Source: Gimesia algae (lineage in GTDB: Bacteria > Planctomycetota > Planctomycetia > Planctomycetales > Planctomycetaceae). From it: a stretch of 64,000 nt of DNA. Of the stretch, positions 1-64,000 are shown one piece after another. Numbering within the stretch: the stretch's first letter is position 1; every line of letters starts with the position of its first letter. The translations under genes and the position numbers were made by a program. The notes under the pieces are model-generated. The model worked only from the letters and a program-made list of their open reading frames with translations, searched no databases and was not told the origin of the DNA. The DNA is taken from the NCBI RefSeq assembly GCF_007746795.1, contig NZ_CP036343.1, positions 3,337,369 to 3,401,368 on the forward strand, read 5' to 3'.

Positions 1-2
1 TT

Positions 3-239
3 ACCGCGGCCAGCCTCAACAATTTTTTATGGACGGTCTTCACACGTTCCAATCCCGCCAGCGACATTGACGGCATTGATGCTTTTACGGAAAACAAGCA
101 CTGGGGCTGCCGTGGCGCTCTGGTGATTGATGCCCGGATTAAACCCTGGCACGCCCCGCCCCTGATTGAAGACCCCGAGATCACCCGACGCGTCGATCAA
201 CTGGGCGCCCCCGGCGGCCCATTGCATGGAATCATTTAA
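3..239 (+). CDS. UbiD-family decarboxylase, C-terminal fragment (cut by window edge)
   Basis: An open frame runs from the first bases of the window to TAA at 237-239, about 78 residues. The tail contains FTRSNPASDIDGID, HWGCRGALVIDARIKP and a GAPGGPLHGII end. This resembles the C-terminus of UbiD-like prenylated-FMN decarboxylases, which remove a carboxylate from aromatic or unsaturated acids. The start and the catalytic region lie outside the window. The assignment rests on recognising the tail pattern only, so the substrate is unknown. The apparent minus-strand frame at 27-302 is its shadow. Confidence 0.55.
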   Translation, partial: TAASLNNFLWTVFTRSNPASDIDGIDAFTENKHWGCRGALVIDARIKPWHAPPLIEDPEITRRVDQLGAPGGPLHGII

Positions 240-251
240 TCGAGAAGTTCC

Positions 252-280
252 GAGCAGCATCCTATTTGCTGCTCTATCCA
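252..280 (+). terminator. possible terminator after the UbiD-like gene
   Basis: Arms GAGCAGCA (252-259) and TGCTGCTC (267-274) form an 8-bp stem with a 7-nt loop, just after the stop codon. The U-tract is poor, so this is a weak candidate. Confidence 0.35.
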
Positions 281-493
281 TTGATTCATATATACCAGGC
301 ATCAGTTAGGAAGACGAATTAATCTGTTTCTCTTAGACACACTGTGCACGTTTGGATACAATCAATCCTGTTTCAGATCCCGTCGCAATGAGGTGATCTT
401 TCAGCTGAAATACAATACACAAATCGATGCATCCACAAACGTCTGTCTTCTGAAGCAGGAAACCGTCGTGGAGAATCGGAGGGAGAACTACTT

Positions 494-1171
494 ATGAATC
501 GTCGACTCTTGCTAAGTCTGATCTGTTGTATGCTCTCTTTTTCTGTTGCTTTCGCTGAAGAGGAAAAGACAGAGAAGAAGAAATCTACTCCGGTAGATCT
601 TTCCGGAAAATACACCCAAACCATGCAGAAGAAATTAGCCGAGTACGACAATCCGAGTCTGCCGCCCGGCTTATATAATTTTGGCGATGTCGAGTTTGAA
701 CTCGGTAACGGCATTATTCAGCTGGGGAGTCTCTACAAAGAAGAGTGCCCTGACAAAGTCACAAAAATCGAAGTCAATCACAAACTGAGAACGCTGCATA
801 TCATTCAAGGCACTGCCTTTGGTGGCGGCCCCAATGTCCTCGGCTCAAAGACTCATGTAGAGGATGGCACCCGAGTGGGAGAATATGTGGTCCACTATGA
901 CGACAAAAGCAAAGTAGAAATCCCCATCGTCTATGGCAAAGATGTACGCGACTGGTGGTTTCGTAAAGATGAAAAAGCACCATCAGAGAGCAAAGTCATC
1001 TGGGAAAACGACAACAAGGCCGCAGGGCGATATCAATGTCGCGTGCGTCTTTATATGACAACCTGGAAAAACCCTCACCCGGACAGGAAGGTAGTCAGCA
1101 TCGATTATATCGGTCGCAAAATGGAAACCGCTGCGGCTCCCTTCTGTGTAGCCATGAGCTACGTAAAATAA
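494..1171 (+). CDS. secreted protein of unknown function, 225 aa
   Basis: A purine-rich ribosome site (GGAGGGAG) precedes the ATG. Residues 1-21 form a signal peptide ending AFA, followed by a Lys/Glu-rich linker and a compact domain. The C-terminal stretch (DWWF near residue 155, then LYMTTWKNPHPDRKV and APFCVAMSYV) is a beta-sandwich-like pattern that I have seen attached to secreted planctomycete proteins; I infer a ligand-binding role in the periplasm. No catalytic motif is visible. The gene ends 28 bp before the esterase and may be co-transcribed with it. Confidence 0.7.
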   Translation: MNRRLLLSLICCMLSFSVAFAEEEKTEKKKSTPVDLSGKYTQTMQKKLAEYDNPSLPPGLYNFGDVEFELGNGIIQLGSLYKEECPDKVTKIEVNHKLRTLHIIQGTAFGGGPNVLGSKTHVEDGTRVGEYVVHYDDKSKVEIPIVYGKDVRDWWFRKDEKAPSESKVIWENDNKAAGRYQCRVRLYMTTWKNPHPDRKVVSIDYIGRKMETAAAPFCVAMSYVK

Positions 1172-1199
1172 TGCGTCCATCAGAATACGAGACTCTACC

Positions 1200-2138
1200 A
1201 TGCAACTACAGCGTTTTCAGCTTAAATCAATTCTGGCAGTTACTTGTGCAATCATGATTCTGTTGGTTCACAGTCAAGGGTCAGCACAAAAACCAAAGCC
1301 AAAGAAAAAGCAGCCACCATTCCAGTGGGTCAATGCACTCAAACTGAAACTTCCAGGAGTGAAGCATGCGACATTTCACAGCCCGTCCATGAACGTGGAT
1401 GTGGGCTACTGCATCTATCTGCCACCCCAGTACAACGCAGCGGGGAATGAACAAAAACGCTTCCCGGTGGTCTACTATCTGCACGGCGGTCGACCCGGCA
1501 GTGAAACCAAAAGTGTCCGCCTGGCGCAGCAGATACACGAACATATTTCCAAAGGTGAAGTGGCACCGATGATCTACGTTTTCGTCAACGGTGGTCCCGT
1601 CAGTCACTACAATATGGCCGACCAAAATAATGCGATGGGAGAAGATGTTTTTGTGAAAGAGTTGATCCCTCATATCGATGCCACTTACCGCACGATCGCA
1701 GACCGAGATGGGCGAGGAATTGAAGGCTTTTCACAAGGAGGTCGCGGCACAACCCGGATCATGTTCAAACATCCGCAACTCTTCTGTTCGGCGGCCCCCG
1801 GTGGTGCCGGTCACTCGACGGAAAAGCGAATCTCGGAAGAGAACGGCCAGGAAAGACCCGGACTGGTATTTGCGAAAGGCGATAACACATACGACCTGGC
1901 ACGGAACTACGCCAGCCATCAGGAACCGGAACTGCCCATCCTGATTCATGTCGGCACAAAAGGCTTTAACTATCAGAACAATCTTGAGTACATGGATTTT
2001 CTGAAGTCATTAAAGATTCCGTTCGAAAAACTCATCGTCCCCGATGTCCCTCACAGCGCAGTCAAAATTTACGAAAAAGAGGGATTGAAAATCATGCAGT
2101 TCCATGCACAGAATTTTCGCAAAGCGAGCCAGCAGTGA
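1200..2138 (+). CDS. secreted esterase D / feruloyl esterase-like alpha/beta hydrolase (CE1 type)
   Basis: 312 residues. A hydrophobic signal segment (about 9-28) is followed by a Lys/Pro-rich linker. The alpha/beta hydrolase core shows a YYLHGG oxyanion strand (92-97) and the nucleophile elbow GFSQGG with Ser178. A PHSAV motif near residue 288 supplies the likely catalytic His. Related enzymes cleave acyl or feruloyl esters from plant and algal polysaccharides; the actual substrate cannot be read here. The length is usual for the family. It lies 28 bp downstream of the previous secreted gene, on the same strand. Confidence 0.82.
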   Translation: MQLQRFQLKSILAVTCAIMILLVHSQGSAQKPKPKKKQPPFQWVNALKLKLPGVKHATFHSPSMNVDVGYCIYLPPQYNAAGNEQKRFPVVYYLHGGRPGSETKSVRLAQQIHEHISKGEVAPMIYVFVNGGPVSHYNMADQNNAMGEDVFVKELIPHIDATYRTIADRDGRGIEGFSQGGRGTTRIMFKHPQLFCSAAPGGAGHSTEKRISEENGQERPGLVFAKGDNTYDLARNYASHQEPELPILIHVGTKGFNYQNNLEYMDFLKSLKIPFEKLIVPDVPHSAVKIYEKEGLKIMQFHAQNFRKASQQ

Positions 2139-2167
2139 AGGTGGAACGCGGAAGCATTCGATTCTCG

Positions 2168-2998
2168 CTATGCTTTCGGAAGTTTTTTCAGTAACCGTTT
2201 CGCTTTACTTTTCCAGCGCACAAACTTGCGGGCGATTCCCCGCGGGCTGCCGTTGATATCCAGCAGCATCGACTGCAGTGTCTTGCGGGCGGCCTGCTGG
2301 TCCCCTGCGTCTGCTTCCAGAGTCGCCAGCATGTATAATGCCTCAGGTTGACGCCAGCGCCGCGTATGAGTCACCAACTGCTCGCGCGCCTTTTCTGGTG
2401 TATCCAGTTCGCAGAGTGTTTTGCAATACATCAGAGAAACATCACCAAACTTGTATTCAGGATCAATCGCGAGTACTTTCTGGCAGAGTGAGTGCGCTTC
2501 CTGAAAGTCTTTGAACTTCATTTTCATCTGCGCTGCGCCCCACAGTGCCGGCAGGTTGTCGGGTTCTTTAACTAATGCCTGCTGATAAGCAGCCAGACTT
2601 TTCTGAAAGACCCCTGCATCTTTCAAAGCATCTCCCCAGCGTACAAACTGGTAGGCATTACCAATCTGCATCGCGGCCGTCTCCAGCTCGTTTAATCGAC
2701 GCTGCCGCAGCAGAGGTCTGGCAAATTCCGGCAGCTGAAGCTGGTTTGTGGGCAACCAGCGGATAAAGAAATAAATTAGTGCGCCGAAAGGCTGAAAGAC
2801 CAGGATTACCCAGAACCACAGAAATCGGTCCGGATCTTTTCGGAGACAGTCAACGAGCATCCAGATCCAGAACAGCAGATACAAAAACGTAAACCCGCTC
2901 TCCAGAAATGACCAGAGTGGCGAGGGACCTTCATACAGACTCGGGTCATTCAGGAGCGGATCCTGGGGAGCAGAAATGGGGTCTTGTTGTGCAAACAT
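2168..2998 (-). CDS. membrane-anchored TPR protein with PLDc_N-like N-terminus
   Basis: 276 residues. Two transmembrane helices (about 35-52 and 60-80) have the WIWMLVDCLRKDP and FGALIYFF pattern of the PLDc_N / cardiolipin-synthase N-terminal membrane domain. The phospholipase D catalytic HKD motifs are absent. The rest is helical with TPR-like repeats (about 110-245) and a basic tail. It is probably a scaffold at the inner membrane rather than an enzyme. It converges on the esterase gene and ends 29 bp from it. On the minus strand it lies 43 bp downstream of sppA, so the two may be co-transcribed. Confidence 0.75.
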   Translation of the reverse strand: MFAQQDPISAPQDPLLNDPSLYEGPSPLWSFLESGFTFLYLLFWIWMLVDCLRKDPDRFLWFWVILVFQPFGALIYFFIRWLPTNQLQLPEFARPLLRQRRLNELETAAMQIGNAYQFVRWGDALKDAGVFQKSLAAYQQALVKEPDNLPALWGAAQMKMKFKDFQEAHSLCQKVLAIDPEYKFGDVSLMYCKTLCELDTPEKAREQLVTHTRRWRQPEALYMLATLEADAGDQQAARKTLQSMLLDINGSPRGIARKFVRWKSKAKRLLKKLPKA

Positions 2999-3041
2999 AT
3001 GCTCTTGATTTCTGGAAGATCTTAGTTAAATCAGGTGCAGC

Positions 3042-4073
3042 CTACTGCCATCCGGGCATATCACCCAGCCACGAAGAAAAATACATGGCGCGCGGAACTG
3101 TGGCATCCAGCAGCGCCTGTTTTCGATTCTCTACCTGACTGGCTTCTGCTGAGCCCAGTAGTATATCAGCCAGTGTAACAGGATGTCTGTATCTTATCAC
3201 ACGCGCTTTCTTGAGTTCTGTGATTTCCAGCAATCGGGTCAGCGCATCTTCCTGATAGCCGATTTCATCGATCAGCCCGTTCTCCTTGGCGTCGGTCGCC
3301 GGGTAGATCTGACCTGTGGCCAGTTTCTTCACCTGTTCATAATCAAGATCTTTACGGTTGTCCGTGATGATGTTCAAAAATCGCTGATACGATTCATCCA
3401 GAATATGGTCCCAGATGTCCCGCTCCCGTTGAGTCATCTCACGAAACGGATTGAGAGCATCCTTAAATTCCCCCGTTTTCAAAGGGTCAGAGACTACACC
3501 CACTTTTTCAGCCAGACCACTCATGTCAAAGCGGGGAATAATCACGCCCAGTGAACCGGTCCAGGTGGTCGGCTCTGCAAAAATGACTCCCTTTTCACCG
3601 GCTGCCATGGCAACATAATAGCCGCCGGAAGCAGCCATCCGTTTCATCGAAACAACGATGGGTTTCGTTTTTCGCAGTTCGACCAGGCGATGGTAAATCT
3701 GATGGCTGTCCGCGACCAGACCGCCGGGACTGTCAATTTCCAGCAGGATTCCTTTGACATGATCGTCTTCATGCGCGGTTTTGATCGATTCCAGAATCCG
3801 CTCGGTAAAAGGCGGCATGATCGTACCCGTAATCGAAATGATTGCGATTTTATCTAAAGCAAACTGATCACCGGTCTCAAACTGCTCTGTCGGCCCCCCT
3901 CCAACAGTGAAGTACTCCTGATACCAGGCATAAAAGCCCAGATTCAAAAGCACGGACATCACCAACAGCACAACTAAGCTGCGCGTGATCCAGCGTCTTG
4001 CCGGTGATGCTGAGGGACGGCTTTTTCCCGCTTTTTCACCGGGCTTCTCTGGTGATGCCTGTTCTTCCTGCAT
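3042..4073 (-). CDS. sppA: signal peptide peptidase SppA
   Basis: 343 residues, the size of the short Bacillus-type SppA. A cytoplasmic basic tail is followed by a membrane anchor (about 32-50) and a ClpP-like serine protease domain. The nucleophile is Ser149 in MAASGGYY. The general-base lysine is in LKTGEFKD, with Lys199 and Lys204 as candidates. An IDSPGG motif sits near 113-118. SppA degrades remnant signal peptides after secretion, which fits a genome with this many exported proteins. The next minus-strand gene encodes the TPR membrane protein. Confidence 0.93.
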   Translation of the reverse strand: MQEEQASPEKPGEKAGKSRPSASPARRWITRSLVVLLVMSVLLNLGFYAWYQEYFTVGGGPTEQFETGDQFALDKIAIISITGTIMPPFTERILESIKTAHEDDHVKGILLEIDSPGGLVADSHQIYHRLVELRKTKPIVVSMKRMAASGGYYVAMAAGEKGVIFAEPTTWTGSLGVIIPRFDMSGLAEKVGVVSDPLKTGEFKDALNPFREMTQRERDIWDHILDESYQRFLNIITDNRKDLDYEQVKKLATGQIYPATDAKENGLIDEIGYQEDALTRLLEITELKKARVIRYRHPVTLADILLGSAEASQVENRKQALLDATVPRAMYFSSWLGDMPGWQ

Positions 4074-4504
4074 CGCTGTAACTCCTTTTCATTCCGCTGT
4101 TTCGAATCTAGAAACCGCTTACACACATGAACTGATTGCTGATCAGGCCGCTCTGAGAACAGCCTGAGATAAATGTAAAGATAGCAAACCTGCAGCCGAT
4201 GGCGACCCTGCGGCGAGATTATCGATAAAAACGGTCATTCGGGTCGATACAAAGATCCCGCCAGATTCTAGTTCTACAATCGACATAGACATCAAAACCG
4301 GAGCAGATTAACGACGATAGAATTCCCAGCAGGGCTACTCTGCATGATTGTGTCGATTATGTGGAACCAGACAATTGAAAGCAATATACCGATTAATGAA
4401 GTCTCGTTGTTTCGAGAAATCATTCACACGGGAACTTTTTTGAGTACTGCTGTGAAACTTTTTTCAACAGGACTCAAGGCTCAGGAACCAGGAGATTTCA
4501 GGAG
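4074..4504. other. intergenic region, no gene seen
   Basis: A divergent spacer of about 430 bp between sppA and the YHS-like gene, which should hold both promoters. I see no RNA gene and no clear hairpin. The ribosome site TTCAGGAG lies directly before the ATG at 4505. Confidence 0.6.
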
Positions 4505-6454
4505 ATGATAGCAGGAACTCGCTTCTCCGCTCGCGTTATTTTATTTAGCGCAATTTCTGGCTTAGTGCTTACGAATTTGAATTTTCTTTCTGCGGAGGAC
4601 TCTCCCGCTGAATTCAATTCAATACCGCGTTCAAGTACCAAGACAGTGCGGAACCCGCAAAGTACATTGAAGAATGCCATTCAACGTGAAATGCATTCAG
4701 CACGTCGCAATACCACTCTGCCACGTGTCCGCCTTCTTCAGACAGAACAGCAGCCAGATCAGATACAGCAGACTGGTTTCACGCTGAACCCCAAAGCACT
4801 CTTTCAGAAAAAGAGCAGCGAACCGGAACAGAAACGCCAGATCATTGTCAACAGCGCAGCGCAATCATCTGGACCTCAATACAAAACGGCTGTTCCGGTA
4901 CCCGAAGCGAAACCAGGCCAGAGCGAAATTCAGAGGCAGCTCGAAGCATTATACCGCCGCGATGGCCGTCAGATGCCTCCCATGTCAATGGAGGCACTCC
5001 CCAAAACAGCAGGCAATGCCGGTAGCGGAAGGGGAACAGTCAATACAAACCCCGCTCCTCAGCAGACACCAGCGGCCACAGCCACTCCTGCTCCTCAGCA
5101 GGCAGCTCCGCAGAACTCTGCACCCAGGAACGTGATCGTTGCACCACAGCAAAACGTGGCACAAGATTCGGAAGACAAGAAAAAATGGTACGAAATGTTC
5201 CTGCCATCCAAAACCAAGAAATCTCCCAAACGGCTGCCTAAGTCAAATCAGATTGCGAAAAAAGCACCCGTCGATAATTCCGTAACGGAATCAATCGAAC
5301 AACCCGCTACGCCAGTCTTGGCTCCTGCTCCCGCACCAGAAAATCAACCAGTGGCAGCAGGGCCAGAACAGCCAGTTGCCACTCCAGAGTCCGTCGCCAA
5401 AACCATGACGCCCGCTGTGGGAGAACTGGATGAAGATGAACTCGAAGAACTGCGGGAAGAAGCAGAAGAACGACTGGAAGAGCAGAGAATCGCAGCGGAA
5501 AAAAGGTCGAAAGAAGCGGCTGCCGAATTGCCGGCGATCGTCGAAAATACTCCCGAATCCGGGGCTGCCAAAGTAGCTATCAATCCGGAAGACGAATTCG
5601 AAGACCTGTTTCCTGAAATGTCTGAAGAAGAAGCCGACAGCATGAAGAAAACCAAAGTGGTTGAAAAAGCAGCCAGCACTCCCTTCAGTGGTCTGGCTCT
5701 GGAAGAAGAGGGTCTCAAGAAGACCGCTGAAAAACCAGCCGAAACGGAAACACCAACCCTGGAGAAAACTCCTCAAGTCGCTCAGGAAAAACCGGCCAAA
5801 GAATTCAATCCGTTCGAACCACAGCCACAACCAACTGCTCCAAAGGTTGCAAAGGAAGTGAATCCGTTTGAAGTCCCCGTCGAAAAAGTGGTAGACAAAC
5901 CAGAAATGCCTGCCGAAAATGTCGCGGAGACAGAAAAACCGGCTGCAAAGCCTGAGGAAAAGATTGTAGAGAATACGCCTGAAAAACCAGTCGAAGACAA
6001 TCCCTTCCAACCTCAAACCGAACAGAAACTGGACACTCCGACTCCTGCTCCTGAAAAACAGATCGCCGCGAGTGAACATGAAAGTTCGATTGATCAGAAA
6101 CTGGCTCTGATTGCCAGCCGGGGAAATATCAAAGGTCTGAAAGGCTTCTGCCCGGTCGCACTGCGAGACAGTCGACTGCTGGTCGACGCGCGACCCGAAT
6201 TCAGCTCTTCCTACAAATCGATGAACTATCAGTTTGCCTCTCTGGAAAACAAATTGAAGTTTGACCGGGAGCCTGCCAAATACGCACCAGCCGCTGGCGG
6301 AAGTGATCTCGTAATGCTGGTTGACAAGCAGGATGACCAGGAAGGTACTCTGGACTTCGCGTCCTGGTACAAAGGTCGTCTGTATCTGTTCAGCAGTAAA
6401 ACAACGATGAACGTCTTCATGAAAACTCCAGCCCTCTATGTTGGCGTTGAATAA
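4505..6454 (+). CDS. secreted Pro/Glu-rich protein with C-terminal YHS-like domains
   Basis: 649 residues. A signal peptide (about 1-30, ending LSAED) leads into a 500-residue low-complexity region. That region is rich in Pro, Ala, Gln and then Glu/Lys, with repeated NPFEPQ/NPFEVP motifs around 435-500. The C-terminal 120 residues form two YHS-like units. The first has GFCPVALRD and FDREPAKYAP; the second has SWYKGRLYLFSS and ends near ALYVGVE. YHS domains are linked to metal proteins, but the usual metal-binding Cys pattern is not complete here. I infer a long periplasmic stalk with a small C-terminal domain. An intrinsic terminator follows. Confidence 0.7.
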   Translation: MIAGTRFSARVILFSAISGLVLTNLNFLSAEDSPAEFNSIPRSSTKTVRNPQSTLKNAIQREMHSARRNTTLPRVRLLQTEQQPDQIQQTGFTLNPKALFQKKSSEPEQKRQIIVNSAAQSSGPQYKTAVPVPEAKPGQSEIQRQLEALYRRDGRQMPPMSMEALPKTAGNAGSGRGTVNTNPAPQQTPAATATPAPQQAAPQNSAPRNVIVAPQQNVAQDSEDKKKWYEMFLPSKTKKSPKRLPKSNQIAKKAPVDNSVTESIEQPATPVLAPAPAPENQPVAAGPEQPVATPESVAKTMTPAVGELDEDELEELREEAEERLEEQRIAAEKRSKEAAAELPAIVENTPESGAAKVAINPEDEFEDLFPEMSEEEADSMKKTKVVEKAASTPFSGLALEEEGLKKTAEKPAETETPTLEKTPQVAQEKPAKEFNPFEPQPQPTAPKVAKEVNPFEVPVEKVVDKPEMPAENVAETEKPAAKPEEKIVENTPEKPVEDNPFQPQTEQKLDTPTPAPEKQIAASEHESSIDQKLALIASRGNIKGLKGFCPVALRDSRLLVDARPEFSSSYKSMNYQFASLENKLKFDREPAKYAPAAGGSDLVMLVDKQDDQEGTLDFASWYKGRLYLFSSKTTMNVFMKTPALYVGVE

Positions 6455-6485
6455 AAGTGTGAGCATTGTTCCTGCTGCTCCTGGT

Positions 6486-6528
6486 AAGCTCCCGATGATC
6501 TTTATGATGATCGGGAGCTTTCTTTTTT
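6486..6528 (+). terminator. intrinsic terminator of the YHS-like gene
   Basis: Arms AAGCTCCCGAT (6486-6496) and ATCGGGAGCTT (6510-6520) are perfectly complementary and are followed by TCTTTTTT. Confidence 0.9.
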
Positions 6529-6946
6529 ATTGATCAGCAGCCCATCAACCACTGAACCAATCAACCACTGAAAAGATTCGACTTGACTCCCCCTCGCTCC
6601 CAGCCAGAATAAGCGTCTAACTGTGTCGCGCGCGTGACCAGTTTACAGTGCACTGAAACACAAGCCACCTGTTCCGGATCTTCACTGAAAACAAGCCTGT
6701 TTTTTCCAGATAATCAGTTTGCAGAACCACACCAGTTCTTAATGTATGCCTGCGGGTCGCCACACTTCGCCGCCCATCACGCCGGCACCACCCTGGTACC
6801 GCCAGACATCGCGCCCGTGTCGACTCATATCGCCACATCATTCGAAAAACCCCCTTGCTCCCCGCACGCCACTCCCTAAGATAACCCTCGCACAAAAAAA
6901 CAAACCCGCTTCCTAAAACCCAAAGCATCACTCCCTCCTCTTGCGT

Positions 6947-6973
6947 ATCATTTCGTGTTGTTCGTGGTAGAAA
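6947..6973 (+). repeat. dispersed CGTG-rich repeat, copy 1
   Basis: Contains ATTTCGTGTTGTTCGTGGTA. The same word occurs inverted at 7592-7620 and 8000-8029 and in direct orientation at 28501-28528. Confidence 0.65.
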
Positions 6974-7028
6974 GATAAAACGTCCGACTGTGATTGTGAT
7001 TGTGATCACGGCTCCCTTATGTAGTTCA

Positions 7029-7066
7029 CAGCGGATAAGCCCGGATGCACATCCGGGCCGCGCGCA
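7029..7066 (+). repeat. hairpin repeat related to the start of the 405-bp unit
   Basis: GCCCGGATGCACATCCGGGC forms a hairpin and is followed by CGCGCGCAGCGAGCAGGA. This is a diverged version of the first hairpin of the tandem units at 7234, 7639 and 8047. Confidence 0.65.
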
Positions 7067-7591
7067 GCGAGCAGGAAACAGACAGAGCGATTCTCAAACA
7101 TAAAGTACGCGTAGCCGACTAAATGTTGAGACTGCCCCATCCGTCAGCCCACAGAGCGAGCATTGATTCTACCCGATCTCCCCCACCCCCACGCAGATGA
7201 ACATCCCGCACTATCAACACAAATCCGGGTTGCCCCGAATGCAATCCAGGCCGAGCGCAGCGAGCAGGAGGTCGCAGCTCCCGCGTACAATCAATACCAG
7301 TCCGTCTCATCCACGAAACTCAATTAGCCGCAGAACGTTAGCTCCGGTTATGTCCCGAACTGCAAAAAACCGTGACGAACCACAAACAGGTGAGATAAAA
7401 AGAAAAGGTGCCCCGGATGTAATCCGGGGTTGTCGCAGACAACAGAAAACGGTCAGGCAAACCGCACAACCAGGTTTCACATCGCCGATCTGTCCTGATA
7501 GAGGAGCGTGACCCTAGTGCCCGCCCGCCTGGCGAGGTTCGAACCGGATTCGCACCATAACGGGAACTGATGAAACCCTCATATTTTTTTT

Positions 7592-7620
7592 CTACCACGA
7601 AAAACACGAAATGAAACGAA
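7592..7620 (-). repeat. dispersed CGTG-rich repeat, copy 2 (in tandem unit 1)
   Basis: CTACCACGAAAAACACGAAA is the reverse complement of the word at 6947 and 28501. Confidence 0.65.
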
Positions 7621-7999
7621 AGCAAGACAGTGGGTGAGCCCGAATGCAATTCGGGCCGAGCGCAGCGAGCAGGAGGTCGCAGCTCCCGCGTACAATCAAT
7701 ACCAGTCCGTCTCATCCACGAAACTCAACTAGCCGCAGAGCGTTAGCTCCGGTTTTGTCCCGAACTGCAAAAAACCGTGACGAACCACAAACAGGTGAGA
7801 TAAAAAGAAAGGGTGCCCCCGGATGTAATCCGGGGTTGTCGCAGACAACAGAAAACGGTCAGGGAAACCGTACAACCAGGTTTCACATCGCCGATCTGTC
7901 CTGATAGAGGAGCGTGACCCTAGTGCCCGCCCGCCTGGCGAGGTTCGAACCGGATTCGCACCATAATGGGAACTGATGAAACCCTCATATTTGTTTTTT

Positions 8000-8029
8000 C
8001 TACCACGAAAAACACGAAATGAAACGAAA
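8000..8029 (-). repeat. dispersed CGTG-rich repeat, copy 3 (in tandem unit 2)
   Basis: The same word as at 7592, one repeat period later. Confidence 0.65.
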
Positions 8030-8433
8030 GCAAGACAGTGGGTGAGCCCGAATGCAATTCGGGCCGAGCGCAGCGAGCAGGAGGTCGCAGCTCCCGCGTA
8101 CAATCAATACCAGTCCGTCTCAACCACGAAACTCAACTAGCCGCAGAGCGTTAGCTCCGGTTTTGTCCCGAACTGCAAAAAATCGCGACGAACCACAAAC
8201 AGGTGAGATAAAAAGAAAGGGTGCCCCCGGATGTAATCCGGGGTTGTCGCAGACAACAGAAAACGGTCAGGGACAATCCCAGAATCCAAGGCAACACTTC
8301 CCACACACCTCACCATTTTTCCACTGAAACCTACGAACTGCGCACTCGATCCGTTATCATATCCCCAGAGAGACTCAAGTATTCACACACCCAAATCCGT
8401 CACACTTTGACCACAAGAAAACAGAACACAACG

Positions 8434-9357
8434 ATGAATCAACTCCTTTCCGCTGCCTGGCTCACCATCACAGTCCTTTCGGCATTTTCCGTCTCTGCTG
8501 CGAACCCGGAAACCACCGACACCCCGGAACGGCTCTACGCTGACGACGTTCCCGAGACCGGTTTTCTGATACTCAAGACAGACAACTACACACTCCCCCT
8601 CGACGCCGCCAGCGGCTGGACCATCGAGAAGATGCTCTACGGCGACTACGAATTCGGCCTGAACAACGGCCACTACGGCACCGTGCTCCGCCCCAAAGGT
8701 GAACAGTGGTGGGGCACCGGACACAAGGAAGGGGGCCGCGAAGTCGTCCATCAGATCAAACTGATCGTCGACGGCAAAGAGACCCCCATCACAAAGACCG
8801 ATGAAACCGTCACCGGCACACGGATCGAGTTCATCAAGAAATCCACGATCTGGAAATTCAAAGTCCGCGCCGAGATCATCCTGACCAACTCAGAGATTTT
8901 TGAACGCACCCAAATGGAAGCCCTGGCAGACGTCGACCTCGACCTGCTCTATTACTTCATGCACTGCTTCCCGCCCACCTCAACGAAGTGGATGGCCCAG
9001 CTCCCCGACGGCTCCATCGAAACCGGCCCCCTCTCCCATTCCAAGAAGATGGCGGTCAGCAAAAACACAACCTGGGTCGCCCAGTATAACCCGGAACAGC
9101 AGCTCAGTTCCCTCTGTTACACTCCCCGCGTGATCCGAGGCGAAGGCAGCACCAGCATGATCTGGGACCTCGACCGTTACCACAAATACTACCTCCGCCA
9201 CAACAACGGCCAGTCCTTCAAAAAAGGGGACCAGCTCGACTTCACCGTCATCGTCAAAGCCATCCCTAATGAAACCGGCGACTGGCAAGCCACAAAAAAA
9301 GCCGCTGCGGAATTAATGAAACAGTTCCCAGCGGAGAAACAGACCGGTGAAAAATGA
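8434..9357 (+). CDS. secreted protein of unknown function, 307 aa
   Basis: The ATG at 8434 starts a clear signal peptide (MNQLLSAAW to SVSAANP, about 24 residues). An upstream in-frame extension would run into the repeat array, so I reject it. The mature part is beta-rich. It carries DNYTLPLDAASGWTIEKM, GTVLRPKGEQWWGTGHKEGG and SMIWDLDRYHKYYLRHNN. The feel is that of a galactose-mutarotase-like or glycoside-processing beta-sandwich, but I do not recognise the family. No strong ribosome site is visible. The gene separates the repeat array from the toxin island and looks like backbone DNA by codon use. Confidence 0.7.
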   Translation: MNQLLSAAWLTITVLSAFSVSAANPETTDTPERLYADDVPETGFLILKTDNYTLPLDAASGWTIEKMLYGDYEFGLNNGHYGTVLRPKGEQWWGTGHKEGGREVVHQIKLIVDGKETPITKTDETVTGTRIEFIKKSTIWKFKVRAEIILTNSEIFERTQMEALADVDLDLLYYFMHCFPPTSTKWMAQLPDGSIETGPLSHSKKMAVSKNTTWVAQYNPEQQLSSLCYTPRVIRGEGSTSMIWDLDRYHKYYLRHNNGQSFKKGDQLDFTVIVKAIPNETGDWQATKKAAAELMKQFPAEKQTGEK

Positions 9358-9384
9358 AACGATTTTCAACTGCTAGATTTTTTT

Positions 9385-9397
9385 GGTTCCTGACACC
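9385..9397 (-). repeat. solo GGTGTCAGGAACC motif (REP-like)
   Basis: The plus strand reads GGTTCCTGACACC followed by a T-run. The core is the same as the repeats around the RAYT gene and the tips of the IS4 element. It marks the left border of the toxin island and cuts into the immunity remnant. Confidence 0.7.
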
Positions 9398-9551
9398 TTT
9401 TTTAATTCTGTCATAAGCAAATTTTCCCTGCAATAGAATTTCAGATTTGACAGTCCCTTCCAGTTGATTGACGAGTGCTCCGGCGGTGAAGAATTTCATT
9501 CGGAATTGATTCTGCAATTTTTTGATAATTCTTCTCGATACCTTCAATCAT
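9398..9551 (-). pseudogene. frameshifted immunity gene, YezG/DUF600-like
   Basis: From an ATG at 9551 the minus strand encodes MIEGIEKNYQKIAESIPNE and then runs to a stop. In another frame the sequence continues as FFTAGALVNQLEGTVKSE and LLQGKFAYDRIKKG before it meets the REP-like motif. The NYQKIAESI start resembles YezG/DUF600 immunity proteins. It begins 22 bp after the stop of the endonuclease-like toxin tip, where an immunity gene is expected. In Bacillus YezG partners the nuclease toxin YeeF, which supports the pairing. One frameshift and a lost C-terminus make it inactive as read. Confidence 0.5.
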
Positions 9552-9572
9552 AATTATCCTCTCATTTTCAAT

Positions 9573-10034
9573 TTATTTTGGGTTAGAAAATTTTTCGCTA
9601 TAAATGGATGTTATACCGGTCTTCGCATCTGTGATTGTGTAATTTACGGTGAAGCTATTAGGCCGCTTCCCCGCTGCGGGCCAGTTAATTTCGATATTCA
9701 CTGATACCGTATCACCTGTTTTCAAGGCATTATCCCACTGGCGTTCCATGGCAGCCCAAGGTGAGCCTTTACCACGATTGAGTTTCATACCTTGTGGTAC
9801 CATATGAAGAGGCCCCTCACCGGGTCCATCAAATCGGGTGTCAATCATGAACTCACCGTTTAAGCCACTTCCCCCGCCAAATTTAGCTTTGACGATGAGG
9901 ACGTAGAGGTTACTGTCGAAGTTCTCACGGAACGCATGACGCGTTCCTGTCTCGGTGGTGACCTCATTTTCAAAGGACAACGGCGAACGGGTGTCGGCAG
10001 GAGCCATAAACGGCGCGTGCTTTATATGGCGACC
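9573..10034 (-). pseudogene. orphan C-terminal toxin domain, DNA/RNA non-specific endonuclease-like
   Basis: The frame is open from just after a stop at 10037-10035 to the stop at 9573. The only ATG is at 10007, without a ribosome site. The sequence HMVPQGMKLNRG, WAAMERQWDNALKTG and RPNSFTVNYTI matches the C-terminal nuclease domain (Endonuclease_NS_2 type) of polymorphic and LXG/Rhs toxins. The usual GH active-site pair is replaced by EF in NGEFMIDTRF, so activity is doubtful. The N-terminal delivery part is missing, and the upstream side abuts an IS4 remnant at about 10050. An immunity-like remnant follows. Confidence 0.65.
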
Positions 10035-10049
10035 TTAGTGGCGATCCGT

Positions 10050-10406
10050 TGCCAAAATTGATTTCGTGTTCGTCAAAGACCTGCTGCCAGCGCTGATCGT
10101 TGATGACATCAGACAGCGGGAGCGAAGCATCTTGCAGCATTGAGCGTTTGAAAATGGAAAATGATGCTGCATTCACACGGGAAGCTGATATACATGGCAT
10201 AGGGCCTCCACTGATCACATATCCTCATACACCACCCAGGATAGGCCTTACCAGAACGCAGCATAATGTCAGGAGAGGTTTTGTCAAACTCAACCAGCGA
10301 ACTGGCAAAAATCGGACTATTAAAAACGTGACTGCGTCACGCTGGGCTCGTTGTGCAGCTACATATAAAAAATCAGCGGCAGTGCCATTCGTCGCTGACC
10401 CCTTTT
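10050..10406 (-). mobile_element. truncated IS4-type element (left end and transposase N-terminus only)
   Basis: From the terminal sequence near 10378-10406 (GGCAGTGCCATTCG, diverged) the minus strand parallels the left 350 bp of the intact element at 10862. It includes an ATG with MPCISASRVNAASF and ends at HEINFGNG, about 45 residues into the transposase. After that, homology stops. The rest of the element and whatever lay beyond are deleted. It inserted just downstream of the immunity gene at 10422. Confidence 0.8.
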
Positions 10407-10421
10407 CCCGTTCGCCTACTC

Positions 10422-10730
10422 TCACGAATCACCATAGGTAAAGGCCACATCTTCAATCGAATCAGCAAGATTAGAGAAATCCGTAGAAATGTTCATTGCA
10501 AATGTTCGCAAATAAACCAAGGATTCTGTTTGCAGCTTGACATCACCTGTCTTGATTGCATCCTCAAGTTTATTATAGTGGTGAAGAAAAGACTCAATAT
10601 CTCCTACAAATACACGATCTTTTTGAGCAACTGCTTTTTTCAGTTTTTGTGGGTTTGCTGTTGACTGTGGATAATTACTAATGGACTGTAATAGTATTTC
10701 ATAGATACGACCAATAGGAAAAGTCTTCAT
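10422..10730 (-). CDS. putative immunity protein, 102 aa
   Basis: The ATG at 10730 overlaps the stop of the toxin fragment by four bases (ATGA), the classic arrangement of toxin and immunity genes. The protein starts MKTFPIGRIYEILL, is predicted mostly helical and mildly acidic at the C-terminus, and has no signal peptide or membrane segment, as expected of a cytoplasmic immunity protein. I do not recognise its family. The function is inferred from position alone. The frame is intact and could still protect against incoming toxin of the same type. Confidence 0.65.
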   Translation of the reverse strand: MKTFPIGRIYEILLQSISNYPQSTANPQKLKKAVAQKDRVFVGDIESFLHHYNKLEDAIKTGDVKLQTESLVYLRTFAMNISTDFSNLADSIEDVAFTYGDS

Positions 10731-10861
10731 ATCCTTCGACCTTTCGCTGCTTCAGTTTTTGCAGTATTTAATGTACCATCCAAATTTAGAACTGCTCTAA
10801 ATTTTCCTCTACTGTCGAATACTTCTAAATGATCTTTATGCAGATTGTCAAGGTAGGACAG
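10727..10861 (-). pseudogene. C-terminal tip of a polymorphic toxin, colicin E3/E5-like RNase type
   Basis: The minus strand from the IS4 border encodes LSYLDNLHKDHLEVFDSRGK, then RAVLNLDGTL and a KGRRI end, with TGA at 10729-10727. The pattern HKDHLEVFD, then a short beta-hairpin, then KGRRI is typical of the last 40 residues of cytotoxic RNase tips of bacteriocins and Rhs/CDI toxins. The RNase subtype is an inference. Everything upstream is absent: the frame ends at the inverted repeat of the IS4 element. It is too short to be seen as a gene by length alone. Confidence 0.6.
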
Positions 10862-10891
10862 AAAAAGGTGTCAGGAACGAATGGCACTGCC
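10862..10891 (+). repeat. left terminal inverted repeat of the IS4 element
   Basis: Begins AAAAAGGTGTCAGGAACGAA. All 30 bp match the right end in inverse orientation. Confidence 0.88.
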
Positions 10892-11076
10892 GGTGTTTTT
10901 TTGCTTTGAGTATGCGCAACGGTTCCCATGTGACATCGTCACATGCTTGATTTTCTGATTTTTTTGCCAGTTCGCTGGAAATTGTGTTTGGCAAAACGTC
11001 TCCTGGCATTATGCTGCGTTCTGGCAGGGCCTTCCTTGGGTTGGTGTGGGCAAAACATTTGACCAAGGAAGGTCCT

Positions 11077-12555
11077 ATGCCATTTATATCATCTTCCCGA
11101 GTGAATGCAGCATCATTTTCTCTTTTCAAACGTTCGATGATGCAGGAGAGCAGCCTGCCGCTAGCCGACGTCCTTGACGATCAACGCTGGCAGCAGGTGT
11201 TTGACGAACACGAAATCGACTTTGGCAATGACCCCGATGTCATTTACACACCGGCAATCACTCTCTGGGCGTTAATCTCTCAGGTGTTCTTTTCCGGCGA
11301 GCAACGCAGCTGTAAGGCAGCCGTCATTCGTGTTGCCAGCTTATGGGCGGCACTGGGGCGACGGGTCTGCAGTACGAATACCGGTGCTTACTGTCGCGCG
11401 CGACTCAAACTATCCTTTACCGTCATCCGCGATCTCGTCCAGCAACTTGCCGCGGATGCCGAAGCGGCCTGTGACCAGAACTGTGTCCAGTCTCGAGAGC
11501 AGTCAACGGCGCGCCTCAGTCCTTCCAGCGTCGCCGATGTGAAATCACGGAGTACCGGCGGTCGCATTCTGCTCGTTGACGGCTTCACCATCACGGCCGC
11601 CGATACCCCTGAGAATCAGCGGGCCTATCCGCAGAACCCGGCTCAGAAACCGGGGCTCGGGTTCCCCGTTCTCCGCTGCGTTTCTCTGATCTCGATGACC
11701 ACCGGACTGCTGGTCGATCTGGTGAGCGGGCCTTACAGCGGTAAAGGGAGTGGCGAAACGGCCCTGCTTTGGCAAATGCTCGATGCACTCCGGCCGGGTG
11801 ATATTCTGGTGGCTGACTCGTATTACTGCACGTACTGGCTGGTGAGTGCGTGCCATGCGCGGGGCGTTCAGATCCTGATGAAGAACCATCACCTGCGTGA
11901 CAATCATCCACAAACCGCACGTCGACTGAACAAGCGAGAGCGCCTGGTGACATGGTTACGTCCCCCCGTCCGTCCTGCCTGGATGACCCGTCAGGAATTC
12001 TGGCGACAACCGCTGACACTCACTCTGCGGCTGGTCGATGTGCAGATCAGTCAGCCGGGGTATCGCGCCAAAACATTTACGATTGCCACCACCATCACAG
12101 ATCGGAAAGCATGCCCGGCGCGCTGGATCGCCGCCGTGTATCAGAGCCGCTGGCTGATCGAACTGGACATTCGCAGTATCAAGTGCTCGCTGGGGATGGA
12201 TATCCTGCGGGCGAAGTCTCCGGCCATGGTGCTCACCGAACTCTGGTCATGTCTGCTGGCGTACAATCTGATTCGATTGAAGATGCTGCAGAGTAGCCTG
12301 GCGACAGGCCGTGATCCCCGTTCACTCTCGTTTACTACCACGCAACAGATGCTGGCTGCGAATTGGTTGCTGGGCGCGGTTACAAAAACGACTGAGGAAT
12401 TAGCCACACTCGGACAGCAGGTCCCCTGCAGCGAACGTGTAGGGCATCGCATCGGCCGAACAGAACCCAGAGCCAATAAACGCCGAACCAAAGTGCTGGC
12501 TTTGCTGAAGCAACCAAGATACCATTACCATCAACAAAGAAAAGCAACTGTATGA
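11077..12555 (+). CDS. IS4-family DDE transposase
   Basis: I place the start at ATG 11077 because AAGGAAGG lies just upstream and the truncated copy begins at the same Met. An upstream ATG at 10984 would add 31 residues without a ribosome site. The product has about 492 residues. An RNase H-like core shows DDE candidates in LVDGFTITAAD and ILVADSYYC, and the IS4 Y-(2)-R-(3)-E-(6)-K signature in YQSRWLIELDIRSIK. A transposase beta-strand insertion domain lies between the second D and the E. No frameshift or internal stop is visible, so the element may be active. Confidence 0.9.
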   Translation: MPFISSSRVNAASFSLFKRSMMQESSLPLADVLDDQRWQQVFDEHEIDFGNDPDVIYTPAITLWALISQVFFSGEQRSCKAAVIRVASLWAALGRRVCSTNTGAYCRARLKLSFTVIRDLVQQLAADAEAACDQNCVQSREQSTARLSPSSVADVKSRSTGGRILLVDGFTITAADTPENQRAYPQNPAQKPGLGFPVLRCVSLISMTTGLLVDLVSGPYSGKGSGETALLWQMLDALRPGDILVADSYYCTYWLVSACHARGVQILMKNHHLRDNHPQTARRLNKRERLVTWLRPPVRPAWMTRQEFWRQPLTLTLRLVDVQISQPGYRAKTFTIATTITDRKACPARWIAAVYQSRWLIELDIRSIKCSLGMDILRAKSPAMVLTELWSCLLAYNLIRLKMLQSSLATGRDPRSLSFTTTQQMLAANWLLGAVTKTTEELATLGQQVPCSERVGHRIGRTEPRANKRRTKVLALLKQPRYHYHQQRKATV

Positions 12556-12578
12556 ACGCAAACTCTTTCACAACAACA

Positions 12579-12608
12579 GGCAGTGCCATTCGTTCCTGAC
12601 ACCTTTTT
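12579..12608 (-). repeat. right terminal inverted repeat of the IS4 element
   Basis: Ends TTCCTGACACCTTTTT on the plus strand, the inverse of the left end. Confidence 0.88.
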
Positions 12609-12644
12609 TAATTCGAAGGTGTGAAGTGAAGTTCACGAACATTT

Positions 12645-12666
12645 CATCCCTGGCGCGCCAGGGATG
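12645..12666. repeat. perfect 22-bp palindrome
   Basis: CATCCCTGGC and GCCAGGGATG joined by GC; the whole is its own reverse complement. It lies between the IS4 right end and the LRR gene, about 57 bp before the ATG. It could be a transcription stop, an operator or another mobile-element end; the sequence does not decide. Confidence 0.6.
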
Positions 12667-12722
12667 ACTTTAAGTTGGATCTCTAACATTCCAACTGGTA
12701 CAAGGTTGGGGGCAAGGTCACA

Positions 12723-13742
12723 ATGAAATTAAAGCACAAACCAAAGACTCTTGCCATTCTTTGTGTTTTATTCTCTTTGGTTTTACTCGTTTTCACTTTT
12801 AGCTCAAGCATGTTTTCCTACCTAAAGCGTGTCAGAGTTGTAGAAAATTTGACCTCACTTTATAGCATGGGAGCTGTTGAAGAAGAAGGATCTGATTCTT
12901 TACCCAGACATTATCTCGTTTATACTCCCAAAACTGGATTACTGAGTCGCCTAAAAATAATGTCACCCATCGGAATGGCTGATACCGTTTCACAGATATC
13001 ATATGATATTGAGTCTTCAGAAAAAGCCCTTCCAGAGTCGATCGACACTTTTACTGAGGTACAATCTCTTACGCTAAGTAATATTAGCCTCACTTCAAGA
13101 GAGGCATTGATTATAGGAAAGTTAAATAATATTTCATCGATCACATTTTATAACTGTGATTTATCAATCCAATTTTGCAGCAACTTTCCAAGTAAGAATA
13201 AATTATCCGAAATTAGAATCTACGAATCAACAGCCAGTCCTAGTAGTATGTCCGCCTTATTACGTCGCACCCCTGATTTGAGCACTCTTTCCATTAGTAA
13301 GAATAATCAAACATCTGAATTACTAAAGAATGCTCAAGCGCTACCTCTTGAATCATTAAGTCTAAGACGATGCTCAATTGACCAAGAATCTCTATTGTTG
13401 ATCAGTAAAATTCAAACACTCAAACACTTAGACTTAAGAGACAACAAGTTACCGACTCGCAGTTTCGAATTTCTAGCGACTCTTCCTAAAATATGGGGTA
13501 TTGATATAAGGAAAACGACATTTTCTCCCAATGAATTAGCTGATCTTTCAACTTCAGAATCACTTACAGCGATTTGGATAAGCGGGCAAAAAATAACCAC
13601 AAATGATTTGAATTCACTTTTTAAAATCAGAACCCTCCAACAGATAACTGCCGTACTTCCCACTAAAGAGCCTCATCCAAAATCTCACAAAGACGTAAAG
13701 GTTATTATTAGGAGATATGATTATGACACTGCTAATGAATAA
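12723..13742 (+). CDS. membrane-anchored leucine-rich-repeat protein
   Basis: 339 residues. An N-terminal transmembrane segment (about 10-32) precedes about ten degenerate leucine-rich repeats. Examples are LKHLDLRDNKLPTRSFEFLA and ESLSLRRCSIDQESLLLISK. Base composition is clearly more AT-rich than the neighbouring backbone, with many ATA and TTA codons. The gene lies between the IS4 element and the RAYT, so acquisition by transfer is likely. It probably faces the periplasm and binds a partner. Nothing shows which. A purine-rich stretch lies before the ATG. Confidence 0.72.
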   Translation: MKLKHKPKTLAILCVLFSLVLLVFTFSSSMFSYLKRVRVVENLTSLYSMGAVEEEGSDSLPRHYLVYTPKTGLLSRLKIMSPIGMADTVSQISYDIESSEKALPESIDTFTEVQSLTLSNISLTSREALIIGKLNNISSITFYNCDLSIQFCSNFPSKNKLSEIRIYESTASPSSMSALLRRTPDLSTLSISKNNQTSELLKNAQALPLESLSLRRCSIDQESLLLISKIQTLKHLDLRDNKLPTRSFEFLATLPKIWGIDIRKTTFSPNELADLSTSESLTAIWISGQKITTNDLNSLFKIRTLQQITAVLPTKEPHPKSHKDVKVIIRRYDYDTANE

Positions 13743-13756
13743 AAAACGGACAAAAT

Positions 13757-13773
13757 AAGGTGTCAGGAACCTT
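13757..13773 (+). repeat. REP-like palindrome at the RAYT 5' side
   Basis: AAGGTGTCAGGAACCTT, an imperfect palindrome 42 bp before the RAYT start, inverted relative to the copy at the gene's end. Confidence 0.78.
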
Positions 13774-13814
13774 ATATTGACAATTCAGCGAGAGTCCGCT
13801 AGTATTCTCTGATT

Positions 13815-14498
13815 ATGGGACGACCAAAACGCGCTGCCCAGGCAGGATATATTTATCATGTGCTGAACCGAGCAAATGCCCGGATGACGATATTTGAGAC
13901 GGACGAAGACTACGCCGCATTCGAGCGGATCTTGTCGGAAGCGGTCGAGCAGTTCCAAATGCGGCTGCTCAGTTATTGCTTGATGCCCAACCATTGGCAT
14001 CTGGTCGTTTATCCGAGTGAAGACGGCCAGCTCTCCCGCTTCACAGGCTGGCTCACGTTGACTCATACTCAACGCTGGCACGCCCATCGCAAGAGCACCG
14101 GCTCCGGCCACGTTTACCAGGGACGGTTCAAATCATTCCCGATCCAGGAGGACGAGCACTTCTATACGGTGTGCCGTTATGTCGAACGAAATGCGTTAAC
14201 GGCGAAACTGGTAAAGCGGGCTGAAGACTGGCGTTGGGGCAGCCTGTATCACTGGAATCAGGGAACAACCGAACCGCAGCCTCTGCTATCTCCCTGGCCA
14301 CAGAGACGCAAACCGGGCTGGCTTGAACATGTTAACCAGTGTCTGACTGATCACGAAGCACAGGCACTGACACGCAGTATCCAGCGCGGCGCCCCGTTTG
14401 GAGATAAAGAGTGGACCGAAAAAACAGTCCAACAACTAGACCTGGGAAGTACTTTAAAACCCCGAGGCAGGCCTCGAAAAGCAGATAAAGGTTCCTGA
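13815..14498 (+). CDS. REP-associated tyrosine transposase (RAYT, Y1_Tnp / HUH family)
   Basis: 227 residues. The N-terminus reads RAAQAGYIYHVLNRAN. The HUH metal motif is in MPNHWHLVV. The catalytic Tyr is most likely the one in VCRYVERNAL, and the tail is the usual RGRPRK. RAYTs act on single-stranded palindromes and are held to spread REP elements. Here the gene is bracketed by inverted GGTGTCAGGAACC copies. Its last codons and its stop (GGT TCC TGA) lie inside the right copy. Frame and motifs are intact. Confidence 0.92.
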   Translation: MGRPKRAAQAGYIYHVLNRANARMTIFETDEDYAAFERILSEAVEQFQMRLLSYCLMPNHWHLVVYPSEDGQLSRFTGWLTLTHTQRWHAHRKSTGSGHVYQGRFKSFPIQEDEHFYTVCRYVERNALTAKLVKRAEDWRWGSLYHWNQGTTEPQPLLSPWPQRRKPGWLEHVNQCLTDHEAQALTRSIQRGAPFGDKEWTEKTVQQLDLGSTLKPRGRPRKADKGS

Positions 14499-14504
14499 CA
14501 CCTT
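14488..14504 (-). repeat. REP-like motif overlapping the RAYT stop codon
   Basis: AAGGTTCCTGACACCTT, the exact reverse complement of the copy at 13757-13773. The gene's TGA at 14496-14498 is part of it. Confidence 0.78.
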
Positions 14505-14685
14505 TTATCTTCCACTAGTAAAATACGAGCTCACCTGAGTGGCTCTAGCGACTGTTCGGGTTGAAAACGATACGGCTCTGCGATCAAGCTGACACACGGT
14601 GTTGAAAAGCACCAAGGAACGAACGATCTGCAAAGTCGCAGCAATTCTGTAAGCCTGGTTAAACAGTGCTCGTATCCGAGATACT

Positions 14686-14715
14686 AGGAACCTTAATTTT
14701 AAGGTTCCTGACACC
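14686..14715 (-). repeat. REP-like hairpin with GGTGTCAGGAACC tail
   Basis: AGGAACCTTAA (14686-14696) and TTAAGGTTCCT (14699-14709) form an 11-bp stem with a 2-nt loop. GACACC follows and completes the same core as at 14490. The pair 14490/14703 frames about 200 bp of non-coding DNA that may be a non-autonomous unit. Confidence 0.75.
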
Positions 14716-14720
14716 TTTTT

Positions 14721-15566
14721 CTAATTATGAGAGATTTTGCAATTGGGGAGCAGCTCCTTTAATTTTGCGATTCCAGCGGGAGTGATTGATGTATTATACA
14801 AGTTCAAAGTTTCGAGATTCTTCATTGACGCCAGTTTGGGAATGTCTTTGTCGGTGACCATCCTGCATTCTAACAGGTTGAGCTTCGTCAAGGCGGGGAG
14901 AGGGGGAAGTTGATCGATTGTCAGGTTGGGGCAACCACTCAGACTAAGGACTTCCAGTTTGTCACAACCTTTCAGCATCCCGAGACTGCTCCCAGTGAGT
15001 GGAGCGCTGCTAAATTCAATGGATCTCAATGACTTCAGAGATTTCATATTCGCGAGTTGACCGATCTGCTCATCCGTGACCTCACATTCGTTGAGCGAAA
15101 AGTTAATCGTTAACGCATCCATTTCCGAGATTTTTCGTATTACGTCATCTGTGATGATGTATCCCATCAGGGTAAGTGCTTCACACTCGCCTGCATCATT
15201 TACTTGTGGTGTCACAAAACTGGGAACTCCTGCTCGGGGTTTGATCCCCAGTTCTTTCTCCAGTTCAGCAGCTGCTTTTCGATTCCTGCTTTGCATTTTA
15301 ACCCCCGCCCGTATTTCAGCATCGGTTGGTACAGTTCCTGATTTTCCAGGTACAATGAATGATGATTTGGGTTTGGTGACTGATTCTGTCCCTGGTTCCG
15401 GGAACTCTGCTTCCGGCATATCGACTTCAACCGTTGGTTCGGTACTCTGACTGGTTTCATTGGCAAGAGGCGCTGTGTTATTTTCAGCAGGCGGTTTTAT
15501 TTCCTTGCAACTGGTCAGATTGATGAATAGAAGTAAAATTGAAAGCGCAGTCGTGGATCTCATCAT
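14721..15566 (-). CDS. leucine-rich-repeat lipoprotein
   Basis: 281 residues. A type II signal peptide has a lipobox near Cys20 (NLTSC). A Pro/Thr/Glu-rich linker of about 100 residues leads to six or so leucine-rich repeats (about 130-278), for example LEVLSLSGCPNLTIDQLPPL and LETLNLYNTSITPAGIAKLK. The LRR type is close to that of the protein at 12723, but the anchor differs: lipid here, transmembrane helix there. It is probably attached to a membrane with the LRR exposed. Its stop lies right beside the REP-like hairpin. Confidence 0.8.
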   Translation of the reverse strand: MMRSTTALSILLLFINLTSCKEIKPPAENNTAPLANETSQSTEPTVEVDMPEAEFPEPGTESVTKPKSSFIVPGKSGTVPTDAEIRAGVKMQSRNRKAAAELEKELGIKPRAGVPSFVTPQVNDAGECEALTLMGYIITDDVIRKISEMDALTINFSLNECEVTDEQIGQLANMKSLKSLRSIEFSSAPLTGSSLGMLKGCDKLEVLSLSGCPNLTIDQLPPLPALTKLNLLECRMVTDKDIPKLASMKNLETLNLYNTSITPAGIAKLKELLPNCKISHN

Positions 15567-16270
15567 CGTTTTTTCCTTATTGAAAAAATGGATTCACTTC
15601 ACTAGATGCCCCCATACAAGACAGAGCATTCTGCACTGTACAGGTTTCTAACTGACGGATCAAATAATTTATCGCAATTTGAGTCACCTTCCACGGTTTT
15701 GTTGATTCCTCCCACTTGCATGATTTTATAGCTGGGAATAAGACATCATGTCTCAATAATCACTTTTTATTCCGTGCTCTAACAGGAATAACCATATCGT
15801 TTCAGTGCCGCCTGCTCATGCTGAATGACAACCCTGTGGAAACACAGCTCCCCCTGGGTCCGGCAGCAGAAACAGCACACTCCCGCCTGGCTGGCGACAC
15901 AGAAGAAAACAGCACTACCACGAAACTGGCGGGCGCTGGTGAATGAACCACAGACCGATGACGAACTGGCAGCCCTGCGAAAAAGCATCGTCCGAGGCAC
16001 ACCCTTCAGCGGAAACAAATGAATCAGTAACACGGCCGCACGACTCTCCCTGGAAAGCACCACCCGCCCCCGTGGCAGACCCGGCTGGAAAAAGAATCCT
16101 GGAGCGCATCACATTTAACCATAGCGACTCTCGATCTATTATACTCGGTCCAAATGACTCTGGAGACGCTACAATAAAACTGGACACAGTCTGGTATCTC
16201 GAGTACGGGTCGCTTAAAATTGAGTTCTCTCGATTGATTCCCCGAACTCAACAATAACAGAGGAAGAGCC
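15567..16270. other. gene-poor spacer with RAYT debris
   Basis: It holds the promoter of the LRR lipoprotein on the left and the RAYT remnant 15825-16118. At the right end lies the leader of the gene at 16271, with CAGAGGAAGAGCC before its ATG. Nothing else is recognised. Confidence 0.6.
15825..16118 (+). pseudogene. decayed RAYT transposase, C-terminal half
   Basis: One frame reads NWRALVNEPQTDDELAALRK then IVRGTPFSGNK. An in-frame TGA (16020-16022) interrupts it, and it resumes as TAARLSLESTTRPRGRPG. These are the C-terminal landmarks of RAYT proteins (LVN..., RGTPFG, W, TA..L.LESTLRPRGRP). The stop probably replaced the conserved Trp after GNK. The N-terminal HUH half is gone. It is not a copy of the RAYT at 13815: the shared motifs are diverged. 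Confidence 0.7.
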
Positions 16271-17539
16271 ATGTGCGTGCGTCGTCTTGTTTTTGGATTG
16301 ATTCTCCTGACCTTGTGCATTTCTCCGTCGCCTTCTCTCTGGGCCTGGGGGAAAGGTCATCGGCTGATTCGGCTCTGGGCGGTGGCACGACTGCCGGAAT
16401 GGCAAACTGAATTGATTGGCCAGGAGAATCTCACCCGTCTCTGTCGGGACTACACGTCGCTGCAGGATAAACATGCCGGCGGAAAAGCGCCCCAGTTGGA
16501 TCCCTATTGCCTGGTGCCGGGCGTGCGGCTGTCGCTGCATGATGTCAACCCACCGACGCAGAGTGCGACTGCCATTCAATGGTATCTGGAGCAAATCGCC
16601 GACAACCTGCAGGCCGGCAAAACGGATGAGGCGATGAAATTCCTGGGAGTGCTCTGCCACTGGAACGAAGATCCCGGTTGTCCCTCTGCGCACAGCAGCC
16701 CTGTCACAGAGTTGCAGCTCAAAACGCTGCTGCCCCCTCCGAAAGATAAAGCACGCCTCAATTATCTGTTTGGGGCGGGGGGCTTCATGGATTCCGGCGA
16801 TTATCAACTGGCGGACGAAAAATACACGCCCCAACTGCTGGGACGGACGCGGAACGAAGCGGCGCTGCGGATCTATGAGCATCAGAAGCTGTTGCGTCAT
16901 CATGCCGCGGCGCACATCATTCCCATCGTGCAGGACACGATGCAGGGAGACGGGACCAAAGCGGACGAGCACCGGGCGGCAGCGGCCCTGGCCAACGGAC
17001 GCCACACAGCGGATGTGATCTTTACCGCGATCTGCCTGGCGACCGATCACATTGACGATCAGGAGTTTCACTTCGAGGAACAGCCACTGACCGACTGGCT
17101 GCCTGATTTCCGGGGGCGGATGATTCCCCACCCGTATTACGTGAAACCGTTCCTGGTGAATCAGGCGATGGATGCAAAGCGGCAACTGCATCCCCTGAAG
17201 ATTAACACGACCGAATACGAAACCGGTTATGGAATGGGGACCCCGTTTGAACTGGACTTCGTCCTGGCCCCGGGGAGCGTTTTCTCGCGTTTCACCTGCG
17301 ACGTCGGACTACATCCCACCGCCGGAAAGAACGGGGCGGTTATATTCGCGGTCGTCGCGAACGGCAAGGAACTGGTGCGCACTAAACCGATTCGCGTGGG
17401 TGATGAACCAATCAAACTGGACGTCCCCTTGCCCCCGTCTGAGGTACTGAAACTCTCTTTGAAGACCATCGCGGATGAAAGTTCTGAAGCCAGCCATAAC
17501 CTGGCCGTCTGGGGGACGCCGATGTTGAAGACTGAGTAA
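16271..17539 (+). CDS. secreted S1/P1-nuclease-like protein with C-terminal NPCBM domain
   Basis: 422 residues. The signal peptide ends at SLWA, so the mature protein starts at or next to WGKGHRLI. In S1/P1 nucleases and zinc phospholipase C the N-terminal Trp and nearby His bind zinc. A CHWNEDPGCPSAH motif (about 132-144) and HAAAHI give further His/Asp ligands. The last 125 residues (from ETGYGMGTPFELDF to AVWGTPML) look like an NPCBM/NEW2 carbohydrate-binding domain. Likely periplasmic or secreted; it may cleave nucleic acid or phosphoesters, but the substrate is not shown. AGAGGAAG precedes the ATG. Confidence 0.72.
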   Translation: MCVRRLVFGLILLTLCISPSPSLWAWGKGHRLIRLWAVARLPEWQTELIGQENLTRLCRDYTSLQDKHAGGKAPQLDPYCLVPGVRLSLHDVNPPTQSATAIQWYLEQIADNLQAGKTDEAMKFLGVLCHWNEDPGCPSAHSSPVTELQLKTLLPPPKDKARLNYLFGAGGFMDSGDYQLADEKYTPQLLGRTRNEAALRIYEHQKLLRHHAAAHIIPIVQDTMQGDGTKADEHRAAAALANGRHTADVIFTAICLATDHIDDQEFHFEEQPLTDWLPDFRGRMIPHPYYVKPFLVNQAMDAKRQLHPLKINTTEYETGYGMGTPFELDFVLAPGSVFSRFTCDVGLHPTAGKNGAVIFAVVANGKELVRTKPIRVGDEPIKLDVPLPPSEVLKLSLKTIADESSEASHNLAVWGTPMLKTE

Positions 17540-17594
17540 GCTTGTTTAAAGGGTTCAGCAACTGACACACCCTCGGTTGGCGCCGGTCGCTCAC

Positions 17595-18257
17595 TCAGGT
17601 TCCATCCCACACAGACACCTCAAGAAACTCCGCAAGGGTATTCGCATCTTCACGAATCTGGTCCAGCTTGCCATGATCGACGACATTCGTACGTACGCCA
17701 TCCCGGGAGACAAGATTCATTTCATAGCTGTAATACGAATTTTTGCTGCCACTGACATGTTCCGCAATTAACTGAATGGAATGGATTTCCTTGAAAGGCA
17801 TCAGCAATTCATTAGCAGTCGCATACAGTAATTCGTCGGCCGGTATATTTCCTTTCCAGAAGCAGTCGAACTGCTTATCAAACACAACCGGTTTAGTGCC
17901 GTAATAGAACATCAGGCCACAGATCAGCGCAAAGACCAGCCCGAACGCTCCCGGGAGGAGTACATCCGCTGTGAAAATATCTCCGCTTACGATGATTTCA
18001 GAGATTGATATTATCGATACTCCCAGCCCGATAAAAAAGAAGATCAGGTAAAACGCTTTCGCGCCCAGCGTGGCGCGAAACTCATAACGATGTGGCGAGA
18101 CCTGCACCAGCTTTCGCGTACAGAAACTCGCCCCGCCCCCTTTGAGCGGTGACCATTCCGTTTGCATCGCGACCGGATCGTCCAGTGTCGTCGGATCAAA
18201 GTGTTCATTGGCCGCTGGTACTAAGCTCTTGAGTTTGTCGACCAGGTTGCGAAACAT
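17595..18257 (-). CDS. membrane protein of unknown function, 220 aa
   Basis: Two transmembrane helices (about 88-108 and 120-142) are flanked by a cytoplasmic N-terminal part and a C-terminal domain of about 75 residues. It contains KPVVFDKQFDCFWKG and HSIQLIAEHVSG. The layout resembles bacterial PH-like/DUF3592-type membrane proteins, but I cannot name the family. It converges with the S1/P1-like gene 55 bp away. Confidence 0.65.
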   Translation of the reverse strand: MFRNLVDKLKSLVPAANEHFDPTTLDDPVAMQTEWSPLKGGGASFCTRKLVQVSPHRYEFRATLGAKAFYLIFFFIGLGVSIISISEIIVSGDIFTADVLLPGAFGLVFALICGLMFYYGTKPVVFDKQFDCFWKGNIPADELLYATANELLMPFKEIHSIQLIAEHVSGSKNSYYSYEMNLVSRDGVRTNVVDHGKLDQIREDANTLAEFLEVSVWDGT

Positions 18258-18771
18258 CGACTGCCAGCCTTATTGGAGAGGTAAATCCATATGAAATGGT
18301 GAATCCATTTTTGTGGACATCATATCATCACAACATGTGCATTCAAATGTTTGTCGCAATAAAACCGTACACATTGTTCGACCTCTGCATTCAATCGATC
18401 TGACAGTCTGTTGAATTAATTCAATTGATCTCTCGATCACTGTACCATACGAAGAAAAAGGGGATGGTACTCAATAGAAGAAAGGCCTGACCTGCGTTGT
18501 AGAGAACTCCCCCCCCGGCTGTCTCTTTTCGGTCTGCAGGGCAATCATCCGCCTGCGGAGACTGGCACGAAACCGGCTGATCTGAAACAATCTCCACTGA
18601 CGCTAACACTGGCTCGGAAGTCGATTTCCTGAACGTCTGCTTCCACCGGGCTGACACTGAACCTGGAACAGTCAGAGGTGTCCCTCTTTCGAGACGCCCC
18701 CGGTTCAGGATCAGCTTCTTCCCTAAATAAAGCGCCCTGCTGAGAGACCGCTTTTCAGATAGATACAACGT
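18258..18771. other. intergenic region, no gene seen
   Basis: About 510 bp, divergent between the membrane protein and the MFS gene. A minus-strand frame at 18421-18831 overlaps the MFS start and has no protein-like pattern, so I do not call it. No terminator or RNA is evident. Confidence 0.55.
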
Positions 18772-20010
18772 GTGATGACGAAAACAACGCAACAGGAGAC
18801 CCCGCCTGCCGAGATAGACGGAGAGAGACATGCCACTCCTCCCGCTGAACGCTTAAGTAAAAGTATGACGCTGCTCCTGGCGACGACGGTCGGCATGGTG
18901 GTCGGCAACATGTATTACATGCAGCCTCTGCTGGGGTTGATCGCCATTGACCTGGGACTGACCGAAGGGGAAGTCGGCAGCGCCGCTACTTTAAGTCTGA
19001 TTGGCCAGTCCGTGGGGATGCTGCTGATCCTGCCCCTGGGCGATATTTTCAACCGCCGTCCCCTGATCCTGATTTCGGTCTTCCTTTCGATCTGCGCACT
19101 GCTGCAGGTCGGGACAGCTCACGGCGTCGTCTCGCTTTCGCTCGCCTGCCTCGCTTTGGGACTGGCGACCACAGGCACGCATATGACGATTTCCCTCGCC
19201 GCCAGTCTGGCCAGCCCCGAACAGCGCGGGCAGGTTGTCGGCACCGTGGTCGGCGGACTCCTGACCGGCCTGCTGCTCTGTCGAACCATCAGCGGATTCC
19301 TGGGAAAGCTGATCGACTGGCAGTCCATTTATTTCATCGCAGCAGGCATGCTCGTCTGTCTGTTCATTCTACTCTGGCGTTACCTTCCGAGTACCACGCC
19401 ACAGATCCACATGCCCTACTTTCGCCTGCTGACCTCGATGTGGAAAATCTTCCGTTCGGAACCAGTACTACGTGAATCGTGTCTGTTCGGCAGTATGAGC
19501 ATGGCCGCGTTCTGTGCCTTCTGGATGACGCTCGCCTTTCACCTCGAACGCCCCCCCTTGAATTACGGCAGTGACGTGACCGGCATGCTGGGACTGCTGG
19601 CCATCGGAGGTGCCATCGCCGCCGGCATCACTGGGCGACTGGCGGACCGGTTCGGGGCCCGGCCGATCATCGGTCTGTTCCAACTCTTCACCCTCTCCTC
19701 ATTCGGCATTTTTTATCTCTGGGGAGAATCTCTGCTCGGATTGGGAATCGGCGTCGTGGTGATGGACCTGGGCATCCAGGCGGTCCACGTGGGCAATCAG
19801 TCGCGGATTTACAGCCTGGCCCCGGAGGAGCGCAATCGCCTGGGCACGATCTACATCGTCACCTACTTCGCCGGCGGATCGCTGGGCGCCGCGGGCAGCG
19901 TCTGGAGCTGGACCCATTACGGCTGGTCAGGCGTCTGTGCCATCAGCGCCCTGTTTCTGGTGGTCTCCACCCTCTACTGGGGTTTCACGGTACGACGGTA
20001 TGCTGATTGA
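18772..20010 (+). CDS. MFS transporter (drug or metabolite efflux type)
   Basis: 412 residues with twelve predicted transmembrane helices after a 30-residue hydrophilic start. Motif A of the major facilitator family is seen after helix 2 (LGDIFNRRPLIL) and again in the second half (GRLADRFGARPIIG). The helix-1 region NMYYMQPLLGLIA is typical of YnfM/DHA1-like exporters. Likely a proton-driven efflux pump in the inner membrane; the substrate is unknown. No regulator is adjacent. The start is uncertain: ATG 18772 has no clear ribosome site. Confidence 0.85.
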   Translation: MMTKTTQQETPPAEIDGERHATPPAERLSKSMTLLLATTVGMVVGNMYYMQPLLGLIAIDLGLTEGEVGSAATLSLIGQSVGMLLILPLGDIFNRRPLILISVFLSICALLQVGTAHGVVSLSLACLALGLATTGTHMTISLAASLASPEQRGQVVGTVVGGLLTGLLLCRTISGFLGKLIDWQSIYFIAAGMLVCLFILLWRYLPSTTPQIHMPYFRLLTSMWKIFRSEPVLRESCLFGSMSMAAFCAFWMTLAFHLERPPLNYGSDVTGMLGLLAIGGAIAAGITGRLADRFGARPIIGLFQLFTLSSFGIFYLWGESLLGLGIGVVVMDLGIQAVHVGNQSRIYSLAPEERNRLGTIYIVTYFAGGSLGAAGSVWSWTHYGWSGVCAISALFLVVSTLYWGFTVRRYAD

Positions 20011-20057
20011 AATAGTTTGATAGAAAATAAGAATCGCGTTCTAAAGAAGGTTCTCCA

Positions 20058-20330
20058 ATGAAACCCTCATTAAAATACAAAAATACTCCGGTACTTTGCT
20101 CCTCGCATTGTTAGTGACTCCACTCTCTGCAGTCCCTGCCGTTGAGCCTGCTACGCAACCTGCTCGCAGCGGTGTCGAACAGGCGTATGCGGAATTGTGG
20201 GGGCGGTTCGTTGATTCGTACGGCATCATTCATGACTTTGTGGGAGATCTGCCGACGCCGGAAGACTGTCGGCTGGGCAAGCCGAACGCCATTGGCTGGT
20301 GGAGTCCCATTGAAGACGGGCTGCGGTAAT
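20058..20330 (+). pseudogene. 5' fragment of a secreted planctomycete protein, frameshifted
   Basis: A start at 20058 (MKPSLKYKN) runs to a stop. In a shifted frame a signal-like LLALLVTPLSAVP continues into YAELWGRFVDSYGIIHDFVG, then LPTPEDCRLGKPNAIGWW and PIEDG. The pattern looks like the beginning of a much longer secreted protein (glycosyl-hydrolase-associated, by memory). It is cut after SPIEDG, where a different sequence follows. One frameshift plus truncation: not functional. Confidence 0.6.
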
Positions 20331-20334
20331 GCAT

Positions 20335-20453
20335 TCTCTATATCCACATCCGGAACTCATTTAAGTAGGCGCGAGGTCAATGTACTATTCTGTGATGGCG
20401 TGATAAGATACCACTGTGAGGATCACCGCCTTCAAGCCGGGCAGGCTCCGTGA
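20335..20453 (+). pseudogene. DUF1559 C-terminal scrap
   Basis: The frame reads STSGTHLSRREVNVLFCDGV and IRYHCEDH before TGA at 20451. VNVLFCDG.(V/I)R is the hallmark tail of DUF1559 prepilin-like proteins (compare [12 protein letters not shown] at the end of the intact gene at 39501). Only the last 35 or so residues remain, fused to the fragment to its left. Confidence 0.55.
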
Positions 20454-20562
20454 ATCAATTCCGGAGGAAACCATCCGCGCACTCTGATGGACTCTCTGGT
20501 CAGCCGACAGAATCGGGGCCGGGAGCGTTTCCCCTGAATTGAATCAAATGAGGATAGATCGA

Positions 20563-21891
20563 ATGAGTCTGCGTATTGTCGTCTTGTTGTTACTGCTGTT
20601 CACAATGAACTTATCTGCCCAGGATCGCTGGCCCGGTTTTCTGGGTGCGGGAACCTCCGCCATCAAAGCCGATTCCATTCCCACCAGTTGGTCGCCTGAG
20701 AAACATTTGGAATGGAAATCCGACATTCCCGGCTATGGTCAGTCCAGCCCGGTCATCTGGGGAGATCAGGTATATGTCACTTCGGTCGAGGGACCAGAGA
20801 AAGAAAAACTGCACGTCGTCTGCTATTCGCTGCAGTCCGGCAAGCAGCTCTGGGATCATATAGAACCTTCGACTAATCCAGAGAAAAACAGCGTGTATAT
20901 CAGCCGGGCGGCTCCCACTCCGGTTCTGGATGAGAATGGAATTTACGCCTACTTTGAAAGTGGCGATATCGTTGCGTTATCACATGAGGGAAAACGGAAG
21001 TGGGCGGCCTCGCTGACAAAACGTTACGGTGCCCCGCAGAATAAATTTGGACTGTCCGCCTCTCCGGTTCAATGGCAGGATCGACTGATGATTCTGATCG
21101 ACGACGAAGGCCCTTCCTACCTGACCGCGGTCAGCAAAGCAGACGGCAGCGAATTATGGAAAACCGACCGCAAGAGCCGCGCGAGCTGGAGTTCGCCCAT
21201 GCTGGTTCCGGTGGGCGAGACATTTCAGGTTGTCTGCAGTTCGGCCGGTTCTGTCGACGGCTACGATCCCCAGACGGGCAAACAGTTATGGACCTACGAG
21301 CAGGTGGGTGGCAACAACAAGACCAGCCCCGTCCCCGCCGGCAACGGACAATTTCTGATCGGTGCTTCCCCCGGACGTGAAGGCGATAACAACGAACTGG
21401 CGAAAAAATCCAACGGCCTGTTTGAAGTCAAACAGCAGGATCAGACCTGGCAGCCTCAGTTCGTCTGGACCAACCCGAGCCCGGTCCCTTCCTGGGCAAC
21501 CCCCATCGTCTATCGCGGAAATGCGTACTGGGTGAACCGGGTCGGCGTGGTCTACTGCTTCGACGCGATTGACGGCAAGGAAGTTTTTACCAGCCGCATC
21601 AAGGAATCCTGCTGGGCCACACCGGTCGGGCTGGGAGATCACATTTACTTCTTTGGTAAAAACGGCGTCACCACCGTCCTGCAGGCGGGCAACGAATTCA
21701 AAGTCATCGCAGAAAACGAACTCTGGACCGAAGACGCCCCCCCGGTCAACAACAATCCGACTGCCGCCGAAGATTCAGAAGAACGCCGCCGTTCCGCCGC
21801 CATGTTCTCCCGCCCGACCCTCTATGGCGCGGGCATTGTGAACGGTTACCTGGTGCTGAGAACCGGCAGCCAGCTGTATTGCATTCATTAA
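20563..21891 (+). CDS. secreted PQQ-like beta-propeller protein (BamB/quinoprotein fold)
   Basis: I choose ATG 20563, which has AGGATAG upstream and begins the signal peptide MSLRIVVLLLLLFTMNLSAQ. Starts a few codons upstream are possible. The product has about 442 residues. Repeated blades carry the PQQ-repeat signature, for example HVVCYSLQSGKQLWDH, LTAVSKADGSELWKTDR and VDGYDPQTGKQLWTYEQ. Such WD-like propellers act as periplasmic scaffolds. No quinone-enzyme active-site set is evident, so I favour a structural role. It stands alone, with a short gap to the ferredoxin. Confidence 0.85.
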   Translation: MSLRIVVLLLLLFTMNLSAQDRWPGFLGAGTSAIKADSIPTSWSPEKHLEWKSDIPGYGQSSPVIWGDQVYVTSVEGPEKEKLHVVCYSLQSGKQLWDHIEPSTNPEKNSVYISRAAPTPVLDENGIYAYFESGDIVALSHEGKRKWAASLTKRYGAPQNKFGLSASPVQWQDRLMILIDDEGPSYLTAVSKADGSELWKTDRKSRASWSSPMLVPVGETFQVVCSSAGSVDGYDPQTGKQLWTYEQVGGNNKTSPVPAGNGQFLIGASPGREGDNNELAKKSNGLFEVKQQDQTWQPQFVWTNPSPVPSWATPIVYRGNAYWVNRVGVVYCFDAIDGKEVFTSRIKESCWATPVGLGDHIYFFGKNGVTTVLQAGNEFKVIAENELWTEDAPPVNNNPTAAEDSEERRRSAAMFSRPTLYGAGIVNGYLVLRTGSQLYCIH

Positions 21892-21922
21892 CAAAACTCA
21901 ACATTGTAACCTTCTTTGTACC

Positions 21923-22195
21923 TCATTTTAAAGGGGCTTTCCTCTCAGTAATGGGGGGAGTCTTAGCCGCCATCTCTGCATTGAGCTGAATATACTCCCG
22001 CAACTGGTCCGGGACATCGTCCTCGTAATAAATGGCATCGACAGGGCATTCGGTGCGGCACGCGTCGCAGTCAATGCACTCCTCCGGATCGATGTAAAGC
22101 ATCTGGTCTCCTTCGCGGAAGCATTCGCAGGGGCAGACGACAACGCAGTCTGTATATTTGCAGCCAGAGCAGGCGGCGGTCACAACGTAGGCCAT
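21923..22195 (-). CDS. ferredoxin, 7Fe/8Fe type (FdxA-like)
   Basis: The start is at MAYVV (22195), with AAAGGACC upstream; a further start at 22210 would be a TTG. About 90 residues. Two cluster motifs are visible: CSGCKYTDCVVVCP (residues 10-23) and CIDCDACRTECP (37-48). The first spacing, with a Cys triad plus a distant Cys, fits the [3Fe-4S]/[4Fe-4S] ferredoxins of the FdxA group. An electron carrier in the cytoplasm; the partner is unknown. The acidic C-terminal helix is usual for the family. Confidence 0.9.
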   Translation of the reverse strand: MAYVVTAACSGCKYTDCVVVCPCECFREGDQMLYIDPEECIDCDACRTECPVDAIYYEDDVPDQLREYIQLNAEMAAKTPPITERKAPLK

Positions 22196-22333
22196 TTCAG
22201 GTCCTTTCAAAAACGAATTCCGAACTTAATTGATCTTTCAGGAGTCTTTTCTCCCAGGGTGTATCCGGTTTTCGGGTAAGATTGGTCAGAGAATCTTTCA
22301 AAAATTCGAGAAATCCTCCCATCTTCTTCTGAA

Positions 22334-23743
22334 ATGAACTTTGTCGATAGTCGGGAATCGTTTACGAAAGTGTCGAACTTGAATTCACAAGAGCTGCTGC
22401 AGATGTACCAGGCGGGCCAGAGCGAAGCGGCGACTGCCATTTTTGACCGCTATGTCGCCAGGCTCATCGCCCTGGCGCGCAGCCGCATTGGCTCCAAACT
22501 GGGTCGTCGCGTCGACGCCGAGGACATCGTACAATCGGCCTATCGCAGTTTTTTTGTGCATGCCAGTGGTGATGAGTACCAGCTGAAGGAGACAGGTGAT
22601 CTGTGGCGGCTGCTGGCCAGCATCGCACTTCACAAGCTGTATGGTCAGATTGAAAAACATACGGCGGCCAAAAGAAGCGTCCACCATGAAGATCCCACAG
22701 ACCTCGCCACTGCAGCAGCGAGGACGCCGGAACCGTCGGCAGGGGAAGTTGTCGCGATCATTGAAGAACTGCACACGGTGATCAGAGATCTTCCACCGGA
22801 AGAACGTATGGTCCTGATGGCCAGTCTCCAGGGTCAAGAGAACCCGGAGATCAGTAAATCCGTCAACAGATCAGAAAGAACGGTCCGCAGATTACTGGCA
22901 AACGCTCGGCGGAAGATTGAACAACGACTATTGCCTGGTGTCACCACCGATGTTCAATCCTCAACGTCCGTGGTGGAGTACGAGGCTCCCCTGCTCTATT
23001 CGGATTATGTTCTGGAGCAGCTTTTGGGTTCAGGTGGCATGGGAAAAGTATTCCGAGCCAGAGTAAAAGGTACAAAACAGAAGGCAGCCATCAAGTCGCT
23101 CCACAAATCACGTCAGTCCGATCGCCGCGCGGTGGCCCAGTTCGTCAAAGAGGCACAGCTGCTTACCAGGTTGCATCACGCCAATATTGTACGCGTCGAG
23201 GGACTCGGTCGATTCCCGGGAGGTGGATATTTTATGGTCATGGATTATGTGGAGGGCATCGACCTGCAGTCTCAACTGGACGTACAACCGTTTTCCATCA
23301 AAGCAGCGCTGGGCATTCTCAAAAATGTGACGGACGCAATCAGCTACGCGCACGACAAGGGAATCATTCACTGCGACCTCAAACCGGGAAATATTCTGCA
23401 GGACAAAAATGGTAATGTTCTGGTAACCGATTTCGGGTTCGCATTCCTGATCGCCAATGGTGCTACTGTGGAAAACAGCATTGGAGGCACAGCGGGATTT
23501 ATCGCTCCAGAGATATTGAGCCACCAGAGTCTGCCCACACCGGCAACAGACATTTACAGCCTGGGCGTACTTTTATGGACGCTGATCACAGGCAGACTGC
23601 CCGAGAAACCGTTCATACACCGCAGTAGGGAAATGGAACTGAAACCCGTTTTCCGTGTGGTAAAACGCTGTCTCTCCGATGATCCCCGGAAACGCTATCA
23701 GACAATCACCGAATTACAGCAGGAACTGATGGCGATACAATGA
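22334..23743 (+). CDS. ECF sigma factor fused to a serine/threonine protein kinase
   Basis: 469 residues in one uninterrupted frame. Residues 18-110 are sigma region 2 (VDAEDIVQSAYRSFF, -10 recognition helix region). Residues 136-200 are region 4 with a helix-turn-helix (LQGQENPEISKSVNRSERTV). A kinase domain follows (about 225-469): glycine loop GSGGMG (232-237), Lys254, Glu273, HCDLKPGN (346-353), DFG (366-368), APE (391-393). The catalytic loop is HCD rather than HRD, so it is a non-RD kinase. No membrane segment is present; the protein is cytoplasmic. Such a protein could phosphorylate itself to control promoter use. The ferredoxin gene is divergent. Confidence 0.88.
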   Translation: MNFVDSRESFTKVSNLNSQELLQMYQAGQSEAATAIFDRYVARLIALARSRIGSKLGRRVDAEDIVQSAYRSFFVHASGDEYQLKETGDLWRLLASIALHKLYGQIEKHTAAKRSVHHEDPTDLATAAARTPEPSAGEVVAIIEELHTVIRDLPPEERMVLMASLQGQENPEISKSVNRSERTVRRLLANARRKIEQRLLPGVTTDVQSSTSVVEYEAPLLYSDYVLEQLLGSGGMGKVFRARVKGTKQKAAIKSLHKSRQSDRRAVAQFVKEAQLLTRLHHANIVRVEGLGRFPGGGYFMVMDYVEGIDLQSQLDVQPFSIKAALGILKNVTDAISYAHDKGIIHCDLKPGNILQDKNGNVLVTDFGFAFLIANGATVENSIGGTAGFIAPEILSHQSLPTPATDIYSLGVLLWTLITGRLPEKPFIHRSREMELKPVFRVVKRCLSDDPRKRYQTITELQQELMAIQ

Positions 23744-23828
23744 CGGGAAGAGGACTCATTATCAGTAAACCCTGGCCCTTTATTATCCCTGATACCTGCA
23801 TTGATTTCTGATGATGCGGAAAGACCAG

Positions 23829-24869
23829 TCACTTCAGTTCCCCACTCTTTTTTCCACCCACTGTAAACTCCCGGGCGTACCCCAGGTTGCGGGTCTCTTT
23901 CAAATCTTTCACCTGTGCAGAAGTCATTTGAGACAAATCCGTGACCTGGGTGCCGGGCGCGAATTCGAAATGGGTATCACGCGAAATATCCTGGTTGACT
24001 TTCGCATCCAGGACCTTCATTGTCGTGCGGGTGAGCAACCTGTCGTCCCGAAAAAACTGCTCTTTCACTTCGTAAGGTAGCCAGATATCTTTAGCAGCCT
24101 CACGAAAATCGCGACACTCGCAGGAGGAAATGAGCTGCTCCTGGGGCATCAGGTAGAACTTCTCGCTTTTCACCCGGAAGCCGTATTTCTTACTGATCGT
24201 GAAAACCTGTCGGGCTGGCTTTCCGCTGGCTGGAATTTTCCCGGTCCAGCTGATAACGAACTCATCCGCGTCTTCTTTGAGCAACTGGAAGTCGCGGAGT
24301 TTCAAAGCCTCGGGCAGTGATGACCATTTCGCATTGCTGATGTCCTCCGGCGAAGCCAGTGGATCCTCGACATAGAGGGCGATGGCGCGCATGTAAGTCG
24401 ATCGTTGAACCAGATTGCGAAAGGGATAATAGTTTTTTCCATACTGCATTCCCACGTTGCCAGGCAGTGGGACATTTCGATTGAGGCCCCCTTCCGTCGC
24501 GGTCACCCATTCGTGGCTGCGTATCGTTTCCAGCGTGTAGTTCCCCTGCTCATCTTTTTTCGCGTGCTCCTGTTCATCCCATTGGAATCGTTTGATCTGA
24601 CGCTCTGCATCAAAGGCGACAATTTCCGTCGCTTTTACGAAGGAAACCCGCCCTGTCATCCTGGCAAGTTCGGTTAACTCGTAAGGGGATGTGGTGTCAT
24701 TGCGGATTTTGAGATACAGAGACTGGAACCGGTTCCGGGAGGCCTCCCAGGCTTTGATCAGCCGCTCGGGAACCGCGTCCGCACCGCGCGCTGTTCCCTG
24801 CCCCGACAGGAGGAGCAACGAACAGGCACAACAGAAAATCAACGGGATTCGTATGTAATTCAGAAGCAT
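23829..24869 (-). CDS. secreted protein of unknown function, 346 aa
   Basis: The signal peptide ends near ARGADA (residue 30). The mature domain is beta-rich, with WEASRNRFQSLYLKIR at its start, VKATEIVAFDAERQIKRFQW and LTRTTMKVLDAKVNQDI. The long curved sheet suggested by these strands is like the LolA/outer-membrane-lipoprotein-sorting fold. I infer periplasmic lipid or ligand binding at low confidence. It shares strand length and overall style with the next gene at 25067, which is divergent to it. Confidence 0.65.
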   Translation of the reverse strand: MLLNYIRIPLIFCCACSLLLLSGQGTARGADAVPERLIKAWEASRNRFQSLYLKIRNDTTSPYELTELARMTGRVSFVKATEIVAFDAERQIKRFQWDEQEHAKKDEQGNYTLETIRSHEWVTATEGGLNRNVPLPGNVGMQYGKNYYPFRNLVQRSTYMRAIALYVEDPLASPEDISNAKWSSLPEALKLRDFQLLKEDADEFVISWTGKIPASGKPARQVFTISKKYGFRVKSEKFYLMPQEQLISSCECRDFREAAKDIWLPYEVKEQFFRDDRLLTRTTMKVLDAKVNQDISRDTHFEFAPGTQVTDLSQMTSAQVKDLKETRNLGYAREFTVGGKKSGELK

Positions 24870-25066
24870 GGCGGCAGCCTTTCGCTGAGAAACTGAACTT
24901 CAGTATTTGACGCACGTGGATAGAGATGCCACAATGTGCAATTGTACCAAGGCCACCTCTCTGCTGGAATTAATCTTTACCAGAATGCCGTTTTGCTTTG
25001 AGTGCAGGCGTTTTTCATTCGAGAGTTGCTGCTCCCTTGCCTGTCCGATTCCCGAGGAGAAGAGTC

Positions 25067-26131
25067 ATGAATTGCAACAATCGCGTCCTCCTGACTGTGC
25101 TGACAGTGATGCTGGGTGTTTCTCTGTCAGGTGTTTCTGTCTTGGCAGCCGATCCTTTGAAATGGCCCGAGAAACTGCCCGACTCGATACTCAAACTCAA
25201 ACAGGCAAAACATCCAGAGATTCCCAGTGAGTCAAACGCTTCCCTGAAAGAGGGTCTGGAGCGGCTCAAGCTAGCGATGCGTCCCGACAGTCACCTCAAA
25301 TCGGGAACCGTAGTCATCGAAACCGAAAAGTTTCTGCCACCGCGTTTACATCGGGGACGGGTACCGCTCATCCTGACCACGCTCACCTTTGATACCCAGG
25401 TCAAACCATCGCTCTGGGCACAGTGGACCAGCACCGCTGAAAAAAACTGTGCCTTTGTCCGATCGACAGAGGATACGTTTCTGTCAGAGAGTTTCCCGAC
25501 CTATAGTGGCAGACAAAGAATTTTGATCCGAAAGAAAGACTTTATTCCCACATCCAAATATTGTGACCTGTTTCCTGTTTTTTCATTGACCTACATCCCC
25601 CATTTCCTGCTGGGCCGACCGCAGATGCATGAAGTTTTTGTCCAGAACTCGGTTTTTAAAAAGGGGCAGTTCTTCGTCGAAAAACAGGCAGACGAACCCT
25701 GGATCATTCACAAGGTGATCGAGAATAGTGATCCCAAAAGTATGCATAAAAAATATCATGCGATTTTCGAAGTCACCGCAGACGAACCCTGCTACCTGAT
25801 CCGAATGATTTTCTGGTCACAGAAAAGGGAGTCGGATGAATGGGAAGTGAATTTGGCACTGCAGAACGATTTTGATGAAGTCGATGGCGTTAAAGTTCCC
25901 GGGCAAACCGTTTACTATTCTCGGAGATCCAAGGGGACTGAGGATGATGCACAGCGATTGACTCTCACCTGGAAAGATGTCAACAAGCCCTGCGATCCGA
26001 AAACGTTCAGCGAAAAACTACTGGAACCGACGCCAGAGACGGGAATCTTTGATCTTAGACAAATATCGGACGGCGTCGTGGGCGTTCCTTATGGCGAATT
26101 TCAAAAGACAAAAGGCCCTTCAGACAAGTAG
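25067..26131 (+). CDS. secreted protein of unknown function, 354 aa
   Basis: The ATG at 25067 is preceded by GAGGAGAAGAG and starts a signal peptide (MNCNNRVLL to SVLAAD). An upstream extension is less likely. The mature part contains LKSGTVVIETEKFLPPRLHR, ESFPTYSGRQRILIRKKDF and KKYHAIFEVTADEPCYLI. It is another beta-rich periplasmic protein, possibly a distant relative of the protein at 23829. Its TAG stop lies in the same frame as the sulfatase fragment that follows. Confidence 0.68.
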   Translation: MNCNNRVLLTVLTVMLGVSLSGVSVLAADPLKWPEKLPDSILKLKQAKHPEIPSESNASLKEGLERLKLAMRPDSHLKSGTVVIETEKFLPPRLHRGRVPLILTTLTFDTQVKPSLWAQWTSTAEKNCAFVRSTEDTFLSESFPTYSGRQRILIRKKDFIPTSKYCDLFPVFSLTYIPHFLLGRPQMHEVFVQNSVFKKGQFFVEKQADEPWIIHKVIENSDPKSMHKKYHAIFEVTADEPCYLIRMIFWSQKRESDEWEVNLALQNDFDEVDGVKVPGQTVYYSRRSKGTEDDAQRLTLTWKDVNKPCDPKTFSEKLLEPTPETGIFDLRQISDGVVGVPYGEFQKTKGPSDK

Positions 26132-26677
26132 CATTCATGCAGGGAATTTTCTTTTCCAGTTCCGTTTGTGCCGGTGCTGTTCCGGTTGAATGGACCGGAG
26201 CACGCTCAAGGTCGCACTCTCGATACTCCCATCAATTCCGAAGACTTGATGCCGACACTGCTGGGTCTTTGCGAACTCAAGATCCCTGCCAGCGTCGAAG
26301 GGCTGGACTATAGCGGTTATCTGCGTGGCGATGAAAATCCTTCCGACGGTGCGACAGTCATCACCTGCCCTGCCCCCTTCGGTGAATGGAAGCGAAGTCG
26401 AGGCGGCAAAGAATACCGGGGCCTGCGAACTACCCGATACACTTACGTCCGCGATCTCAAAGGTCCCGGGCTGCTGTACGACAACCAGGCGGATCCTTTT
26501 CAGCAACAAAACCTCTGCAACGATCCAGGTATCGCACAAGTCCAGGCCGAACTCAATGCCCTGCTCAACAAAAAACTGGCTGCCCAGAATGACCAGTTTC
26601 TACCCGGCAGTAAGTACGTTGCAAAATTCGGAAACAAGGTCGATCCGAAAACAGAAACGGTGCCTAATACGAATTGA
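26132..26677 (+). pseudogene. sulfatase, C-terminal fragment
   Basis: About 170 residues match the last third of a type I sulfatase: VPVLFRLNGPEH, TPINSEDLMPTLLGLCELK, YSGYLRGDENPSDG and TTRYTYVRDLKGPGLLYDNQ. The N-terminal half with the formylglycine cysteine, the metal ligands and the signal peptide is missing. No credible start or ribosome site exists; the first GTG is at 26168. The frame is continuous with the preceding gene across its TAG, so readthrough would fuse the two. That is probably coincidence after deletion. Confidence 0.8.
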
Positions 26678-26764
26678 GGAGAACACGATCTGCTTTCACT
26701 TTCGTGGCGAACACAGTAAACTGAGAATGAACTGATTACACATCATCCTGCAGGAAAAAGAGAC

Positions 26765-27343
26765 GTGAGTTCGACAAAGCTGATATTCCGTTTTTCACAA
26801 ATCTTCTGGGGCCTGTTCATCGTCATGCTCGATTTTTCGTTCAATGGCTTTGACCTGCTGCCGGATGGCATCGGTTACCTCCTGATGGCAGCAGGCTGTT
26901 ATGGTCTCGCTTCGCTGTCGCCTCGTTTCCTGATGGCGCAAACGCTGTGCCTGATTCTGGCTCTGCTCTGGCTGATTCATTTCGCCATTGACGGTAGTTC
27001 TGCGATTCTATTTAATTTTGTAAGGCAGGTGACGAACTGCGTCATGATCTGGCAGTTGCTCGGCGGGATTCGCGAATTTGCACTCTCAAAAGAACGACCG
27101 GACCTGGCCCGGAGGGCTGAAAATCGCCGGCTGGCCTACGTCGCTATCATGGTTGTCACCTTTCTACTCACCCTCGCCATGGAGGGCTCACCTGAGGCGA
27201 GCCCTCTGGCCTTCGTCCTCGCCCTCGCCATGCTGATTCTGCTCATCATGATCCTGCATCTGATTCACCGCGTCAAAACAGTACTGGCAATCGCGGAAAC
27301 AGTAAATCAGGCCGTATCCGAGCAGAGTGATCTTTCCTGCTGA
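26765..27343 (+). CDS. membrane protein of unknown function, 192 aa
   Basis: It starts at GTG 26765 (GGAAAAAGAG upstream). Five or six hydrophobic helices are seen: residues 10-30, 36-52, 57-77, 84-100, 123-140 and 148-167. No catalytic motif is present. It is predicted as an inner-membrane protein. It ends 7 bp from the convergent glycosylasparaginase. Confidence 0.68.
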   Translation: MSSTKLIFRFSQIFWGLFIVMLDFSFNGFDLLPDGIGYLLMAAGCYGLASLSPRFLMAQTLCLILALLWLIHFAIDGSSAILFNFVRQVTNCVMIWQLLGGIREFALSKERPDLARRAENRRLAYVAIMVVTFLLTLAMEGSPEASPLAFVLALAMLILLIMILHLIHRVKTVLAIAETVNQAVSEQSDLSC

Positions 27344-27350
27344 AAAAAGA

Positions 27351-28382
27351 TCAGGTCTCAATCAGGTAAGAACCCTCGATGATTTCGATTCCCGCAGCAG
27401 TAATAATGGCCGCTTGGGGTGGCTTGTCTCTCCGACCGCGAATCGCCGCGCAGCCAGCTTCCCCATTTTTATTGATGGCGACGATCTTGTCGTTGAAATC
27501 GACTTTGTCTGCGCCGCCGTTGATCTTTACAATCCGCTGGCAAAGTGCCTCGCACGCTTCGCGGGGGCTCTTGCCTGCCCGCATCTGTTCGACGACGAAA
27601 AAGCTGCCACACGTCCGCAGGATTTCTTCACCCCGCCCTGTCGCGCCTGCGGCTCCGACTTCGTTGTCCACGTACAATCCCGCGCCGATGATGGGAGAAT
27701 CACCAATCCGGCCCGGCAGTTTGCCGAACAGACCCGAAGTCGTCGTGCAGCCCGCCAGGTCTCCCGTGTTGTCCAGCGCCAGAATATTGATCGTGCCCGT
27801 TGGCCGTTTGTCGAGATCGTAATTCCCGTCTTGGGGAGGCAGCCAGTCGTCTTTGTCGCTCAGGTTCTCCTTCCAGCGGAGCCACATCTTTCGCGATTGA
27901 TCGGTCAGCAGATTCTCTTCTTTAAATCCGTGTGCCCGGGCAAACTGGCGGGCCCCTTCGCCGACCAGATGAACGTGATCGGTCCGCTCCATCACCAGCC
28001 GGGCAACAGAGGACGGCGTCTTGATATTCTCCAGCGCGCCGACAGATCCGCAATTATGGGTCCGGCCATCCATGAACGAAGCATCAAGCTGCACGACCCC
28101 GTTTTCATTCGGCAATCCGCCATATCCCACGGACTGATCTTCGGGATCCAGTTCCGTCACCTGGGCCGATTTCTCGACCGCATCAAGAATGTCGCCTCCC
28201 GCTTCCAGCACATCCCAGCCAGGCCGGAGCACCTTTTCGGCCCACTCTTCTCCGCGGCTGCAGAGAATCAGAGGACGGCGGGGAGCGGGTCTCTCCTGCG
28301 CACGTGCCTTGAAATTAGCGAACAGTGAAAACGAAGCCCCCAGCCCCGCTGCCGATTTGATAAAAGTTCTGCGATTTGTCAT
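27351..28382 (-). CDS. N(4)-(beta-N-acetylglucosaminyl)-L-asparaginase, Tat-exported
   Basis: 343 residues. A twin-arginine signal (NRRTFIKSAAGLGASF) directs export in folded form. The Ntn-hydrolase precursor is cleaved before Thr197 in GTINILAL, which becomes the nucleophile. Substrate-side motifs include GLPNENGVVQLDASFMDG and GDSPIIGAGLYVDNEVGAAG. The enzyme cleaves the Asn-GlcNAc link of N-glycopeptides, consistent with scavenging of host or algal glycoprotein. It is followed upstream by an intact sulfatase on the same strand (166-bp gap). Confidence 0.92.
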   Translation of the reverse strand: MTNRRTFIKSAAGLGASFSLFANFKARAQERPAPRRPLILCSRGEEWAEKVLRPGWDVLEAGGDILDAVEKSAQVTELDPEDQSVGYGGLPNENGVVQLDASFMDGRTHNCGSVGALENIKTPSSVARLVMERTDHVHLVGEGARQFARAHGFKEENLLTDQSRKMWLRWKENLSDKDDWLPPQDGNYDLDKRPTGTINILALDNTGDLAGCTTTSGLFGKLPGRIGDSPIIGAGLYVDNEVGAAGATGRGEEILRTCGSFFVVEQMRAGKSPREACEALCQRIVKINGGADKVDFNDKIVAINKNGEAGCAAIRGRRDKPPQAAIITAAGIEIIEGSYLIET

Positions 28383-28500
28383 AGCTCGATTATACGGTCC
28401 TTCTTATTTGCAGAGCAAATACTTCCTGAATGAATCGCCCTGTTTCTACTGACATCAAAAAGGCAGACTCCACTGCAAGAACCCGCCTCTTTCACTTTTC

Positions 28501-28528
28501 TTTCGTGCCATTTCGTGCTTTTCGTGGT
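28501..28528 (+). repeat. dispersed CGTG-rich repeat, copy 4
   Basis: TTTCGTGCCATTTCGTGCTT then TTCGTGGT, in the spacer between two catabolic genes. It shares its core with the repeats at 6947, 7592 and 8000, some 20 kb away. Confidence 0.65.
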
Positions 28529-28547
28529 GGTATCAAAGCAACGACGA

Positions 28548-29999
28548 TTACTGCTTCGTTTTCGCTTTTCCCTTCTGCTTTTTCCCCGCTCCCGGAATCC
28601 CCGGTTTCTGGTCCCACTTTTGTGGGGGATTCTTCTCGTAAATGGGCGCACCGTCTTTCGCGGGAAACTGCGCTGCAATCGCAGTCAGTCGCTGCAGCGC
28701 GGCGGTGACTTTAGGAAGTTGCAAGTCAATCAGGTTCTGCTCTTCCCACTGGTCTCCGGTGATCCTGAACAGTTTGATCGGCTTTCGGTTTGAGTCGATC
28801 CACAGTTTATAATGTTTGTCGCGGATCACGCGGTCGTCGTAGTCCAGCGCAGGCTGCACGCGTCCGTCACGCAAAGCTGCGGGGCCGCCTCCCATTGAGA
28901 GAATCCACTTGCGCGGCCCCTCTTTCGTATTGCCAAGCATCAGCGGTGCGAACGACTTTCCATCTACGACGCGACCGGCGGGCAGCGTGCCGCCCCCCAG
29001 TTCCGCGAACGTGGGCAGAATATCGGTGAAGTCGATCAGCGCGTCGGTCTCCACCCCGCCGGGAACGGTCCCCGGGCAGTTGACGATAAACGGCATCGCG
29101 GTCCCGTTGTGTTCCGTCATTTTCGTCTTGCCACCCCGCACGAAGTGGCCGCGAAATTTAATGTTGCTCTGGCCGCCGGTACCGTTGTCTGTGGTGAAGA
29201 CGATGATCGTGTTCTCGCGGAGGCCCGCTTCGTCCAGAGCCGCCATCAGTCGGCCTAACAGTTTGTCGGCATAGCGTACCATCACCGGAAACAGGCGTAA
29301 CTTGTCTGTTTCGTCCTTGTTTAACGGCGTCGTAGTCAAAGGCGTGTGCGTCAAAACCATCGGGTAATACAGCAGCATCGGCTGATCTTTATGTTTGCCG
29401 ATGAAGTCGATCAGGTAGTCACAGAAAATATCGGGGCCGAACTGGCCGGGGTAGCTCTGGCTCCCCTTGCCTTTGATATTGATATAAGGGTCCCAGTAGC
29501 GATTCGCACTCGGCGGGTTCTGTGCTTCATAGCCGGTCCACATGCACCAGTCATCAAAGCCCGCTTCCAGCATCGCATTGGGTTCCACGCGGAAATCATC
29601 GATCTGCCACTTGCCCGCGGCACACGTTTTGTAACCCGCATCGCGCAGCACATTCGCAAAGGTCGTATTCAACTGCGGATCGAAATGAGCGCCCGCGCCC
29701 CAGCGGGGGACATCCCAGTGATTGGTCCAGCCATGCCGAAACGGATACTGCCCGGTGAGCAGTGTCACCCGCGTCGGCGTGCATTGTGGCATGCACCACG
29801 CATTCTCGAATTTCATCCCGGTCGCCGCCAGTTCGTCGATCGCGGGAAGTTGTATCCACTCCTGACCGTAGCACCCCATCCATTCCTTGCCCAGATCATC
29901 GACCAGAATGAACAGGATGTTCGGCTTTTTAAGCTCGGCAGAAACAGTCGACTGCAGCAACAGAATAAACACGATCACAGACAGCAGGGCACGCAACAT
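28548..29999 (-). CDS. secreted type I sulfatase
   Basis: 483 residues. The signal peptide ends near VSAEL. Metal site: ILVDDLG (31-37). The formylglycine motif is C73-T-P-T-R, with Thr in place of the more usual Ser; it still fits CxPxR. Further landmarks are GKWQIDDF, HTPLTTTP and FTTDNGTGGQS. The C-terminal 20 residues are Lys/Gly-rich. Sulfatases remove sulfate from algal polysaccharides and need an FGE-type activator. Such a domain is seen inside the large kinase at 31715, but that one is unlikely to be the activator. It is divergent to the GH43-like gene. Confidence 0.92.
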   Translation of the reverse strand: MLRALLSVIVFILLLQSTVSAELKKPNILFILVDDLGKEWMGCYGQEWIQLPAIDELAATGMKFENAWCMPQCTPTRVTLLTGQYPFRHGWTNHWDVPRWGAGAHFDPQLNTTFANVLRDAGYKTCAAGKWQIDDFRVEPNAMLEAGFDDWCMWTGYEAQNPPSANRYWDPYINIKGKGSQSYPGQFGPDIFCDYLIDFIGKHKDQPMLLYYPMVLTHTPLTTTPLNKDETDKLRLFPVMVRYADKLLGRLMAALDEAGLRENTIIVFTTDNGTGGQSNIKFRGHFVRGGKTKMTEHNGTAMPFIVNCPGTVPGGVETDALIDFTDILPTFAELGGGTLPAGRVVDGKSFAPLMLGNTKEGPRKWILSMGGGPAALRDGRVQPALDYDDRVIRDKHYKLWIDSNRKPIKLFRITGDQWEEQNLIDLQLPKVTAALQRLTAIAAQFPAKDGAPIYEKNPPQKWDQKPGIPGAGKKQKGKAKTKQ

Positions 30000-30194
30000 G
30001 GCAGAAACCTTCCAGCATCAGCGAGGTCATTGGTCAATCAGTCTTTTCTGATTTTAGTCCCTCAACTGTGCCATCACAACAACAAACAGGCATGCGATCG
30101 TATCACATGTTGCAATCTACCCGTGGTCAGGCTAACCTGAAGAGTGACCTCAATCCGTCATTCCAATCCCTCAACACACCCGGAAACCAGACTG

Positions 30195-31685
30195 ATGAAT
30201 ATGATGAGAGCATGCTTCCTCTTGATCCTGTCTGTTACTTTCGCCACCACATCCGCTTTCGCAGCCGACGACTGGGTCATCGATACCCTGAAAGAATGGC
30301 AGGCTGCCGCAGTCGGAAAAGACAACATGGAAATCCAGAACGGCACGGCGATCCCCACAGACAAAGTCGCCACCTTCACCAGTAAAACCAAACGCTTTAA
30401 CCAGAAACAAACAGCGAAATCAATCACCATCGAACAGTCACCCGTCTGGCAGAACTGGGAACCGGTTGCCAACCTGGGTCCGGTGAATCTGCAGGACGCG
30501 CCCGTCTTTCTGGCGATCGGACCGAACAACTACTGGGTCTTCGGTCGCTACGGCGGCGCTAAGAAAAAGAAAGGCTTCCAGGCAGAGCCTGCGACGCTCG
30601 ACGGTTTCGATGTGAAACTGCAGACCACTCCCTGGAAACATCAGTTCGATGCACCGGGCGGACTGGAAAAGGGGCTCGGCGGATATCATGGCTGGCAGAG
30701 CCGCGACATGGTCAACTGGGTGCATCACGGCCCGGTCACCGAAGGCTTTTCCCGCTGGGTGACCAGTGCCGAGTATAAAGACGGTAAGGTTTATATCTAC
30801 TATGACTACCCCAACGACCAGGACCCGCATGTCTACATCGACGAAGATCTCACCGACGGCAAACCCGGCAAAAACATGGGGCTGGCAGTCAAAGATCCTT
30901 CACACGGTTCCGACGCCGGGTTTATTCGTGACAAAGAAGGGCGCTTTCATGTGATCCTCGAAGACTGGAGTCCCATCAATGCCAGCAAACGCTCGTGGGA
31001 CTCCCCCCTCGCCGCACATGCTGTCAGCGAAGATGGCGTCAAAGACTGGAAGTTCCTCGCGCCGCCGGTCGACAACCGCACGCAAGATACCGGTAAGATC
31101 GCCGAATACAAACACCCACACTGGCTGCAGCATCCGGACTGGAATACCAACATCGGCAAGTACAACGTCCATGAACCCGAACAGGAAGCCTACGGCGACT
31201 GGGCCCCGATCTGTGTCGGCTCTCAATACTACCTGTTCGGCGACTACGATCCTGCCGGTGGCGGACACATGAGTGTCGGCTGGTTCACGAGTCCGAACAT
31301 CGACGGACCTTACTCCTGGTGCGACAAGATCGGCGAAGGACACCCGGACCCCGACATCGGCTTCGCCGAAGGTCGTTTCTACCTGTTCACGCAGCAGCAG
31401 ACCGACTATGTCAGCCCCGGACCCTGGGTGGAACAGGTGGAAGTCCGCGTGGGCGTCGATACCGACAACGACGGCAAACTCAACCAGTGGTCCGACTGGA
31501 ACGAAGTCCAAGAGACTTACGAAGACACGCCCGGGCTCTCGAAGCACGTCAAAAAAACGCCTGCGAGGCTCGACCTGAAAGACCTGCCCGCCGGATATGG
31601 CTTCGGTTTTGAACTGAAACTGAAAGACACGACCGCCAATAAGTCGAAGCCGATGATTGACAAAGTCACGCTGACGTTTGAGTAA
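30195..31685 (+). CDS. secreted GH43/62-like five-bladed beta-propeller protein
   Basis: I start at ATG 30195, giving about 496 residues with a signal peptide (MMRACFLL to SAFAAD). The core resembles family 43 glycosidases: GWQSRDMVNWVHHGP, SAEYKDGKVYIYYDYPND, DAGFIRDKEGRFHVI and ADxxxAxGxG-like blades. The acidic catalytic triad cannot be assigned with certainty. The C-terminal part (EVRVGVDTDNDGKLNQWSDW) has a calcium-loop-like DTDNDGK. It likely acts on plant or algal glycans and pairs in function with the divergent sulfatase. Confidence 0.78.
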   Translation: MNMMRACFLLILSVTFATTSAFAADDWVIDTLKEWQAAAVGKDNMEIQNGTAIPTDKVATFTSKTKRFNQKQTAKSITIEQSPVWQNWEPVANLGPVNLQDAPVFLAIGPNNYWVFGRYGGAKKKKGFQAEPATLDGFDVKLQTTPWKHQFDAPGGLEKGLGGYHGWQSRDMVNWVHHGPVTEGFSRWVTSAEYKDGKVYIYYDYPNDQDPHVYIDEDLTDGKPGKNMGLAVKDPSHGSDAGFIRDKEGRFHVILEDWSPINASKRSWDSPLAAHAVSEDGVKDWKFLAPPVDNRTQDTGKIAEYKHPHWLQHPDWNTNIGKYNVHEPEQEAYGDWAPICVGSQYYLFGDYDPAGGGHMSVGWFTSPNIDGPYSWCDKIGEGHPDPDIGFAEGRFYLFTQQQTDYVSPGPWVEQVEVRVGVDTDNDGKLNQWSDWNEVQETYEDTPGLSKHVKKTPARLDLKDLPAGYGFGFELKLKDTTANKSKPMIDKVTLTFE

Positions 31686-31714
31686 AGAGCCTCCCCGGCA
31701 GTGAATGACAGCGT

Positions 31715-34700
31715 CTACTTGGGCTGCGTTTGATCAATCTTCGTTTCCGTATCGGGACTGGTGTGAACAATAGCCCGACGAAATTCCAGTTGAAGTTCGT
31801 TATGGCCGGTTCCCGCGAACTTGACATGGACTGGATCGGGTTTGACCCACTTGGGAAACGTAATCCGCGAGCGAAGTCCCGAGAACAGACCAACGCGGTC
31901 TCCGTCCAGGGCAACATCGATGCTGACGTTTTCACCGTGGTGGCGGACTTTCGCCGTCAAGCGCTGCCAGACATTTCTTTTCAACCTGGCGTCCTTGTTG
32001 CTGTGCTCTGGAGCAGCGTGTCGATCTTCTTTTCCATCAATTACCATGAGTGCACTGCCGAGTCCGCCTAGATGCAGGCGGATCGCCTGCTTATCGCCCA
32101 GCGGTAAGTCAAGCTGTAAAGGTGCGAAGCCCGATTGCTTCAACTCAAGTTCGATGTCAAAATCACCGCTGATTTCCTGTGGAAACGTCGCACCGGCCCA
32201 ATCTTTTCTCTTCCTGGATGCAGTGCTGTTACCGATAAGTATTCCGTCTTGCATCTGCCATGTCATATTCCTGGAATTCAATGTCGTGGGCACGAGATCA
32301 GATAACAGGTCGATTGTCTGAGTCGAGTCATGGTTCACTTTCGCCGACTTCGCCATGTCGATCGTCATCGCCGCCCGGAATCCGATGATAGGAAAACTGC
32401 GATCCTGCAGTTCGAAATTGCGATGCGCTGATCGCTGGCGAGATGTAGAGAGGATATAAGCTCCGCCACGATTCACGCGACCAGTTCCCGAAGCGACACC
32501 GACTGGATCATCGACAGTTGAGTTTATGGAGTAATCGTCCCTCACTCTCTGAAACTTGTCACGACACCACTCGAGCACGTTTCCATGCATATCGTACAAT
32601 CCGAACGCATTTGGTTTCAGCTGCCCTGTCGGCTGTGTTATTGAGCGGCTGTTTTTGGAATGCCACGCGAACTGCGACAGATTCTCATCATCATCACCAC
32701 AATACCACGGGGTGGTTGTTCCCGCGCGGCACGCATATTCCCATTGGGCTTCCGTGGGCAAAACAAATTTCAGGGACGGATCGGTTGTCTGCTTGTTCAA
32801 CCTGGCGAAAAATAACTGAGTTTCGTCCCAGCTCACCATTTCAACAGGATGAGTCGGATTGCCTGCATGCTTCGACGGATTCGTGCCGACTACCGTCTGC
32901 CACTGCGACTGCGTTACCTCGTAAGCTCCCAGATAGAATGGTCGCGTAATCCGAACTCGATGCAGCGGTCCTTCCAGGGGAATTCGCTGGATAGAGTATT
33001 TGTCATCTGATGCAATCGCTTCTTTGAGGAATCTGGCTTTCTCTTCTTCCCCCGCTCCCATCATGAATTCACCGGGGGGAATGAGCACGAAGGCCATCTT
33101 CTCGCCGCCGGGCAGTTCGACTTCCTTCTCAACCGGCAGGCCGAGATATTCCGCCCATGCTTTCTGATGTGCTTTCCCCTGTACTGCGTCGAACGGGGCG
33201 ACGGCGGGCAGCGGGGGCGAAGTCGCGCTCCGTTCTGTACCAAGGTAGCGGTCCGTTGCAACGTCGCGGACCATCACCGAGTGAAATGTCATCACGGAGT
33301 TGGCACCCAGGGACAGTCGATCAACGTCAGGGGTCTTTAACCACGGGAATGGCGAGAGGAGCTTCGGATCGCCGGCCCAGTGGATGGCGAGTTTGTCGTC
33401 CAGGTAGACCTCCAGGCTATCCTTGCGAACGGCGAAACGCACCCGATGGTGGACTCCGGTCTTGAGTGGAATCCCCTCTACATAGGCGGGCGACTCCTGT
33501 GCGGTCTTGCCATTGATCATCTCAATGAACCAGGCGCCTTTAGGGAGACCATCCATTGCGAGTGCCGCCTGATAGCCAAACCAACTAAACACCAGATTAG
33601 CTCCTCCGGGCCCATCGGCTGACCTTTCAAGGATGATCTCCACATCGTACTCGTCTGGGAGCTCGAACTTCGGAAGTTGCAGTAGTGACATTTTACCCTG
33701 GACCCGCTCCGGGTGCAGCACGGAGCCCCTGCCCCGTTTCCAGGTGCCGTGGAGTACATCCTCGTCAAGATTGACCTGGGCGAGCAAATTGGGACCGACT
33801 TGTGCGTCATTGTTCGACACACCGTCGACTTTCACCCACTTTGCCCCGACAATTTTCCCGTCGTGCCCGTTGCCGGAAGAATCTTTCAGGATGTCGCCGG
33901 AGCCTTCGTTAAAGTGATACAAGGCGAGGGTATGTTGATCATTGGTAAATTCGTCTGGTGGGGTAAATTCCGTCTCATAACGCAGTGTATTTGAGATGCG
34001 GATTTCATCAATTTTGCCTTTAAACCGAGCGCCATTATGACCACCGATTTCGAGTATCCCCTGCGGAGAAAAGCTCCCCGTGTTATCCTTCCGTTTGACT
34101 GGTTTCCCATCGATGAAGAGTTCCAGTGATTTACCATCCCATTGCCCTGCGACGTGCGTTCGTGTCTCCCACTTGTTGATCTTCGGACCAAAAACTTCGA
34201 CCCGCCGATCGATGCTTGCCTGTCTTCCCCCAAATTCCCAGCGGCGAATCCCCCCCACTTGAATGGTCAAAGAATCTAACTTGCCGCCATAGAACAAAAT
34301 GGCATTGGATGTCGACTTTGGAGAAGGCGTCAGCCACCCTTCAAGCGTCAGCGGTGGGGAGCCGGAAAGTTGAAAATCAGGAACTTCAACTCGACTCGTT
34401 TTTCCATCGAAATAAAGTGCATCATTTCTCTCAGAATTCTGGCTTGCAACAGTCTGATCTAATGGCACCCACTTGGCTCCTTCGATCTTCCCGTCATATC
34501 CGTTACCGGAGGAGTCCTTTAGAACCTCGCCAGAGCCTTCGTTGAAGTGATAGAGAGCAAGGGTGTCGGCATCGTTAGCAAACTGCTGAGGGGGATCAAA
34601 GCGTTTGTCAAAGCGGGCAACCTTCGAAATTTTGACCCCGCGAATTTTTCCAGCAAATTTTGGTCCCAGTTGAACTGATTTCCCACTTTTCGCATTGACG

Positions 34701-36664
34701 TTTCTGGGGAGCTGTTTCAAATCCATCGGCTCCCCGTTCACAAACAGCTGAATTGTACGGTTCTTAATCACTCCCGCTAAATGGACCCAGTCTTCTGGTG
34801 CAGGCAGTTGTTTCGATGAGGAAGTACGCACCATTTTCTCATCGTTCTCACCTCCCAGATTAGCCATAAACCCCCATCCATCAATCCAGCGCAGTAAAGC
34901 ACATGTGTAATTGTGATTGAGGACATATTTCATCCCGCTCTCATGATTGTTGACATCAGAATCCTGGACAAAAACCTCATAGGTCAATTCATCGCGTTCA
35001 CTCCAGTTGGTATTCGGTATTATCACCACACTTGTACCATCGAACTGGAGAGCATATTTACCTTTCGTTCCAGAAGTCCCTGGAGTCTTGCTACCGTCGC
35101 TGTTGGATTTCGCGAAAAAAGGAGTTGCCGTTTTTTCACCGTTCTCACTGGGGTTGATCACGGAATCGGAGGCGGCAGTCTGCTCATCCTGTTTGCCGGG
35201 AAGGATGAAAGAAACAACCACAAGCAACAGCAACAGTCCCCCAATTCCGCCAGCGATCAGCAGTTTCTTAGGCGGGCCGGACGAGTTTGACTTAGAAGCG
35301 GCAGTTGACTTGCCCGCCGACGATGACTTCTTCCTCTGCTTCGAACGCAGCCTGTCTGCCGAGGATTTGGAACGGTCTATCGAAATCAAAGCCGGGTTCG
35401 ATTCTTCTTTCGCAGTAGGAAGTGATTTCGGCTTCGGCCCTTTCTTTTTTGCCTGTGCCTGCCTGTGTCTTTCGTCGGGGTTGCGCAGAACTTCCTGCAA
35501 GTCCGTCGCGACGTCCGTCATGGACTGGTAACGCTGCTGCTGGTCACCGGCCATCATTTTCAGACAGATGGCCTCCAGGCGCGGATCAATGTCGGGACGC
35601 AATTCGGAAGGCTTCGTCGGATTGTTGAGCGCAATCTGCTGCAGCAGCGCCATCAGGTTTCCCTTGAACGGCATCTCACCCGTTATCAGTTCATACATGA
35701 TGATGCCCAGGGCGTAGATATCGGCCTGATGATCGATGGCGGACTGGTCGCCCGCCACCTGCTCGGGCGCCATGTAGGCCGGTGTCCCGATGATCGCTCC
35801 GCTTTGTGTCACCTGCACATCATCACTGGAACTGCGACGGGCGAGACCGAAGTCCATGACGACCGGCTCACCTTTCAGATCGACCATGATATTGGCGGGT
35901 TTCAAATCGCGGTGAATCACACCAATCTCGTGTGCTTCAGCCAAACCTAAAGCGAGCTTGCGAATCGTGGTGATAATCTGTTTTTCGGAATGAGTCTTCT
36001 TCGACTTCGTGTAATCCTTCAGCGGTCGGCCATCAATGAACGCCATGGTGATATAGTGCTGACCGTCGATTTCACCGACATCGTAGACGGGACAGATATT
36101 GGGACTGCGCAGGGTCGCTGCTGCCCGGGCCTCGCGATAGAAGCGTGCGAGCAGTTCTTCGTCATCAACGCCGTTCCCATCACCGAACTTGGGAATTTTC
36201 AGAGCGACATCACGATCCAGCTGCGTATCTTTGGCAAGATAGACTGCGCCCATCGCGCCCTGCCCGAGCACCTTTTGAATCGCGTAACGACCGAAGGAAT
36301 CGGAGATCTCGACACTGGTCGCTGATTCCGCCTCTGACTGATCATAAGCCTGGGTGAGCGACGATTCTGAATCACCTGACACCTGAACAACGGTATGGTC
36401 GAACGCTTCCTCGGTTGAGATATTGCCAGAATGGCTGGTTCCCATTGACGACTTATCAGCTCCTGCTTTGTCAGGATGCGATGGAGCTTCTAACTCATTC
36501 CACTGTTTGAAATACCGAGTGAGTTCATCGGTATGTTCGGGATGCTCCGCGATGAATTTCTCGAAGGGGAACGGTTCACCAGCGTCGGTGCGAGTTTTGA
36601 AATCAGCGATCAACTGATCGATATTCAAACTCTGACCATCAGCATCCAAAGGTTTGTCACTCAT
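31715..36664 (-). CDS. giant serine/threonine kinase with LamG repeats and FGE-sulfatase domain
   Basis: 1649 residues. Residues 124-395 form a PknB-type kinase: Lys156, HRDLKPAN (251-258), DFG (271-273), APE (299-301). A basic linker leads to a transmembrane helix (467-489). Outside lie two LamG-like domains (about 535-745 and 755-955) that end in near-identical LYHFNEGSG...DSSGNG motifs, and a DUF1080-like jelly roll (about 975-1160). A formylglycine-generating-enzyme-like domain follows (about 1190-1450: PPGEFMMGAG, LPTEAQWEYACRAGT, GNVLEWCRD, NRGGAY). The last 180 residues resemble DUF1080 again. It is probably a receptor kinase. The FGE domain may be a sugar- or protein-binding relative rather than an enzyme. 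Confidence 0.93.
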   Translation of the reverse strand: MSDKPLDADGQSLNIDQLIADFKTRTDAGEPFPFEKFIAEHPEHTDELTRYFKQWNELEAPSHPDKAGADKSSMGTSHSGNISTEEAFDHTVVQVSGDSESSLTQAYDQSEAESATSVEISDSFGRYAIQKVLGQGAMGAVYLAKDTQLDRDVALKIPKFGDGNGVDDEELLARFYREARAAATLRSPNICPVYDVGEIDGQHYITMAFIDGRPLKDYTKSKKTHSEKQIITTIRKLALGLAEAHEIGVIHRDLKPANIMVDLKGEPVVMDFGLARRSSSDDVQVTQSGAIIGTPAYMAPEQVAGDQSAIDHQADIYALGIIMYELITGEMPFKGNLMALLQQIALNNPTKPSELRPDIDPRLEAICLKMMAGDQQQRYQSMTDVATDLQEVLRNPDERHRQAQAKKKGPKPKSLPTAKEESNPALISIDRSKSSADRLRSKQRKKSSSAGKSTAASKSNSSGPPKKLLIAGGIGGLLLLLVVVSFILPGKQDEQTAASDSVINPSENGEKTATPFFAKSNSDGSKTPGTSGTKGKYALQFDGTSVVIIPNTNWSERDELTYEVFVQDSDVNNHESGMKYVLNHNYTCALLRWIDGWGFMANLGGENDEKMVRTSSSKQLPAPEDWVHLAGVIKNRTIQLFVNGEPMDLKQLPRNVNAKSGKSVQLGPKFAGKIRGVKISKVARFDKRFDPPQQFANDADTLALYHFNEGSGEVLKDSSGNGYDGKIEGAKWVPLDQTVASQNSERNDALYFDGKTSRVEVPDFQLSGSPPLTLEGWLTPSPKSTSNAILFYGGKLDSLTIQVGGIRRWEFGGRQASIDRRVEVFGPKINKWETRTHVAGQWDGKSLELFIDGKPVKRKDNTGSFSPQGILEIGGHNGARFKGKIDEIRISNTLRYETEFTPPDEFTNDQHTLALYHFNEGSGDILKDSSGNGHDGKIVGAKWVKVDGVSNNDAQVGPNLLAQVNLDEDVLHGTWKRGRGSVLHPERVQGKMSLLQLPKFELPDEYDVEIILERSADGPGGANLVFSWFGYQAALAMDGLPKGAWFIEMINGKTAQESPAYVEGIPLKTGVHHRVRFAVRKDSLEVYLDDKLAIHWAGDPKLLSPFPWLKTPDVDRLSLGANSVMTFHSVMVRDVATDRYLGTERSATSPPLPAVAPFDAVQGKAHQKAWAEYLGLPVEKEVELPGGEKMAFVLIPPGEFMMGAGEEEKARFLKEAIASDDKYSIQRIPLEGPLHRVRITRPFYLGAYEVTQSQWQTVVGTNPSKHAGNPTHPVEMVSWDETQLFFARLNKQTTDPSLKFVLPTEAQWEYACRAGTTTPWYCGDDDENLSQFAWHSKNSRSITQPTGQLKPNAFGLYDMHGNVLEWCRDKFQRVRDDYSINSTVDDPVGVASGTGRVNRGGAYILSTSRQRSAHRNFELQDRSFPIIGFRAAMTIDMAKSAKVNHDSTQTIDLLSDLVPTTLNSRNMTWQMQDGILIGNSTASRKRKDWAGATFPQEISGDFDIELELKQSGFAPLQLDLPLGDKQAIRLHLGGLGSALMVIDGKEDRHAAPEHSNKDARLKRNVWQRLTAKVRHHGENVSIDVALDGDRVGLFSGLRSRITFPKWVKPDPVHVKFAGTGHNELQLEFRRAIVHTSPDTETKIDQTQPK

Positions 36665-37201
36665 ACCCGCAGCCTGAATTCCTGTTGTCGTTGATGCTCA
36701 ATGATGCGCTGATTGACTGTAATCTGGAATTTCACTGCGTTTACAGCCAACCTATTCGTTTCCCAACCTGAAGATAAAATCACAATATCGAAATGGACGA
36801 ACCAGTGTACGATTAATGAAAATTCCTCTGTGACTTACATTCTGACCATGTTCACAACTGATCACAACCCTAAAAACAGCTCACAAAGGAGCGGTTACAG
36901 ATCCAACATTTAAAAGCCGCTGCAATCGGCCCTCTTCAAAGACAACAAACTCTGCCAATGACCCGGTGAGACCCCGACTGAGAACGCTGTCGCGAAAGTG
37001 AATTGATCAAGAATCACCCGTGGAGTACCTGTGATATGCGAGTCCCCCGTCTCAGTTCCATTGTTCGAGTTGGCCTTTGCTCAGCACTCTTCATTGCCGA
37101 TGCCGGTGTGACTCTCAAACCTTGACAGCACTGAAAACTGCTGTCTGATGACGTGCGGCGAGTTTCGGCTCTAATGCTGTTTCATTAATCGCCAGCTGAT
37201 T
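36665..37201. other. intergenic region, no gene seen
   Basis: About 535 bp between two minus-strand genes, AT-rich in its left half. It should hold the promoter of the giant kinase. Only short frames without protein-like patterns are present. Confidence 0.55.
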
Positions 37202-37711
37202 CTATTTACGGATGGTCGATGACTTCATCCAAAACCAATACTTGATTCGAAAAAACAAAGGGCCCAGAATGCCAATCCCAATACCCAGAACGAGAAACAA
37301 ATGCCCGTTGCTTGCCGCTCCCGGCTCAAGCACGGCATCAGCAGGATTGTCGGGGTTATAGGCTACGACGACATTCCCGCCTGCCGGATATTGTTCGTGT
37401 TTCTCCCTGATTTTTGAAACGGAAGAAGCTTGTCCGTTCGCACCAAACCGATATACGTCGGATGTATAGCGAATTTCATTGACAACAAAATCATAAGCGA
37501 TGTTGAACTTCGCTGTGTCATTATCAACATCGCTGAGGATCATTTCTGATCGCGAAATTTTTCCGGCTGTAGTCGGCCATGATTCACTCTGCTGGGCGCG
37601 TCTGATCAAATAACTGCCATAGCAGATCATAACGAGACCCAGAACCAGAATGAGCAGGCTGAGAGCTTTCAGATTGTCATTTAGCTGATCGTCATACATC
37701 TGATTGATCAC
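37202..37711 (-). CDS. DUF3592 membrane protein
   Basis: 169 residues with helices at about 15-36 and 138-158. The periplasmic loop has SWPTTAGKISRSE, YDFVVNEIRYTSD and YPAGGNVVVAYNPDNPADAVLEPG, the recurrent pattern of DUF3592. Function unknown. The next gene, also minus, encodes a small membrane protein 58 bp upstream; the two could be one unit. Confidence 0.8.
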   Translation of the reverse strand: MINQMYDDQLNDNLKALSLLILVLGLVMICYGSYLIRRAQQSESWPTTAGKISRSEMILSDVDNDTAKFNIAYDFVVNEIRYTSDVYRFGANGQASSVSKIREKHEQYPAGGNVVVAYNPDNPADAVLEPGAASNGHLFLVLGIGIGILGPLFFRIKYWFWMKSSTIRK

Positions 37712-37769
37712 TCCCCGCTGCTGCAGAATCAGCTTGTATTTACACGCGGTTCAACTCTTTTAGCCGGCC

Positions 37770-38057
37770 TCACAATTCCTTTGATGCTGATTCCTCTGCA
37801 TCTTCCTGAATGAGAGGGGCTGAGCCATTCTGGTTCACTTTTTCCTGTTTAAAAACGAAGTAGCTCAATATTACCGTAGTGGTAAGAAAACTGAGAACTG
37901 CTAACACAAATTTCATGTAGGTAGGCCAGGGATACATGGGAACCGTATAGGCCATCTCACTGGCATTGTAATACTTCAAATCAAAACCGAGCAGAACAAC
38001 CAGATAGCTTGATGGAAACACCAGCAGGGACATTAGAAAAGATCTTTTCTTAATCAT
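37770..38057 (-). CDS. small membrane protein, 95 aa
   Basis: Two transmembrane helices (about 8-27 and 45-68) and a short acidic C-terminal tail. No family recognised. The ATG at 38057 follows a weak purine-rich stretch. Confidence 0.5.
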   Translation of the reverse strand: MIKKRSFLMSLLVFPSSYLVVLLGFDLKYYNASEMAYTVPMYPWPTYMKFVLAVLSFLTTTVILSYFVFKQEKVNQNGSAPLIQEDAEESASKEL

Positions 38058-38150
38058 CGATTCAATTCCTTATGGTAAGGGGGAGTCGATATTGATCAAT
38101 CAGGATTCAACATGATTGAATGAATTAGATTGTATCATGAGCTCGACTCT

Positions 38151-39032
38151 TTACGAAAACCAGCGGGCGGCGACGATGGCTTCGCCGGCGATCAGCAGTT
38201 TGCGCCAGCGGGGCAGGCCGCAACGGGTGGCGTAGACGTTATAGTCCATGCGTTCCATTTCCGTAAGAATGCCGCCGTAAATGCGGTGCATGGCTTTCAG
38301 GATGCGCTGCCCTTCCGGCGAGAGATAATCAAACAGTCGTTCTGAACTCTGATAGTAACTGCGGGCACGGTCGACTTCGAACTGCATCAGTTCGCGAAAA
38401 CGCTCATCATAAATCTGTGACTGAATATCAGACCGCGTGTATTCGAAGCGGTTTAAATCTTCCTGGGGCAAATAGACGCGGCCCATCTGAATGTCTTCTG
38501 CCAGATCGCGCAGAATATTGGTCAGCTGAAATGCAATTCCACATTCGACCCCGGCTGCGAACGCCCGCTCATCATGAAAGCCCCAGATGTGAATGCAGCA
38601 TAATCCGACCACTCCGGCCACGTGGTAACAGTACTCCTTTAACTGTTCAAAGGTAGCAAACGTGACCGGTTGCAGGTCTGACTCGACGCCGGTGATGACC
38701 GCAAAAAAATAATCACGGGGGATCCGATAACGTTGAATCATATCCCGCAACGCCGGGAAACAGGGATGGTACGGCGGCGCATCCGGATCACTTTGATCTT
38801 CGAGGACCAGATATAATTCCCGCCGCCAGTTTTGCAATGCGGTCCCACGTTCGTCCAGACTTAATCCCGATTGATCCCCCAGGTCGTCCACCGTGCGCAT
38901 ATAGGCGTAGAGCACACACATCGCCTGGAACTGCTCTTTCCGTAACGCCAGAAACGAATAATAGAAATTCCCCGCAGTCTGTTTTGCCAGCTGCTGGCAA
39001 TAAGTATACGACTCGGACAGGCGTGTATTCAT
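38151..39032 (-). CDS. squalene/phytoene synthase family enzyme (HpnD-like)
   Basis: 293 residues, usual length. The first Asp-rich motif is in VDDLGD (48-53) and the second in LRDLAEDIQMGRVYLP. Other landmarks are SFLALRKEQFQAM and YCYHVAGVVGLCC. The family condenses two prenyl diphosphates; the pattern fits presqualene or phytoene synthases (HpnD/CrtB). Planctomycetes make sterol or hopanoid precursors and carotenoids, so either product is possible. Partner genes (hpnC, hpnE) are not in the window. It stands alone on the minus strand. Confidence 0.85.
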   Translation of the reverse strand: MNTRLSESYTYCQQLAKQTAGNFYYSFLALRKEQFQAMCVLYAYMRTVDDLGDQSGLSLDERGTALQNWRRELYLVLEDQSDPDAPPYHPCFPALRDMIQRYRIPRDYFFAVITGVESDLQPVTFATFEQLKEYCYHVAGVVGLCCIHIWGFHDERAFAAGVECGIAFQLTNILRDLAEDIQMGRVYLPQEDLNRFEYTRSDIQSQIYDERFRELMQFEVDRARSYYQSSERLFDYLSPEGQRILKAMHRIYGGILTEMERMDYNVYATRCGLPRWRKLLIAGEAIVAARWFS

Positions 39033-39500
39033 CGATTCTCTGGGATCGGGTACAAACAGGGGACGGCACTAACGGACTTCCATCTTAACTACACAAACAT
39101 CAATTTGAAATCCGTCTACCTGCTTCGCCCGAACATCCCTTCATAAATAATTCATGATCCACATTCCCCATGCTGGAAAATGACTGAGCCGACAGCGGGC
39201 CTCCCCTGAAAAACCCGTTCTCCTGACCCCGTTCCCTGAAATCCCCCCTGAGTTTTGCCTGATCACTGCGAAAAACAGACAAATCCGGTTCGGTTTGCGT
39301 TCTTTCCAGCAGTTCATTTTACGATGACGTATTATAGTTCTCCCGGCGACCACAGTACGTTAGAGATGACCTGTGCCGCACACAGTACTCTTTTACAATT
39401 TGTTTGCATTAGACATTGACTTCTGCAATCGTTATGTAATAATGACTGCATTGTCAGTATCCCTATAGAATACCTACCCGCTAAGACCTGGAGTTGCGTG
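39033..39500. other. divergent intergenic region
   Basis: About 465 bp between the prenyl synthase and the DUF1559 gene, with a promoter-like site at 39416. No RNA gene recognised. Confidence 0.55.
39416..39443 (+). promoter_or_regulatory. candidate sigma70-type promoter of the DUF1559 gene
   Basis: TTGACT (39416-39421), a 16-bp spacer, and AATAAT (39438-39443), about 58 bp before the ATG at 39501. Confidence 0.4.
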
Positions 39501-40403
39501 ATGCAGAAAATCAAGCCGACACGACGTGGTTTCACCTTGATTGAACTTCTGGTAGTGATCGCCATTATCGCGATCCTGATTGCCTTACTGTTACCGGCTG
39601 TCCAGCAGGCACGCGAAGCGGCCCGTCGCAGTACCTGTAAGAACAATCTGAAACAGATCGGACTGGCGTTGCATAACTACCATGAGACTCACAGCATTCT
39701 CCCCTCTGGCTGGATTGGTGTGCAACCTGGTGTGGGCGCGAATGTGGAATACGGCAGTGGCTGGGGCTGGGGAGCGATGATACTCCCCTATATGGACCAA
39801 AGTCCGTTATACCAAAAGATCAACTTTAATCTCGACATCAACGATGTTGCACAGACCCCGGGTCTGATTGACATCGTTTTACCTGCTTTTCGCTGTCCTT
39901 CTGATCCTGCTGACAACGCATTCGATCTGGAAGAAGAAGACAGTCCGGGAACCGTCCTGGCCCGCCTGGCGACGGCCAACTATATCGGTGTATTCGGCAG
40001 TGAAGAACTGGACGATTGTGAAATTGTCACGCCGGGAACGAATTGCCAGAGTTCCGGAACATTTTATCAGAACGGTAATACCCGTTTTCGCGATATCACA
40101 GACGGCTTGTCCCAGACCCTGTTTGTGGGAGAACGTAAAACCGATGCCACCGCCGGCTGGTATTCCACCTGGGTAGGTGCCGTCCCTGAAGGCGCAGAAA
40201 CATTTGCCCGCGTGCTCGGCGCCACCGATCATGTACCCAATGATCCCGCTGCCCATTTTGATGATTTCAGCAGCCATCATACGGGGGGCGCGCAGTTTGT
40301 ATTCGGCGACGGACGCGTGCGGTTCATCTCAGAAAACATTGATAAGAATGTCTACCAGTCACTGTCGAGTATTCGAGGGGGCGAGTTGACCAACTTCGAG
40401 TGA
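39501..40403 (+). CDS. DUF1559 prepilin-like protein
   Basis: 300 residues from ATG 39501 (GTG 39498 also possible). The N-terminus [19 protein letters not shown] is a type IV prepilin signal with cleavage after Gly and Glu at +5. The DUF1559 body follows, with [20 protein letters not shown] and the end motif [14 protein letters not shown]. Such proteins are greatly expanded in planctomycetes and are thought to form pseudopilus-like or surface fibres. GGAG lies upstream, and a strong terminator follows, so it is monocistronic. Confidence 0.95.
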
Positions 40404-40446
40404 TCTCAATCTGACATTTGCTACGCGAGTAGAAGGCTCTGCCAGA

Positions 40447-40486
40447 AACGACCAGTCATTTGCTTATATGACTGGTCGTTTTCTTG
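40447..40486 (+). terminator. intrinsic terminator of the DUF1559 gene
   Basis: AACGACCAGTCAT (40447-40459) and ATGACTGGTCGTT (40468-40480), a perfect 13-bp stem with an 8-nt loop, then TTCTTG. Confidence 0.88.
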
Positions 40487-40816
40487 TTACCGGAAGATGT
40501 GCGCAAGCATTGCAGTCGTCAGGGTTCCTGTCAATTTGCCGATTTTTTTACTTTTTCCGATACCGACAGTTCGCTGCGAATCAATCTGATCTGTTCGCGT
40601 CCCTGTATCAGAAATGATCGTATTCCATTGTTTTCAGAGGGTTGACTGTGGCTGTCTGTTGATACTGATCTGGGCGAACTATTCGCTCGACAATGAAAAA
40701 CTGAGGCGTCAGATTCCAGTTCGGCACTTGAGTCTGAGGCTGGATTCACCTAGAATAACCCGCCAGGCAGTCACCGTGATAATACTGCCGCCTCTGTATT
40801 CAGAAAGAGTTTTGAA
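40487..40816. other. intergenic region, no gene seen
   Basis: 330 bp; a minus-strand frame (40531-40749) has no recognisable pattern. It should contain the promoter for the small membrane protein at 40817. Confidence 0.5.
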
Positions 40817-41077
40817 ATGAACCGATTCAAACTGACACTGGTTATGCTGTTCACACTGGTCCAGTGCCCACAACTGTTTGCTCATCCGGGACATGGAGCC
40901 CAGGAAACCGTCAATCCCAACGGTATTCTGCATTATCTGACAGAACCGGTTCACGTGATGCCCTTCATCATTATCGCCGTTATCATCAGCCTGCTGATTG
41001 GCGGAAAAAAATTCCTGCAGCGGTTACGCGATCAACGTCAGAAAGTGGTTGTTCGCGTGCAGAATCGACGCAAGTAA
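40817..41077 (+). CDS. small secreted/membrane protein with His-rich start
   Basis: 86 residues. The signal peptide ends at LFA. The mature N-terminus HPGHGAQETV could bind a metal. One transmembrane helix (about 47-64) and a strongly basic tail follow. HPGHG starts are also seen in HupE/UreJ-like metal permeases, but this protein has only one helix after the signal. It converges with the next gene, 6 bp away. Confidence 0.65.
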   Translation: MNRFKLTLVMLFTLVQCPQLFAHPGHGAQETVNPNGILHYLTEPVHVMPFIIIAVIISLLIGGKKFLQRLRDQRQKVVVRVQNRRK

Positions 41078-41083
41078 GCAGCG

Positions 41084-43591
41084 TCAATTCGCTACTGCTT
41101 CTTTCGCACGCTGCAGATAAGTTTGAATGGCCCGCTGATAAGTCTGCTCGGCAGACTTACGTTCTGATTCTGCAATTTTCAGATGGCGATTTTTCCAGAG
41201 CAGCTTGATCGTTTCTGCACACCACTGTGCACTTTCGCGCGAGGCGCGAATGGGTTGCTCCGCCACGATGACATTCACCGGATTGGTATGCAGCTGAGGA
41301 AACTGACGCAGCGCAATCCAGCTACTGGTTTCGACCGGCACTTCAAACTGCAGGGAATGAATTTTTCCATCGGCGAGAACGGTCTGCTTTGCGATCACTT
41401 TTCCATTCACCACGATTTCGACGAGTCGTTTGCCTGCCGTCACATAATCGGAGTTACGCGGCGCATGCAGCACACGCGTGTCACCTGATGCCCGGCGGCC
41501 TTCGGGGGGATCGAGCAGACCGTAGGCCACCGCACGGGGGGTTTCGGGAGCGAAGGCCACTTTCGCTGTGATCTTCACCTTGCCCGGTTGATTGAGTTGA
41601 ATGTCTTCAAAACCGGGCGCAATCTCATTCACCTGGAATTCCAGTGCATGCGCATAGCCGTCCGAAACATAACTGCGGCCTTGTCTGATTCCCTGACACC
41701 ACTGGCTGAAATCAAGCTCATCCTGCTGACCCAACTGCACATAGACACGCCCCTGTCCGACCCGCCGACTGCTCATGCAGGGAAAGTCGGTTTCGCCACT
41801 GACCTTCAAGGGAAAACCGCAGTTTAAAATATGATACCAGGTATTCCATTCCGGTATGCGTTCGGTATCCATGGCACTGATAAAGTCACAAACTCCTTCC
41901 GCTGTACTGACACAAATCTCCATCGCACCGCCCCCGTTCATTTCGGGAACCGCCAGGTTCGGCAGCTGGTCGGCGGCTTGCTCTATCGCCTGCGTCAATT
42001 CATCCTGCGACAGCTGGCTGTTTCCATCCGCGTCGATTACTTGAAATGAATCTGGCAGGAGCCCTGTTGCTGCTTCCTTGGGATTCAAGGTCTGCGACTG
42101 GTTCTGATCCAGCTCTTCTATTAATCGTTGCGCTGCGAGGGGAGGATTGACGCGCAACGCCGAATGCGGAAAACCGGTCACGCCCCCCTGCTCTTTACAC
42201 CAGCGCAGTACGGGCACGGTCCAGCTGGGCCAGCCTGTCGTAGTTCCCAGTGTGCCCGGATACGTCTGATTCTGTAAATTCAGCAGACAGACATGCCCCA
42301 ACGCAGCCGAGCCAAAGCCACTGATTTCGAGGTCATATTTGAGCAGCGTCAGGGGCTCGCTGACCCGGTCTGCAGTCGATGCAAAAAACTGACGCTGGAC
42401 ATCAAAGCAGGGGCCCCAGGTCAGAACACAACCCACATTCAAGCCTTCCCCTTTGACCTGATTGAACATGTCCTGAGGCGTGACTCCCTGAGTGGGATGA
42501 TCATAATGCGCACAGCCGGCGGCATGAATGTGATGATCGCCGGAATAAAACCCGAACACGCGGGGATTCACCCAGCGTTTCAGATTTACTTCCAGTGTCT
42601 GCTCTGAGGCTGCCGTGATATTGACCTTGCGAGTCAGTCTCTGATATTCCGGACCGCGACTGAATTCCATCTCCAGTTCCCCGGCAGGCAGCATCACGGT
42701 ATCCCCGTCCTGCCGATAGATCTGGGGTTGAAAAAAGAAATCGGGAGCCAGCCGCTTGGCCTGTAGGGGATAAACACGTTCCTGTGCATCACGAAACAGG
42801 AGTCGCGCGGCTGTGGGCGTTCCGTCAAAGTCTTTGATGGAAAGTTTCACGGGAACCGCAGGTCGCACATCAAACAGGACCGGCACCTCACCTCGAAAAC
42901 CAAGATCCTGCGTCCCTGCTCCCACATCAAAACCCAGAGTGGCTTCCCGTTTTCCTGGCTCATGACAGTAAATGAGGGCGAGCACGTATTCCACTTCCAG
43001 ACCACTCAGTTTGACGGTCATCGGACTCGCTTGAAACAGTTCGACTTCCAGGAAGCGATCTGTGGCGCTGGCTTTGTTTTCATTCCGGTTCAATTCCGGT
43101 TGTGCCTGCCGCTTGAGGGAATTCAATGCGGCTCCCGAATAGACGGGGCCTGCCTGGGGACTGGAAATCTGCAACTGCCTGGTTACCGTACTCTGATTCA
43201 CCACCTTCACCACGAACGGCGTAAAGCCACCCTGCTGGAGCACAGCGGCGGCAGGTCCGCGAGCGACTTTCGTCCGTACTTCCGGGTTCAGCGATACGAG
43301 GCACAGGACTTCCGCATCGAGCAACTTCTGAATCTTAGCAGCATCTCGTTGATCACAGGCGGTATTGAGTTTCTGAACCAGCGGCGCGGGTAAGGGTGCC
43401 CCCAGATAGTCCAGCGCAGCAATGAGCCGTTTCACATTCGCTGCCAGCGGCTGTCCTTCTACTTCTTTCCCAGCCGGTGACTCTGCCAGCAGGTTGCCTG
43501 AAGCAAAGGAAAACAACAGACACACGATCAGGAAAACCATGCCTCTCGGGCGTCCTGTCATTCGGTCACCGCAGGTACATAAGTCATTCAT
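41084..43591 (-). CDS. secreted CehA/McbA-family metallohydrolase with EF-hands
   Basis: 835 residues. The signal segment is about 14-36. After two beta-sandwich regions comes the PHP/amidohydrolase-like domain, with YSGDHHIHAAGCAHYDHP (about 348-365) as the metal site, then GHVCLLN and GFPHSALRV. Two EF-hand loops lie inside it: DQNQSQTLNPKE and DADGNSQLSQDE. A final Fn3-like segment precedes a coiled tail. CehA enzymes hydrolyse esters, including carbamates and phosphonates, but the substrate here is unknown. GGGAAG lies before the ATG. Confidence 0.82.
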   Translation of the reverse strand: MNDLCTCGDRMTGRPRGMVFLIVCLLFSFASGNLLAESPAGKEVEGQPLAANVKRLIAALDYLGAPLPAPLVQKLNTACDQRDAAKIQKLLDAEVLCLVSLNPEVRTKVARGPAAAVLQQGGFTPFVVKVVNQSTVTRQLQISSPQAGPVYSGAALNSLKRQAQPELNRNENKASATDRFLEVELFQASPMTVKLSGLEVEYVLALIYCHEPGKREATLGFDVGAGTQDLGFRGEVPVLFDVRPAVPVKLSIKDFDGTPTAARLLFRDAQERVYPLQAKRLAPDFFFQPQIYRQDGDTVMLPAGELEMEFSRGPEYQRLTRKVNITAASEQTLEVNLKRWVNPRVFGFYSGDHHIHAAGCAHYDHPTQGVTPQDMFNQVKGEGLNVGCVLTWGPCFDVQRQFFASTADRVSEPLTLLKYDLEISGFGSAALGHVCLLNLQNQTYPGTLGTTTGWPSWTVPVLRWCKEQGGVTGFPHSALRVNPPLAAQRLIEELDQNQSQTLNPKEAATGLLPDSFQVIDADGNSQLSQDELTQAIEQAADQLPNLAVPEMNGGGAMEICVSTAEGVCDFISAMDTERIPEWNTWYHILNCGFPLKVSGETDFPCMSSRRVGQGRVYVQLGQQDELDFSQWCQGIRQGRSYVSDGYAHALEFQVNEIAPGFEDIQLNQPGKVKITAKVAFAPETPRAVAYGLLDPPEGRRASGDTRVLHAPRNSDYVTAGKRLVEIVVNGKVIAKQTVLADGKIHSLQFEVPVETSSWIALRQFPQLHTNPVNVIVAEQPIRASRESAQWCAETIKLLWKNRHLKIAESERKSAEQTYQRAIQTYLQRAKEAVAN

Positions 43592-43637
43592 GAGAGTCTT
43601 CCCGGCAGAGATGCTGCATGGCAGGCTGTTGCGATTT

Positions 43638-44822
43638 TTATTCTACTGAAAATTTATGGACGGTGGTCTGCTGGTAAACCTGACCCGGTTTGAGGATTGT
43701 ACTGGGGAACTCCGGCTGATTGGGTGAATTCGGAAAATGCTGAGCTTCCAGGCAGAACCCGCCATTTTTCGGATAGCCGCCACTGGCCGGCGTACCATCC
43801 AGAAAGTTCCCCGTGTAGAACTGCACGCCCGGTTCGGTCGTCAATACTTCCATGACACGGCCCGACTCGGGATCTTTAACCCGCGCACAGAAAGTGGGTT
43901 GCTTTTCACTTGGATTTACAACCCAGCAATGATCATAACCGCCTGCGACCTGCTCGATCCGCTCACCGATCTTGTGTGCGGACGTAAAATCCATGGGGGT
44001 TCCTTTCACCGACTTCAGTTCCCCGGTCGGAATCGCTTCCTCCGTCACCGGCAGATACTGGTCACAGTTCAGAAGCAGTTCATGGTCCAGGATCTTACCT
44101 TCACCGGCCAGATTCCAGTAACAGTGATTGGTGACATTGATGGGAGTTTCCTGATCGCTGGTCGCGGTATAATCGATTTTCAATTCGTTATTGTTATTCA
44201 GCGAATAAACGACTTTCAAAGTCAGTTTACCCGGATAACCTTCTTCGCCATCCGGACTGACCAGACTCAATCGCACGCCGACTTCTGTTTTGGTACTGAA
44301 ACTTTCTGCTGCCCAGACCTTTTTATCAAAGCCCGCTTCGCCTCCATGCAGATGATTGGGAGGAATATTCTGAGCCAGTTGATACTCTTTCCCGTTCAGC
44401 GAGAATTTTCCGTCTTTGATCCGATTGGCATAACGACCGCAGATCGCACCAAAATACGGGCCTTTATTCTCATAAGCGGCCAGGGAATCAAATCCCAGTG
44501 TGATATTTTCTGATTTCCCATCCCGGTCGGGCAGGTAAACCGCAGTTACAATAGCACCGTAGTTGATAATGTTGACGTTCGTCCCTTTATCATTCGACAG
44601 CAGGAACTGCGTAATTTCCTGGCCATTGGCGGTGGTTCCAAAAGGTTCACTTTGTACTGTCAACTGGTATTCGTTTCCGGTATTCATGTCTGCATCCTTC
44701 GCATGGTTTTGATCTGAAGCGGCCTTTCTGGAATCCGGAGAGGGAGACTTTTCCTCTGAACAGCCTGTAAGCAGAAGCAAAGCACTTGTTATTCCACTCC
44801 AATATTTCCATTGCATCATCAA
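43638..44822 (-). CDS. galM: aldose 1-epimerase, lipoprotein
   Basis: 394 residues. A type II signal with lipobox LLTGC (Cys21) and a Ser/Lys/Asp-rich spacer place it on a membrane outside the cytoplasm. The galactose mutarotase domain shows NYGAIVTAVYLPDRDG, FGAICGRYANRIKDG, NHLHGGEAGFDKKVW and the catalytic His region NVTNHCYWNLAG. It interconverts alpha and beta anomers of hexoses, useful after polysaccharide breakdown. It lies 46 bp downstream of the CehA-like gene's 5' end and is transcribed in the same direction. Confidence 0.93.
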   Translation of the reverse strand: MMMQWKYWSGITSALLLLTGCSEEKSPSPDSRKAASDQNHAKDADMNTGNEYQLTVQSEPFGTTANGQEITQFLLSNDKGTNVNIINYGAIVTAVYLPDRDGKSENITLGFDSLAAYENKGPYFGAICGRYANRIKDGKFSLNGKEYQLAQNIPPNHLHGGEAGFDKKVWAAESFSTKTEVGVRLSLVSPDGEEGYPGKLTLKVVYSLNNNNELKIDYTATSDQETPINVTNHCYWNLAGEGKILDHELLLNCDQYLPVTEEAIPTGELKSVKGTPMDFTSAHKIGERIEQVAGGYDHCWVVNPSEKQPTFCARVKDPESGRVMEVLTTEPGVQFYTGNFLDGTPASGGYPKNGGFCLEAQHFPNSPNQPEFPSTILKPGQVYQQTTVHKFSVE

Positions 44823-45457
44823 ATGGTCCTCTCGCTTTGACGGGATATAAATGACAGGCTCAGTTCTCAGGTCTCAGCGTTCCAGAATAACAAATCCCCC
44901 TGCAAATGTAATGCAGAAACAAATTCGCATGCTGCCGCATTTCCCCAGACAAAACTCCGGGCTCCCGAGAAAGAATTACCGCCTGAAAAGCGGCTGCTGA
45001 CAGAGCGTCGCTGACAGGGGGTCACTGGCGCCGCTCCGAGAGGAGATCACCCGACTAAAATACAAGGTTACTGACGGCGCTGGAAATACCCCACGCGATC
45101 TCAAAATAAAAATCCGCTGCGGAGAAAAACTGCAGAATTTATTTCGATTCCGAGAATCCAGAAACAGGGGGAGGCTCATGTATCCGTCCGGACACTAATT
45201 TTAGGTTAATATTTCAAGACATTGGCGTTAAACCATGTCATAATTGATTGATATATAATCACTTACGTCATTATTAAATAGATTCGCTGAATCCTCCCCA
45301 AAACAAATGAGAGCAAGTTATAATTGAATACTGGCGAATTGATTTGGAGAATATTGGAATCTCTCCCGGAATCTTTACTAAATTCCCATCATTTCTCCCC
45401 TCTCTGGCGTAGTAATAGAACAGAGCGTGTCAAATAACGCGGAGAGGGGAGGTAGAC
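44823..45457. other. intergenic region upstream of the ECF sigma gene
   Basis: About 635 bp, divergent, strongly AT-rich from 45190 onward. It should contain the ECF promoter. The ribosome site GAGGGGAGG is 5-6 nt before ATG 45458. No RNA gene recognised. Confidence 0.55.
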
Positions 45458-46090
45458 ATGCAGTTAGAAATGGTCGATAAAAAAATTGAGGAACGAGACT
45501 CTTTGCCATCGGGGGGTGTCACCAGTGATGCCCGTCTGGTTGAAGCAGCTCGCAAGGGTGACGACAGTGCATTTGGCGAGTTAGTCCTGCGTTATGAGCG
45601 CAGATTAATCCGTGTGCTGATTCAGTTCGTCAAAAGCCCGGACCTGGCAGAAGATCTGGCACAGGATACATTCCTGAAAAGCTATGAGCGGCTCGATCAA
45701 TTCGATACATCCAGGAGATTTGGTCCCTGGCTGTTCCGGATCGGAGTCAATCAGGCGCTGGATTACCTGCGAAAACAGAAGCGAAGAGGCTGGTGGCTGT
45801 TATTCAGTGACAGTCCCTCAGATACTCCTTTCGATCCCTCAGTTCCGGATCCAAGGAATAAAATTGATATTAAACAGGAAGTTCAGGCCATCCTGGAAGA
45901 AATTCCTGAGAAGTATCGGACCGTACTCGTCTTGCGTGATCTGGAAAATTTTTCTACTTCGGAAATCGCTGCGATTCTGGACCGCAAAGAAGCTACGATT
46001 CGCTGGCGACTGGCAGAAGCAAGAAACCGTTTCCAGAAACTGTGGTCTAATCGTCAAAATGTTGAAAGCTCCATGTCGGGCAAGGAATAA
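45458..46090 (+). CDS. ECF sigma factor (RpoE-like)
   Basis: 210 residues. Region 2 (about 38-105) has AEDLAQDTFLKSYERLDQF and a core-binding FGPWLFRIGVNQALDYLRK. Region 4 (about 148-200) has IPEKYRTVLVLRDLENFSTS and a helix-turn-helix ending TIRWRLAEARNRF. A cognate zinc anti-sigma factor follows 6 bp downstream, so the pair is one operon. It probably responds to envelope stress. Very strong ribosome site. Confidence 0.95.
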   Translation: MQLEMVDKKIEERDSLPSGGVTSDARLVEAARKGDDSAFGELVLRYERRLIRVLIQFVKSPDLAEDLAQDTFLKSYERLDQFDTSRRFGPWLFRIGVNQALDYLRKQKRRGWWLLFSDSPSDTPFDPSVPDPRNKIDIKQEVQAILEEIPEKYRTVLVLRDLENFSTSEIAAILDRKEATIRWRLAEARNRFQKLWSNRQNVESSMSGKE

Positions 46091-46096
46091 CAAGAC

Positions 46097-46660
46097 ATGT
46101 ACTGCGCACAATGTAATGGTTTGAAATCGCGCGTCGCTCTGGCGGTCGGAAACGATCTGTCAGACGACGAGCTCAGACTTCTCGAAAAACAACTTAAAAA
46201 CTGCGAGCAATGTCGCTCACAATATGATCAGCTGCAAAAAAGCTACGAGGCACTGCAAAATCAGTTTGACAGTGCCCCTGTACCTTCGTTACAGGATAGC
46301 GTCTGGCCTCAGGTGTCTGCCAAAATTGCCGCCCGTCGTCGGAAAAGCAGGCCAACCCGTTTTAATGCCCTGCTGCCGATACTTACAACGGTTGCCTGTT
46401 GCCTGACTTTACTGCTGGTCACCAACAGCCCGCGACCAGAGCAGCAGCCATTTGGCTCGGCATCGGAATCGATTCATCCTGTCAATCCTCAGGGTAATCT
46501 TAATTTTTCGAATGTAAACTTGCGTGATTTTCCTGATCAACAGTGGGATGCATCACCAAAACAAATACTGGATCACCAGATGAATCCTTATGGATACGAG
46601 TTACCTCGTCTCAAGCATGATTCTGTAAATACCCACCAGTTACATTCCGTTAAATTCTAA
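46097..46660 (+). CDS. anti-sigma factor with zinc-finger-like N-terminus
   Basis: 187 residues. Four cysteines in CAQC (3-6) and CEQC (36-39) replace the usual His-x3-Cys-x2-Cys zinc site. A helical ASD-like region follows, then a transmembrane helix (about 92-110, LLPILTTVACCLTLLLV) and a periplasmic tail of about 75 residues with Asn/Pro/Gln. It should hold the ECF factor at the membrane until signalled. An intrinsic terminator ends the operon. Confidence 0.83.
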   Translation: MYCAQCNGLKSRVALAVGNDLSDDELRLLEKQLKNCEQCRSQYDQLQKSYEALQNQFDSAPVPSLQDSVWPQVSAKIAARRRKSRPTRFNALLPILTTVACCLTLLLVTNSPRPEQQPFGSASESIHPVNPQGNLNFSNVNLRDFPDQQWDASPKQILDHQMNPYGYELPRLKHDSVNTHQLHSVKF

Positions 46661-46685
46661 GTTCAACTCCTCATTCCTGAACTGA

Positions 46686-46713
46686 GGCTGGTCAATCGAC
46701 CAGCCTTTTTTTT
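46686..46713 (+). terminator. intrinsic terminator of the sigma/anti-sigma operon
   Basis: GGCTGGTC (46686-46693), loop AATC, GACCAGCC (46698-46705), then eight T. Confidence 0.93.
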
Positions 46714-46785
46714 ATGATATCAGCAAAGTCACCTCCCCTCATTAAATGGGTGACAAGAATCTGTCTCAGGAAATGAACTCTGCTT

Positions 46786-47721
46786 ATGTCGATCTCCGTC
46801 TCCCAAGCGTCACCAGAAGAGTGGCCTGAAGCATCCGCATTTATCTTTGCAGATGCGGCAGCAGATGATCAGGACCTGCAGATCAACGAATTTCTCGAAA
46901 CCATCAAAACCAATCAATACGGTCAAAAACAGCTGCTGGTCGCCCGCGAAAATGGCATCCTGCTGGGAGCGGGCGTCCTGATATTTACAGATGCGTCCAC
47001 TGCCTTTTTCTGGCCACCATTTACAACACGTACTGATTGTGCCGCTGCGCTGCTGCAGGAGATGGCGGCCCGCATTGACCAGTCCGAAGTCAGTATCGGT
47101 CAGGCGCTGCTCGAACCCGGACAACTGAACCTGAGGCGATTATTGACACAAAATGGATTCCCTCACCTCACGAATCTGCTGTTCATGAGGCACCCCCTGA
47201 CCGAGATACGCTCTCACGGACTGCTGTCAGCGAATCAGATCCGAAGCGTCCCTTTTGATGAACAGACAAATCGCCACCGTTTTCTGGAACTGCTGGACCT
47301 GACGCATCAGTTATCATATGACTGCCCTGCTCTCAATCACTGCCGCACAGCAGAAGAATCCCTGGAATCCCACCGGAGTTCAGGTGATTCTGACCAGAAA
47401 CACTGGTATCTGTTTCAACATGAAAATACCGACCTGGGAGTCCTGTTATTATCTGAACATCGGTCCGAAAATCTCTGGGAAGTGGTCTACATGGGAGTCG
47501 CTCCGGAACAGCGGGGAAAGGGATACGGCGCCGCATTGATCCAATTTGGCTTGCAGCAGGCGCTGGCCCATCATCAATCTGCTTTAATGCTTGCCGTCGA
47601 TCACAAAAATTCTTACGCGATAAAGATTTATGAAGAATCGGGTTTTATCAGACAGAACACATTAAGCGTGCATGCGCGAATGCGTTCACATTTCTCAGGA
47701 AAAAAACCAAAAATTCATTAA
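46786..47721 (+). CDS. GNAT-family N-acetyltransferase
   Basis: 311 residues; two GNAT-like halves. The C-terminal half has the acetyl-CoA loop VAPEQRGKGYGAALI (about 240-254) and the last motif NSYAIKIYEESGFIRQN. The N-terminal half is degenerate, as in tandem GNAT proteins. The acceptor is unknown. A cytoplasmic enzyme. No good ribosome site precedes ATG 46786. Confidence 0.82.
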   Translation: MSISVSQASPEEWPEASAFIFADAAADDQDLQINEFLETIKTNQYGQKQLLVARENGILLGAGVLIFTDASTAFFWPPFTTRTDCAAALLQEMAARIDQSEVSIGQALLEPGQLNLRRLLTQNGFPHLTNLLFMRHPLTEIRSHGLLSANQIRSVPFDEQTNRHRFLELLDLTHQLSYDCPALNHCRTAEESLESHRSSGDSDQKHWYLFQHENTDLGVLLLSEHRSENLWEVVYMGVAPEQRGKGYGAALIQFGLQQALAHHQSALMLAVDHKNSYAIKIYEESGFIRQNTLSVHARMRSHFSGKKPKIH

Positions 47722-48069
47722 CATGTTTTGCACAGGCAAAAGATCAGTCTGTTAAATAATTTTTTGACCAAAACTGTGATTTTCTGCTGGTAAAACAGCT
47801 TTTGATTTCGGTCTGATAATTCTCTAAATTTTCCGCCGCGTTTCTGTTTGACTCTCTGAGGATTCAAGCTAGTATCAGTCCCACTGAATGAGTAAACGCA
47901 GTGTCGACCAAGACCAATGCCTTAAATCTTTTCGGCGCTGCAAACAATGGAGCTTTTTAGCGCATCATTTCTAAATATACCTCACAACCATGATCGATAC
48001 GGAACGAGCAGGATTTCGCTCCTTCCCGTATTATGGGTGGGAATGTTGCGCGCGGGGGGAGGGTGCAAG
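47722..48069. other. dnaA leader region
   Basis: About 350 bp. One DnaA-box-like word TTTTGCACA (47726-47734) fits TTWTNCACA. No cluster of such words is present, so I do not call an origin. The GC-rich ribosome site GGGGGGAGGG precedes ATG 48070. Confidence 0.45.
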
Positions 48070-49587
48070 ATGCAACCCACGTCTTTGGCAGTGGAGGGTA
48101 CGCTTTGTGCTAAATCAGCCGGGCGACCAACGGAAGCCAAGCTGGGGCCTGTTACAACCGAATCAGACGAGCAAGCAGTCCTTCGATTGCTTGCGCAGCA
48201 AGTCGGTCAGCGCAGTTTCCAGAACTGGTTCGCAGGGAAAGTCAGCCTGAAGTTGGAAGCAAATCTCCTCATCATGGGAGTTGCCAGTCCGTTCTTACTG
48301 ACCTGGATGCAGAAAAAGTTTTCCTCCGAGATCTATGCAACGGCCATCGCCTGTATTGGTCCTGCGGCTGAATATCGGTTTGAGGTCGATCCAGAACTGA
48401 CCGGCCCGGAAATGAATTCCAAAGGTGCGCCTGACTCTTCCACGGCTACCGCGGAAAATTCCGATCGCCAGCCGCTGGCGAATTCCGACCAGAAATCAGA
48501 ACGTATCGATGGCGGTCACAAATCGACTCAACCGTCCCCCTACAAGGGAAGACGCTTTGCAGATCTGTCGACCTTCATCACAGGAAAATCGAACCAGCTT
48601 GCCTATATGGCAACACTCCAGGCGAGTGAACAACCGGGGGCTTTGTATAACCCGCTGTTCATCCACGGCGGAGTCGGTCTGGGTAAGACGCATCTGCTGG
48701 AAGGTTTCTATCGAAAAATCCGACAGCAATACCCTTCTCTGCAGGTTGTGTTTCTGACGGCAGAATCGTTCGGGAATTACTTTTCCAAAGCATTACTTGA
48801 ACGGTCATTGCCCAGTTTCCGTCAGCGGTTTCGCAACGTGGATGTGCTGATCATTGATGACATCGACTTTTTCGAATCCAAACACAATTTTCAGGAAGAA
48901 CTGCTACATACGATTAAACACCTGGAAAGCCATGGCAGACAGCTGATCTTTTCCTCCGACAGGCATCCCCGCCTGTTAACGAAAATGAGTGAAGAACTCA
49001 CCACCCGCTTTCTTTCAGGGCTCGTCTGTCGCGTGGAATCTCCTGAAACAGAACTGCGACTGCAAATTGCCCGCCAGCGGGCCTTACTGCTCAAAACCCC
49101 CATTACCGACGGCGCACTGGAGTATGTTGCCAGACGCTTCTCGCATAATGTGCGGGAACTGGAAGGCGCCGTGAACTGCCTGCAGACCTGGCATGTGATG
49201 ACCAAGCAGAAAATTACCACGACGATGGCGCGTCAGGTTCTGGCCGACCTCGAACGGGACTGCATCCGTATTATTAAAATGGATGACATCAAACAGATCG
49301 TCTGTTCCACGTTCGGCATTTCGGAAGCCGATTTGAAATCTTCTCGCCGGTCGAGAAACATCAGCCAGCCTCGCATGCTGGCCATGTTCCTTGCCAGGAA
49401 ACTCACACAGGCAGCCTACAGTGAAATCGGAGATTTTTTTGGCGGCCGCAACCACAGTACTGTGATGTTCGCCGAGAAAAAAGTGCGCAAATGGCTGGAA
49501 AACCAGGATTCGATCCGGGTCGCACTACAGGACTGGTCCACTGAAGAAATTATCGAATCTCTTGAACAGCAGTTGCTCGCCAGTTAA
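48070..49587 (+). CDS. dnaA: chromosomal replication initiator DnaA
   Basis: I start at ATG 48070 (strong GGGGAGGG site); upstream in-frame Met codons would add an untypical leader. About 505 residues. Domain I (about 30-105) includes NWFAGKVSLKLE. A variable linker follows. The AAA+ domain has Walker A GGVGLGKT (200-207), Walker B LIIDDIDFF and sensor/arginine-finger region TTRFLSGL. Domain IV has the DnaA signature GGRNHSTVMFAEKKV. It opens the origin and binds DnaA boxes. dnaN, recF and gyrB are not adjacent. Confidence 0.95.
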   Translation: MQPTSLAVEGTLCAKSAGRPTEAKLGPVTTESDEQAVLRLLAQQVGQRSFQNWFAGKVSLKLEANLLIMGVASPFLLTWMQKKFSSEIYATAIACIGPAAEYRFEVDPELTGPEMNSKGAPDSSTATAENSDRQPLANSDQKSERIDGGHKSTQPSPYKGRRFADLSTFITGKSNQLAYMATLQASEQPGALYNPLFIHGGVGLGKTHLLEGFYRKIRQQYPSLQVVFLTAESFGNYFSKALLERSLPSFRQRFRNVDVLIIDDIDFFESKHNFQEELLHTIKHLESHGRQLIFSSDRHPRLLTKMSEELTTRFLSGLVCRVESPETELRLQIARQRALLLKTPITDGALEYVARRFSHNVRELEGAVNCLQTWHVMTKQKITTTMARQVLADLERDCIRIIKMDDIKQIVCSTFGISEADLKSSRRSRNISQPRMLAMFLARKLTQAAYSEIGDFFGGRNHSTVMFAEKKVRKWLENQDSIRVALQDWSTEEIIESLEQQLLAS

Positions 49588-49611
49588 TCAGTCGACGTTA
49601 TGAGTGTAAAT

Positions 49612-51789
49612 TCAGTATTGTCCCTGTGAAGTCGGGTATTGACCTGGCAGCGGGGCAGGCTGAGCGCCCCACTGGAACCGGGAGGGGGCAGGTTGATTCG
49701 GATTCATGAGGGACTGCCGATTCTGATCTGCTGCTTGTTGACTTGACTGATATGCACCTTGTTGCATGCCCTGCTGTAAATCGCCAGCTGTGGTCCGCAT
49801 ATTTGCCGGAGCGAAAGCCGGATTCGTAGAGTACATGGCTGATTGAGGAAGTTCTGAAGGGAACTGGGGAAAGCCTCCTGCATTCTGGACGGGCTGCATT
49901 CCCTGCCCCTGATATCCATTCTGCGGGACAGACTGGTTCGAGTATTCATATCCCGCCTGACGAACACCGCTGGCTGGCTGCTGCTGTTGCTGCCGTTGAT
50001 AGGCCGGCTGATCAAACTGCACCTGACGAATATTCTGTCCGCCCGGTTGAAAGACATTCTGCTGCGGAACCTGGGCAGACGCCGGCATCAAGTTTCCGAC
50101 CTGCATTTGAGAACTCCTTAAGGCCGCATTCCCGTCTGCCTGCTGTTGTTGTTGTTCGGCGACCGGAAACATCTGTCCGGGGCCTGCATTCATTCCCGTG
50201 CGTGCCGCTTCTCGCATCTGTGCCTGATCCGCATTCTGCTGCAGGTTTCCTGAATTTTGATTTTCACGGTTCAGATTCTGCTGGGTCGAATTGATGCGAT
50301 AATCGGGAAACTGTCCCGGTACCTGGTACTGATTACCATACATGGGTTGCCCTGCCTGAGGCATGTTCTGATACTGTCCCTGCTGCGCCTGAGGAAAACC
50401 CGGTCCTGCCTGATTCTGTTGATTCTGATACTGCTGATTCTGATTTTGAGGTGCCTGCTGGACTGGCTGATTCTGCTGCTGTTCCTTCATTGCCCAGTAA
50501 TTGGATGCATCCACGGCTTGACTGATTTCAGGATCTCCCGCTGGCGGCCATGCCTGAATCTGTGCGTCAGGATCTGCATACTGCACAGGAGGAGCAACAG
50601 GCTGAGGGGCATGAACCAGATGCTGACGATTTTCCTGATAGGGTAATGTGTTCTGTGGCACGCTGGTAGTTTGTCGCATCAGCGAGGGCTGAGGACTGAT
50701 GGCAGGCAGTTCCTGGCTGGCATCGCGCGCCTGTACTGCCTTATCCCGTTCGCGTCTCATCATTTCTGCAATCTGCAATGTCGGATTCAGATCTGCCTGA
50801 TTCATGGCAGGTGCTTGTGGCTGTGACTGGTTTTGCACGAACCCATTCTGGCCCGTCGCATATTGAACTGGCTGTTGCGGTTCTATCTGGACCTGTTCCA
50901 CTGGTTGAATGCCGGATGACAAATTCGCAGGTGCAACCCGCTGCACATTATGCTGTGATATACCTGATTGAGCGAGATTCTGATCGGGATTCACACCGGG
51001 AAACAACTGGGCGAATTTCTGTCGAGCCTGTGCCTCGCCACCAGTCATACGAAACAGAGCCAGCGCCTGGTCATATTGACCTGACCGGCCATAATACCAG
51101 CCCAGGTGATCAAGCGAACGCCCATGACGAGGTTGATATTTGAGTGCTTCCCGCAGATATTTTTCACCATAGTCATCGCGTCCCTGCAGCATATAGGAAT
51201 AACCGATATCACTCAGCAGATTGGCGTTGGCAGGATCCAGTTTTAAGGCTTTCAGGTAATACGCTTCTGCCGCTGGAAAATTTTTGTTTTTATCTTCAAT
51301 GATTGCCAGACGATGCAAGGCTTCAAAATGACTGCCATCCATCGCCAGCACCCGCTGGTAATAACCCTGGGCTTTTTCCAGATTCCCTGCCCGATCCGCA
51401 TCGTAAGCCAGACTTAATTCCTGCTGTAACGTCGCTTCATCTACTTGTGTGGTAGCAGTCTGCGGAGTACTGATTGGCAGTGCCCTGGACTCGGCCACCT
51501 GCGGAGACGGGCTTGTTTTCTGATCTGGAATCGTAATTTCTGCCAGCTGCTCTGAGTCATCTCCCTGGCTGTTCCGTCTGTGCCGGTCCTGTCTTCCTTT
51601 TTTCCGCTCCTCCGCCATGGCGACTCGCAGTTTCTTCTGGATGTCTGACTCTTTCTTTTTCTCTGATACATTCTCAGCCAGATCATCAGAGGATTGTGAA
51701 CTCCGCGCAAAAGGTCCGGACTGACAGCCATTAAATAAGAGCAAACAGCAGGACAGGACTGCGAGATGTTGAAACATTCGAGCTTTCAT
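49612..51789 (-). CDS. TPR lipoprotein with Gln/Asn-rich tail
   Basis: 725 residues. Lipobox FNGC (Cys22), a charged region (about 35-110), then four or five TPR units (about 120-260), for example YYQRVLAMDGSHFEALHRLA and YYLKALKLDPANANLLSDIG. Residues 270-725 are a low-complexity Gln/Pro/Asn tail with tracts such as QQQQQ and QNQNQQYQNQQNQ. The TPR part recalls TadD-like assembly lipoproteins of the Flp pilus. The tail may stay unfolded or bind the wall. It lies downstream of the secretin and lipoprotein genes on the same strand. Confidence 0.8.
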   Translation of the reverse strand: MKARMFQHLAVLSCCLLLFNGCQSGPFARSSQSSDDLAENVSEKKKESDIQKKLRVAMAEERKKGRQDRHRRNSQGDDSEQLAEITIPDQKTSPSPQVAESRALPISTPQTATTQVDEATLQQELSLAYDADRAGNLEKAQGYYQRVLAMDGSHFEALHRLAIIEDKNKNFPAAEAYYLKALKLDPANANLLSDIGYSYMLQGRDDYGEKYLREALKYQPRHGRSLDHLGWYYGRSGQYDQALALFRMTGGEAQARQKFAQLFPGVNPDQNLAQSGISQHNVQRVAPANLSSGIQPVEQVQIEPQQPVQYATGQNGFVQNQSQPQAPAMNQADLNPTLQIAEMMRRERDKAVQARDASQELPAISPQPSLMRQTTSVPQNTLPYQENRQHLVHAPQPVAPPVQYADPDAQIQAWPPAGDPEISQAVDASNYWAMKEQQQNQPVQQAPQNQNQQYQNQQNQAGPGFPQAQQGQYQNMPQAGQPMYGNQYQVPGQFPDYRINSTQQNLNRENQNSGNLQQNADQAQMREAARTGMNAGPGQMFPVAEQQQQQADGNAALRSSQMQVGNLMPASAQVPQQNVFQPGGQNIRQVQFDQPAYQRQQQQQPASGVRQAGYEYSNQSVPQNGYQGQGMQPVQNAGGFPQFPSELPQSAMYSTNPAFAPANMRTTAGDLQQGMQQGAYQSSQQAADQNRQSLMNPNQPAPSRFQWGAQPAPLPGQYPTSQGQY

Positions 51790-52245
51790 CGGGTATCAAC
51801 CTTGATTCAGCGAGGGAAGATCGCTCAGTTTAATTCGACTCAATTTGAGATGGACTAAGAGCCTTCAATCATGATCAGAATTGGCTAAGGGAATTTCAGA
51901 AGTCTGATTGAGAAAAATCAAGACGTGTTCTGACTGAAATACCAGTGAGCAAATTTCTGTCATTCGACTGACAGCTGAGAAATGTGATATTGTGATTTGG
52001 TAGGATTAGATCTGAGAGAGAAAGGTATCAGGCGCGGATTCTATGTTGATCGGCAATTCATGTCGATACGAATTTTAGAAACGCTGCTCAGACAGGCAGA
52101 TCCCCGCGCCCGCTGAAAACTGACCCATAACTAATTATGATAAACCATTATTAAATAAACACTTAAAACGCCGCAGCACAAATCAGCTGCGGCGTTTTCT
52201 TTCTGTTTTTCAATGATCTCTGCTGCGAGGCGACGTTAAAATCGA
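51790..52245. other. intergenic region with terminator hairpin
   Basis: About 455 bp between two minus-strand genes. It holds the hairpin at 52165 and the promoter region of the TPR gene. Nothing else is seen. Confidence 0.55.
52165..52198 (-). terminator. intrinsic terminator after the glycine-tailed lipoprotein gene
   Basis: AAAACGCCGCAGC (52165-52177) pairs with GCTGCGGCGTTTT (52186-52198) over 13 bp with an 8-nt loop. T-runs follow on both strands, so it may work in both directions. Confidence 0.85.
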
Positions 52246-52836
52246 TTAAAAACCGACGCCCCCACCACCACCGCCACCGCCGAATCCACCACCCCCGCCG
52301 CCACCGCCGCCGAATCCACCACCCAGACCACCTCGGGTCGAGATAAATCGATAGTAGTCGATTTCTGCTTCGCGTGAGTTCAGGGATCGCCCATAAGGCG
52401 TCGAGACAATGGTCCGTTGATCAGCGTCCTGATTACCCAGATCGGTCAGAATGCGGGCAATCAGCTGGCGTCGATAGGCGTCCAGTTCGGGAGCATAGTT
52501 ATTATCACTGCGTTCGACGATCACAGGATAGGGAGCACTTCGCATGCGGGCGCCAATTTCGAGAATATGATCTTTTCCGTTTGTCGTCAGCTCGGCACTG
52601 TTTTCAACAAATTCGTTGCGATTAATAATAAAATCAACGGCTTCCGCATTGGATTCCATCGTATGGTAATGCGCACGGTTCACACTGCCCAGAGGATAAA
52701 CCTCGGGAATGGCATAAGATCGTTTATGCATACCCCAGTTGCCTCCACCACCTCCCCAGCGGCAGCAGCCGGCAACCAGCAGAATACATCCGGATGTCAG
52801 AATCAGTTTTTGAATTATGGAAAAACGGGCCATCAT
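52246..52836 (-). CDS. lipoprotein with OmpA-like middle and poly-Gly tail
   Basis: I start at ATG 52836, with GAGGGAC upstream; a start at 52953 lacks a ribosome site. 196 residues. Lipobox VAGC (Cys24). The middle (FVENSAELTTNGKDHILEIG then YRRQLIARILTDLGNQDADQ and VSTPYGRS) is reminiscent of OmpA-type peptidoglycan-binding domains. The last 30 residues are almost only Gly and Phe. It likely links the secretin to the wall or outer membrane. It lies 160 bp downstream of the secretin gene. Confidence 0.68.
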   Translation of the reverse strand: MMARFSIIQKLILTSGCILLVAGCCRWGGGGGNWGMHKRSYAIPEVYPLGSVNRAHYHTMESNAEAVDFIINRNEFVENSAELTTNGKDHILEIGARMRSAPYPVIVERSDNNYAPELDAYRRQLIARILTDLGNQDADQRTIVSTPYGRSLNSREAEIDYYRFISTRGGLGGGFGGGGGGGGGFGGGGGGGGVGF

Positions 52837-52996
52837 GTCCCTCAGTTGTTTTACGACAACGTTGTCACTGCCTGGATATTGAAAGTACGAAAGCTTCTCC
52901 TGATAGAAGCCTGTCGTATCTCGCTTATTAAAATTCAATTGATACATCGGCATGCGGTAAACATGCTGATGTCAGCCTAAAATCAAAGCTGAATAC

Positions 52997-55228
52997 TTAC
53001 TCCCCACCAAACAGGGAAAATCTGGATTGAGCAGGTTGCGGTTCCGCTGAGGCACGTCTCATTTTCGGATCGACGTATCCTGCAGGCTGGATAAAGGAAT
53101 TGTTCTGGTTTTCCGCTGGACCATTCTGGAACCGGTTTTTGATCATTTGTGTAAATCTGCCAGACCGTTGTGGTGTCTGTGCCCCCTGATATTGTCCGGG
53201 AGCATAAGCCTGTGGCCCACTCGCCGCAGGTGCTGGTGGCGGAGGCAATGGTTGATGTTGATTCGAGTGTACTGGATTTCGTGGATGCACTGGTTGCGTC
53301 GGGAAGGAACTTCGTGGCTGTGGAATCGGCTGTGCTGCAGGTCCCTGCTGGTAAGTCCCGGTAGCCGCCGGTGGATAATAAGGAGAAGCAGGAGCTGGAT
53401 TGAACGGCTGGTAGCCAACTTCAACTCCCTGGCCAGCACCGCGACCATAAGGCTGCAGTTGATAGACGGCTGTGTCCGGAGCCCCTTCTGTCATCGCATA
53501 TTTATATAATTCTTTATCCTGAGGCACTGTAACTTCAAAACCTGGATAGGGAGGCACTTCATCCTCTTCCATCGGTCGTACCAGTTGGGGAGTGACTGTG
53601 ATCAGCAATTCCGACTCTCCCTGACTCGACTGTTTTGAGCTGAACAGGTAACTCCCCACCAGCGGAATTTCTCCCAGCCAGGGAATCCGGGTTACTCCGG
53701 TTGAAGAATCATGCCCAAATAATCCAGCCAGGACAATGGTCTGTCCTTCACGTAATTCGACGGTCGTCTGTGCCCGCCGCGAATTCAATCCGGGAATTCC
53801 CTGCACTGAATTGCCGTCATTAATCTGGCTGTATTCCGGCACGATTCGCATACGAATCAAATCTTTATCAATCACAATCGGAGTCACAACGATAGAGGTA
53901 CCAAAGCCGCGGAATGTCGTGGAGGTCCCCTGGGCACCACCGACACCGACAATTGTTGGAACGGCAAATTCCCCCCCGGCCAGAAAGCTGGCCGAGTGAC
54001 CGCTCAACACCGTTAATGTCGGGCGTGCCATAATTTTGGTGGTACCATTCTGGGCCAATGCGTTGATCAATACATTCACTTCGCCGGCTTCAAAGATACC
54101 CGTTAAAGTTGAGGGAACTCCCCCCATTGAAGATCCCAGAAACTGTCGACCACCATCAAACAGGACACTCAAATCCACACCCAACTGTCTCATCATGGTA
54201 CGGTTCATTTGCGCAATCGTCACATGGATCATCACCTGGAATTCTCCCGGGATCTCTAACATGTTGACGATAAAGGAAGAGGCGTAGCCATTGTTTCCTA
54301 ACCCATCCAGCAAGCCCCCTCCTCCACCATAACCGCCCCCATAGGCGGCTCCGGCTCCATAAGGCTGAGGTCCCCCCAGGTTTCCTTCATAGTTGATCAC
54401 TTCACCGCGGATGACTGACAGAATGTTCGCCGCTTCCGTCGCATCAGAGGCCTCGCCTTTGACAATGATTTTCCGCGAGAGAGGAATCAGATATACTTTA
54501 CTGTTCGGAAAGAGTACCGCGATTTTTCGTTCCAGCTTTCCGTAATCAATCCGTCGCTGGCCTTCCAGGCTGGGGTCCTGAATCGTATGCACGAGATAGG
54601 TAATCGGTGTGTCATCACCTTCAAACCACAGCGTTAAAGTCGTCGTTCCCAGTTCCAGACCCACAATTGAGATTTCCGTGGGAGAATAGGTCACGAATTC
54701 AATAATCGAAGGATCCGCGATCGCATACCGGCGAATACGTGAATTAGTGATGATCAGCTGACTGCGACGGATGATAATTTCCATCTCATCAAAAATTCCG
54801 GGGGTCGACCGGATCTGAGTCGGCAGAGGTTTCCGGGTAATGCGGCCCGTGTCCTGCACCATCTGGATTTGAGGACCGTTCGTCTGAGATCCCGCATCCT
54901 GAATAGGAATCACACCCTGGCGCGCAGGGTCATACTGTGTCTGGGATTGGTATTGAGTTTGTGGCAGATATTTCGGGGAGACTCGATGTTGAACTTGTAC
55001 TGGTGGTTGAGCGTATTGACGTTGGACCTGAGAGGGCGGCGCGGCGTATTGTCCTCCTTGTTGCAAGGCACGCGGTGGCATCTGCAGCATTGCGGGGCCC
55101 TGTGCAAGTGCAAGGTGAGCGAGCGACGATAGACTCGCGATGGTAATCGCGATGATTTTAATGGCATTTTGAAAACAAATCGTTTCAAAAATTCGAAATG
55201 CCGATCCATGGCAGTTCTGCTTGAACAT
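52997..55228 (-). CDS. type II/IV pilus secretin, CpaC/RcpA-like
   Basis: 743 residues. A signal segment is at about 22-42. A Pro/Gln-rich stretch precedes an N0-like domain (IIIRRSQLIITNSRIRRYAI, about 155-230) and a BON/N1-type domain with KVYLIPLSRKIIVKGEASDA. The secretin beta-barrel follows (about 320-570), with VNVLINALAQNGTTKIMARP and VELREGQTIVLAGLF then IPWLGEIPLVGSYLFSS. The C-terminal 150 residues are Pro/Gln-rich. It forms a gated channel in the outer membrane for a Flp-type pilus or secretion machine. The ATPase and prepilin genes are not in the window. Confidence 0.93.
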   Translation of the reverse strand: MFKQNCHGSAFRIFETICFQNAIKIIAITIASLSSLAHLALAQGPAMLQMPPRALQQGGQYAAPPSQVQRQYAQPPVQVQHRVSPKYLPQTQYQSQTQYDPARQGVIPIQDAGSQTNGPQIQMVQDTGRITRKPLPTQIRSTPGIFDEMEIIIRRSQLIITNSRIRRYAIADPSIIEFVTYSPTEISIVGLELGTTTLTLWFEGDDTPITYLVHTIQDPSLEGQRRIDYGKLERKIAVLFPNSKVYLIPLSRKIIVKGEASDATEAANILSVIRGEVINYEGNLGGPQPYGAGAAYGGGYGGGGGLLDGLGNNGYASSFIVNMLEIPGEFQVMIHVTIAQMNRTMMRQLGVDLSVLFDGGRQFLGSSMGGVPSTLTGIFEAGEVNVLINALAQNGTTKIMARPTLTVLSGHSASFLAGGEFAVPTIVGVGGAQGTSTTFRGFGTSIVVTPIVIDKDLIRMRIVPEYSQINDGNSVQGIPGLNSRRAQTTVELREGQTIVLAGLFGHDSSTGVTRIPWLGEIPLVGSYLFSSKQSSQGESELLITVTPQLVRPMEEDEVPPYPGFEVTVPQDKELYKYAMTEGAPDTAVYQLQPYGRGAGQGVEVGYQPFNPAPASPYYPPAATGTYQQGPAAQPIPQPRSSFPTQPVHPRNPVHSNQHQPLPPPPAPAASGPQAYAPGQYQGAQTPQRSGRFTQMIKNRFQNGPAENQNNSFIQPAGYVDPKMRRASAEPQPAQSRFSLFGGE

Positions 55229-55367
55229 CCGCTGTCGCTCCCCAATTGCCTGTATTCAGGAAAATGGTAATTTGGCGTTATACTAAGGCTCGTACTCAGG
55301 GCTGAATCAGCGCCTGATGTTCTCAACGACATAATTTAGATTTAGTAATAACATGCATTTACTCATA

Positions 55368-55389
55368 ACAGGTTATCCTTAACCTGTTA
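55368..55389. promoter_or_regulatory. inverted repeat 140 bp before the secretin start
   Basis: AACAGGTTA (55368-55376) and TAACCTGTT (55381-55389), a perfect 9-bp inverted repeat with loop TCCT. It could be an operator or a leader hairpin; a related TTATCC word follows. Confidence 0.45.
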
Positions 55390-55600
55390 TCCGTTTCTTG
55401 ATTCAATCATGTATGCACACCACGTTCCAGTTACCAATCGAGGAAAAACCACCGGCTTTTCTAAATTGACGAACGCAATTCGGGTAGATACACACCACTT
55501 TGTATTGTTTGTATCGGCTAATCATGAAATCAGGATTAGAGTGGTTCGACTTATTTTTCCTATTTCTATCCTCAAGTTAAGGGTAAACACTTAGTTATGG

Positions 55601-55633
55601 CAAAAATAAAACCCAGGCGCCGGGCCTGGGTTT
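55601..55633 (-). terminator. intrinsic terminator of the Tyr/Gly-rich protein gene
   Basis: AAACCCAGGC (55609-55618) pairs with GCCTGGGTTT (55624-55633). On the minus strand the stem is followed by TTTTATTTTTG. Confidence 0.85.
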
Positions 55634-55683
55634 GTCACGGAAAAACTTCTATATCAACGTTGATTTATGTTGATCAGGCAGTC

Positions 55684-56289
55684 TTACCAGCGGTAATTCG
55701 TATCTCGGTTATAAGTCGGTGCACCAGGATTATACCAGGGACGTCGATAACTGTAGGAAGGGAAGCGGTAATGGCCATATTCATTCGACCGATAGAATCC
55801 GGGACCAAAGTGTTTGGTGTATGGATCTTCCGATAACGCCTGCGTCTGCATGCCTGTATTCGCTTCATTATAGCCACCGAACCAGGTCTGGCCCGCCTGC
55901 ATTCCCACCTGGGGACTGGTCATTCCATACGTGCCGCCTGCTCCCTGAGTCGCACTATAATAATAAGGCGACCCTACCTGGGGCACGACATTATTGGGCA
56001 GCCAGTACTGATTTCCACCTTGGACATAGCCTCCCCCCTGGTAACCGGGAACGGGTCGGGTCAGCGCATCCGGGTTGGCAGCCCCGGGTTGTTGCTGCAT
56101 CTGCTGTTGCATCTGAGGTTGAATGTTGGCAGCAGGATCGGGCAGCGGTCGAACCGAACTGGGAGGGGGTGGCAGTGTGCCTGATTTTCCCAGATCCGCT
56201 CCCGGAATGATCACATCATCTGCATACACGGCGACACAACTGATGACCAGCGGCACCATCACTTGCATGAGTTTTCTATAATTTCCCAT
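55684..56289 (-). CDS. secreted Pro/Gln/Tyr/Gly-rich protein, 201 aa
   Basis: I prefer ATG 56289, which gives a clean signal peptide (GNYRKLMQVM to AVYADD); longer forms are possible. The mature part is low-complexity, with PPPPSS, QMQQQMQQQ and many Tyr/Gly (GYQGGGYVQGGNQYW). It ends in a Tyr/Arg/Pro-rich region (YRFPSYSYRRPWYNP). There is no known domain. It resembles the protein at 56769 in style: both are surface-like proteins next to the secretin. A terminator lies just downstream. Confidence 0.62.
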   Translation of the reverse strand: MGNYRKLMQVMVPLVISCVAVYADDVIIPGADLGKSGTLPPPPSSVRPLPDPAANIQPQMQQQMQQQPGAANPDALTRPVPGYQGGGYVQGGNQYWLPNNVVPQVGSPYYYSATQGAGGTYGMTSPQVGMQAGQTWFGGYNEANTGMQTQALSEDPYTKHFGPGFYRSNEYGHYRFPSYSYRRPWYNPGAPTYNRDTNYRW

Positions 56290-56768
56290 TGCTCTCTCAC
56301 ACCTCATGTTAGTATTCAAAAACATCATCTCTGATGAAAAGCAAAATCAATTCGCCGAAAAACGCAGTACGCCTGGCGCCGCTCTGTCAGATCTATATGA
56401 AATCACAAATGCTTTCGTTCTCTGGAAACGGAAGTCACTCGCGTTGATACTTAAACCTACAACCTGTTTCTGGTGAGAGACCAGAATCCCTACAAAACTT
56501 CATACTTCAAACCGGCTTTCGGCAGTTCCTGCCGGTGCAGTTTGACTGGTTATACTAACCCGATTTAAAAATATGCAGGTTGTAGCGCGCTTATGTGATT
56601 TACATCCTGCGATTTTTATGATGAACCTGAAGGAAAGGCGCTTTGATATTCCGATAAATATCATAGCGTGGGAAGATCTCGCGCTCAGGACACAGAGGAA
56701 ATAGCACGTTTATTCAATTCATCAAACAGATCTGCATTTCTGTTTCATGATCAAGAGGGATTTCGGAT
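56290..56768. other. divergent intergenic region
   Basis: About 480 bp, AT-rich, between two secreted low-complexity proteins on opposite strands. No clear repeat or RNA is seen; promoters for both genes are expected. Confidence 0.5.
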
Positions 56769-57425
56769 ATGTCATCTACATTAATTGCCATCGCCATCGC
56801 AGCTTCTGTCGGCGGAGATCCGATGTATTCAGACGGCGCGTATGGTGCCGATGCAATCCCTTACGAATCCAGCTATCCCATGACCAGCTCCGGCGTCACA
56901 GGCGGAATCTACGGCGACCCACGGTTTCCATTCGATTCACAATACCCCTGGCAGCACGGCTACTTTCAGGAAATTTCTCCGTACAGTGGCTACCACTATT
57001 TTAAGCCTTATAACTATCGCCACGTTCTCTCACAAACACAGACAGCCAATGGCTGGGGAATCACTCCGCAACTGGCTTATTCACAACATTTCTGGAACCG
57101 CTATCAAGAGCAGGCAACCTGGAAAAATTACGCCCTCCCTCCGCGGGAAGAAGATATCGAAGAAATCCAGCAGCGTAAGCGAGATTTCCAGGAACGCCGG
57201 GAAGAGCTGAAGTCATCGTACTATCAACCTCAGCAGACGATGGTACCGGTTGACTATCGACAGCCAGGACAACTGCAGCAGCGTTACCAGCAGCCTCAAT
57301 ATCAACAGCAGCAGTTGCAACAACAGCCCCAGTACCAACAACCCTACCAGCGGCCACAAAGGCAGAACCCCTACCCCAACAACTCTGTGGGTTACGAACA
57401 AAGCCCGGTTTATATCAATCGTTGA
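56769..57425 (+). CDS. secreted Tyr/Gln-rich protein, 218 aa
   Basis: AAGAGGGAT lies upstream of the ATG. The N-terminal 15 residues are hydrophobic but short for a signal (MSSTLIAIAIAASVGGD). The middle has PWQHGYFQEISPYSGYHYFK and FWNRYQEQATWKNYALPPRE. The last 60 residues are Gln/Tyr/Pro-rich (QQRYQQPQYQQQQLQQQPQY). A heptad-like Glu/Arg helix lies at about 130-155. Function unknown. It converges with mtnA, 19 bp away. Confidence 0.6.
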   Translation: MSSTLIAIAIAASVGGDPMYSDGAYGADAIPYESSYPMTSSGVTGGIYGDPRFPFDSQYPWQHGYFQEISPYSGYHYFKPYNYRHVLSQTQTANGWGITPQLAYSQHFWNRYQEQATWKNYALPPREEDIEEIQQRKRDFQERREELKSSYYQPQQTMVPVDYRQPGQLQQRYQQPQYQQQQLQQQPQYQQPYQRPQRQNPYPNNSVGYEQSPVYINR

Positions 57426-57444
57426 GGATCCGGTTGTTCGCAAG

Positions 57445-58527
57445 TTAATCCTGGTCTATTGATAAGACCCGCGCGACTTCTTCGGTTGTCACCGGTTGAA
57501 TCAAACCCCGCTCCGTGATGATGCCGGAAATATATTTCGCTGGCGTCACATCAAAAGCAGGATTATAAACATCCACTCCCACAGGAGCCGTCTGTGTTCC
57601 AAACCCATGGGTGATCTCTTCCGGCAGACGTTCTTCGATGGGAATCTGACTCCCGCTGGTCAGACTCAGATCAAATGTGCTGGAGGGGGCAGCAATATAA
57701 AATGGAATATCATGCAGACTCGCCAGCAGCGCCACGGAATACGTTCCGATTTTATTCGCGGAATCTCCATTGGCGGCGATACGATCTGCTCCGGTCACCA
57801 CAGCCTGGATTTTCTGTTCCTGCATCACCCAGCCTGCCATCGAATCCGTGATTAAAGTCACCGGTATACTACGTCGCATCAGTTCCCACGTGGTCAGGCG
57901 GGCTCCCTGCAAGAGGGGTCGTGTTTCATCGGCGTAGACATGGATCTCTTTTCCCTGCCGCGCCGCCTCAAAGAACACGGCCAGCGCGGTTCCGCCTCCA
58001 GAAGTCGCCAGACCTCCCGCGTTACAATGTGTGAGCACACCATCGCCTTTGGAAAGCAGTTCTGCACCAACTTCGCCGATTTTGTGACACATCTCCAGAT
58101 CTTCCTGTTCAATGCGTCTCGCTTCGTCCAGCAGTCGTGCATGCATCTCCGCATTGGAGAGCGTCGGTAAACTCGCTGCCAGATTCTGCAAACGATCCAA
58201 TGCCCAGAACAGATTCACGGCCGTCGGTCTGCTTTCTGCCAGGTACGTCGCCGCTTCGGTCAAGCGCTGATCAAAGTCCGGACGCTCGGAACCGGTTCCT
58301 GTCTGTAACGCAATTACCACACCGTAGGCAGCGGCAATACCAATCGCGGGTGCACCACGCACGCGCAGTTTTTTAATCGCCTCCCAAACCGTCTCCACAT
58401 CATGACATTCGATTTCGCGAAACTCCATCGGCAACAAAGTCTGATCAATCATCTGCAGATATCCATTTGTTCCGCCAACCCACTGCAGGGTCGCTACATC
58501 CGACGCCATTCGATTCTGTAGATTCAT
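57445..58527 (-). CDS. mtnA: S-methyl-5-thioribose-1-phosphate isomerase
   Basis: 360 residues, the usual length. Catalytic Cys168 in LTHCNAGGLAT and Asp248 in VTGADRIAANGD match the residues known for MtnA. The N-terminal RVRGAPAIGIAAAYG is the phosphate-binding signature. The enzyme isomerises methylthioribose-1-phosphate to methylthioribulose-1-phosphate in the methionine salvage pathway. No other mtn gene is next to it. The start is at ATG 58527. Confidence 0.96.
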   Translation of the reverse strand: MNLQNRMASDVATLQWVGGTNGYLQMIDQTLLPMEFREIECHDVETVWEAIKKLRVRGAPAIGIAAAYGVVIALQTGTGSERPDFDQRLTEAATYLAESRPTAVNLFWALDRLQNLAASLPTLSNAEMHARLLDEARRIEQEDLEMCHKIGEVGAELLSKGDGVLTHCNAGGLATSGGGTALAVFFEAARQGKEIHVYADETRPLLQGARLTTWELMRRSIPVTLITDSMAGWVMQEQKIQAVVTGADRIAANGDSANKIGTYSVALLASLHDIPFYIAAPSSTFDLSLTSGSQIPIEERLPEEITHGFGTQTAPVGVDVYNPAFDVTPAKYISGIITERGLIQPVTTEEVARVLSIDQD

Positions 58528-58761
58528 ATTCGATTCTCTTCCATCTGGGAGAAATGGGAAATTCCGCTTTGCAAGCCAACTCTCATTCTAGCCGAAATCG
58601 CCTCAAACAAAAAACCCAACGGATTGACGGGGTTTTCCATTGATTCTGGTAAATGCACTTTGGTATGCTCAAATCTTCACACCTTATTAAAGATCCTTAA
58701 ATATCACAGGATTTTCCTTCCTGATTAATTGTCAATTGCTGAATATCAAGGAAACAATGTT

Positions 58762-59433
58762 ATGCTCCCAACAACTGCCCGGAAATTATTCTCGCTTGGT
58801 CTGATCGCTGTTCTCGGTTTGACTGCCCCGCTGTTCGCCGAAGAACACTGCGACAGTGACTTCAAAAGCATCTTCAACGGTAAAAACCTGGATGGCTGGC
58901 AAGGTGCCACCGACGGGTACACCGCGAAAGACGGCATGCTGGTCAGCAAAAAAGACAGCGGAGGAAACCTCTTCACTGATCAGGAATACAAGAACTTTGT
59001 TCTACGGTTCGATTTCAAACTGGAGCCAGGCGCCAACAACGGTATCGGATTCCATGTTCCTCTCAACCCCAAAACCAGCCCGGCATATGCAGGTAAAGAA
59101 GTTCAGATTCTGGATGACACTGCAGACAAGTATGCCAAGCTGCAGAAATATCAGTATCATGGTTCCCTCTATGGAACGGCCCCTGCCAAACGCGGTCACC
59201 TGAAACCTGTCGGCGAGTGGAATACCCAGGAACTGCTGGTGGATGGCAATCAAGTCAAAGTCACCTTGAATGGCACGACCATCGTCGACTTCGATATGAC
59301 CGATGCCAAGAAAAACGGCACAATCGATGGCAAAGACCACCCCGGTCTGAAACGGGAATCCGGTTACATCTGCCTGTGTGGCCATGGCGCGAAAATCGAG
59401 TTCAAAAATCTGCGGATCAAAGAACTCGATTAA
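58762..59433 (+). CDS. secreted DUF1080 (3-keto-disaccharide hydrolase-like) protein
   Basis: I start at ATG 58762, with AAGGAAAC upstream. About 223 residues. The signal peptide ends LFAEE. The LamG-like jelly roll has FKSIFNGKNLDGWQG, FRLEPGANNGIGFHVPL-like strands, EVQILDDTADKYAKL and an end ...GAKIEFKNLRIKELD. The family is tied to breakdown of 3-keto-sugars. It lies 45 bp before a Gfo/Idh/MocA oxidoreductase, a very common pairing in planctomycetes, so the two are probably one operon. Confidence 0.9.
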   Translation: MLPTTARKLFSLGLIAVLGLTAPLFAEEHCDSDFKSIFNGKNLDGWQGATDGYTAKDGMLVSKKDSGGNLFTDQEYKNFVLRFDFKLEPGANNGIGFHVPLNPKTSPAYAGKEVQILDDTADKYAKLQKYQYHGSLYGTAPAKRGHLKPVGEWNTQELLVDGNQVKVTLNGTTIVDFDMTDAKKNGTIDGKDHPGLKRESGYICLCGHGAKIEFKNLRIKELD

Positions 59434-59478
59434 GTCCCTCCCCACTTGATTCATACTCTTAGAGACAGGATAAGACTA

Positions 59479-60768
59479 ATGAGTTCAGAACAGAAACCGG
59501 CTTCTTCTGAAGTGACGCGTAGAAATTTCCTGCAGACCGGCGGTGCCGTCGCCGCGGGTCTCGCCTGGACTGCCAAAAGTTATGGTAGTATTCTTGGCGC
59601 CAACGATCGGATTCGTGTCGGGTTTATCGGCGCGGGTGGCATGGCTAACGCACACATGAGTACGTACAACGCCATTCGTGAAAAAAATAACGTCGAAGCG
59701 ATTGCCGTTGCCGACTGCTGGACCACTCGCGCCGAGGAAGGAAAAGTGAAGACCGGCGCGCAGCACGCATTTTCCGATTACCGCAAGGTTCTGGAAATCA
59801 AAGACATTGACTACGTCACGATCGCCACGCCGGAACACTGGCACGCACAGATGACGATCGATGCCCTCGACGCCGGTAAAGCGGTCTATTGTGAAAAACC
59901 GATGACACACAGCATCCCGGAAGCACAGGCCGTCATCAAAAAACAGAAAGAGACAAAGCTGCCGATCCAGGTAGGCGTACAGGGTATGTCTGATGATTCG
60001 TATTCCTCCGCTGCCAAAGCCATCGAAGAAGGGGTACTCGGACAGGTCGTACAGGCTCAGATCGAATATGTCCGTCGTTACGGCGAACAGGGTCCCTGGC
60101 GTCGTCCCGGCCTGAAAGACGGTGATGCGAAACCAGACGATCTCGACTGGAACGCCTGGCTCGGCCATGCTCCCAAAATCGACTGGAACCCGCACCACTA
60201 TTTTGAATGGCGAAACTACTCACAGTACTCGGGTGGCATCTGCACTGACCTGTTTATTCATCGTATCACCCGCATCATGAAAGCCTGCAACCTGCTTTAC
60301 CCCCGTCGGGTCGTCGGCATGGGTGGGATCTGGCAGTGGAATGACGGGCGCAATCTGCCTGACAATTTTGAAATGATCTGCGAGTATCCCCGCGGCATGA
60401 CGGTCTATGTCCTGGGAACCATGAGCAACCGGGTCGGCATCGATCATCTGATTCGCGGCTATCGTGGCACACTCTACTTCACCCGCGAAGGCTGGGTCGC
60501 CAAAGACAAAGATGGCAAAGTACTGGCCGAGCATAAGAAGTCGGGGGCCGAAGACACCAAGCTGCACCACACCAACCTGCATAACCATCTCCGTAACGGC
60601 GAAGCATTGAACTGCCCGACCGAACTGGGCCTGGCAGGTGTTGTCGCCGTTAATATGGCTAACGAATCATGGCGATCCGGCCAGATGATGGGCTGGGACA
60701 CTGAAAAAGAAAAGATGGCTCCCGCCAATACTCTGGAATTGAGCCACTTCCCGGAAGCCAGTTCCTGA
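59479..60768 (+). CDS. Tat-exported Gfo/Idh/MocA-family oxidoreductase
   Basis: I start at ATG 59479 (AGGATA upstream), giving 429 residues. A twin-arginine signal TRRNFLQTGGAVAAGL leads to the Rossmann domain with RVGFIGAGGMANAH (nucleotide loop) and the EKP motif in AVYCEKPMTHS. The C-terminal domain has YFEWRNYSQYSGGICTDLFIH. Such enzymes oxidise sugars with NAD(P) or a bound cofactor. Export as a folded holoenzyme fits the Tat signal. With the DUF1080 gene it probably forms a two-step periplasmic sugar pathway. A strong terminator follows. Confidence 0.93.
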   Translation: MSSEQKPASSEVTRRNFLQTGGAVAAGLAWTAKSYGSILGANDRIRVGFIGAGGMANAHMSTYNAIREKNNVEAIAVADCWTTRAEEGKVKTGAQHAFSDYRKVLEIKDIDYVTIATPEHWHAQMTIDALDAGKAVYCEKPMTHSIPEAQAVIKKQKETKLPIQVGVQGMSDDSYSSAAKAIEEGVLGQVVQAQIEYVRRYGEQGPWRRPGLKDGDAKPDDLDWNAWLGHAPKIDWNPHHYFEWRNYSQYSGGICTDLFIHRITRIMKACNLLYPRRVVGMGGIWQWNDGRNLPDNFEMICEYPRGMTVYVLGTMSNRVGIDHLIRGYRGTLYFTREGWVAKDKDGKVLAEHKKSGAEDTKLHHTNLHNHLRNGEALNCPTELGLAGVVAVNMANESWRSGQMMGWDTEKEKMAPANTLELSHFPEASS

Positions 60769-60807
60769 GTTCGATTGATCGGTCACGGTATTCATAGTCA
60801 AAACAGA

Positions 60808-60836
60808 AACGCCCTGATTGCAGGGCGTTTTTTTTG
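60808..60836 (+). terminator. intrinsic terminator of the DUF1080-oxidoreductase operon
   Basis: CGCCCTG (60810-60816), loop ATTG, CAGGGCG (60821-60827), then eight T. Confidence 0.93.
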
Positions 60837-60873
60837 CTTATCGTTGCATTAAGGTCTCAGGCAACAGCCGACC

Positions 60874-61746
60874 TTATAACGCACCACTGCCAGTCAGTAT
60901 CACGCGGATGGTTTTGAACAGAATTTTGATGTCGTTCCAGATACAGCAGTTCTGTAGATACATCAGATCCAGCGAAACCTTGCGGCGGAAGCTTTCGACA
61001 TTGTTATCGTAACCGTTCACAATCTGTGCAACACCCGTCAGACCTGGTTTTAATCCCAGGCGATTGATGTAATTGGGAATCTCTTTGCTCAAACCTTCGA
61101 TGAATTCCGGGCGTTCAGGACGTGGACCGACTAATGTCATTTCGCCTTTGAGCACGTTCCAGAGCTGGGGCAGTTCATCCAGCCGTGTTTTCCGCATGAA
61201 GCGGCCCAGTTTCGTCACCCGGGGATCTCCCTGGACGGCGAACTGCGCGCCATTTTTTTCCGCATCTACAGTCATCGTCCGAAATTTATACAGTGTGAAC
61301 GGCATTCCATAGCCTGATTCATCCCGCCGATCAGAACCAGGCTGACGACGATCCGCCTCCAGGTTCAGCTCAGCTAAATCCACCTGTGACTGACGGCGAT
61401 CATTCTTGGTCTGAGTTCTCAAGTTCAAACCCACGCGTGTCTGTCTGAAAATTGCCGGACCAGGTGATGTGAGTTTCACCAGCACCACCAGAAACAACAA
61501 TAACGGTGAGAGCAGTATCAGCATCGTAAAGGAAACAGCGATATCCATTATCCGTTTAAACAGCCGCGTACGTTCGGTCAGATTGCGGACATCCACCCGT
61601 GGTTCATCCAGATGCAGTCGTGTCAGCCAGCCGGTTGAACGCCATAGTTCGACATCCATGTATCCTTTCACCAGGTCTGACAACTCTCCTGGTGGAATCA
61701 TGGCTTTACTTGTCTGACTGGTCTTTCCTGCGATCACTGAGCTCAT
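60874..61746 (-). CDS. bacterial sugar transferase (undecaprenyl-phosphate phosphoglycosyltransferase)
   Basis: I start at ATG 61746; a GTG at 61755 is possible. About 290 residues. A single membrane segment (about 68-92, IAVSFTMLILLSPLLLFLVV) precedes the catalytic domain. Landmarks are FRQTRVGLN, the PFTLYKFRTMTVDAE active-site loop, RKTRLDELPQLWNVLKGEM, LVGPRPERPEF and GLKPGLTGVAQI. A 30-residue Arg/Asp/Gln-rich insert (about 110-142) is unusual. It starts lipid-linked exopolysaccharide synthesis at the inner membrane. No other polysaccharide gene is nearby. Confidence 0.92.
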   Translation of the reverse strand: MSSVIAGKTSQTSKAMIPPGELSDLVKGYMDVELWRSTGWLTRLHLDEPRVDVRNLTERTRLFKRIMDIAVSFTMLILLSPLLLFLVVLVKLTSPGPAIFRQTRVGLNLRTQTKNDRRQSQVDLAELNLEADRRQPGSDRRDESGYGMPFTLYKFRTMTVDAEKNGAQFAVQGDPRVTKLGRFMRKTRLDELPQLWNVLKGEMTLVGPRPERPEFIEGLSKEIPNYINRLGLKPGLTGVAQIVNGYDNNVESFRRKVSLDLMYLQNCCIWNDIKILFKTIRVILTGSGAL

Positions 61747-61953
61747 GACAAACACTTTTCTTCTGTTCTGGGTAATCCGTTTGGGCCCTGGATCGTCAGA
61801 CGAGAGGCATAGTCTGATGTGTCGGCGATACAGGGGCTGCCTTTTGTTAAGTACTTACACTGAAAGGCTAGCTCGAAAATGACGCCCATGTTTCAGGAAG
61901 TCTTCCAGATACTCACAGGTCAGTCGAGTCCCGTTCATGCTGAGACAGGTCGT

Positions 61954-62004
61954 ACAAATAAAAACGGTTACAGGAATCAGAACGAATCTGTTTCCTGTAA
62001 CCGT
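61954..62004 (-). terminator. intrinsic terminator of the glucan phosphorylase gene
   Basis: ACGGTTACAGGAA (61964-61976) and TTCCTGTAACCGT (61992-62004) pair over 13 bp. On the minus strand TTTTTATTTG follows. Confidence 0.9.
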
Positions 62005-62043
62005 CATAACAATTATCAGTACTGACGCAGCTGTGATCTGATC

Positions 62044-64000
62044 CTACAGGGATGAATCCCCTTTGATCTGACTGGACAATCCACCAGCGGCGGGCAGATA
62101 CATTTTCTCTGCATAATCCATAACCATCCGGTCGGCGTTAAACCGCCAACCCAATGTGCGGATTCCGTTTTTCATGCGGGCAATCCACTCTAAAGGCAGA
62201 TCGTCGTAGTTCCGGTCGTAATACAGGGGAATTACTTCCTCCTTCAGAACCTTCATCAGGTTCAGGCCATCACGGTCATCCTGGATCTCCTGGTTCACAT
62301 GGGTCCGGCCTTCACCAATGGCAAATCCGTTGCTGCCATCAAAGGCTTCCGCCCACCAGCCATCCAGAATAGAGCAGTTCAAGCCACCGTTCAACACCAC
62401 CTTCTGACCACTGGTACCGGAGGCTTCGAGAGGACGTCGGGGATTATTCAACCAGACATCCACACCCTGTACCAGATGCCGACCAAGGTTGATGTCATAA
62501 TCTTCCAGAAGCACAATCTTGCCTCGGAACGGGGGTTCCTGGGTCAGTTTGAAGATACGCTGAATGATCTGCTTACCCCGTTCATCCGCGGGATGCGCTT
62601 TCCCGGCAAAAATGAACTGCACCGGTCGATCCGCGTCTTCGATGATCTTCAGGAATGTTTCCATATCCTTCATCACCAGGTCGGCGCGTTTGTACGGAGC
62701 AAACCGGCGGGCAAAACCAATCAGCAGGGCATCCGGATTCAACGCGGTTTTCAAGTGACCGATTTCGGTTTCCGAACTGCCACGACGCTTGGCCTGTTTT
62801 ACCAGCAGATCACGGGAAAAATGAATCAAACGATTCTTGAGTGCCTGATGGGTTTCCCACAGATCACCGGGGGTGATCTCTTCAATTCCCGACCAGACAT
62901 CGGCCTGACCGGTTTTGTAGTACCACTTGGTCGGCAGAACACGGTCATAAATCACACGCATCGGTGCCGCCAGCCAGGTTGGCATATGCACGCCGTTGGT
63001 AATGTGACCGATGGGAATTTCTTCCTCGCTCCGCCACGGCCAGAGCGAGGCCCACATCCGACGGCTGACTACGCCGTGCAGACTCGAAACCGCATTGGCC
63101 AGGCGGCTCAGTTTAAATGCCAGCACCGTCATACAGAAGGTTTCTCCTTCGTTCTGGGGATCAACCCGGCCCAGGCTCATCAAGGCATGATGATCCAGAC
63201 CTAACTGGTCGCCCAGGGGCCCCACGTGTTCTTCCAGCAGAGCGGCGTCAAAACGGTCATGCCCTGCGGGCACGGGTGTATGGGTGGTAAACACACAAGA
63301 TGCTGCGACTTCTCGTAAGGCGTCATCGAATGAGAATCCGTCTTCATGCATCCGGTTCCGCACGCGTTCCAGGGGCGCGAATGCCGAATGACCTTCATTC
63401 ATGTGAATTACGCTCGGTTCAATGCCGATCGCTTCCAGTGCCTTAACGCCACCAATCCCCAGCATGATTTCCTGCCGGATACGGGTTCGCTGATCGCCGC
63501 CATACAACCGCGCGGTCAGATTCCGATCTTCCTGGCTGTTTTCCGGTACATCCGTGTCGAGCAGATACAGAGGCACGCGACCCACGTTAATCCGCCAGAC
63601 CTTGGCAAAGATTTCTCCCGAACGGGTCGAGACCGAAATCATCACCGGCTTTCCCTCGGGGGTATAGGCCGGAATAATCGGCAGATTTTCTGTCTTGGCT
63701 TCCGTATACGATTCCTGCTGCCAGCCTGCTTTATCGATATGCTGTGAGAAGTAACCTTCCCCGTAAAACAGACCGATGGCAACCAGAGGCAGACCCAGGT
63801 CCGAGGAACTTTTCAAATGGTCGCCCGCCAGAACACCCAGGCCGCCGGAATAAATGTGTAATGATTCATGAATCCCAAATTCAGCCGAGAAGTAGGCAGC
63901 ACAGCGATGACCCAGAATGGTCGCGTTGGTCGACCCCCAGGTATCAGAGCGATCCATGTATTCCAGCCAGCGACGATAAGCCACATTCACACGGGAGTGC
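62044..64000 (-). CDS. glgP: alpha-glucan phosphorylase, 5' end beyond the window
   Basis: Open to the right edge; 651 codons plus stop are visible and perhaps 70 N-terminal residues are missing. Landmarks: [20 protein letters not shown] and [17 protein letters not shown]. The pyridoxal-phosphate region is [19 protein letters not shown] with the cofactor Lys in TSGQK, followed by [10 protein letters not shown]. The short MalP-like form lacks the regulatory N-terminus of animal enzymes. It releases glucose-1-phosphate from glycogen or maltodextrin. The frame is intact. Confidence 0.93.

Follow-up and report, generated by a model that had tools for sequence, protein, structure and literature searches.

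An ECF sigma factor and a Hanks-type Ser/Thr kinase are encoded in Gimesia algae as a single protein, by an uninterrupted, stop-free frame of 469 amino acids at positions 22334–23743 of the window, the whole stretch of 64,000 nucleotides analysed here. The frame lies on the forward strand, as do all features below unless stated. We propose that Ser68, and perhaps Ser72, in region 2.2 of the sigma half is phosphorylated by the attached kinase, which would raise the affinity of this half for RNA polymerase (RNAP) and activate a regulon; conserved sequence, together with analogy to known STPK-regulated ECFs, gives this reading a probability of roughly 0.4. As judged from the alignments, the most specific testable clue is the invariant Ser68 beside an intact DxxD, which was missed in the first-pass annotation.

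The fused frame and its ancestry

The first-pass annotation had placed a sigma factor and a kinase in one polypeptide, and this holds, with both domains over their Pfam cut-offs within the single frame. Orthologs do not preserve the ATG at 22334: two have ATC in its place and another carries a stop immediately ahead of residue 4, and no start codon is common to all orthologs. The true start may therefore be GTG 22370 (Val13) or TTG 22379 (Leu16), at 22370–22381, which on the sequences may be better candidates than the doubtful ATG; the sigma domain is unaffected by the choice. The linker between the domains (residues 200–224; 22931–23005) is variable and has low pLDDT at 201–213; selection on it is relaxed, but its frame is intact in 6/6 Gimesia orthologs compared. 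In the Gimesia orthologs purifying selection acts on both domains (dN/dS about 0.1–0.15).

In its own genome (7.93 Mb) the gene is the only sigma-kinase fusion found. The nearest named locus, at 87% identity, lies in a Gimesia metagenome assembly; fused orthologous frames occur in 8 of the 17 genomes of the genus, and a further ten genomes of the family contain fused relatives with 36–44% identity. Of the matches listed for 392 genomes sampled from the phylum, all full-length ones fall in the same class, and a class sample of 397 genomes gave a strong match in 72, with about 67 full-length and nine family codes represented. On the sigma tree the fusions group together with few unfused members, one long-branched fusion lying just outside; on the kinase tree a branch with 96% support parts the fused kinases from separate and own-genome kinases, with one very long-branched exception. 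Such clustering on both trees is as co-inheritance predicts, and the pattern fits a single old fusion plus a few later splits or cases of the original two-gene state.

Three unfused members of the fusion clade (L276, L278 and L279) are two-gene operons of a sigma factor followed by a non-RD kinase; all three have Ser68, and their kinases carry about 160–220 extra N-terminal residues in open frame. At two other loci (L038, 1441–2970; L128, 1483–2952) an in-frame TAG lies between the sigma and kinase parts, or within the sigma part, which may reflect a sequencing error or a recent split. It is highly improbable that the frame as a whole was joined by sequencing error or that the locus yields separate sigma and kinase products. 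In a few relatives the frame is broken by a stop or there are two genes instead, and the linker contains GTG and TTG codons that could serve as starts; however, the many full-length fused frames in other genomes led us to reject a sequencing or assembly artefact, selection maintains both domains, and neither an ATG nor a conserved internal start was found at the linker in the orthologs compared.

Region 2.2 of the sigma half

The sigma half (residues 20–199; 22391–22930) comprises regions 2 and 4 and matches PF07638 at 20–199, Sigma70_r4_2 at 144–195 and TIGR02937, all over cut-off. Like ECF (group 4) sigma factors in general, it has sigma2 and sigma4 without sigma3, and it scores 51.6 bits against the curated cut-off of 183.75 bits for Sig-70_plancto1 (TIGR02984), which places it outside that family. 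A sequence search of the PDB with the sigma part gave nothing useful, whereas a Foldseek search with its model (mean pLDDT 89.5) returned E. coli sigmaE in an RNAP initiation complex as the best match, with M. tuberculosis sigmaH, SigW and others as further neighbours.

The usual region-2.2 motif DxxDxxQE reads DAEDIVQS in the fusion, with Ser68 (22535–22537) at the Glu position. This candidate phosphoacceptor is present in 70/70 fused relatives having that part (counts for kinase residues are out of 71), and is better conserved than the nearby acidic motif DAED (61–64; 22514–22525), where D61 is found in 62/70 and D64 in 65/70. A second conserved serine, Ser72 (22547–22549; 69/70), follows one helical turn later. 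When 43 other own-genome ECFs outside the clade are aligned, the position of Ser68 is occupied by Glu in 25, Asp in 6 and Ser in none. As a separate observation, D64 is lost in L263–L266 and D61 in L267, L268, L270 and L272, and Ser68 is kept in all; fusions of this kind are natural test cases for charge restoration.

Phosphorylation in this region has precedents. In ECF43, neutral residues replace the acidic DxxD and an STPK phosphorylates a Thr there, restoring the charge for binding to the beta-prime clamp (PMC8999054, PMC13147305), and STPKs switch on EcfP and EcfK by phosphorylating them in region 2.2 (PMC8103513, PMC13147305). In other STPK-associated ECF groups the DAED motif is retained, and a Ser or Thr within it or close by may be the phosphosite (PMC8103513, PMC8999054); for ECF59 and ECF60, Ser has been proposed as the target (PMC8103513). 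Charge restoration of the ECF43 type at DxxD was rejected for the fusion, where DAED is intact and the neutral DxxD with its Thr phosphosite is absent. Compared with EcfP, the fusion has Glu instead of Thr at the phosphosite, and its invariant Ser lies five residues further on. On the reading that we prefer, phosphate on Ser68 would resupply the negative charge for which most other ECFs have the Glu of DxxDxxQE; with it, the sigma half would bind the beta-prime clamp of RNA polymerase more tightly and turn the regulon on. Because most fusions retain D61 and D64, the sigma half need not be inactive without phosphate, unlike in ECF43.

Ser68 also occurs beyond the fusions. The sole other own-genome ECF with Ser at this position, L085, belongs to the sister clade and has a separate HRD kinase gene downstream. 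At this locus (L014/L085; G000:C1:4758696–4760671, reverse strand) the ECF, with the same region-2.2 Ser motif, is followed by a kinase of 853 amino acids whose C-terminal part resembles, by eye, a formylglycine-generating-enzyme domain. A separate downstream STPK is found at 43 of the 67 loci examined for unfused relatives (sister clade and others); Ser68 is present in 39/43 relatives with such a kinase and in 18/23 with none within about 2 kb. A plain contingency test of kinase against Ser68, in which kinship is ignored, was weakly positive (65/69 vs 18/23, p 0.04), but a tree-aware pair test could not link Ser68 to kinase presence, and Ser68 is therefore not claimed as a mark only of kinase-linked sigma factors. 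Since the same Ser is found in a sister clade with separate kinases, and sometimes with none nearby, it may have a structural role.

The persistence of Ser68 in relatives without a nearby kinase also favours the view that the kinase acts on other proteins, such as RNA polymerase, other sigma factors or promoter-bound factors, with the sigma half as a targeting module; Ser68 would then mark the lineage and serve in structure or RNAP contact. In keeping with this view, a wide range of substrates is common among Hanks-type kinases. We nevertheless consider it unlikely, since Ser68 is conserved even where the flanking acidic residues drift and is absent from the other own-genome ECFs outside the clade. 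A network in trans, in which other cellular STPKs phosphorylate Ser68 of the fusion and its sister ECFs while the fused kinase is chiefly a regulator of itself or of a partner, appears improbable: it accords with the separate, mostly HRD, downstream kinases of the sister clade and with the roughly 36 kinase domains of the genome, but, if purely in trans, leaves unexplained why the fusion has persisted in at least nine families.

The non-RD kinase half

The kinase half (residues 225–466; 23006–23731) matches PF00069 at 225–426, over cut-off (E 3e-47). The best Foldseek match of the full-length model (pLDDT 75.5, pTM 0.54) is M. tuberculosis PknB (6i2p), through the kinase part; at this pTM the relative placing of the two halves is uncertain, so that the active site can only be presumed to extend to Ser68. 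All the motifs of Hanks-type Ser/Thr kinases are present, namely the Gly-loop, the VAIK lysine, the alphaC Glu (Glu273), the HxD Asp, the Asn (Asn353), DFG (366–368) and APE (391–393). The ATP-binding lysine, Lys254 (23093–23095), had been numbered correctly at first pass, and it is invariant in 71/71 fused relatives together with Glu273, His346, Asp348, Asn353, Asp366 and Thr386. The earlier description of a complete kinase is accurate for the catalytic motifs and less so for the segment between TG (419–420) and RCL (445–447), where the Gimesia orthologs fall about 17 residues short of most other fusions.

The catalytic loop reads HCD (346–348; 23369–23377) in place of HRD, as had been noted before, and with Cys347 ahead of the catalytic Asp the protein is a non-RD kinase. 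Across the 71 fused proteins residue 347 is Cys in 40, Gly in 26, Ala in 4, Ser in 1 and never Arg, while HRD is found in 26 of the 30 own-genome kinases examined. By these alignments the missing HRD arginine is a family trait of the fusions. The lysine of the catalytic loop is itself replaced in 23/71 fusions, among them L126, L132, L133, L263–L270, L272 and L273, which have HGDLTP or HGDLSP instead of HCDLKP. Non-RD kinases do not depend on activation-loop phosphorylation, and the fused kinase, having no HRD arginine, should therefore need no activation-loop phosphate; as this predicts, no conserved activation-loop phosphosite was found in the fusions beyond Thr386 of the P+1 loop. Judged by its residues, the fused kinase domain looks active.

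Similar to PknB-type bacterial Ser/Thr kinases in fold and catalytic motifs, the fused kinase differs in having HCD for HRD and no PASTA part: it gave no PASTA match and scored 201.1 bits, far below the cut-off of 450 bits, with the PASTA Stk1/PknB model (NF033483). Pfam searches found no sensor or additional domain in the fusion. What stands of the first-pass reading is a real non-RD fusion of the planctomycete kind with no adjacent anti-sigma gene; phosphorylation of the sigma half by its own kinase, the replacement of an anti-sigma factor by this means and the entry of a signal here are still hypotheses. The activity of the fused kinase would be set by protein level, a partner, a ligand or a phosphatase.

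The case for self-phosphorylation combines the invariance of Ser68 in the fusions and its absence from the other ECFs of the genome outside the clade with catalytic residues that never vary. It also draws on the 39/43 unfused relatives that have Ser68 beside a separate downstream kinase, on the Ser68 of the three two-gene operons, on the clustering of the fusions in both trees and on the precedent of EcfP and EcfK. The relatives that keep Ser68 with no kinase nearby, the DxxD retained by most fusions, the lack of a sensor domain and the uncertain placing of the two halves count against it. The sign of control could also be the reverse, with the sigma half active by default and shut off by the kinase domain, through region-2.2 phosphorylation or anti-sigma-like docking. 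Such an inhibitory switch would suit the mostly conserved D61 and D64 and the lack of an anti-sigma gene nearby. It is doubtful, however, as mere docking would not call for catalytic residues invariant in every fused relative, and where ECFs are known to be phosphorylated in region 2.2, the effect is activation (PMC13147305, PMC8103513).

Gene neighbourhood and kinship with STPK-associated ECFs

The upstream neighbour of the fusion is a divergent 4Fe-4S ferredoxin gene (Pfam Fer4; 21923–22195, reverse strand), kept in the Gimesia orthologs (also found in L042 and L043, and DNA-aligned in the others), and the downstream gene, which is convergent, belongs to no known family. The flanking genes include none for an anti-sigma factor, as the first-pass annotation had implied. 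An upstream alignment of 8 Gimesia orthologs revealed a candidate ECF-type promoter, CGAAC-N17-AGTC (22221–22246), conserved among the orthologs as a CGAAC-N17-NGTC block; this element may serve the divergent ferredoxin gene rather than the fusion. Conserved intergenic blocks in the Gimesia orthologs (window 22211–22333), CGAACTTA and TAAGATTGGnCAnAnAATCT, are a candidate promoter of the sigma-kinase gene, the ferredoxin gene or both. ECF-kinase pairing is common in the genome: ten other ECF genes, about one in five, are followed immediately by a Ser/Thr kinase gene in the same orientation (L069, L076, L081, L082, L084, L085, L087, L106, L111 and L117 of genome G000).

Characterisation of STPK-regulated ECFs is only beginning (PMC8103513, PMC8999054), in agreement with the first-pass remark that such systems are little tested. 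The ECF43 proteins EcfP and EcfK, with PknT and PknS, resemble the fusion in combining an ECF with a Hanks-type kinase and in having region 2.2 as the site of interest; in contrast, the kinase of the fusion is attached and non-RD, DxxD is intact and there is no membrane sensor. Also comparable in gene context are ECF59, ECF61, ECF62 and ECF217, which lie beside STPK genes and have planctomycete representatives: the fusion is likewise planctomycete and STPK-associated, its STPK is encoded with the sigma factor and no anti-sigma gene is adjacent, and it shares with ECF59 a Ser as the target at issue (proposed for ECF59, PMC8103513). Compared by description, the fusion differs from these four groups in having its kinase in the same polypeptide and without the HRD arginine. 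ECF41, ECF42 and ECF57 are also presumed to be regulated by a C-terminal domain with no anti-sigma factor, but the C-terminal extension of the fusion is an enzyme and not a SnoaL-like, TPR or WD40 domain. The fusion would work like an STPK-regulated ECF but not like ECF43, a variation on a known theme. Its sequence fits the second STPK-associated type, the one that retains DAED: in the fusion DxxD is intact, the Glu of QE is changed to an invariant Ser and the kinase is attached in cis. Planctomycete sigma-kinase fusions have possibly been described before in the literature on ECF classification or on planctomycete ECF groups.

To our knowledge, phosphorylation control of ECFs has been studied in only a handful of pairs, each of which belongs to the ECF43 group and has a separate kinase. 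In its fullest form, which we put forward tentatively, our reading holds that a non-RD, constitutively competent kinase phosphorylates its own Ser68 in cis and that phosphoserine replaces Glu, licensing RNAP binding without either an anti-sigma factor or a separate kinase; such a device would be ancient and class-wide, an alternative both to control by anti-sigma factors and to the ECF43 pathway. With one gene, one protein and two point mutants, the fusion offers a minimal system for a kinase switching its own sigma factor. With its Ser on the RNAP-contacting surface, it could show whether phosphoserine stands in for the region-2.2 glutamate.
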